Shown here piece after piece: positions 1 through 32,420 of a stretch of 32,420 nt of DNA (positions within the stretch are counted from its first letter, which is position 1; each line of letters opens with the position of its first letter). Origin of the DNA: an uncultured bacterium. Its GTDB lineage: Bacteria > Bacteroidota > Bacteroidia > Chitinophagales > CAIODY01. Below the pieces are notes generated by a model. It was not told the DNA's origin. It saw only the letters and a program-made list of their open reading frames with translations, and ran no database searches. The position numbers and the translations under genes were made by a program. The stretch covers positions 1 to 32,420 of the forward strand of contig CAIODY010000122.1 in NCBI GenBank assembly GCA_903857255.1. The letters run 5' to 3'.

Positions 1-873
1 ATCAATAGTTAGTAGTTTATTAGTGCTGCAATCTTCTACCATTGCTTTAAAATCATAGTATTGTTTCTTTGTTAAATCGCCCTTTTTGTAGCGTTCTAAA
101 AGGTTTTGTAAGAATTGCAATTTGCCTCCCTCCATTTCAATTAATGCCAGCACACCCATTTCTTTTAACTCCTTTTTTCCTTTCACGTTTTGCATATCAA
201 TTTTTATTTTTTTTAGTTTCTCAATTCTTGAATAATGTTTGTACCAATCATTTACAACCTCCATGTAAAAACTTTCATTGTAAAGGTCGGCGACTGTTAT
301 CGAGGCTCTATTGAAATAAGTTGGAATATCCTTTTTATACCTTGCCTCTAATCTCATTACATCACTGTTTTGGTAAAGTTGTGGTATAATATCTCTATGA
401 AATTTTGCTTCTTTTACTTTGTCATAAATTGAAAAAACTCTTTCAGTTATAGTGTAGTTAATTCCGTTGGGTTGCTCCAGCCGCCTGTATCTACCATAAT
501 TTCCCAATCGAGGCAAATACAAACCAACTTCATTATTTAGCATAATGTTTTTAGCAAAATGAAACTCTTTTACTATTCCTTTTGAAATTGGTAAATGAAT
601 TTCATCACTCATTTTTGCAAAGGCTTGTTCAATGCTACTTCTACTCATATCGGCAAAGCTGTTACCTAAAAAATATTTTGTCAAACTTGCTTTTCCTATT
701 CTAACTTTATCATCTGAAATTGAAACAGTAAAACCACGTAAATTTCCTCTAATTGTAGGCACACCATAGCTTATACCACTAAATGTAATTTGGCTTAAAT
801 GCTTTGGTACTTCATTTAAGAAATCAATTTTGGGTGCTTGTTCTTTGGTTAATATCAAATTGATAGTGTCCAC
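1..873 (-). CDS. Phage/plasmid replication initiation protein, gpII/CRI-like (partial)
   Basis: An uninterrupted reading frame of 291 codons runs leftwards from a GTG at 873-871 off the window edge, so the 3' end is missing. No in-frame ATG lies between the upstream in-frame stop and residue 76, so GTG is the likely start. The protein begins VDTINLILTK. It has features laid out as in filamentous-phage gpII (Phage_CRI family): a core IGKASLTKYFLGN at residues 59-71 comparable to the gpII segment EIKASPAKVLQGHN, a YDKVKE segment at 150-155 and MRLEARYKK at 173-181 comparable to gpII VRFEARIE. Such proteins nick DNA to start rolling-circle replication. The assignment is by recalled resemblance, not a search, and catalytic residues were not assigned. 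Two dyads at 888-906 and 976-994 lie just upstream. Confidence 0.7.
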   Translation of the reverse strand, partial: MDTINLILTKEQAPKIDFLNEVPKHLSQITFSGISYGVPTIRGNLRGFTVSISDDKVRIGKASLTKYFLGNSFADMSRSSIEQAFAKMSDEIHLPISKGIVKEFHFAKNIMLNNEVGLYLPRLGNYGRYRRLEQPNGINYTITERVFSIYDKVKEAKFHRDIIPQLYQNSDVMRLEARYKKDIPTYFNRASITVADLYNESFYMEVVNDWYKHYSRIEKLKKIKIDMQNVKGKKELKEMGVLALIEMEGGKLQFLQNLLERYKKGDLTKKQYYDFKAMVEDCSTNKLLTID

Positions 874-887
874 AATTGGTTTAAGTG

Positions 888-906
888 AGTAACCGTTTTG
901 GTTACT
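888..906. promoter_or_regulatory. 19-bp dyad upstream of the rep-like gene (copy 1)
   Basis: AGTAACC, a 5-nt GTTTT loop, then GGTTACT form a perfect 7-bp inverted repeat. It ends 15 bp upstream of the GTG start of the replication-like gene, and a near-identical copy lies at 976-994. Position suggests a repressor operator or a Rep-binding iteron in the promoter/origin region; which of these is not determined. Confidence 0.6.
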
Positions 907-975
907 GTATCTGTATTAATATAGATTAAGTGAAAAAATGAAGGTGCTTTGAAAAGTGAAAACACCCTTTTAAAA

Positions 976-994
976 AGTAACTGTTTTGGTTACT
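976..994. promoter_or_regulatory. 19-bp dyad upstream of the rep-like gene (copy 2)
   Basis: AGTAACTGTTTTGGTTACT matches the 888-906 copy at 18 of 19 positions. The 6-bp half-sites AGTAAC and GTTACT are separated by exactly 7 nt in both copies. The copies start 88 bp apart in the only long spacer before the replication-like gene, as expected for paired operators or iterons. Confidence 0.6.
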
Positions 995-1003
995 GTGATA
1001 CTT

Positions 1004-1306
1004 TTAGAATAACTTACCTTGTAATGAATTTGGGAATAGTTCAGGATTTGTAGTGTATTGATTTGCTAAATGTTTTGTAATGCTGCAATATGCTTTTTTG
1101 AATACTGCAATAGTGCCACTTTTTCGCATAATTCGACAATAACGGCAAATATTTGCCCTATCAATTCCTGTTAAAACTGATAACTCCTTCATTGTTTGAG
1201 GCTGCTTAAAAAAGCCTTCAAATGTTTCTTTAAACTGGGTTTGAAAATGCGTATCTTTGCTTTGCACAGTCAAAGAATTACTGGGGGTGTTCAATGGTTT
1301 ATTCAT
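1004..1306 (-). CDS. Small winged-helix-like DNA-binding protein of the element
   Basis: 100 residues. Residues 38-75 (TMKELSVLTGIDRANICRYC, then a basic stretch) read as a helix-turn-helix: a TGI turn followed by a recognition helix rich in Arg, Asn and Arg. The C-terminal segment ITKHLANQYTTNPELFP resembles a small conserved protein I know from Bacteroidota mobile elements. No exact function is known to me; a DNA-binding role in replication or regulation is inferred. Its start overlaps the end of the upstream HTH gene by 8 bp, so the two are probably translationally coupled. It is followed by the dyad-containing spacer and the replication-like gene. Confidence 0.72.
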   Translation of the reverse strand: MNKPLNTPSNSLTVQSKDTHFQTQFKETFEGFFKQPQTMKELSVLTGIDRANICRYCRIMRKSGTIAVFKKAYCSITKHLANQYTTNPELFPNSLQGKLF

Positions 1307-1661
1307 TGTTTCCCCTTTTCTTTTTTAGGTAGCTTTCTGCTTCGCTTGCTGTTTCTGCCAACGTCTTTTTTCTGCCTTGCCTTAACCAGTTATCAATTTC
1401 CGATTTTAGAAACCTCAACTTTTTACTGCCTTTGTGTACGGGAATAGTACCAGCGTTTACCCAGCCGTAAACTGTGGGTTTACTGGGTTTGTCGGGGTGG
1501 TAAATACAAAGTTCGTTAAGGTCAAACCAACGGTCGGTTTCGGTTGGTTGTTCGTTACTCTTTTCAAGTAACAGCCTTTTTATTTCGCTTACTTCATTGG
1601 TAAGGTGTGTAAAGGCTTTCGGTAGTGTTTCAAGGGTTAAACCCTCTGTGAAATTTTCCAT
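1299..1661 (-). CDS. Excisionase-family helix-turn-helix protein
   Basis: 120 residues. Residues 1-40 are probably helical (MENFTEGLTLETLPKAFTHL, then EVSEIKRLLLEK). Residues 45-95 hold the HTH_17/excisionase-like domain: WFDLNELCIYHPDKPSKPTVYGWV, followed by a basic wing (KGSKKLRFLKSEIDNWL). This form is common in Bacteroidota integrative elements, where such proteins act as recombination directionality factors or regulators. The C-terminus is a charged helix. Its stop overlaps the next gene by 8 bp. An inverted pair of element half-sites, GTTACT-N7-AGTAAC, lies inside its coding sequence at 1554-1572. Confidence 0.8.
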   Translation of the reverse strand: MENFTEGLTLETLPKAFTHLTNEVSEIKRLLLEKSNEQPTETDRWFDLNELCIYHPDKPSKPTVYGWVNAGTIPVHKGSKKLRFLKSEIDNWLRQGRKKTLAETASEAESYLKKKRGNNE

Positions 1662-1758
1662 TGCTTACATTATTTATTAATAATGCTGCAATATTATCGG
1701 GGTGCATAGGTCGGTTACAATGCTGTTTTAATTCAGGTATAGTAACAGCACAAAGTTT

Positions 1759-2472
1759 TTAGTATTTGCTTTGTTTCCGCTTTCGGGGTTGCTGAACCTT
1801 TTGTATTTGCAAGTTCTTTATTTCAATCAACGGGCTTTTACAGGGGTAATAATTTCGTGAAATTGTTTTTTCAACAGTATCGTAAATAAATGCTTTCACC
1901 TTGTTTTGTTGAGTGAAAGTAAAGTTTGAAATAATCCAGTTTATTAAATCTTGCTTTTGGCAACCTGTAATAAAATCGTGTTCAATTAGTTTTTTAAATG
2001 TATCGGTAAGCCTGTTTCCATTTCCTTTGAATAGCAATTTTTTACTGGCTATGTTACCCGTTTCAATTACCTGTTTTAAATCGGGTTGCTGTTCGGTGCT
2101 GAAAAAATCTTTGATAATTTCAAATACAACTTGTACGGCTTCGGGTTTTAATACAGGTTTCATTTCAATAGTTTCCTGCTCCGTTTTCGTTTCGGTTTGC
2201 GGCTTTTCAATCTTTTCAATTTGTTGTTTACAGTATTCCAAAACTTTAAGAAATACCAATTCTTGATATGTAGGTACTTCGCCTTTTTCTTTATCGGCAA
2301 TTTTCATTCCTGTAATTGCCATTGTTTTAGCAAGTGTTTGATAAAATGCCTTTCCCTTATAAGGTGCTTCATTGTGTTTTGCTTCAATAAAGTCTTTCCA
2401 CTCAAAATGTGTTCTCCCTATAATCGTTTTTTGGCTGTATAAACTGTGTTTTATTTCTTCGTAAAAATCCAT
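1759..2472 (-). CDS. Uncharacterised accessory protein of the element
   Basis: 237 residues, starting 19 bp after the integrase stop, so it is probably co-transcribed with it. The N-terminal 85 residues look helical. Residues 85-115 form a Glu/Lys/Thr/Gln/Pro-rich linker. The second half (about 118-220) is a helical block including KDFFSTEQQPDLKQVIETG and LINWIISNFTFTQQNK, and the C-terminus is basic (PRKRKQSKY). The layout vaguely recalls the C-terminal part of RteC-type proteins of Bacteroides elements, but this is not strong enough to name it. The basic tail and location are compatible with DNA binding or recombination control. Confidence 0.7.
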   Translation of the reverse strand: MDFYEEIKHSLYSQKTIIGRTHFEWKDFIEAKHNEAPYKGKAFYQTLAKTMAITGMKIADKEKGEVPTYQELVFLKVLEYCKQQIEKIEKPQTETKTEQETIEMKPVLKPEAVQVVFEIIKDFFSTEQQPDLKQVIETGNIASKKLLFKGNGNRLTDTFKKLIEHDFITGCQKQDLINWIISNFTFTQQNKVKAFIYDTVEKTISRNYYPCKSPLIEIKNLQIQKVQQPRKRKQSKY

Positions 2473-2491
2473 TTGGCTATTTAATTTATAG

Positions 2492-3634
2492 TTAAAAATC
2501 CAGTTTTATTTTGTCGGCTGCTTCACGTTTTGTTTTGTCTATAATTTTTGCGTAAATCTGTGTGGCTTTCAATTCACGGTGTCCCAGCATTTTTGAAACG
2601 GTGTAAATATCTGTTCCCTTTGATAGTTGCAAGGTGGCAAACGTATGTCTAAAGCAATGAAAAGTAATATCCTTTTCAATACCTGCAAGCCCTATCCATT
2701 TTGCAAGGTGTCTGTTTTCATAGGCTGAATAATTAAGCCCCTCAAATACTTTGTCGGTGGGTTCTTTGCGTTCACCCAGTAAGCTGTAAGCCTGTTCAGA
2801 AATAGGCATCATTTCAACCCCTTTTGTTTTTTGTTGTTTGAATTTAATAAAATAGCCGTTCCCTTCAATGTATTCAAGTTCACCCCAAACAAGGTTTTTA
2901 ATATCTGAAAACCTCAATCCTGTGAGGGCTGAAAATATTGCTGCACGTTTCAATAAAGGGTTATTACATTCAGTTTTTACAAGGCTGTTCAATTCCTCAA
3001 TGGTTAAAAAGTTCCTTTGTGTTTCTGCCTGTTTTACGGTTTGTATTTTACCGTTCAGGTCGGTGTTTAAATAGCCGTCTTTATAGGCTTGTTTAATGGC
3101 TGCTTTCAACTTATTGAAATAGGAAACAACTGAATTTTGGGCAAGGGTTGTTTTGCTGCTTTTATTGCTTTTGGTAGTAAGTAAATATTCTTTGAAATCA
3201 TTACAAAATTTTTCGTTCAGGTCGGCAAATTTTAGTTTTCCTTTTGTAAATGTTTCAAGGTAATTGTAAGCTGAAACCCAGTTATCGTAATTACTTGCTT
3301 TACGTTTGTCGGCAAGGCTTTTGAAGTAGGCAACAAAATTTTGTTCGCCTTGCTCTTTTATTTTTAGTTGTTCCTTTTCATATCCTGTATAAATTTCGGG
3401 CTTGTTTAAATAGTTTTCCCTTTTCTGCCTTATCTGTTCGGCAAGCTGCAAAGTTTCTTTGTTGTGCTGTTTATCAATAGTATTCTTTGCCTTATCAATT
3501 AAGTACATTCCTAAAAATTCCCTTCGAGTTGGTTCGCCTGTTTTAGGGTGTGGAATGGCTGGGTAAAAGTCTAAATACAAACTTTGCCTTTTGCCCGAAA
3601 TTTTCTTTTCTCTTAATTTTACTTTTGTTGCCAT
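2492..3634 (-). CDS. Tyrosine recombinase / integrase
   Basis: 380 residues, the usual size for the Bacteroidota arm-type integrase family. Residues 1-90 form an arm DNA-binding domain, about 97-185 the SAM-like core-binding domain and 205-370 the catalytic domain. The catalytic set is visible: R241 (ALTGLRFSDI), probable K269 in the beta-hairpin (QQKTKG), H326 and R329 (HCFRH), H352 (MLGHRE) and nucleophile Y361 (IYAKI). It would integrate and excise the element, presumably at the 3' end of mnmE. It sits 20 bp downstream of the zinc-ribbon/HTH gene and 19 bp upstream of the accessory gene, so the three probably form one transcript. It appears intact. Confidence 0.93.
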   Translation of the reverse strand: MATKVKLREKKISGKRQSLYLDFYPAIPHPKTGEPTRREFLGMYLIDKAKNTIDKQHNKETLQLAEQIRQKRENYLNKPEIYTGYEKEQLKIKEQGEQNFVAYFKSLADKRKASNYDNWVSAYNYLETFTKGKLKFADLNEKFCNDFKEYLLTTKSNKSSKTTLAQNSVVSYFNKLKAAIKQAYKDGYLNTDLNGKIQTVKQAETQRNFLTIEELNSLVKTECNNPLLKRAAIFSALTGLRFSDIKNLVWGELEYIEGNGYFIKFKQQKTKGVEMMPISEQAYSLLGERKEPTDKVFEGLNYSAYENRHLAKWIGLAGIEKDITFHCFRHTFATLQLSKGTDIYTVSKMLGHRELKATQIYAKIIDKTKREAADKIKLDF

Positions 3635-3654
3635 TGTGTTTTATGCTTTGGTGT

Positions 3655-4227
3655 TTAACTCAATAGGTTATCAATTAATACTTTTGGAACGTACACATAA
3701 ACTCCTTTTTTTACTTTGGGTACTTTGTTTCGTTTGATAATTGAATTAAGCCCCGTGTAGGAAACTTTGTATTTTTCTTGTACCTCAATAATGTTGTACC
3801 ATTCAGAAAAATCAAACTCCTTTTGTTCAGGTAATATAGTCGCCGACTTTGGTTGCTCAAATAACTTTTCAATTTCTGAACGCTTTACCCTTGTAATTCT
3901 TTGCCCTAAATTTAATGAATTAAGATTGCCGCTTTCAATGTATCGGTAAGCTGAACGAACAGAACAATTTAATAAACTTGCAACTTCACGAACAGTTAAA
4001 TATTCCTTTTCTTTTATCAAAGCAATTTGAACGGCTGTTGTATTTGTTCTTATTTGCTGTTCAGGTTTTACATTAACAACTTCGCCACGTTTTTCAAGTC
4101 GCTTGTTTAGTTTGTAGTTTGCTGAATTACATTTATGCGAACAGTATTTTGTTGTAATCTTTTGCGCTTCAAACATTTTAGCGCAATGAAGGCAATTTTT
4201 CAAAATTTTAAAATTGGTGCTGCTCAT
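3655..4227 (-). CDS. Zinc-ribbon plus helix-turn-helix (excisionase-like) protein
   Basis: 190 residues. The N-terminus has a C12-x2-C15 and C29-x3-C33 set that would bind zinc. A linker leads to an excisionase-type HTH around 75-120 (YLTVREVASLLNCSVRSAYR, then Gly-Gln-Arg and KRSEIEKLF). A second HTH-like segment lies near the C-terminus (EVQEKYKVSYTGLNSIIKRN). Proteins of this layout often precede integrases in Bacteroidota elements and may control recombination or integrase expression. It is the first gene inside the element next to mnmE and the probable first gene of the integrase transcript. Its exact role is inferred. Confidence 0.8.
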   Translation of the reverse strand: MSSTNFKILKNCLHCAKMFEAQKITTKYCSHKCNSANYKLNKRLEKRGEVVNVKPEQQIRTNTTAVQIALIKEKEYLTVREVASLLNCSVRSAYRYIESGNLNSLNLGQRITRVKRSEIEKLFEQPKSATILPEQKEFDFSEWYNIIEVQEKYKVSYTGLNSIIKRNKVPKVKKGVYVYVPKVLIDNLLS

Positions 4228-4495
4228 TTATCCGTGTATTTAGTTTCATTAAATGCTAACAAATGTTAACAACTGTTTTTTAGTGTTATTAAGTGCCACT
4301 ATTTCTCCTTTTGAGGTACAAAAATTTACTATTTCAGTTGTTTTTTTCATTAAGGTACAACAAAGGTACAAATATTCAATAAACAAACAACTATTATCAC
4401 AAAATAAAAAACACTTGAAGGTATTAAAAAAGCCCTTATTTAAAGGGCTTTGTATGGTTTTCGTATTTTTTTAGTGGGTGTTTGTTTTGTAATGG
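4228..4495. other. AT-rich terminal spacer of the element next to mnmE
   Basis: 268 bp without a convincing gene. It should hold the promoter for the leftward integrase transcript and the right attachment end of the element. It contains the hairpin described at 4425-4451 and direct AGTG-rich motifs (TTTTTAGTGTTATTAAGTGCC around 4274-4293). I see no RNA gene here. Confidence 0.5.
4425..4451 (-). terminator. Rho-independent terminator downstream of mnmE
   Basis: The 9-bp arms AAAGCCCTT (4429-4437) and AAGGGCTTT (4443-4451) are separated by 5 nt. Read on the minus strand, the hairpin is followed by a run of T. It lies about 45 bp past the mnmE stop, in the correct orientation to end mnmE transcription before it enters the element. 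If the element boundary is at the mnmE 3' end, this terminator was supplied by the element. Confidence 0.75.
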
Positions 4496-5869
4496 TTACT
4501 TTCCGATACAAAATTTTCCGAATATCGTTCCTAAAATATCTTTATCAACGCTCACTTCACCAGTAATACTGCCCAACGCATACAACGCATGACGCAGGTG
4601 AAAAGCTAATAAATCTGTTTCAAAATTTTGTTCTAAACCTTTTCTCACTTCTAATAATTCGGCTAAAGTTTTTTGTAGTTGCTCCACATGCCTTGCATTG
4701 CTAACGATGATTCCTTCTGCATTTGCGACATTTTCTAAAGAAATGTTGTAGATAATTTTTTTTAGCTCGTCAATATTTTTTTTCTCTTTAGCACTAATTT
4801 CAATCATTGGAAATTGAATATTGAGTTTTGAATATTGCGTATTCGAATCAATTTTATTCGCCACCAAAATGAGTTTCTGATTTTCAATTTTCAATTTTTC
4901 AATTTCAATTTTCAATTCATTTTCACTCATTTCATTTACATCAAAAACATACAATACCAATTGCGCTTCACGGATTTTTTCATAAGATTTTTCAACGCCA
5001 ATTTTTTCAATTTCATCATTTGCATGACGCAATCCTGCGGTGTCAATCAATCGAAAAATAATTCCGTTGATGTTTAGTGTTTCTTCAATTGTATCTCGAG
5101 TAGTGCCTGCAATGCTGCTTACAATCGCTCTATTTTCTTTCAGCAAAGCATTTAATAAAGTTGATTTGCCAGCATTTGGTTTGCCAACGATTGCAGTTGC
5201 AATTCCATTTTTCATCGCATTGCCCAATTTGAACGATTGAATCAATGGCTCGATTTTATTTTCCAATTCATTTACCAAATCGAACAATTGTTTTCTGTCA
5301 GCAAACTCAACATCTTCTTGCGAAAAATCAAGTTCCAATTCAATTAACGATGCAAACCAAATCAATCGTTCACGAAGTTGCTGCAACTCATTGCTGTAGC
5401 CGCCACGAAGTTGTTGCAAAGCCACTTTATGTGCTGATGCATTTTGTGAAGCAATTAAATCAGCTACAGCTTCGGCTTGTGATAAATCCATTTTGCCATT
5501 TAAAAATGCTCGTTGCGTAAATTCACCAGGAGCTGCTAATCGGCAACTAGACTGAATTAGAGCCTGTAAAATTTGTTGTTGAATAAATTGCGAACCATGA
5601 CATGAAATTTCAACCACATCTTCGCCTGTATAGCTGTGTGGATTTCTGAAAAGTGTAATAACAACTTCGTCAATTATTTTTTCTTTAAAAATTATTTTTC
5701 CAAAATGAGCGGTGTAACCTTTTTGTTCAGAAAGATTTTTTCCTTCGAATATTTTTGAAACAACTGCAATGGCTTCATTGCCTGATACCCGAATTACAGC
5801 AATACCGCCAACTCCGGGAGCTGTGGCAATAGCGGCAATGGTATCTTGATTGGAAAAATTAGTTTGCAT
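4496..5869 (-). CDS. mnmE: tRNA uridine-5-carboxymethylaminomethyl GTPase MnmE
   Basis: 457 residues with MQTNFSNQDTIAAIA as start. A longer frame from 5911 adds 14 residues that do not look like family sequence. With MnmG it installs the cmnm5 group on wobble U34 of certain tRNAs. The N-terminal folate-binding domain occupies about 5-120. The G domain carries G1 GKPNAGKST (229-237), G2 TTRDT (256-260), G3 DTAG (276-279) and G4 NKID (338-341). The C-terminus ends FCIGK with the conserved catalytic Cys455. Although an element abuts its 3' end, the reading frame and the last residues are intact, as expected if integration recreates the gene end. Confidence 0.97.
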   Translation of the reverse strand: MQTNFSNQDTIAAIATAPGVGGIAVIRVSGNEAIAVVSKIFEGKNLSEQKGYTAHFGKIIFKEKIIDEVVITLFRNPHSYTGEDVVEISCHGSQFIQQQILQALIQSSCRLAAPGEFTQRAFLNGKMDLSQAEAVADLIASQNASAHKVALQQLRGGYSNELQQLRERLIWFASLIELELDFSQEDVEFADRKQLFDLVNELENKIEPLIQSFKLGNAMKNGIATAIVGKPNAGKSTLLNALLKENRAIVSSIAGTTRDTIEETLNINGIIFRLIDTAGLRHANDEIEKIGVEKSYEKIREAQLVLYVFDVNEMSENELKIEIEKLKIENQKLILVANKIDSNTQYSKLNIQFPMIEISAKEKKNIDELKKIIYNISLENVANAEGIIVSNARHVEQLQKTLAELLEVRKGLEQNFETDLLAFHLRHALYALGSITGEVSVDKDILGTIFGKFCIGK

Positions 5870-5894
5870 AAATTCGATTGCAAAATAATGAAAT

Positions 5895-5928
5895 AAAAAA
5901 GGCAAACACATTTTTGCATTTGCCTTTT
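5895..5928 (-). terminator. Rho-independent terminator after the EVE-domain gene
   Basis: Arms AAAAGGCAAA (5897-5906) and TTTGCCTTTT (5919-5928) are separated by 12 nt. On the minus strand the hairpin is followed by TTTTTTATTT. It lies 18 bp past the EVE gene stop and about 26 bp before the mnmE start, so mnmE is probably transcribed separately. Confidence 0.75.
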
Positions 5929-5945
5929 CGTAAAATTGTTTTTGA

Positions 5946-6359
5946 TTAAATTTTCACTCCGCCCATTTCACAAATAATTTTTGCTTCATCAGGTTTAACG
6001 GTTTGTACGCTTAATCTTGAAATCCTCAACAAATCCATGTTTTGCAGACGTTTATCTTTTTTAACATCCACCATGGTAACTGCTGTTTTCATTTTTTTCA
6101 ATGGCACAACATTTACGCAAACCCAAGCTCGTTCGGCAGTTGTAGGGTCCTGAAAAAATTCTTTCGCCACTTTAGCAATGCCAACAATTTCCAATCCTTC
6201 ATTGCTGTGATAGAAAAAACACCAATCACCTTTTTTCATAGCTTTCAGATTATTTCTTGCAGCATAGTTTCTAACGCCCGTCCAATCGGTGTTTCCGTCA
6301 TTTACTAATTGTTCCCAACTGTAAGCGGAAGGCTCTGATTTGATTAACCAATAATTCAT
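5946..6359 (-). CDS. EVE-domain (PUA-superfamily) protein
   Basis: 137 residues, the size of single-domain EVE proteins. It starts MNYWLIKSEPSAYSWEQL and has the family landmarks WTGVRNYAARNNL (residues 26-38), GDWCFFYHS (44-52) and GIAKV (60-64). EVE domains relate to PUA and YTH domains and are thought to bind modified nucleotides in RNA or DNA. The physiological substrate of stand-alone bacterial members is not settled. The gene lies 10 bp downstream of the YqeY-domain gene and is followed by a terminator, so these two form an operon. Confidence 0.92.
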   Translation of the reverse strand: MNYWLIKSEPSAYSWEQLVNDGNTDWTGVRNYAARNNLKAMKKGDWCFFYHSNEGLEIVGIAKVAKEFFQDPTTAERAWVCVNVVPLKKMKTAVTMVDVKKDKRLQNMDLLRISRLSVQTVKPDEAKIICEMGGVKI

Positions 6360-6369
6360 GTTTGAAATT

Positions 6370-6822
6370 TTATTGCGCTAATAACTGTTTTACCATTTCT
6401 GAAACCATCTTCCCATCAGCTTTTCCAGCTAATTGTTTTGAAGCAATACCCATCACTTTGCCCATATCGGCTGGGGATTTTGCGCCTACTTGTTCAATGA
6501 TTGGTTTCAATAATTCTTTTACCTCATCGGCTGAAAGCTGCTTTGGCAAATAACTTTCAATCACTTCCAATTCTTCTTTTTCCTTCAATGCTAAATCAGC
6601 ACGATTTTCTTTTTCAAAAATTTCTAACGACTCTTTTCTTTGTTTTGCTAATTTTGAAAGCACCTGAATTTCTTTTTCTTCGGTCAAATTTTCGGCTGCT
6701 CCCTTTTCAGTTTGAGCTAATAAAATAGCACTTTTGATGGCTCTCAAACCACGTAATCTGCCTTCTTGTTTGGCTAACATGGCTTCTTTGATGGAACTGT
6801 TTATTTTTTCTACTAAACTCAT
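6370..6822 (-). CDS. GatB/YqeY-domain protein
   Basis: 150 residues, the standard length for YqeY proteins. It starts MSLVEKINSSIKEAMLAKQ and contains LRAIKSAI (residues 26-33), ESYLPKQLS (89-97) and the terminal GKVMGIASKQLAGKADGKMV (121-140). The family is homologous to the tail domain of amidotransferase subunit GatB, which contacts tRNA, and is presumed to be tRNA-associated; no reaction is assigned. It is the first gene of a two-gene operon with the EVE-domain protein and is divergent from the methionine synthase locus. Confidence 0.93.
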   Translation of the reverse strand: MSLVEKINSSIKEAMLAKQEGRLRGLRAIKSAILLAQTEKGAAENLTEEKEIQVLSKLAKQRKESLEIFEKENRADLALKEKEELEVIESYLPKQLSADEVKELLKPIIEQVGAKSPADMGKVMGIASKQLAGKADGKMVSEMVKQLLAQ

Positions 6823-6876
6823 TTGTATTTTTTTTAGACCATAAAATTAAGCATGTTGTGGTTTCAAAAACATTTT

Positions 6877-6906
6877 TTTGCAAACAAAGTTTTATCTGTA
6901 CATTTG
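6877..6906 (+). promoter_or_regulatory. Bacteroidota-type promoter for the metH locus
   Basis: TTTG at 6877-6880, an 18-nt spacer and TACATTTG at 6899-6906 match the Bacteroidota -33/-7 consensus (TTTG, TAnnTTTG) at every specified base. Transcription would start near 6913, leaving a leader of about 70 nt before the ATG at 6986. I see no SAM or cobalamin riboswitch in that leader. Confidence 0.65.
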
Positions 6907-6985
6907 CAACCGCTTTCAGTTGGATTTGTTTATTGTTTAGGCTGAAGGCAAGTATCAATTTTCTAACATAAAAAAACTAATAAAC

Positions 6986-8008
6986 ATGCAATCTGCTACC
7001 ACAGCGGCTTTACATGCCGCAATTTCAAAAAACATCTTAATTATTGATGGTGCCATGGGCACAATGATTCAGCGTTATAATTTGCAAGAAGCAGATTATC
7101 GGGGCGATGTTTACAAAGATTCTAAGCACGATTTGAAAGGCAATAATGATTTGTTGTCCATCACAAGACCTGATATTATTTCGGCTATTCATAAAGAATA
7201 TCTTGAAGCTGGTGCTGATATTATTGAAACCAATACATTCAGTGGAACTACTATTGCGCAAGCTGATTATCATTTACAAAATGAAGTTTACGATATAAAT
7301 TTTGAATCAGCGAAATTGGCCAAAGCTGCGGCATTGGAGTACACAACAAAAAATCCTGACAAACCTCGTTTTGTTGCAGGAGCAATTGGTCCAACCAACA
7401 GAACGCTGTCGCTATCTCCTGATGTAAACAATCCTGGTTATCGTGCCGTAACTTTTGATGAAGTGATGCAAGCTTATTACGAACAAGTGGAAGCCCTTGT
7501 TGATGGCGGCGTTGACATCATTTTAATCGAAACGATTTTTGACACACTAAATGCAAAAGCTGCAATTTTTGCAACCAAAAAATATTTTAAAGACAAGCAA
7601 ATTGAATTGCCGATAATGATTAGTGGCACAATCACCGATGCCAGTGGCAGAACTTTAAGCGGACAAACTTTGGAAGCTTTTTATACTTCCATTGCTCATG
7701 CCAAACCATTTTCTGTTGGCTTGAATTGCGCTCTGGGAGCGGCTGATATGCGACAGCACATTGAAGAATTGAACAACATTGCCTCATGTTATGTGAGTTG
7801 TTATCCGAATGCTGGTTTGCCAAATGCGTTTGGTGGTTATGATGAAACCCCCGAAATGATGTGCAGTGTGATTGATGAATGGGCTGCGAATGGTTGGGTA
7901 AATATTGTTGGCGGTTGCTGTGGCACTTCGCCCGACCATATTAAACACATGGCGGAACATATGAAGAAGTTTAAATCGAGACCTTTGCCTGAAATTGTTG
8001 AAGCATAA
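6986..8008 (+). CDS. metH: Methionine synthase, homocysteine-binding half
   Basis: 340 residues, equal to module 1 of cobalamin-dependent MetH. This module binds and activates homocysteine for methyl transfer from methylcobalamin. It has DGAMGTMIQ (residues 21-29) and the three zinc-ligand cysteines: C248 (GLNCALGA) and C311/C312 ([11 protein letters not shown]), nearly the numbering of E. coli MetH (247, 310, 311). The protein ends with its own stop exactly at the module boundary, and the other modules are encoded at 8713-11388. The split MetH arrangement is familiar in Bacteroidota; here an ORF6N gene lies between the halves. The two products must associate or at least cooperate in the cytoplasm. 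Confidence 0.95.
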
Positions 8009-8012
8009 TTTC

Positions 8013-8039
8013 TTTAAGGTCACAATTTGTGACCTTAAA
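8013..8039. repeat. Perfect 27-bp palindrome upstream of the ORF6N gene
   Basis: Arms TTTAAGGTCACAA (8013-8025) and TTGTGACCTTAAA (8027-8039) are perfect complements around one central T. No T-run follows, which argues against a simple terminator. The core TCACAATTTGTGA recurs inside the ORF6N coding sequence at 8310-8322. A regulatory protein-binding site is the most likely role. Confidence 0.7.
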
Positions 8040-8044
8040 AATTG

Positions 8045-8065
8045 GAAGTCACAATTTGCAACTTC
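8045..8065. repeat. Degenerate second copy of the ORF6N palindrome
   Basis: GAAGTCACAA (8045-8054), T, TTGCAACTTC (8056-8065): 8 of 10 arm positions pair. The left arm is identical to that of the intragenic copy at 8306-8315. With 8013-8039 it makes a tandem pair of sites before the ORF6N start. Confidence 0.6.
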
Positions 8066-8093
8066 AAATTTTGAAGAATAAAAATGATTTAGA

Positions 8094-8627
8094 ATGAAAA
8101 ATAAATCTACTGAACTAATTATTTCCGACACACAAATTTTAGAGCGAATATTTGTTATTCGAGGACAGAAAGTGATGCTGGATAGTGATTTAGCAGAAAT
8201 GTATGGTGTTGAAACGAAAGTTTTAATGCAATCAGTAAAAAGAAATTTTAAGCGATTCCCTGATGACTTCATGTTTCAAATCACGAAGGAAGAATTTGAA
8301 AACTTGAAGTCACAATTTGTGACTTCAAGTTGGGGTGGTAAAAGAAAACTTCCTTATGCTTTCACCGAGCAAGGCGTAGCAATGCTTTCAAGCATTTTGA
8401 AATCGGATAGAGCGATTGAAGTGAATATTCAAATCATCCGATTGTTTACCAAAATGAAGGAATTTATTTTAGAACATAAAGACTTGTATTTGAAATTGGA
8501 ACAGTTGGAATTTAAGTTCACATCGCACGATAGAAAAATGAAAACCATTTTTGATTACCTGAATAAATTATTGCAACAAGAAGCAAAGCCAAGAACAGTG
8601 GTTAAAGGATTTAAACAAAAACAATAG
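8094..8627 (+). CDS. ORF6N-domain protein
   Basis: 177 residues. Residues 9-95 match the ORF6N domain as I know it: ILERIFVIRGQKVMLDSDLA, then YGVETKVLMQSVKRN, FPDDFMFQIT, LKSQFVTSSWGG and LPYAFTEQGVAMLSSIL. The C-terminal third is a predicted coiled-coil (residues 120-165) with a basic tail. ORF6N domains occur in phage antirepressor-type proteins and as many chromosomal copies in Bacteroidota; they are believed to bind DNA, but the role of the chromosomal copies is unknown. The gene is inserted between the two halves of methionine synthase in the same orientation. A perfect 31-bp palindrome at 8301-8331 lies inside its coding sequence and shares its core with two upstream sites, suggesting autoregulation. 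Confidence 0.9.
   Translation: MKNKSTELIISDTQILERIFVIRGQKVMLDSDLAEMYGVETKVLMQSVKRNFKRFPDDFMFQITKEEFENLKSQFVTSSWGGKRKLPYAFTEQGVAMLSSILKSDRAIEVNIQIIRLFTKMKEFILEHKDLYLKLEQLEFKFTSHDRKMKTIFDYLNKLLQQEAKPRTVVKGFKQKQ
8301..8331. promoter_or_regulatory. Perfect 31-bp palindrome inside the ORF6N gene
   Basis: Arms AACTTGAAGTCACAA (8301-8315) and TTGTGACTTCAAGTT (8317-8331) are exact complements around a single central T. It encodes the ENLKSQFVTSSW segment of the domain. The core is shared with the leader palindromes at 8013-8039 and 8045-8065. A binding site or a transcript hairpin is possible; the role is inferred. Confidence 0.7.
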
Positions 8628-8654
8628 AACGCTGATTGGTTATGGTTTTTAAGA

Positions 8655-8697
8655 TGAACGCAGACGAAATCATAACTATCATAAAAATCTGCGTTCA
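8655..8697. repeat. Hairpin repeat between ORF6N gene and metH second half
   Basis: Inverted repeat TGAACGCAGA (8655-8664) and TCTGCGTTCA (8688-8697) with a 23-nt loop. Sequences of the type AAAATCTGCGTTCA are, to my knowledge, common dispersed intergenic repeats in Bacteroidota. No T-run follows, so a dispersed repeat is more likely than a terminator. Confidence 0.55.
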
Positions 8698-8712
8698 ATA
8701 AAATAATAGAAA

Positions 8713-11388
8713 ATGACTTTTATCAAACCATATCTCACTCTTGCAGGTCTTGAACCTTTAACGATTCGACCAGAAACTAATTTCATCAACATTGGCGAAC
8801 GAACAAACGTAACTGGTTCAAAAATGTTTGCTCGATTAATCAAAGAAGACAAATACGATGAAGCCTTGGCTGTGGCTTTACAGCAGGTGGAAAATGGCGC
8901 ACAGGTAATTGATGTGAACATGGATGAAGGCATGTTGGATGGCGAAGCGGCGATGACCAAATTTTTAAATTTGATTGCCAGCGAACCCAACATCAGCAAA
9001 GTGCCGATAATGATTGACAGCAGCAAGTGGAGTGTGATTGAAGCAGGTTTGAAATGTGTGCAAGGCAAAGCGATTGTAAATTCCATTTCGATGAAAGAAG
9101 GTGAAGCGAAATTTATTCACGAAGCTGAATTGTGTTTGATGTACGGCGCAGCCGTTGTGGTAATGGCTTTCGACGAACAAGGGCAAGCTGATACGATTGA
9201 AAGAAAAGTTTCGATTTGCGAAAGAGCTTATAAAATTTTAACCGAACAAGTTGGCTTTGCTCCTCAGGATATCATTTTCGACCCTAACATTTTCGCTGTA
9301 GCAACAGGTATTGAAGAGCATAATAATTATGCCGTGAATTTTATTGAAGCCACAAGAATCATCAAACAAAAAATGCCGTTGGCAAAAGTGAGTGGCGGTG
9401 TGAGCAATGTGTCATTTTCGTTCAGAGGAAATGATGTAGTTCGTGAAGCTATTCATTCAGTGTTCTTGTATCATGCTATCAAAGCAGGTATGGACATGGG
9501 TATTGTGAACGCAGGAATGATTCAGGTTTATGATGAAATTGAACCGAAATTATTGGAGTTGGTGGAAGATGTAATATTAAATCGAAGAGATGATGCAACA
9601 GAAAGATTAGTTGCGCATGCTGATACAATTAAGAGCAAAGGAAAAGTTTTAGTAAAAGATGAATCGTGGCGCAAAGGCACAGTGGAAGAGCGTTTAACGC
9701 ATTCATTGGTGAACGGCATCATCGAATATATTGATGTGGATACAGAAGAAGCACGACAAAAATATGGTCGTCCGTTGTTTGTGATTGAAGGTCCGTTGAT
9801 GGCTGGAATGAGTGTGGTTGGTGATTTATTTGGTAGCGGAAAAATGTTTTTACCACAAGTGGTAAAGAGCGCAAGAGTGATGAAAAAAAGTGTGGCTTAT
9901 CTCACACCATTTATCGAACAAGAAAAATTAGATAACCCCAATTTTGACCAAGGTGGTGCAAAGAAAATATTGATGGCAACGGTGAAAGGCGATGTGCACG
10001 ACATCGGCAAAAACATAGTGGGTGTGGTTTTGGGCTGCAATGGTTATGAAATTATTGATTTGGGAGTGATGGTTCATGCCGAAAAAATATTGCAAACAGC
10101 TAAAGAAAAAAATGTTGACATTATTGGTTTAAGTGGATTGATTACGCCATCGTTGGATGAAATGGTTCATGTGGCAAGCGAAATGCAACGTCAAGGTTTT
10201 ACCATTCCATTGATGATTGGCGGTGCCACTACATCCCGAATGCATACTGCTGTAAAAGTAGCACCAGCCTACAATCATGCAGTGATTCATGTGTTGGACG
10301 CATCGAAAAGTGTGAATGTTTCAACCACTTTGTTGAGTGAAGAAAAAGAAAAGTTTACTGCCGAGGCAAAAGCAGAATATCAAAAACTGGCAGAAGATTT
10401 TGCCAATAAAAAATCTGACAAAAAATTATTGCCAATTGAAAAAGCAAGAGAAAATAAATTTAAAATTGATTGGGCAAAAGAAAAAATTGCGAAACCAAAT
10501 TTCATCGGCGTAAAACATTTAGTGAATTACGACTTGGCTGAAATAGCTGAATACATTGACTGGACGCCGTTTTTCATCACTTGGGAAATGCACGGAAAAT
10601 TTCCTGCTATTTTAAAAGATGAAGTAGTTGGCGAACAAGCAACACATTTATATAATGATGCTCAAAAAATGTTGCAGCAAATTATTGCTGAAAAATGGTT
10701 GACTGCAAAAGCATCGTTCGGAATTTTTGAAGCGAATTCAAATGATGCAGATGATGTGCAAATCAATTTACAATCATCAAAAACTAATTTACAATTTTTA
10801 AGACAACAGTCTGAAAAAGCAAAAGGACAACCGAATTTATGTTTAGCTGATTTTATTGCTCCTCAAAATTCTGACAAGAAAGATTACATCGGCGCATTTG
10901 CTGTTACTGCAGGAATTGGCATTGAAAAACACGTAAAGCAATTTGAAGACAATCATGATGATTATTCTTCTATCATGTTGAAAGCTTTGGCTGATAGGCT
11001 TGCAGAAGCATTTGCAGAATTATTGCACAAAAAAGTTCGTACCGAATATTGGGGTTATGAAACTACTGAAACTTTAACCAACGAACAACTGATTGCTGAA
11101 GAATACAATGGCATTCGCCCTGCACCAGGCTATCCCGCTTGCCCCGACCATACTGAAAAAATAAAATTGTTTGAGTTGATTGATGCAACTAAACAATCTG
11201 AAATTACTTTAACAGAATCGCTGGCGATGTATCCAGCGGCAAGTGTGAGTGGTTGGTATTTTGCTTCGCCACATGCTAAATATTTTGGTGTTGGAAAAAT
11301 TGACAAATCGCAATTAGCTGATTATGCTCAACGCAAAGGACTGAGTTATGAAGAGGCGGAGAAATGGTTGAGACCTGCGTTGGGGTAA
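8713..11388 (+). CDS. metH: Methionine synthase, folate/cobalamin/reactivation half
   Basis: 891 residues holding the remaining MetH modules in order. The pterin-binding domain is at about 20-300 ([35 protein letters not shown]). The cobalamin cap and B12-binding domains span about 310-560, with DVHDIG in which H429 is the lower axial ligand. The AdoMet-binding reactivation domain spans about 590-891, with [12 protein letters not shown] at 802-813. With the 340-residue upstream half the total is 1231, close to E. coli MetH (1227), so no module is lost. It transfers methyl from 5-methyltetrahydrofolate via cobalamin to homocysteine bound by the partner protein. Presence of the reactivation domain implies dependence on a reductase encoded elsewhere. 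Confidence 0.96.
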
Positions 11389-11501
11389 TTAAATTTGCAT
11401 AACTTTTTTATCAATTAACTTTTTTGGGTTAATATTGATGAAAGGAAATCAACAGAACTAAAAAAAATATTCTCTAAAATTGCATAAAACAATTAGAAAC
11501 A

Positions 11502-11999
11502 ATGGCTTTCGAAAGTTTAACAAATGATAAAATTGCAGACTTACTGAACTGCCTAAAAAAACTAACAAACCCTCAATCTCGAAGCAAAGAGAAGGAGGGT
11601 CATGAGCAGGTAAACTACAGGGTTGTTGCAACAGATGGAAGTAACCATGAGTTTGAGGTATACAAGCGTCAAAATTTAAGAGAGGGAATGGAAGATGATT
11701 TTTCTTGTGGTATAAGTTGGGTTGCACCAAATGGAGAAACTCTTACACTTAAACGCTATAATGGCTCAAGCCATAATCATCCCAATAAGCTTGAAAATAT
11801 TTCTCTTGGATATAATTGTCATATTCACATAGCCACAGAGAAGTATATTAAAGCAAATAAAAAAGCAGAAGAATTTGCAGAAGTTACAGATAGATACAAC
11901 ACTTTAGAAGGTGCATTACATTGCTTGGTTATAGATTGTAAAATATCAGGAATCCAGACTTCGCCAGACTCATTGAATCAAACTAAATTATTTGAATAA
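11502..11999 (+). CDS. Small uncharacterised protein paired with the DUF1828 protein
   Basis: 165 residues. I do not recognise it with certainty. It resembles a family I recall as DUF6978 that occurs beside DUF1828 genes, but this is unconfirmed. Visible are a helical N-terminus (LTNDKIADLLNCLKKL), a beta-rich middle (VNYRVVATDGSNHEFEVYKR, then DFSCGISWVAP and GETLTLKRYNG), a histidine-rich stretch SSHNHPNK and GYNCHIHIATEKYI (residues 104-117), and a helical C-terminus. The stop codon TAA overlaps the ATG of the next gene by one base (TAATG), so the pair is translationally coupled. It forms a two-gene cassette inserted between metH and pepT and could be an antitoxin- or nuclease-like partner; that is inference. 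Confidence 0.75.
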   Translation: MAFESLTNDKIADLLNCLKKLTNPQSRSKEKEGHEQVNYRVVATDGSNHEFEVYKRQNLREGMEDDFSCGISWVAPNGETLTLKRYNGSSHNHPNKLENISLGYNCHIHIATEKYIKANKKAEEFAEVTDRYNTLEGALHCLVIDCKISGIQTSPDSLNQTKLFE

Positions 12000-12784
12000 T
12001 GAATTTAGATGTTAACAAACTTCAGGAAACTCTTTGCTCATTAATGTGCGCTGAGGTTAAATTGCGAACTAAAAACAGTAAGCTACTTGCAATTGAAACA
12101 CCTTTTTTCTTTGCAGATGGCGACCCATACCAAATCTATATCAAAGAAATGCCAGGAGGGCAAATTCGGCTTACAGATATGGGGCATACAATGATGCATC
12201 TTAGCTATGACAATGATGTAGACAAATTTAGAGAAGGTACTCGTGGGAATATATTTAGTCAAATAAAATCTGAAACTTTAGTAGATGAAGAAAATGGTGA
12301 ATTTTATATCGACACACCAATAGAGAGCCTTGGGTTTAATATTTTTAGACTTGGTCAAGCATTAACAAAAATCAATGACCTGACATTTTTGAATAGAGCA
12401 AGAGCTGAATCCACATTTTATGAAGACTTACAAGAACAATTGAAAAAAATTGTATCAGAGGAAAAAATTAAAAAGGATTACTATTACAATGAAATGGAAA
12501 ATTCACGAGATTACCCTATTGATTACAGAATAGAGGGCAAGCACTCTCCACTTTTTTTGTTCGGGATTCCAAATAAAGATAAGGCCAGATTAACCACAAT
12601 TATTTTGGAAAGGTTATTAAGAGCGAATGCTGATTTTGATAGTATCCTAATATTCTCAGACCAAGGGACAATGCCTAAACAAGACTTAGCTAGACTTTCA
12701 AACGCAGGCGGTGAAATGATTGCTTCATTAGATGCGGAAGCAGATTTCTCTAGAAAGTTATTACGCAAAGTTTCTCTTAACTAA
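11999..12784 (+). CDS. DUF1828/DUF1829-type protein
   Basis: 261 residues. The N-terminal half (about 30-115) has the DUF1828 pattern: IETPFFFADGDPYQIYIKE, followed by IRLTDMGHTMMHLSYD (residues 56-71) and a DTPIESLGFNIFRLGQAL segment. The C-terminal half (about 165-258) fits DUF1829: HSPLFLFGIPNKDKARLTTI, FDSILIFSDQG, then DAEADFSRKL. Both domains are uncharacterised and are found in variable genomic regions. The gene starts within the stop codon of its partner and ends 8 bp before pepT. Candidate roles are host defence or a toxin-antitoxin-like function, based on cassette form and location rather than on visible catalytic motifs. Confidence 0.78.
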   Translation: MNLDVNKLQETLCSLMCAEVKLRTKNSKLLAIETPFFFADGDPYQIYIKEMPGGQIRLTDMGHTMMHLSYDNDVDKFREGTRGNIFSQIKSETLVDEENGEFYIDTPIESLGFNIFRLGQALTKINDLTFLNRARAESTFYEDLQEQLKKIVSEEKIKKDYYYNEMENSRDYPIDYRIEGKHSPLFLFGIPNKDKARLTTIILERLLRANADFDSILIFSDQGTMPKQDLARLSNAGGEMIASLDAEADFSRKLLRKVSLN

Positions 12785-12792
12785 TTTTCATT

Positions 12793-14040
12793 ATGAATTT
12801 CTTTAATTACAACTTTACAGCTGCTGAACGCTTTATGCGTTATGTGCAAATCGATACGCAATCTGACCCGAATTCTCCTACTTGCCCGAGTACGGAAAAG
12901 CAAAAAAATTTAGGAAAAGTTTTAGTGGAGGAATTAAAAGCTATCGGCATTAAAGATGCCGAAATGGACGAGCATGGCTATGTGTACGCCACCATCGAAA
13001 GCAATACTTCGAAAAATGTTCCTGTGTTGTGCTTTTGTTCACACATGGATACATCGCCCGATTGCAGCGGTTTGAATGTGAAACCAATCGTACACAAAAA
13101 TTATCAGGGTGGTGATTTAGTATTGCCAAACGACAATTCACAAGTGATTCGTTTCAGCGAACATAATGATTTGAAACATCAGATTGGCAATGATATTATC
13201 ACGGCTGACGGCACAACTTTATTAGGTGCTGATAACAAAGCCGGTGTGGCTGAAATTATGGATGCTACTCTTTTTCTGATGAATCATCGGGAAATTAAAC
13301 ATGGCAAAATCAGAATTTTATTTACACCTGATGAAGAAATTGGCAGAGGCGTTGACAAAGCTGATATGAAAAAACTCGGTGCTGATTTCGGTTACACAAT
13401 GGATGGCGAAACATTAGGTCATATCGAAAATGAAACTTTTAGTGCTGATGGAGCAAGCCTTATCATTAAAGGGTTTCCGACACACCCAGGTTTTGCAAAA
13501 AACAAAATGCAACATGCCATAAAAATTGCTGCGGAAATAATTAATCAATTACCAAAAAATAAATCGCCCGAAACCACTGAAAAGAAAGAGCCTTTCATTC
13601 ATCCTACATCTATCAATGGCGGATTGGATTCTGTTGAAATCAAATTCATCATTCGTGCTTTTGATGCTAAAACACTAATTGCTTTAGAGGATGAATTAAA
13701 AAACATTGCTGCTTCAGTTTTAGCGAACTACAACAAATGCAGTTTTAAAATGAAAGTAACCGAGCAATATCGAAACATGAAAGATGTGTTGGATGCTAAT
13801 CCGCAAGTTTGCGAATATGCAGCGGAAGCAGTGAAGCGAACTGGTGTAACACCTGTATTATCAAGCATTCGCGGCGGTACTGATGGTTCACGATTGTCAT
13901 TCATGGGTTTGCCTTGTCCGAATATTTTTGCAGGCGAACATGCATTTCACAGCAAACAAGAATGGGTGAGTATTCAAGACATGAACAAAGCCGTTGAAAC
14001 GATTATTCACTTAGTGCAGATTTGGGAAGAGAGTGCGTAA
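12793..14040 (+). CDS. pepT: Peptidase T (tripeptide aminopeptidase)
   Basis: 415 residues, full length for PepT of the M20B zinc peptidase family, which removes N-terminal residues from tripeptides in the cytoplasm. Metal and catalytic residues are visible: H84-x-D86 (CSHMDTSPD), D147 (LLGADNKAG), E181/E182 (FTPDEEIGRG), a later Asp in YTMDGE and the final His in AGEHAFHSKQEW. The dimerisation (lid) domain spans about 210-320. The start lies 8 bp after the DUF1828 gene stop, so it may be read through from that cassette. Its own promoter was probably further upstream before the cassette was inserted. Confidence 0.95.
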   Translation: MNFFNYNFTAAERFMRYVQIDTQSDPNSPTCPSTEKQKNLGKVLVEELKAIGIKDAEMDEHGYVYATIESNTSKNVPVLCFCSHMDTSPDCSGLNVKPIVHKNYQGGDLVLPNDNSQVIRFSEHNDLKHQIGNDIITADGTTLLGADNKAGVAEIMDATLFLMNHREIKHGKIRILFTPDEEIGRGVDKADMKKLGADFGYTMDGETLGHIENETFSADGASLIIKGFPTHPGFAKNKMQHAIKIAAEIINQLPKNKSPETTEKKEPFIHPTSINGGLDSVEIKFIIRAFDAKTLIALEDELKNIAASVLANYNKCSFKMKVTEQYRNMKDVLDANPQVCEYAAEAVKRTGVTPVLSSIRGGTDGSRLSFMGLPCPNIFAGEHAFHSKQEWVSIQDMNKAVETIIHLVQIWEESA

Positions 14041-14047
14041 GTTTTAT

Positions 14048-14575
14048 TTATTGAGAAGCCTTTTTAACTCCTGCAATTATACTTCCAACGAAAATTAAAA
14101 GTCCAGCCACACAACCAATTGTTGGATTAAATTTATTGTCTTCCGAATCTTTTATCGCATAAGCCCTTGCTTTGGCAACAAATGTTGTATCTGTAATTGG
14201 CTTATTTTTTTTCAGAAAAATTGAATCTTGCTCAATCTGAACAGCTATTCCATTAAAAACAGTTTTATCTTTAAGCATTTGTTTTTTGACTTGAATAATT
14301 CCATTTGCACATCTCAACCAAGCCTGAAGTTTCAAGTTGTTTAGTATGTCAGCATCAGGAGCGTTAATTGTTGAGGATGTTTCAATTAGAGCAATTTTTT
14401 TATAGCCAAAATCAATTTTTTCATTTTCAAAAAACAGCATAACATAATTTGGCTTTTTGACACATGAATCAGCAATGAAAACGCTTGCTTGACTGTGCAT
14501 AGTAGTTCTGTATTCTGTTTCACACCCTAAAAGAAAAATAAATAGTCCCGAAAAAATCAACAATTTTTTATTCAT
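14048..14575 (-). CDS. Putative lipoprotein with C-terminal membrane segment
   Basis: 175 residues from the MNKKLLIFSG start. A longer frame from 14632 adds 19 residues ahead of an obvious signal peptide and is less likely. The signal peptide ends in a lipobox FLLGC with Cys18. The middle has several short beta segments (NYVMLFFENEKIDFGYKKIA, later GIAVQIEQDS). A hydrophobic helix, TIGCVAGLLIFVGSIIAG, precedes a basic end (VKKASQ). I do not recognise a family. It is convergent with pepT (7-bp gap) and divergent from mgtE. A lipoprotein with a C-terminal transmembrane helix suggests envelope localisation. Confidence 0.75.
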   Translation of the reverse strand: MNKKLLIFSGLFIFLLGCETEYRTTMHSQASVFIADSCVKKPNYVMLFFENEKIDFGYKKIALIETSSTINAPDADILNNLKLQAWLRCANGIIQVKKQMLKDKTVFNGIAVQIEQDSIFLKKNKPITDTTFVAKARAYAIKDSEDNKFNPTIGCVAGLLIFVGSIIAGVKKASQ

Positions 14576-14765
14576 AGTATCAAAATTATACTGCTTATTT
14601 TTTCCCTTGCAAATCGAATTGTTAAAACGCACTTAAATGAAGAATCATAACTGCGACCGTTAAATTTTTTATTTAGGAAGAGAAATCTTTTTGAAAAATA
14701 CTTCAACAAATCTTATTCAACCAATTGCATTATTTACAACTTTGCAAAATTAAAGTGTAAAACCG

Positions 14766-16139
14766 ATGGCGCATTTCAATAAAATTCAACCTTTGCTGGG
14801 AGGTGAAAACAAACAGGAATTAACGGAGCAATTGAAAACCATGAAGTATAATGATATACTTTACATTTTAGAACGCTGCAACGATGACCACAAAATTGAA
14901 GTGTACGAAGCCCTGCCCGATGTGCTTGCTATCAAGTGTTTCAAGGTTTTACCAAAATCAACTCAACTATTTTTAATCAAAAATATTCATCACAAAAAAG
15001 TGGTGATGCTGTTAAATAGTTTGCCCGATGATGATAGAACTGCATTTTTAAAAGATTGCCCAAGCAGAGTAGTCAATACTTTAATAAGGCAATTAAGTGA
15101 TGAAGAAAGAACAATAACGCTTTCGTTGTTGGGTTATCCCGAGCATTCAGTGGGAAGGTTGATGACGCCACATTACATAGCTGTAAAAAAAGAATGGACG
15201 GTTGCGCAAGTGTTTGACCATATTCGGAATCATGGGCAAAATTCTGAAACAGTTAACGTGATTTATGTAGTAGATAAAAATGGGGTTTTGATTGATGATA
15301 TTCGAATTCGAGAATTCATTTTTGTTTCGCCCGAAACTTTGGTTAGTGATGTAATGGACCATCGTTATTTGCAATTATTGGTAACAGATAAAGAAACCGA
15401 AGCGATAAAAATTTTTCGTCAACATAACCGTTTTGCATTGCCAGTAGTTGATGCAAATGGCGTGCTGTTGGGCATTGTAACGATAGATGATGTGTTACGT
15501 TTGGCAGAAAAAGAAGACACTAAAGAGTTTCAAAAAATTGGGGGTTCGGAAGCTTTGGATGAACCTTACACAACAATTTCATTTTTCAATTTGATAAAAA
15601 AACGTGCAGGTTGGTTAGTGATTTTATTTTTAGGCGAAATGCTCACAGCCACAGCCATGGGTTTTTTTGAAGGTGAAATTAGCAAAGCGGTAGTGTTAGC
15701 TTTATTCATACCATTAATTATTTCAAGCGGCGGAAATTCAGGCTCACAAGCATCTTCACTAATTATTCGTGCGATGGCATTGGGTGAAATAACATTTAAG
15801 GATTGGTGGAGAGTGATGCGTCGTGAAATTTTATCTGGACTCACATTAGGCTCTATACTTGGGTTTGTGGGTTTTTTACGAATTTTAATTTGGCAACAAA
15901 CACATTTATACAACTACGGAATTCATTGGTTTTTGGTGGCAATAACAATAGGGTTTTCATTGATTGGGGTGGTGTTGTGGGGAACAATTTCAGGGTCGAT
16001 GTTGCCCATTGCACTAAAAAAATTAGGTGCTGACCCAGCCGCTTCTTCGGCTCCGTTTGTGGCTACATTAGTGGATGTAACTGGTTTGGTAATTTATTTT
16101 AGCGTTGCTTATATTATTTTAAGAGGAACACTTTTGTAG
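14766..16139 (+). CDS. mgtE: Magnesium transporter MgtE
   Basis: 457 residues, standard for MgtE. The N-terminal superhelical domain (about 5-125), two CBS domains (about 130-255, including SVGRLMTPHYIAV and NRFALPVVDANGVLLGIVTI) and five transmembrane helices (280-457) are present. SSGGNSGSQASSLIIRA and GADPAASSAPFVATLVDVTG are the conserved pore segments of the family. MgtE is an inner-membrane Mg2+ channel gated by cytoplasmic Mg2+ bound at the N and CBS domains. It is monocistronic, with a 190-bp divergent spacer from the lipoprotein gene. I see no convincing M-box-type leader in the short 5' region. Confidence 0.96.
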   Translation: MAHFNKIQPLLGGENKQELTEQLKTMKYNDILYILERCNDDHKIEVYEALPDVLAIKCFKVLPKSTQLFLIKNIHHKKVVMLLNSLPDDDRTAFLKDCPSRVVNTLIRQLSDEERTITLSLLGYPEHSVGRLMTPHYIAVKKEWTVAQVFDHIRNHGQNSETVNVIYVVDKNGVLIDDIRIREFIFVSPETLVSDVMDHRYLQLLVTDKETEAIKIFRQHNRFALPVVDANGVLLGIVTIDDVLRLAEKEDTKEFQKIGGSEALDEPYTTISFFNLIKKRAGWLVILFLGEMLTATAMGFFEGEISKAVVLALFIPLIISSGGNSGSQASSLIIRAMALGEITFKDWWRVMRREILSGLTLGSILGFVGFLRILIWQQTHLYNYGIHWFLVAITIGFSLIGVVLWGTISGSMLPIALKKLGADPAASSAPFVATLVDVTGLVIYFSVAYIILRGTLL

Positions 16140-16208
16140 CTGAAAACCATTCGCCTGCCTAATTATTCTGTTCGCCGAAAAATCATTTTTAAACGAACGT
16201 TTAACTCG

Positions 16209-16216
16209 TACATTTG
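16209..16216 (+). promoter_or_regulatory. -7 element before the efflux operon
   Basis: TACATTTG matches the Bacteroidota -7 consensus TAnnTTTG exactly, 18 bp before the chosen tolC-like start at 16235. The -33 partner is weak (an AT-rich TTTTTAAA region near 16186). An exact match at this position makes it the likely promoter of the four-gene export operon. Confidence 0.5.
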
Positions 16217-16234
16217 CTTCTCAATTTTCAAAGT

Positions 16235-17545
16235 ATGCGGAAATATTTGCTGCTTGTTTTTATCGGAATTTCGTTTTATGCCAATGCACAAAACACACTG
16301 TCATTCAACTCTTTGGACGATTTGTTGAATTACGCCGATAAAAATTCTTACACTTTTAAAAATGCGAATGCGCAAACTTTGTTGGCAAAATATACCCGAT
16401 TGGCAGCCGAATGGGGCGTTGTAAATTTGACAGGAAATGCCAATTTAACTTTTACCGACAACACAAAATTGCAAACTTCATTTTTGCCTGATAGAATATT
16501 TGGAATCCCTGATGATGGCTTTCATCCAATACAACTTGGTTACAAGTATTTAACCAACATAAATTTTACACCTCAATTTGACATCATCAATCCTGCTTTA
16601 TTGACACGAATAAAAGTGGCAAAAGCAAATGAAAATTTAGTGGCTATAAATAATTTGTTGAACAAAAAGTCGCTCTACGAAAGCGTTTCAGCTTGTTATT
16701 ATAATATCATGTCGTATCAATCACAAATTGAAATCACTCAAAAAAGTTTGGCGAATACGGATACTTTGGTACAAATTTTTACGAACAAACGAAAAGAAGG
16801 CATCATCCGAATTCAAGATTTGAACAGCATTGTAGCCAATCAACTCACCTTAAAAGATAAATTGCAACAACTGCAAGCACAATTACAAACGCAATTCATC
16901 AGCTTGAAACTGTTGTGTGATATAGCTTCCAACACCAATGTTGAAATTAAAAATGCAGAAAATGATGTTGATAATTTTAATTCTGCATTAGAAGCAAAAG
17001 GAAATTTAGTGGCGCAACAAACATTTTGGCAACATCAATATCAACTAAAAACTTTGCGAATGGATGAGTTGTGGTTTGCCCCAACCATAAGCCTGATAGG
17101 CAATGCAGGCTGGTCGCAAAATACCAACAATCATTTTTTAGACAACACAAAAATTTATTCTACTAATTATGTGGGCTTGAAAATGTTGATGCCGATTGTG
17201 CCTGATGTGAATAAAATTGCTGCTGTAAAATATGACAGAGTGAATTTACAAATTGCTCGAAACAACTGGAATCATGCGGCTTTGCAGGATAGCTTGAATA
17301 ACAATCAGTTGAAAGTGGATTATCAAAAATCATTTAACAGCTATCAATTGAATAAGCAAATTGAAAATTTGAAAGAAGATATTTATTTCAAAAATCTTAA
17401 CATTTATAAAGAAGGTGTTTTGTCGTCAACTGATTTATTAAACTCGTTTAATGATTGGTTGAATAGTAGCTTGAATAGAGCCATGCAAGCGGCAAACAGC
17501 GAATTTGCGAAATCAAAAATTATTATCAATAACACAATTAAATAA
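16235..17545 (+). CDS. TolC-family outer-membrane efflux protein
   Basis: 436 residues from MRKYLLLVFIGIS, which gives a clean signal peptide cleaved after YANA. An upstream ATG at 16214 would place extra residues before it. The mature protein has the long alpha-helical pattern of OEP/TolC proteins in two repeated halves, for example KRKEGIIRIQDLNSIVANQL (about 190-209) and YKEGVLSSTDLLNSFNDWL (about 397-415). It should trimerise as an outer-membrane channel with a periplasmic tunnel. It is the first gene of an operon with an adaptor (2-bp gap), a permease and an ATPase, forming a complete tripartite exporter. The substrate cannot be told. Confidence 0.88.
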   Translation: MRKYLLLVFIGISFYANAQNTLSFNSLDDLLNYADKNSYTFKNANAQTLLAKYTRLAAEWGVVNLTGNANLTFTDNTKLQTSFLPDRIFGIPDDGFHPIQLGYKYLTNINFTPQFDIINPALLTRIKVAKANENLVAINNLLNKKSLYESVSACYYNIMSYQSQIEITQKSLANTDTLVQIFTNKRKEGIIRIQDLNSIVANQLTLKDKLQQLQAQLQTQFISLKLLCDIASNTNVEIKNAENDVDNFNSALEAKGNLVAQQTFWQHQYQLKTLRMDELWFAPTISLIGNAGWSQNTNNHFLDNTKIYSTNYVGLKMLMPIVPDVNKIAAVKYDRVNLQIARNNWNHAALQDSLNNNQLKVDYQKSFNSYQLNKQIENLKEDIYFKNLNIYKEGVLSSTDLLNSFNDWLNSSLNRAMQAANSEFAKSKIIINNTIK

Positions 17546-17547
17546 GC

Positions 17548-18648
17548 ATGAAAAAGTTTTTGTGGCTGATTTTCGGCGTTCCGATTTTTATTTTTTCTTG
17601 TAAAAATAATAGCGATGATGTAATCAAACCTGTGCATAAAGACATCACCGAAATGGTGTTTGCATCAGGTGTTTTGGAGGCTGACGACCAATACAATTTA
17701 ACAGCGCAAACTAATGGCTACATTGTAAAAGAAAATTTTGAAGAAGGTGATTTGGTGAAGGCTGGGCAAGTGTTAGCAGTGATTGACAACAGTCAAAATG
17801 TGGTGAATTCAATTGGTGCAGAAGAATTACACAATATTGCCAAAAGCAATGTAATGCCCACTGCGCCTGCATTACAGCAAATTAAAGCCAACATTGAAGC
17901 GGCAAAAGAAAAGCTGAAATTGGATAAAGCACAATTAGATAGATACACCCGATTGTATGCGACGAACAGCATTTCAAAATTAGAATTTGAAAATGCACAA
18001 CTCACCGAAACCACATCTGAAGCCAATTTGCAGGCTTTGCAAAATCAATATGATGCACAAAAAGTGGCGGCGCAACAAGTGGAAATTTCGCAACGAAGCG
18101 CAACTGGTGTGAATGAAATTTTGAAAGAGCAAAATCAAATCAAGGCGTTGAACAATTCAAAAGTTTATCAACGAGTGAAATTGTTGGGCGATTATGTGCG
18201 ACAAGGCGATGTGATTGCGGTGTTGGGTAATCCGAAATTAATTTATGCCAAATTGAATGTGGATGAAACGAGCATGAGCAAAGTGCATTTGAATCAGAAA
18301 GTTTTAGTGCGATTGAATACGAACAAACAAAAAGTTTACAACGCGGTGGTGAAACAGGTTTTGCCAATGTTTGACCAAACTTCGTTGAGCTATTTAGTGA
18401 AAGCCTATTTTACTGACTCGTTGGATTTCCAAATTGTTGGAACGCAGTTGGAATCGAACATTGTGGGCGAAGAAAGAAAAAATGTGTTGGTGATTCCAAG
18501 AACTTTTTTGGATTATGGCAATAAAGTGATGTTGAAAAAAGATAAGAAAATTGTTACGATTCAAACTGGTTTGGTGTCGAATGATTATGTGGAAGTGCTT
18601 GGTGGTATTGGCGAAGAGGATGAGTTGATGTTGAATAACAAGAAATAA
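17548..18648 (+). CDS. HlyD/MacA-type periplasmic adaptor lipoprotein
   Basis: 366 residues. The N-terminal signal ends in a lipobox FIFSC with Cys18, so the adaptor is lipid-anchored. A lipoyl-like half (LTAQTNGYIVKENFEEGDLV, residues about 51-70) is followed by a coiled-coil hairpin (about 110-190, IKANIEAAKEKLKLDKAQLD). The second lipoyl half (VKLLGDYVRQGDVIAVLG) and a beta-barrel/membrane-proximal part complete the adaptor. It links the inner-membrane permease and ATPase to the TolC-like channel. It lies 2 bp after the TolC-like gene and is separated from the permease by a 246-bp repeat-bearing spacer. Confidence 0.9.
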   Translation: MKKFLWLIFGVPIFIFSCKNNSDDVIKPVHKDITEMVFASGVLEADDQYNLTAQTNGYIVKENFEEGDLVKAGQVLAVIDNSQNVVNSIGAEELHNIAKSNVMPTAPALQQIKANIEAAKEKLKLDKAQLDRYTRLYATNSISKLEFENAQLTETTSEANLQALQNQYDAQKVAAQQVEISQRSATGVNEILKEQNQIKALNNSKVYQRVKLLGDYVRQGDVIAVLGNPKLIYAKLNVDETSMSKVHLNQKVLVRLNTNKQKVYNAVVKQVLPMFDQTSLSYLVKAYFTDSLDFQIVGTQLESNIVGEERKNVLVIPRTFLDYGNKVMLKKDKKIVTIQTGLVSNDYVEVLGGIGEEDELMLNNKK

Positions 18649-18674
18649 TGTGCTGATATGCTAATGTGATAATT

Positions 18675-18753
18675 TGCTAATTGAACACAGATGCTTCGTT
18701 CCTCAGCATGACGGCAAAATCTATGCGTCATCCTGAGCGGTAGCGAAGGAACT
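18675..18753. repeat. Dispersed-repeat remnant inside the efflux operon (CATCCTGAGCG type)
   Basis: The stretch holds two inverted, diverged arms: CTTCGTTCCTCAGCATGACG (18692-18711) and, further on, CGTCATCCTGAGCGGTAGCG (18726-18745). Sequences of the CGTCATCCTGAGCG...GCGAAGGA type are widespread intergenic repeats in many bacteria, from memory. It sits between the adaptor and permease genes, where it can fold into a transcript hairpin. Confidence 0.6.
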
Positions 18754-18790
18754 TTTTTAAATAAAAAAGATGAAAGTAGAATGTTGCTGC

Positions 18791-18875
18791 GGCAGGGATT
18801 GAAGCGGAAATCCTTTTGCAACGTAGGTTTTGAGCGTTGAGCAAAAGATTGCAGCGAAAAGCCCGAAGCCGCCCT
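18791..18875. repeat. Second structured repeat in the efflux operon spacer
   Basis: Outer direct repeats GATTGAAGCGGAAA (18797-18810) and GATTGCAGCGAAAA (18847-18860) flank a hairpin. Its arms are CTTTTGC (18813-18819) and GCAAAAG (18841-18847), with inner AACG/CGTT pairing. Elements with TTGCAGCGAAAAGCCCG-like ends are, from memory, common in Chitinophagaceae intergenic regions. The permease ATG follows 19 bp later. Confidence 0.6.
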
Positions 18876-18894
18876 AAAAAATAAAAATAAGAAA

Positions 18895-20145
18895 ATGCCA
18901 AAAAAATTTAACCACAATATTAGTTCGGATATCTCGATGACGTACACTTTCTCGAAGATGAAACTGACTGTGGTGGCGGCTTTGGGCGTTACGATTGGTA
19001 TTGCGATTTATATTTTCTTAAACTCGATGATGGCTGGTTTTGCAAGAATGTCGGACACGTTGATTTTCCGAAACATAGCACACATAAGGGTTTACAAGGA
19101 TGATGATATCAGCCGACCGTTAATTGCATCAGAAAATTCGGATAAAAAAGTGAACGCTTTGGTGAATCCAAAAATTGTTCCTGAAAGTCAAACTATCGTG
19201 AACCCTGCGCTGCTGATGGATTTGCTGCGAAAAGAAAAAGATGTAACGATGGTTACTTCGCAGGTGGCAACTGGAATTTTTTATCACAAAGGCGAATCGC
19301 AAATTGCTGGCAATACGATTGGTGTGAACATTGAAGAAGCCGATAAAATGTTTGATATTCAAACCACGATGGTGGCTGGAAAAATGTTGGATTTAAAGTC
19401 GACACCCAACGGAATCCTGCTTGGGGTGGGCGTTGCAGACAAATTGAGTGTGAAAGTGGGCGATAATATTTCTATCAGTTCGCCAGTAAATGTAACGAAA
19501 GTGATGAAGGTCGTTGGTTTGTTTCGAACTGCAAATTCGCAAATTGATAAAGTGAAATCGTTTATGAATATTTCGGCGGCGCAACAAATTTTGTTGCAAA
19601 ACCCGAGTTATGTAACCGACTTGGATGTGAACATTGTCGATTACAAAAATGCGGTGAATTATTCGAACAGATTTTCTGCGCTAACGGGCTACAAAGCTGA
19701 AGCTTGGCAAACTGCCAACGAAACTTTTGTGGCTGCCAGCAAGATGCGTTCTATCATTTTAACTTCGATTTCTTTTACGGTTTTGATTGTGGCTGGATTT
19801 GGGATTTACAATATTTTGAGCATGACGATTAGCCAGAAAATGAATGACATAGCCATTTTGAAGGCAATGGGTTTTAAAGGAAATGATGTAACGAGAATTT
19901 TTGTACAACAAGCTTTGATGATTGGTGCAATTGGTGTTACGGTTGGTTTGTTGTTGGCATTGTTGATGGTGAATGTTTTATCGCATACTTATGTGGGTGG
20001 CGACATTGGTTATTTCCCCATTCGATTTGAGCCTTTTGTGTTTTTTCAAGGCGCAATGGTGGGATTGATTGTTACTTTTTTCGCTGGATTAATTCCTGCA
20101 CGAAAAGCCGCAAATGTTGACCCAGTAAGCATTTTAAGGAAATAA
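18895..20145 (+). CDS. MacB-like ABC transporter permease (FtsX domain)
   Basis: 416 residues. One transmembrane helix lies near the N-terminus (about 23-44, KLTVVAALGVTIGIAIYIFL), followed by a large periplasmic MacB-PCD-like domain (about 50-275). Three more helices make up the FtsX core (about 281-302, 333-356, 380-401), with SMTISQKMNDIAILKAMGFK between the first two and an RKAANVDPVSILRK end. This is the topology of MacB/LolC-type mechanotransmission permeases. ATP hydrolysis by the partner ATPase would move the periplasmic domain and push substrate through the adaptor and TolC channel. Unlike canonical MacB, the ATPase is a separate protein encoded 90 bp downstream. Confidence 0.92.
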   Translation: MPKKFNHNISSDISMTYTFSKMKLTVVAALGVTIGIAIYIFLNSMMAGFARMSDTLIFRNIAHIRVYKDDDISRPLIASENSDKKVNALVNPKIVPESQTIVNPALLMDLLRKEKDVTMVTSQVATGIFYHKGESQIAGNTIGVNIEEADKMFDIQTTMVAGKMLDLKSTPNGILLGVGVADKLSVKVGDNISISSPVNVTKVMKVVGLFRTANSQIDKVKSFMNISAAQQILLQNPSYVTDLDVNIVDYKNAVNYSNRFSALTGYKAEAWQTANETFVAASKMRSIILTSISFTVLIVAGFGIYNILSMTISQKMNDIAILKAMGFKGNDVTRIFVQQALMIGAIGVTVGLLLALLMVNVLSHTYVGGDIGYFPIRFEPFVFFQGAMVGLIVTFFAGLIPARKAANVDPVSILRK

Positions 20146-20147
20146 TG

Positions 20148-20185
20148 AGTTTGTAAAGTTTATCAAGTTCTTAAAGTTTGTAAAG
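20148..20185. repeat. Short direct repeats in the permease-ATPase spacer
   Basis: AGTTTGTAAAG occurs at 20148-20158 and again at 20175-20185, with related AAGTTTAT and AAGTTCTTAAAG between. The following AAATTTGTGAAATCTGTGGG is a type of intergenic repeat I know from Bacteroidota. The 90-bp spacer thus appears repeat-derived. Confidence 0.5.
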
Positions 20186-20235
20186 AAAAATTATCAGCAA
20201 AAATTTGTGAAATCTGTGGGAAAAAGAAATTAAAC

Positions 20236-20928
20236 ATGAGCAACGAAATAATTTTAGAGGCAAAAAAAATTGGAAAATATTTTTACGAACCTGAAAAATT
20301 CAGAGTGTTGGATGATATCTCGTTTGAAGTAAAACGTGGTGAATTTGTTTCGTTGGTTGGTAAATCGGGCTGTGGAAAGTCAACACTGCTCTATGTTTTA
20401 TCAACTATGGATACAGATTATGAAGGCGATTTGCGAATTCATAATCAAAGTGTAACGGGCATGAAACAAAATCAATTGGCTGGTATCAGAAATGAAAAAA
20501 TTGGTTTCGTTTTTCAATTTCATTATTTGTTGCCCGAATTTTCTTGTTTGAAAAATGTGATGATTCCTGCTTTGAAATTGGGCAACTTTTCAAAAGAAGA
20601 AATTGAACATCGTGCTTTGGAACGCTTGAAAATGCTGGGTTTGGCAGACCAAGCCTTGAAGCCTGCATCAAAACTAAGTGGTGGACAACAACAACGGGTT
20701 GCCATTGCTCGTGCATTAATCAACGACCCATTAATTATTATGGGCGATGAACCCACAGGAAATTTAGATTCTAAAAACACGGATATTGTTTTTGATATTT
20801 TCAAACAATTATCACACGAAATGCACCAAACAATTATTGCTGTAACTCACGATAATGACTTTGCAAAACGCAGCGATAGAATTATTGAAATGCAGGATGG
20901 GAAGATTTTGGGGGAGGTGAAAAATTAA
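20236..20928 (+). CDS. MacB/LolD-type ABC transporter ATPase
   Basis: 230 residues, the size of stand-alone LolD/MacB ATPases. Present are Walker A GKSGCGKST (42-50), Q-loop Q94 (FVFQFHYLLP), signature LSGGQQQR (147-154), Walker B LIIMGDEPT with D171/E172, D-loop GNLDSK and H-loop H205 (AVTHD). It powers the FtsX-type permease encoded just upstream. It ends the export operon, about 40 bp before a convergent gene; the stretch between contains a weak CCTT/AAGG dyad (20937-20951) but no clear terminator. Confidence 0.95.
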   Translation: MSNEIILEAKKIGKYFYEPEKFRVLDDISFEVKRGEFVSLVGKSGCGKSTLLYVLSTMDTDYEGDLRIHNQSVTGMKQNQLAGIRNEKIGFVFQFHYLLPEFSCLKNVMIPALKLGNFSKEEIEHRALERLKMLGLADQALKPASKLSGGQQQRVAIARALINDPLIIMGDEPTGNLDSKNTDIVFDIFKQLSHEMHQTIIAVTHDNDFAKRSDRIIEMQDGKILGEVKN

Positions 20929-20970
20929 ACGCAAAGCCTTTATTAATAAGGATTTGGTTATCGTCATTGA

Positions 20971-21684
20971 TTAAATTATTTCAACGCAAATACCTTGATG
21001 TGGTTCATCTTTCAAACAATCATTTTCTAAAAAAACAGAAACGGCAATTTGTGATTGGTGATGCAACTTTGATGAAATAAAAATGTGGTCGATATTTTCT
21101 TTCAAGTTTTCTGTTGCACGATTAATTTTAAGTTTGTCAGTAATCGCAACCAATTCACTTCTGCTTTTAATTGTTGCTAATTCTCTTTTTTCATTTTCAA
21201 AAAATGAAGTGTTGAAATCGCCAACAATAATTACATTTTCATTTTGTGCTGAAATAGTTTGAATATCCGTTTTGAAATTTTCCAATTCTGTTTTTGCGAT
21301 TTCATTTTGATACTTAATTCCCCAAGTGCCAATGATAGAACCGTAAATGATAATCTCCTTTTTGGCTACATTAAATTTATGACAAACGGAAGTGTAATCA
21401 TCTGCAACTTTTATTGTTTCAATGGATTTGTATTTACTGTAAATACTTGTTCTTACTGGTGTTTCGCCTTTTAAATAATCGCCATAATGTAAATGCTGAA
21501 ATTCTTTGTCCGTTGGAATTTGCTGCGAATGGTAGGTGTAGTATTTTTGATTAAAATTAAAAGAGAGAACATTTTCGGTAACAATTAAGAAATCAAAATC
21601 TTGTTTATTGATTTTTTCTTCCATCAAATTCTTTGTAGCTTTTGATTTTTTGAACCAATCAATATTTATTGTTCCAATTTTCAT
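20971..21684 (-). CDS. Endonuclease/exonuclease/phosphatase-fold hydrolase
   Basis: 237 residues, single domain. Conserved EEP residues are visible: N7 (GTINIDW), E37 (IVTEN), D156 and N158 (VGDFNTS), D in ENIDHIFISS, and H229 (DEPHQGI). The family hydrolyses phosphodiester bonds in nucleic acids, phosphoinositides or related molecules with Mg2+. No signal peptide is present, so it should act in the cytoplasm. The substrate is unknown. It is convergent with the export operon and divergent from the metallophosphoesterase gene. Confidence 0.88.
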   Translation of the reverse strand: MKIGTINIDWFKKSKATKNLMEEKINKQDFDFLIVTENVLSFNFNQKYYTYHSQQIPTDKEFQHLHYGDYLKGETPVRTSIYSKYKSIETIKVADDYTSVCHKFNVAKKEIIIYGSIIGTWGIKYQNEIAKTELENFKTDIQTISAQNENVIIVGDFNTSFFENEKRELATIKSRSELVAITDKLKINRATENLKENIDHIFISSKLHHQSQIAVSVFLENDCLKDEPHQGICVEII

Positions 21685-21767
21685 AGGCTGAATGTAGTGT
21701 CAATTTTTCTAATTGAAAACAATTGTATCTTCCACCTACCTAAATCTTCCACTCACCTAAAAACAAT

Positions 21768-21796
21768 TTTGTTGTTTGATTGTCTTGCTACTTTTG
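21768..21796 (+). promoter_or_regulatory. Bacteroidota-type promoter for the metallophosphoesterase gene
   Basis: TTTG (21768-21771), 17-nt spacer, TACTTTTG (21789-21796): exact matches to both consensus elements. Transcription should start about 23 bp before the ATG at 21826. Confidence 0.6.
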
Positions 21797-21825
21797 AACT
21801 TTAATTTTTTCACAAACTCTTTTAT

Positions 21826-23061
21826 ATGGCTGCTCGTGTGTTTATTGTATTGATTATTTGGTTAGGATTAGATTTCTATTTTTTTCAGGCAATAAAAACT
21901 GTAACATCTAATCCAAAAATTCATTGGACCTATTGGATTGTTGAAACCGTGATGATGGCAATTGCATTTTATTTTTTCATCAGCGGAAAATTTGCAACTG
22001 CTAATCCGAAAATGTTGAACATTGTAAGTGGCACGATGATGATTTTATTGATTCCAAAATTATTTGTTGCGCCAGTGATGTTGGCTGAAGATGTTTTCAG
22101 ACTTGTGTTTGCAGGTTTTCGTTGGATAACATATTTATCTTCATCACCAAAATATGCTGATGTAACTTTCTTAATTTCTCGAAGAAAATTTTTAGGCTAT
22201 GGTGTGATTGGCTTGGCTGCAATTCCGTTTGGCGGCTTGTTGTATGGCGCATTGAAAGGAAAATATCAATACACAGTTCGCCGAGTAAAATTAAAATTTA
22301 AAGATTTACCAGAAGCATTTCACGGCTTCACCATCACACAATTATCGGATATTCATTCGGGTAGCTTTGATGATGAAACTGCTGTAATGAAAGGCGTTGC
22401 AATGGCTAATGCACAAAAAAGTGATGTAATTTTTTTTACTGGCGATTTGGTAAATAACAAAGCCGATGAAATGTTGCCGTGGAAAAAAGTGTTTGATAAA
22501 TTAGAAGCACCAATGGGCAAATTTTCTATTCTCGGCAATCATGATTATGGCGATTATGTAAGTTGGGAAAGCGAAGAATTAAAAGCAAAAAATTTGCAAC
22601 AATTAAAAAATACACATGGTGAAATTGGTTTCAGATTATTGTTGAATGAAAACTTAAAACTCGAAAAAAACGGACAAACAATTTCTTTACTTGGCGTTGA
22701 AAACTGGGGTCTTCGCGGCTTTCATCAATATGGTGATTTGAATAAAGCATTGCATGGTGTTGCAAAAAATGATTTCAAAATTTTGTTATCGCACGACCCA
22801 TCGCATTGGGAAGCACAAGTTTTAAAACATGATGAACATATTCATCTCACGTTGAGCGGACATACACACGGCATGCAAATGGGCATTGAAATTCCAGGTT
22901 TTCGTTGGAGTCCTGTGCAATATATTTACAAACAATGGGCTGGTGCTTATCAAAAAGATAACCGCTATATTTATGTTAATCGTGGTTTTGGATTTTTGGG
23001 TTATCCAGGCAGAATCGGCATTTGGCCTGAAATCACGGTGATTACGTTGGAAAAAGCGTAA
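21826..23061 (+). CDS. Membrane-anchored metallophosphoesterase
   Basis: 411 residues. Three hydrophobic segments at about 4-22, 38-54 and 66-84 plus one at 123-142 anchor the N-terminal part in the membrane. The C-terminal calcineurin-type domain has D175-x-H177 (LSDIHSG), GDLVNN (206-211), GNHD (237-240), then LSHDPSHW and LSGHTHGMQMG. This is the YkuE/YaeI-like architecture of dinuclear-metal phosphoesterases; some relatives hydrolyse UDP-diacylglucosamine or other lipid-linked phosphates. The true substrate cannot be told from sequence. It is followed 73 bp later by pheT with its own possible promoter. Confidence 0.92.
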   Translation: MAARVFIVLIIWLGLDFYFFQAIKTVTSNPKIHWTYWIVETVMMAIAFYFFISGKFATANPKMLNIVSGTMMILLIPKLFVAPVMLAEDVFRLVFAGFRWITYLSSSPKYADVTFLISRRKFLGYGVIGLAAIPFGGLLYGALKGKYQYTVRRVKLKFKDLPEAFHGFTITQLSDIHSGSFDDETAVMKGVAMANAQKSDVIFFTGDLVNNKADEMLPWKKVFDKLEAPMGKFSILGNHDYGDYVSWESEELKAKNLQQLKNTHGEIGFRLLLNENLKLEKNGQTISLLGVENWGLRGFHQYGDLNKALHGVAKNDFKILLSHDPSHWEAQVLKHDEHIHLTLSGHTHGMQMGIEIPGFRWSPVQYIYKQWAGAYQKDNRYIYVNRGFGFLGYPGRIGIWPEITVITLEKA

Positions 23062-23134
23062 TTATCAATAACCTTTCTTTTCATTAATAATTCAGAATTA
23101 TCTTCGCACTTCATTTTTTTTGAAAAATTAGTGC

Positions 23135-25573
23135 ATGAAAATTTCTTACAACTGGCTTCGCCAATATTTGAATATTAGTTTGCCTGCGGCTGAAGTGTCA
23201 GCAATTCTTACAGCAATTGGTTTAGAAGTGGAAGATGTGATTGCTTACGAATCGCTGAAAGGCGGCTTGAAAGGCGTTGTGGTTGGTCAGGTTTTAACTT
23301 GCGACCGACATCCGAATGCTGATAAATTAAGTTTGACTACTGTAAATATTGGTGCAGAAAATTTATTAAAAATTGTTTGCGGCGCACCGAATGTTGCTGC
23401 CGGACAAAAAGTTTTAGTAGCGACAATTGGAACAACTATTTACCCAACAAGCGGTGAAGCTTTGACCATGAAAAAAGCAAAAATTCGTGGCGAAGAAAGT
23501 GAAGGAATGATTTGCGCTGAAGATGAATTAGGATTAGGAACAAGCCATGCAGGAATTTTGATTCTGCCTGAAACTACTGCCATTGGCTCATCTGCGGCTG
23601 ATGTTTTAGGAATTTATAACGATACTATTTTTGAAATTGGTTTAACACCAAATCGTAGCGATGCATTTTCTCACTTGGGTGTTGCCCGTGAAGTGATGGC
23701 GTATTTAGCTGTTCATCAACCAAATGATTTACCAAAAGATGGTTTGCAAAACCCTTTATTGAAGCCAGTTTCAAGCGATTCAAAAAATAATTCTGATTTT
23801 AAAATTGAAATTTTAGACAAAGAAAAATGCCCGAGATATTGTGGCGTTGTGCTGGAAAATATAACAGTGAAGCCTTCTCCGGAGTGGTTGCAAAATTCAT
23901 TGAAAGCTATTGGCGTTCGCCCAATTAATAATGTAGTGGACATTACCAATTATGTTTTGCATGAAAGTAGTCAGCCTTTGCATGCATTTGATGCAGCAAA
24001 AATCAGTGGAAATAAAATTGTTGTAAAAACTGAAAACGCAGGCACAGCGTTCATTTGCTTAGATGAAAAAGAAAGAAAATTGCAAGCCGATGATTTGATG
24101 ATTTGCGATGCAGAAAAACCAATGTGCATTGCCGGAGTGTTCGGCGGATTGCATTCAGGTGTGAGCGACAGCACTACAAAAATATTTTTGGAAAGCGCAT
24201 GGTTCAACGCAAAAGCGATTCGTAAAACTTCTTTTCATCATCAATTAAGAACCGATGCAGCTTTGCATTTTGAAAAAGGAATTGACGCAGCCAATGTTTT
24301 AAATGTACTGAAACGTGCTGCGCAACTGATGATGGAGCTGTGTGATGCAAAAATTGCTTCGCCGTTTTTTGATGAATCATTTGAAAAAATTGAACAAAAA
24401 CAAATTCAATTATCGCATCAGAATGTAAATGATAAATTAGGAATTGAATTGAGTGCAGAAACGATTGAAACTATTTTGAAGAATTTAGGTTTCGGTATGA
24501 CGCAGGCAGGACAAGGCATTTGGACTGTTACCGTTCCTACACACAAAACCGACATCAGCATTGAAGCTGATTTGGTGGAAGAAATTCTTCGTTTGTATGG
24601 ATTGGATAAATTGCCGATTCCAAACACTTTGCAAGCTGCCATTCCAATTCGTTCGGGCGTTCAGGCGCATATTTTGAGAAATAAAGCTGCTGAATTTTTA
24701 GCAGCAAATGGTTTTTCAGAAATGATGAACAACACTTTGACGCAGAGTAAATATTATGCTGAAAAAGAAAATCTGGTAACGCTGCTAAACAGCATCAATA
24801 CTGAATTAGATGTGTTGCGCAATGATTTGTTGTTTGGTGGATTGGAGGCGATTGCACACAACCAGAATCGTCAGAATGCAGATTTGAAATTGTTTGAGTT
24901 CGGGAAAATTTACAGCAAAAAATCAGCAGAAAAATATTCAGAGCAACAGCAATTGTGCATGTGGATGACAGGAAAATTTACTGAAAAAAGCTGGAATCAA
25001 TCCGCCGTTGAAAATGATATTTATGCTTTGAAAGCCGCTTCGCAAAAGCTGTTGAGCAATTTAGGAATTGCGATTGACAAAGTGGAAGAAATAAGTAATG
25101 AAGGTCGTTTTGATTTTGGTTTGCAATATTTTTTACAAAAAAATTTGATTGCCGAAATTGGAAACATCAACCAAAAAATTTTGAAACAATTTGATATTCG
25201 CAATGCAGTGGCTTATGCAAAAATCAATTGGAATAAAGTTGAAAATGCGGTGCAGCAAAGCAAAGTGCAATACAAAGAATTGTCAAAATTCCCTGCGGTG
25301 AAACGGGATTTGGCGATGCTGATTAATGAGCAAATTGAATATGCACAAATTGAAAATATTGCCAAACAACAAATGGGCGATTTGCTGAAAGGCATCAGTT
25401 TGTTTGATATTTATCGTGATAAAAAAATTGGTGAAGACAAAAAGAGTTACGCCATCAGCCTGACTTTGCAAGACGAAGGCAAAACTTTAACCGATGATAA
25501 ATTGGAGAAAATGATGAGCAAACTTATCGCTCAACTCGAAACGCAATTGGGAGCAGAGATTAGGAAGAGTTAA
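23135..25573 (+). CDS. pheT: Phenylalanyl-tRNA synthetase beta subunit
   Basis: 812 residues, typical PheT length. Starts MKISYNWLRQYLNISLPAAE. The order is: EMAP/tRNA-binding-like domain (about 40-150, GVVVGQVLTCDRHPNADKLS), B3/B4 editing domain (about 215-390), B5 domain (about 400-480), catalytic-like core (490-700) and C-terminal FDX-ACB anticodon-binding domain (about 718-812, starting KFPAVKRDLAMLI). With PheS, not present in this window, it charges tRNA-Phe and edits misacylated Tyr. The gene ends at a strong terminator shared with convergent fumC. Confidence 0.97.
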   Translation: MKISYNWLRQYLNISLPAAEVSAILTAIGLEVEDVIAYESLKGGLKGVVVGQVLTCDRHPNADKLSLTTVNIGAENLLKIVCGAPNVAAGQKVLVATIGTTIYPTSGEALTMKKAKIRGEESEGMICAEDELGLGTSHAGILILPETTAIGSSAADVLGIYNDTIFEIGLTPNRSDAFSHLGVAREVMAYLAVHQPNDLPKDGLQNPLLKPVSSDSKNNSDFKIEILDKEKCPRYCGVVLENITVKPSPEWLQNSLKAIGVRPINNVVDITNYVLHESSQPLHAFDAAKISGNKIVVKTENAGTAFICLDEKERKLQADDLMICDAEKPMCIAGVFGGLHSGVSDSTTKIFLESAWFNAKAIRKTSFHHQLRTDAALHFEKGIDAANVLNVLKRAAQLMMELCDAKIASPFFDESFEKIEQKQIQLSHQNVNDKLGIELSAETIETILKNLGFGMTQAGQGIWTVTVPTHKTDISIEADLVEEILRLYGLDKLPIPNTLQAAIPIRSGVQAHILRNKAAEFLAANGFSEMMNNTLTQSKYYAEKENLVTLLNSINTELDVLRNDLLFGGLEAIAHNQNRQNADLKLFEFGKIYSKKSAEKYSEQQQLCMWMTGKFTEKSWNQSAVENDIYALKAASQKLLSNLGIAIDKVEEISNEGRFDFGLQYFLQKNLIAEIGNINQKILKQFDIRNAVAYAKINWNKVENAVQQSKVQYKELSKFPAVKRDLAMLINEQIEYAQIENIAKQQMGDLLKGISLFDIYRDKKIGEDKKSYAISLTLQDEGKTLTDDKLEKMMSKLIAQLETQLGAEIRKS

Positions 25574-25613
25574 AAAAAACGGCTCGATGAAATTTTCACC
25601 GAGCCGTTTTTTT
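25573..25613. terminator. Bidirectional terminator between pheT and fumC
   Basis: Arms AAAAAAACGGCTCG (25573-25586) and CGAGCCGTTTTTTT (25600-25613) are perfect. The pairing continues after one mismatch into TGAAAATTTTCA in the loop. A T-run follows the hairpin on both strands, so it can stop pheT transcription rightwards and fumC transcription leftwards. It begins at the last base of the pheT stop. Confidence 0.92.
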
Positions 25614-25628
25614 AAAGCAAATTCAAAA

Positions 25629-27026
25629 CTAAATTTTGCCACACATTTCTTCAGGTTTCACCCATTCATCAAATTGTTCAGCAGTTACGTAACCCAAGCT
25701 GATAGCGGTTTCCTTAAGCGTTGAATTATTTTTGTGGGCAGTTTGAGCAATTTCAGCAGCTTTGTAATAACCGATTTTTGTGTTCAAAGCCGTTACCAAC
25801 ATCAATGAATTATCTACATGTTTTTTGATGTTTTCTTTCAGTGGTTCAATGCCAACTGCACATTTATCGTTGAATGAAACACAAGCATCGCCAATCAATC
25901 TTGCGCTGTGCAAGAAATTATAAATCATTACAGGTTTGAAAACATTCAGTTCAAAATGTCCGTTCATGCCACCAATATTTATTGCCACATCATTTCCCAT
26001 CACCTGGGCAGCCACCATAGTCAAGGCTTCGCATTGTGTAGGGTTTACTTTGCCTGGCATAATCGAAGAGCCTGGTTCGTTATCAGGAATATGAATTTCA
26101 CCAATTCCGCTTCTTGGTCCAGATGACAACATACGAACATCATTCGCAATTTTAAACAATGAAACCGCCACCGTTTTTAATGCGCCATGTGCTTCTACAA
26201 TGGCATCGTGAGCAGCTAAAGCTTCAAATTTATTTTCAGCAGTGATGAATGGCAAACTTGAAAGTTGCGCAATATGCTTTGCAACATTTACAGCATAATT
26301 TGGAGGAGTGTTGATTCCTGTACCAACGGCAGTACCGCCCAAAGCCAATTCCGACAAGTGTTTTAGGGAATTATTAATTGCTTTCAAACCATGTTCTAAT
26401 TGCGAAACATAACCCGAAAATTCTTGCCCAACAGTTAATGGTGTGGCATCCATAAAATGTGTTCTGCCAATTTTTACCACATGCATAAATGCTTTTGATT
26501 TAGCTTCTAAAGTATTTTTCAACTTTGTAATTCCGGGAATTGTTGTTTCCATTAAAATCTTGTAAGCCGCAATGTGCATGGCTGTTGGGAATGTATCATT
26601 GCTCGATTGCGATTTATTCACATCATCATTTGGATGTAAAAATTTCTTTTCATCCATCAGGTTCCCACCCTGCATCACATGCCCACGATAAGCGATAACC
26701 TCATTGCAATTCATGTTGCTTTGTGTGCCGCTACCAGTTTGCCAAATCACTAAAGGAAACTGGTCATCTAATTTTCCTGCTAAAATTTCATCACAAACTT
26801 TGCCGATTAATTCGCATTTATCCTGAGGTAAAACGCCTGCATCAAAATTGGTTAATGCTGCTGCTTTTTTCAAAATGGCAAATGCCCGAATAATTTCTTT
26901 CGGCATTTTATTAATGTCTTGTGCAATTTTAAAATTGTCAATCGAGCGTTGTGTTTGTGCACCCCAATAAACATTGGCAGGCACTTCTACGATACCCATC
27001 GTATCTTTTTCTTTGCGAAATTCCAT
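25629..27026 (-). CDS. fumC: Class II fumarate hydratase
   Basis: 465 residues from [21 protein letters not shown] longer frame from 27074 adds 16 non-homologous residues. It catalyses reversible hydration of fumarate to malate in the TCA cycle. Family landmarks are [16 protein letters not shown] (substrate site), [40 protein letters not shown] and the signature [16 protein letters not shown] containing the catalytic Ser. The family is metal-independent and tetrameric. It is divergent from the polysaccharide export gene and convergent with pheT. Confidence 0.96.
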
Positions 27027-27147
27027 GTGATAAAATTTATTTTTAAAATTAAAACGAGCTGCAAATGTAATCACTCAAAATTCTTTTGGAACAGGATTTT
27101 CATCAGTTTTAATTTTCAGAAACGTTATAAAAAGTTGAGTCGAATAC

Positions 27148-27176
27148 TTTGAAGGATTGAAAAAATCGTATCTTTA
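27148..27176 (+). promoter_or_regulatory. Probable promoter for the wza-like/wzz-like pair
   Basis: TTTG (27148-27151), 17-nt spacer and TATCTTTA (27169-27176), one mismatch from TAnnTTTG. Transcription would begin about 25 bp before the ATG at 27208. Confidence 0.5.
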
Positions 27177-27207
27177 GCGGCTATATCGAAAACGAATCAT
27201 TTGTTCA

Positions 27208-29763
27208 ATGCCATTATCAAAAAGTATGAATTCTCTGAAAATTTTGAAGCTTCGAATTATTTTATTTTTAGTAAGTTTATTTGTAACCACCAATTTTGCT
27301 TTTGCACAAACAGGTACAACAAGTGGTTCGGGAACAGGCATTGGTACGCCTGATGCAGGCGGAGTGCCTTCAGGAATGATTCCGACGCCAGGTGGAGCGA
27401 TACAAGTTTTACGAGATATGAATGCAGCTCAAAATCAACAGCAGGTAATTGGTAGTAAGACTTCAACAACAACTAATAAAGGAACTCAAAACAATAATGA
27501 ACAACCCATTCAGGCTGATGATGTAGAGTTTCAGCAACGAATTAATGAATTTAGAAAATCGGGTGTATCGGAAGATGATATTCAAAAGTATATCAATCAA
27601 CAACGCTCACGAAATCAGAACTTTGGTGATGTAATGAAAATCAAAAGAGATGTATCGGAAGAAGAAGCCAAAAAACAACAGATTAAAGCTTTGCAGGGCT
27701 TGCCTGATTATTTTGGTAAAAATGCCAACGTGAATAATGATGTTTACGGCGGTTCAATTTTCAGCAAATCATCTTTAGTATTTACACCAGTTGAAAACCC
27801 AATTCCACCAGATGATTATCGTATTGGACCAGGTGATGTACTAACAGTTACAATTTGGGGACAAGCAGAATTTCAAAGTCTTTATGTGGTAGAAAAAGAT
27901 GGTTCAATATTTCCTTCCAATATTGGAAAGATTTTTTTGAAAGGAGTTACTTATAAAAATGCAAGAGAAATTATTTCGGGGAAATTTAGTGCCGTAACAC
28001 CATCTGGAAGCAATATTGAGGTTACTATTAGCGGTGTTAGGACAATTCGTGTGAATGTGATAGGTGAAGTGAATCAACCAGGTGCTTACTCCATGTCCGC
28101 ATTGAATACAGCTTTTAATGCTTTGTATTTGGCTGGTGGCCCGAACAAATTAGGTTCGTTGAGAGAGATTACCGTAAAGAGAAATGGTAAAATTGTAGAT
28201 ACCTTGGATGTTTATAAATATTTACAAAAAGGAAATAAACAAGACGATATTTATTTAGAAAATAATGACTTTTTATTTGTGAATGTTTATAAAAAACAAG
28301 TGGATATTGATGGTGAAATAAAACGCCCTTTGATTTATCAGTTAAAGGATAATGAAAGTTTGAAAGACTTAATAGAATTGGCTGGCGGAATAAAATTTGA
28401 TGCTCGATTAGCTAATATTCAAGTATTCAGAACTGAAAATGAAAAGGTGAAGATATTGGATATGAATGCTTATGAGATTATGAGCGGTGCAAGAAAAATT
28501 GATTTGTTGGATGGCGACAGGGTTTTTATTAGAGCCATCAATGATGAAATTACTAACAAGGCACAAATTATTGGTCAGGTTGCCTACCCAGGTGTATATG
28601 AATTGAAACAAGGCGAAAAAGTAGCTGATTTGATTACCAAAGCAGGCGGATTAAAAGGGGAAGCCTATTTGCAAAGAGCCTATGTGATAAGGATTGCACC
28701 CAATTTTGAAATACAATATATTCCAATCAATTTAGGGGCAGTTGTGAAAAAAGAAGACTCTTCTTTGTACGAAGAAAACAACATTGAAATAAAACAATTT
28801 GATGCCCTAAAAATTTACAGCGTTTCTGATTTTCAAGACATTCCTTACGTAACTATTTCAGGTTTAGTTCGTCAGCCAGGAAGTTTTATTTTATCGGGCA
28901 GACGAACACTGAAAGATTTGTTATACATCAGCGGTGGGATGAAAGGCGAAGCTGAATACAATCAAGTAGAAATTTCAAGTATCATCAGCATTGAAGATGC
29001 CAAGCGAAGAAATATTCCTATTAAAACTATCATTAAGCAATATTCCATTGACCCAATTTTAGAGAATGATACCATTGCCGAAAAAATTGAATTACGCCCT
29101 TATGACCAAGTGTTTGTAAGAAAAAATCCTGATTTTAGTTATCAAAAAAATGTAGGTGTTTTTGGTAGAATTAAATATCCGGGTGTGTATAGTTTGAAAG
29201 AAGATAAAGAACGTATTTCTTCTTTACTAAGAAGGTCGGGAGGTTTATTACCAACAGCCAATGTAAAAGGAGCAACCTTCAAACGAGCAACTATTGGTGC
29301 CGTAATTTTAATTGATTTAGCATCAGCTATTAAACGACCAGGCTCAAAATATGACATCATATTAAATGAGGGCGATTCACTAAATATTCCTGCATTAGAT
29401 GAAGTAATTAAAATTACAGGTGATGTACAAGTGCCAGTAAATGTATTTTATGATAGAGATAAAGTTAGCTTTAAATATTACATTGGTTTAGCTGGTGGTT
29501 TTGGTATGCGCCCTTGGAAGAAAAAATCTACGGTAAAATATGCTAATGGAATTGTTAGAAAAGCACATAGCTATTTGTTTTTTATTACTTATCCTAAAGT
29601 AGATTATGGTTGCACATTAAATGTTCCTGAAAAGCAATCGAAAAATGCTTTACAAGTGGTAGCTTCAATACCTACTACCATTTTACAAGCCAGTGCTTAT
29701 ACCATTTCAACTTTGTCGGGCTTTTTGTTAACCTATTTAGCAATCGAAAAATTATCTCAATAA
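27208..29763 (+). CDS. Wza-like polysaccharide export protein with multiple SLBB domains
   Basis: 851 residues, much longer than E. coli Wza (about 380) but typical for the Bacteroidota form. Two in-frame ATGs (27208 and 27226) precede a signal peptide (LRIILFLVSLFVTTNFAFAQ). After a Gly/Thr/Gln-rich linker, the poly-export domain starts at about 195 (DDYRIGPGDVLTVTIWGQAE). Six SLBB repeats follow near residues 281, 366, 451, 547, 648 and 733, each with a G-x-V-x-x-P-G-x-Y/F-like signature; the last is degenerate. It ends with a hydrophobic segment. It should form the periplasmic/outer-membrane channel for a surface polysaccharide, together with the Wzz-like protein encoded 10 bp later. Confidence 0.9.
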   Translation: MPLSKSMNSLKILKLRIILFLVSLFVTTNFAFAQTGTTSGSGTGIGTPDAGGVPSGMIPTPGGAIQVLRDMNAAQNQQQVIGSKTSTTTNKGTQNNNEQPIQADDVEFQQRINEFRKSGVSEDDIQKYINQQRSRNQNFGDVMKIKRDVSEEEAKKQQIKALQGLPDYFGKNANVNNDVYGGSIFSKSSLVFTPVENPIPPDDYRIGPGDVLTVTIWGQAEFQSLYVVEKDGSIFPSNIGKIFLKGVTYKNAREIISGKFSAVTPSGSNIEVTISGVRTIRVNVIGEVNQPGAYSMSALNTAFNALYLAGGPNKLGSLREITVKRNGKIVDTLDVYKYLQKGNKQDDIYLENNDFLFVNVYKKQVDIDGEIKRPLIYQLKDNESLKDLIELAGGIKFDARLANIQVFRTENEKVKILDMNAYEIMSGARKIDLLDGDRVFIRAINDEITNKAQIIGQVAYPGVYELKQGEKVADLITKAGGLKGEAYLQRAYVIRIAPNFEIQYIPINLGAVVKKEDSSLYEENNIEIKQFDALKIYSVSDFQDIPYVTISGLVRQPGSFILSGRRTLKDLLYISGGMKGEAEYNQVEISSIISIEDAKRRNIPIKTIIKQYSIDPILENDTIAEKIELRPYDQVFVRKNPDFSYQKNVGVFGRIKYPGVYSLKEDKERISSLLRRSGGLLPTANVKGATFKRATIGAVILIDLASAIKRPGSKYDIILNEGDSLNIPALDEVIKITGDVQVPVNVFYDRDKVSFKYYIGLAGGFGMRPWKKKSTVKYANGIVRKAHSYLFFITYPKVDYGCTLNVPEKQSKNALQVVASIPTTILQASAYTISTLSGFLLTYLAIEKLSQ

Positions 29764-29773
29764 TAAAATCATT

Positions 29774-30805
29774 ATGTCGAAAGTTAATTATAGCGATAAG
29801 CTAAAAGAAGCCGTTGAATTAATCAAAAAAAGATTGATTTGGATACTTCTTTTTTCTTCGCTTTTGACAGCTTTGGTGGTTGTATATAAAAATCTTTTAC
29901 CAAATAAATATGCAGCAAAATCATTGTTCTATCCGGATAGAAAAGAAGCTACTTTAAGTGGTAGTCCGTTGGAATTAATTCAAGGTGATGTGTCTGTTAA
30001 AGCTGGTGCTTTGGGTATTTTATCTAAAGTGCTTATCAGCCGAACCGTAACACATAGAATTGCTACTTATAAATTGCAAGCTCCTTACAATACTAAGTAT
30101 GATATATTAGCTGATTGGATTGTTGATGACAATAATAAGGCTACTTTACCTTGGCAAAAAAAGGTTAATATACATGCTTTAACGAAAGAACAAAAAATTG
30201 ACAAAGCTGCTGCCATTTTAAGAAGTGGTTGTGTTACGGTGATTGACGAAAGTGGATTTATGAGTTTGGAAAACTTTAATTATTCGCCCGAATTAGCCAT
30301 GATGGAAAACAAAATTATTATTAACGAGCTGATTAATTTTAATTTTGAAATCACTACTCAAAAAGTGAAACAAGATTTAGATTATATCACCAACAGAGTT
30401 GATTCAATTAGAGAAATTTATGAGAATTTAAAATACGAAAATGCACAGTTTAATGATGTAAATAAATACATGATTAAATCGGTAGTTAAAGTGCCATTAG
30501 AAGATTTAGAAGAAAATAAAAAAATTATTGCTTCCCGATACACTAGGCTTGTAGATATGCAAGAGCAAGCTATTGTTAGATACCAATCGGATAAACCGAT
30601 TATTAAAGTGTTGGATAATCCTTATATCGAAACGGTTATTCAGGTTTCTGTTTTTGTGCCTGCTTTAATGATGTTTTTAATTTCATTTTTGGCGTTTACA
30701 ATTTTTGCTTGTAGAAAAGTTTTTGCGGCAATTATTAAAACAGAGATTGATGCTATGCGTTCTAAGCAAGAGCAAGAAGATATGGAAGAAGAATTGGCTG
30801 AATAA
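29774..30805 (+). CDS. Wzz-like chain-length determinant protein
   Basis: 343 residues with the co-polymerase topology: cytoplasmic N-terminus, transmembrane helix about 21-42 (LIWILLFSSLLTALVVVYKN), a periplasmic domain with coiled-coil stretches (about 195-265), and a second helix about 289-312 (VSVFVPALMMFLISFLAFTI). The Pro-bearing VLDNP segment before the second helix is typical of Wzz proteins. No tyrosine-kinase (Wzc) domain is present; the C-terminus is short and acidic. It is coupled with the SLBB exporter (10-bp gap). No glycosyltransferases or Wzx/Wzy genes lie nearby, so the polysaccharide made is unknown. Confidence 0.85.
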   Translation: MSKVNYSDKLKEAVELIKKRLIWILLFSSLLTALVVVYKNLLPNKYAAKSLFYPDRKEATLSGSPLELIQGDVSVKAGALGILSKVLISRTVTHRIATYKLQAPYNTKYDILADWIVDDNNKATLPWQKKVNIHALTKEQKIDKAAAILRSGCVTVIDESGFMSLENFNYSPELAMMENKIIINELINFNFEITTQKVKQDLDYITNRVDSIREIYENLKYENAQFNDVNKYMIKSVVKVPLEDLEENKKIIASRYTRLVDMQEQAIVRYQSDKPIIKVLDNPYIETVIQVSVFVPALMMFLISFLAFTIFACRKVFAAIIKTEIDAMRSKQEQEDMEEELAE

Positions 30806-30806
30806 T

Positions 30807-31247
30807 TTAGCTGAATTCTACTTCTTCTTTCATCCATTCATAACTTTTTTTATCGAAATTAATTTGAGCGATGTGCATTTCGATGCCATTGGTGATGAGT
30901 AAATACTTTACTTGCAAATTGATATTATAATTTGCCACCTGATTTATCACTGCTTGGGTGAGTTTTATTTGAGGTGCTTTGCATTCGGCTAATAGCAAGG
31001 GTTTTAAGGCTTCATCGTACACTAAAATATCAAACCGCTTTTTCAATCCATTCAATTTGATTTCTTTTTCAACTGCTATTTTGCCAATGGCAACTTTCTT
31101 TTCGGTAATTAAATACTGAATTAAATGTTGCCTCACTAATTCTTCGGGTGTGATGGCAACATATTTTTTGCGGATGGTATCCAACAGCTCTTGTTTGCCA
31201 TTATTTAATCTTGTTTTAAAATCAATCGGTTGAAATTGTATTTGCAT
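30807..31247 (-). CDS. HsdR-N-like (PD-(D/E)xK-fold) protein
   Basis: 146 residues, matching the stand-alone HSDR_N_2 family. It has a helical N-terminus with PEELVRQHLIQYL (34-46), then the nuclease-fold core RFDILVYD (D73) and PLLLAECKAP (E88-x-K90), followed by QVANYN (103-108), the order of PD-(D/E)xK type I restriction R-subunit N-domains. No helicase, methylase or specificity gene is nearby, so it is not part of a type I system here. It may be nuclease-active or only DNA-binding. The gene is convergent with the wzz-like gene (1-bp gap) and divergent from the AMP nucleosidase gene. Confidence 0.85.
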   Translation of the reverse strand: MQIQFQPIDFKTRLNNGKQELLDTIRKKYVAITPEELVRQHLIQYLITEKKVAIGKIAVEKEIKLNGLKKRFDILVYDEALKPLLLAECKAPQIKLTQAVINQVANYNINLQVKYLLITNGIEMHIAQINFDKKSYEWMKEEVEFS

Positions 31248-31351
31248 GTTGTACTTTTACGCTACACAATTTTCGTGAAAATATCTTTAGCAACTCCAAT
31301 TTATTTTACCAACTACAAATGAATGTTCATTTATACAAAATGATGCATAGT

Positions 31352-31384
31352 TTTGTAAAATTAAGGAGTGTATTTATTCCTTTG
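31352..31384 (+). promoter_or_regulatory. Possible promoter for the AMP nucleosidase gene
   Basis: TTTG (31352-31355), 21-nt spacer and TTCCTTTG (31377-31384), one mismatch from TAnnTTTG. It lies 31 bp before the chosen start at 31416. Confidence 0.4.
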
Positions 31385-31415
31385 TAGCAACTTTTTCATC
31401 CAATCAATATCCATC

Positions 31416-32186
31416 ATGAAAACAAAAGAAGAGATTGTAAACAATTGGCTACCGAGATACACTGGTATGCCCTTAGAAGAATTCAGCCAATACATTTTAC
31501 TCACCAATTTTAGCAACTACATCGAGCTTTTTGCCCAACTTACGGGTGCAAAAATATATGGTGTGGGCAAAGCTATGCAAGCCGCCACTGGCGAAGGCAT
31601 CACCATGATTAATTTTGGCATGGGTAGTGCCAATGCTGCCACGGTGATTGATTTAATAAGTGCGGTGCATCCAAAAGCAGTAATGTTTTTGGGTAAATGT
31701 GGGGGCTTACGCAAAGGACCAGGCGTTGGTGGATGGATTTTGCCCATTGCTGCCATCAGAGGTGAGGGAACTTCAAACGATTATTTGCCTCCTGAAGTGC
31801 CTGCTTTGCCTTCGTTTGCTTTGCAGAAGGCTATTTCGACCACTATCAGAGATTTTGAATTGGATTATTGGACTGGTACGGTGTACACCACTAATCGCCG
31901 AGTGTGGGAGTGGGATGAAAAATTCAAACAATACCTTACCGATATTAGATGTAGGGCTATTGATATGGAAACGGCTACTGTTTTTACGGTGGCTTTTGCT
32001 AATAAAATACCAAGCGGTGCTTTGCTTTTAATTAGCGACCAACCGATGACGCCCGAAGGTGTAAAAACTGAAGCCAGCGATAATGCTGTAACCACCAACT
32101 ATGTTGAGCTACATGTGAAGATTGGTATTGGCTCATTGAAGCAATTAATTAATAATGGCTACACGGTAAAACATTTGCGGTTTTAG
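31416..32186 (+). CDS. amn: AMP nucleosidase (short form)
   Basis: 256 residues from MKTKEEIVNNWLPRYTGMPL. A frame from 31368 adds 16 residues upstream of the conserved start and crosses the putative promoter. The phosphorylase fold is seen in TMINFGMGSANAATVIDLI (about 64-82), MFLGKCGGLRKG (91-102) and AIDMETATVF (187-196). It hydrolyses AMP to adenine and ribose 5-phosphate. It is about half as long as E. coli Amn (484 residues), lacking the N-terminal domain, as is usual for the Bacteroidota form. A large hairpin follows. Confidence 0.9.
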   Translation: MKTKEEIVNNWLPRYTGMPLEEFSQYILLTNFSNYIELFAQLTGAKIYGVGKAMQAATGEGITMINFGMGSANAATVIDLISAVHPKAVMFLGKCGGLRKGPGVGGWILPIAAIRGEGTSNDYLPPEVPALPSFALQKAISTTIRDFELDYWTGTVYTTNRRVWEWDEKFKQYLTDIRCRAIDMETATVFTVAFANKIPSGALLLISDQPMTPEGVKTEASDNAVTTNYVELHVKIGIGSLKQLINNGYTVKHLRF

Positions 32187-32239
32187 TAAGCCATTAGCGG
32201 TTAGTCATCAGTCAAAAGCTATAAGTAGCCAGTTCGCCA

Positions 32240-32280
32240 CATCATAAAGGCTCTTTCGGATAGAAAGAGCCTTTATGATG
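32240..32280. terminator. 18-bp perfect hairpin after amn
   Basis: Arms CATCATAAAGGCTCTTTC (32240-32257) and GAAAGAGCCTTTATGATG (32263-32280) are perfect complements with a 5-nt GGATA loop. The GGCTC/GAGCC core followed by TTTA looks terminator-like, but no full T-run follows on either strand and the stem is unusually long. It is probably a terminator or a repeat-derived hairpin. Confidence 0.6.
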
Positions 32281-32364
32281 TAAAAAAGAAAAATTAGTGC
32301 TTCTATATTAATCATCAATTAAAATAGCTTATCCCCTATTTGTATCAGTTCAAACCATAAAATG

Positions 32365-32386
32365 ATTGGTTGAGCCACCAATTTTT
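32365..32386 (+). terminator. Weak terminator-like hairpin near the right edge
   Basis: ATTGGT (32365-32370) and ACCAAT (32377-32382) with a 6-nt loop are followed by TTTT. The stem is short. The stretch 32281-32420 holds no recognisable gene. Confidence 0.3.
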
Positions 32387-32420
32387 CTGATTGAAACCCC
32401 TTTTTTTAATTTTTGTTAGC

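Follow-up and report, generated by a model that had tools for sequence, protein, structure and literature searches.

The question raised by this locus is what two adjoining genes of no established role, here called A and B, do between the housekeeping genes metH and pepT in an uncultured bacterium of the Chitinophagales (Bacteroidota). The window, that is, the whole stretch of DNA that was analysed, comprises 32,420 nucleotides of contig CAIODY010000122.1. An initial annotation had put the two genes forward as a candidate defence or toxin-antitoxin-like module. We consider it an even call that they form a mobile, prophage-associated defence or toxin-antitoxin-type module of the PDC-M24 class, in which A would be the effector and B its partner. 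The features concerned are as follows.

11502-11999, plus strand: gene A, 165 aa, a divergent DUF6978 protein from the family of PADLOC PDC-M24A
11999-12784, plus strand: gene B, 261 aa, a DUF1828 protein, PADLOC PDC-M24B
11465-11501, plus strand: A+T-rich leader containing TAAAATTGCAT, similar by eye to those of loci L010 and L017
11410-12782, no strand assigned: replaceable unit, missing from the same-genus genome G001, in which another ORF, of 250 aa, lies between metH and pepT

A compact gene pair in a variable slot

The last base of the A stop codon (TAA, 11997-11999) is the first base of the B start codon, and by this TAATG overlap the two genes are translationally coupled. The metH gene (8713-11388) lies upstream of the pair and pepT, which encodes an M20 peptidase, lies downstream, its ATG at 12793 falling 8 bp past the stop codon of B. 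The overlap, the flanking genes and the spacing to pepT had all been described in the initial annotation and were confirmed in the ORFs of the window. Both ORFs are genuine and not the product of chance, since they recur with 50-85% identity and in the same order in dozens of distant genomes. The TAAAATTGCAT element in the leader is possibly a Bacteroidota-type -7 element, and the leader is proposed, from its sequence, as a candidate promoter that would travel with the A-B unit.

Nucleotide homology between the window and G001 (88-91%) stopped at 11409 and restarted at approximately 12783. Since G001 carries another ORF instead of A and B, the gap between metH and pepT is a variable slot; in G002, also of the same genus, different genes follow metH. 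Neither A nor B was found in any of 60 relatives, two same-genus genomes included. Relatives of B with 66-85% identity were present in Bacteroidales, Vicingaceae, Chitinophagaceae, Flavobacterium, Balneolaceae, Ignavibacteria, Chlorobiaceae and Nitrospirae MAGs, with 75-85% identity between orders and phyla, whereas the metH gene of the host is merely 73-75% identical inside its own family. In pairwise comparisons with the window, DNA similarity was limited to A and B plus, at most, a short leader. The absence from relatives, the identity of B across phyla and the ending of similarity at the pair point to recent transfer of a compact unit, and the A-B unit is horizontally mobile. The earlier description of the pair as a compact module whose position varies was borne out by the G001 slot and by the patchy spread of the pair; strict vertical conservation with pepT, which that annotation had named as the contrary outcome, was not seen.

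Several further observations were made at and around such loci. The 250-aa ORF of G001 (locus L042) has an apparent signal peptide. On the other side of metH in the window, just upstream of it, an ORF6N-domain gene (8094-8627, plus strand; PF10543, E = 2e-37) has nucleotide homology in G002 and is absent from G001, which marks it as a second accessory gene. Plasmid carriage was not found for A and was found for one distant B only. At L010, a 63-nt repeat (79%) at 8428-8490 and 10859-10921 brackets A-B together with one further ORF. At L022, 35-nt attC-like repeats (6497-6531 and 8068-8102, and also 188-222; 91% and 80% identical to the reference copy) directly follow ORFs and flank A-B on either side, and are possibly a cassette array. 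An integron-cassette origin of the pair was rejected, as the folding z-scores of the L022 repeats were unremarkable and the window has no such repeats.

A and B occur together, and A is more often the broken gene

Among the complete loci of B relatives, gene A always immediately preceded B; the exceptions were contig ends and L011, where decay has left only the final 20 codons of A. A search with A led to 15 viral contigs, and in every one of them B came next. In a sample of 296 genomes from the phylum of the window, DUF1828 occurred in 42 genomes and A-type matches in 25, and these matches adjoined DUF1828, save for two weak fragments. Most canonical DUF1828-DUF1829 proteins of the same sample for which upstream DNA was readable followed a small DUF6978-like protein whose end meets their start. 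The gaps between A and B were mostly -4 to +3 bases, and the distances of A and of B were correlated (r = 0.91, 0 of 2000 permutations), a correlation that linkage alone could produce. The two genes are linked and co-occur strictly; whether the families occur together elsewhere had been left as a check, and they were found paired across phyla and in viral contigs.

A was broken and B intact at L011, at L016 and L017 (an in-frame stop in each), and in G222 and G323, and probably also in G301 and G260; the opposite state, B broken and A intact, was found at L074 and L078 only. Given the gene lengths, the excess of broken A genes had a P value of 0.02 (7 of 9) or 0.08 (5 of 7), in a small and partly query-dependent count of loci with exactly one broken gene that includes draft MAGs, in which draft errors are possible.

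Families and predicted structures of the two proteins

The match of the window A protein to DUF6978 (PF22398; 19.7 bits, E = 0.001) was below the curated cut-off of 29.6. Because 22 of 26 A relatives matched DUF6978 at an E value of 0.1 or better (best 5e-11), and because hhalign comparison of A with canonical DUF6978 members gave E = 1e-7, A is called divergent DUF6978-like. It has HxHxN at the place where canonical members have HxNP; the DUF6978 and DUF1828-DUF1829 pairs of phages and bacteria have the same order and position as A-B. The histidine-rich core remarked on in the initial annotation is present (SSHNHPN...CHIHI), with invariant histidines. Invariant residues of the window subfamily include R85, Y86, N87, G88, H91, H93, N95, H107 and H109, and R85, H91, H107 and H109 are invariant through the whole DUF6978-like family.

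The predicted model of A was beta-rich (pLDDT 93.2, pTM 0.87). Fold searches of the PDB and a viral library with this model gave no confident match, the best being VIA (Z 5.2, rmsd 4.3 over 89), and neither the A nor the B profile matched the sequences of solved structures. The motif of TumE (PF20126), RYDNAPH...HHKH, resembles RYNGxxH...CHIH of A, and the predicted strand order is similar; TumE is shorter. The resemblance to TumE was taken as motif likeness only and not as proof of homology: the profile comparison was not significant as homology (p of approximately 0.02, 4 of 200 shuffles scoring as high; hhalign probability below 5), and Pfam gave no TumE match.

For B, the LTDMG motif and DUF1828 domain that had been read from the sequence were both confirmed: RLTDMGHTM is present, and PF08861 matched at E = 3.5e-23 (82.1 bits against a cut-off of 22). 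The accompanying DUF1829 label did not stand, as Pfam gave no match to PF08862 in B, in 25 close relatives or in the genome of the window. Comparison of B with DUF1828-DUF1829 proteins at the profile level gave E = 8e-19 over 225 columns, and the second domain of B occupies the usual place of DUF1829. When this domain was compared alone the homology was not significant, and DUF1829 was rejected for B. The predicted model of B (pLDDT 85.8, pTM 0.51) was divided as follows.

B residues ~1-110: N-domain (predicted)
B residues 108-151: long helix (predicted)
B residues ~150-260: C-domain (predicted)

For the N-domain model, the closest structures were class I type III secretion chaperones (Spa15, 2xga, Z 8.3, rmsd 3.0 over 100; InvB, Z 8.0; CesT, Z 8.0; SpcU, Z 7.8), where a Z score near 8 is middling and a common fold does not show function. 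The C-domain model was nearest to PD-(D/E)XK nucleases, among them Can2 (7bdv, Z 9.9, rmsd 3.4 over 119) and VC1899 (1xmx, Z 9.4, rmsd 3.2 over 117), along with Cdn1, BsoBI and BstEII; the best Foldseek matches for B were VC1899 and Cdn1. D175 is invariant, and the strand that follows reads PLFLFG; it has an invariant G189 where a nuclease would have (D/E)xK, a position assigned via secondary structure and not by superposition. On this model the C-domain is unlikely to be an active nuclease. D194 and K195 are nearly invariant, and B may have a displaced catalytic site.

Among defence catalogues, B matched PADLOC PDC-M24B (PDLC04539, 3e-18; PDLC04540, 8e-16), with coverage of only approximately residues 2-181. 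Up to 10 of the 12 A-family members tested matched a PDC-M24A model; the window A was missed by all of these models even at an E value of 1, and is homologous, by profile comparison, to the family members that matched. The Pfam and defence-database searches that the initial annotation had called for returned DUF1828 and PDC-M24B for B, and PDC-M24A for the family of A. The gene order of PDC-M24 is that of A-B. Judged by sequence, the window pair is a diverged subfamily of PDC-M24, which PADLOC would not recognise as a full pair. PDC-M24 itself is already on the PADLOC candidate list. No experiment on this A-B family and no paper naming PDC-M24 was found in the literature, in which DUF1828 and DUF6978 are mentioned only in passing.

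Prophage and restriction-modification contexts

Relatives of A-B were found in Pseudomonas viruses, and more distant DUF1828 relatives in Streptococcus phages and satellites, a Latilactobacillus phage and a Halorubrum virus; two phrog families take in A and B. Short viral-contig scans with single sequences and with the B alignment gave no matches. A Peptidase_S24 or HTH/Peptidase_S24 (cI-type) repressor was encoded upstream of the pair in all ten viral contigs tested, and in Pseudomonas phage 5371 an annotated cI gene lies two genes upstream. In phages, A-B occupies the lysogeny operon. In Pseudomonas phage PACT201 (L004, 4999-6242), both genes are broken by frameshifts or stops, and the annotation of this region contains small hypothetical proteins only.

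At three loci the pair lies inside an operon in the order methylase, A, B and BPTD_3080 restriction endonuclease, in a member of the Nitrospirae (L016, 4352-10979), of the Chitinophagaceae (L018, 101-7314) and of the Bacteroidales (L019, 3657-7998). These operons are mutually homologous, their methylases being 67-70% and their restriction enzymes 75-81% identical, and a related methylase lies beside the pair at L013. The association was found in just 3-4 of 22 chromosomal loci. At most chromosomal loci, the window included, the neighbours of A-B are ordinary genes, and no restriction-modification genes lie beside the pair in the window. A general restriction-modification partnership was rejected, as A-B was absent from all 30 BPTD_3080-type loci that were sampled from the phylum of the window. 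PADLOC-type matches were more frequent near the pair than farther away solely owing to the restriction-modification operons. Proximity to defence genes, which the initial annotation had wanted checked, was seen inside the operons of these three loci, and PADLOC matches around the remaining loci were unremarkable. In G230 (contig C68, approximately 4333-4934) and G250 (contig C100, approximately 57559-58538), a canonical DUF1828-DUF1829 gene is arranged tail to tail with an ORF of 600-900 aa, one segment of which is shared with restriction enzymes of the BPTD_3080 family; these large ORFs are a possible further defence neighbour of DUF1828-DUF1829.

Alternative explanations

A two-component defence of a kind other than toxin-antitoxin, in which B detects nucleic acid or a phage product and switches A on, both being needed and neither being toxic alone, is the less probable course but a serious one. 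It is consistent with the retention of A and B together almost everywhere and with the two separate predicted domains of B, which would suit sensing, and the DS-5 system, which shows two-component behaviour of this kind, is a precedent (PMC13092281). Against it stand the several loci with B intact and A broken, a state that a system in need of both proteins would not long preserve. A role in the life of the prophage instead of in defence (lysogeny control, superinfection immunity or the shielding of the prophage from host systems) would account for the position after a cI-type repressor in the ten viral contigs, for the two phrog families and for the range of viruses, including a Streptococcus satellite, that carry relatives. 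It was judged improbable, as chromosomal copies remain intact across phyla and lie, with no phage genes, beside housekeeping genes or in restriction-modification operons.

Housekeeping neighbours in the window are what would be expected of an ordinary metabolic or regulatory pair with no conflict role; the patchy distribution, the transfer between phyla, the carriage by prophages and the frequent decay of A make that very unlikely. We give about as little credence, if anything slightly less, to an accessory or control pair of restriction-modification systems, for which the three operons of three lineages and the methylase at L013 speak, and against which stand the 3-4 of 22 chromosomal loci, the 30 BPTD_3080-type loci that lack A-B and the window pair with no such neighbours.

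Proposed function and comparison with known systems

In the preferred reading, that of a PDC-M24-class module with A as effector, A would be a small enzyme with the invariant cluster R85-Y86-N87...H91...H107-x-H109 at its core and with metal-dependent or RNase-like chemistry; no fold was recognised in A, and the invariant residues are the sole basis for an enzymatic role. B would be its cognate binding partner or antitoxin, a chaperone-like neutraliser whose C-domain, a nuclease fold that lacks the canonical catalytic pair, would bind a phage product or nucleic acid. A would be released upon infection or when the A-B complex is disturbed, and would then harm the phage or the infected cell. We infer the defence function, the toxic partner, the chemistry and the trigger, with predicted structures for both proteins. 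The toxin-first gene order is less usual in toxin-antitoxin systems and counts against A as the toxin.

A bolder version is offered tentatively, as something we would not bet on: A may represent a new class of small effector enzyme (an R-Y-N-x3-H / H-x-H core with no known fold) restrained by a newly built type of antitoxin, in which a type III secretion chaperone-like domain is joined to a nuclease-fold domain that is catalytically dead and serves to sense phage nucleic acid, the whole being spread over several phyla by prophages, restriction-modification operons and small mobile units. Were the proposed function right, the repertoire of phage immunity would grow by a class of enzyme and by an antitoxin architecture. 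PDC-M24 has so far been a candidate-list name only. To this are added a diverged subfamily missed by the models, universal pairing with DUF1828, a cI-linked prophage position and a form embedded in restriction-modification operons, together with a candidate active site, predicted protein architectures and a hint as to the costly partner.

Points in favour of a defence role are membership of PDC-M24A/B, the loci embedded in restriction-modification operons and the presence of DUF1829 in HipAD. HipAD (DS-6) is a validated two-gene defence system of a HipA-like kinase and a DUF3037-DUF1829 protein, and this second protein, DS-6B, is the proposed antitoxin (PMC13092281). In contrast to HipAD, A is not a kinase, and B has DUF1828 where DS-6B has DUF3037 and has no DUF1829 match in Pfam. 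In AvrRxo1-Arc1 the toxin gene comes first and a chaperone-like antitoxin second, and an inactivated toxin gene has been found beside an intact antitoxin gene (PMC4938570). The sequences are unrelated to A-B, and Arc1 is small and helical, unlike the fold predicted for B. By analogy with that system, the decay polarity weakly suggests that A, like the AvrRxo1 toxin, is the costly partner of the pair.
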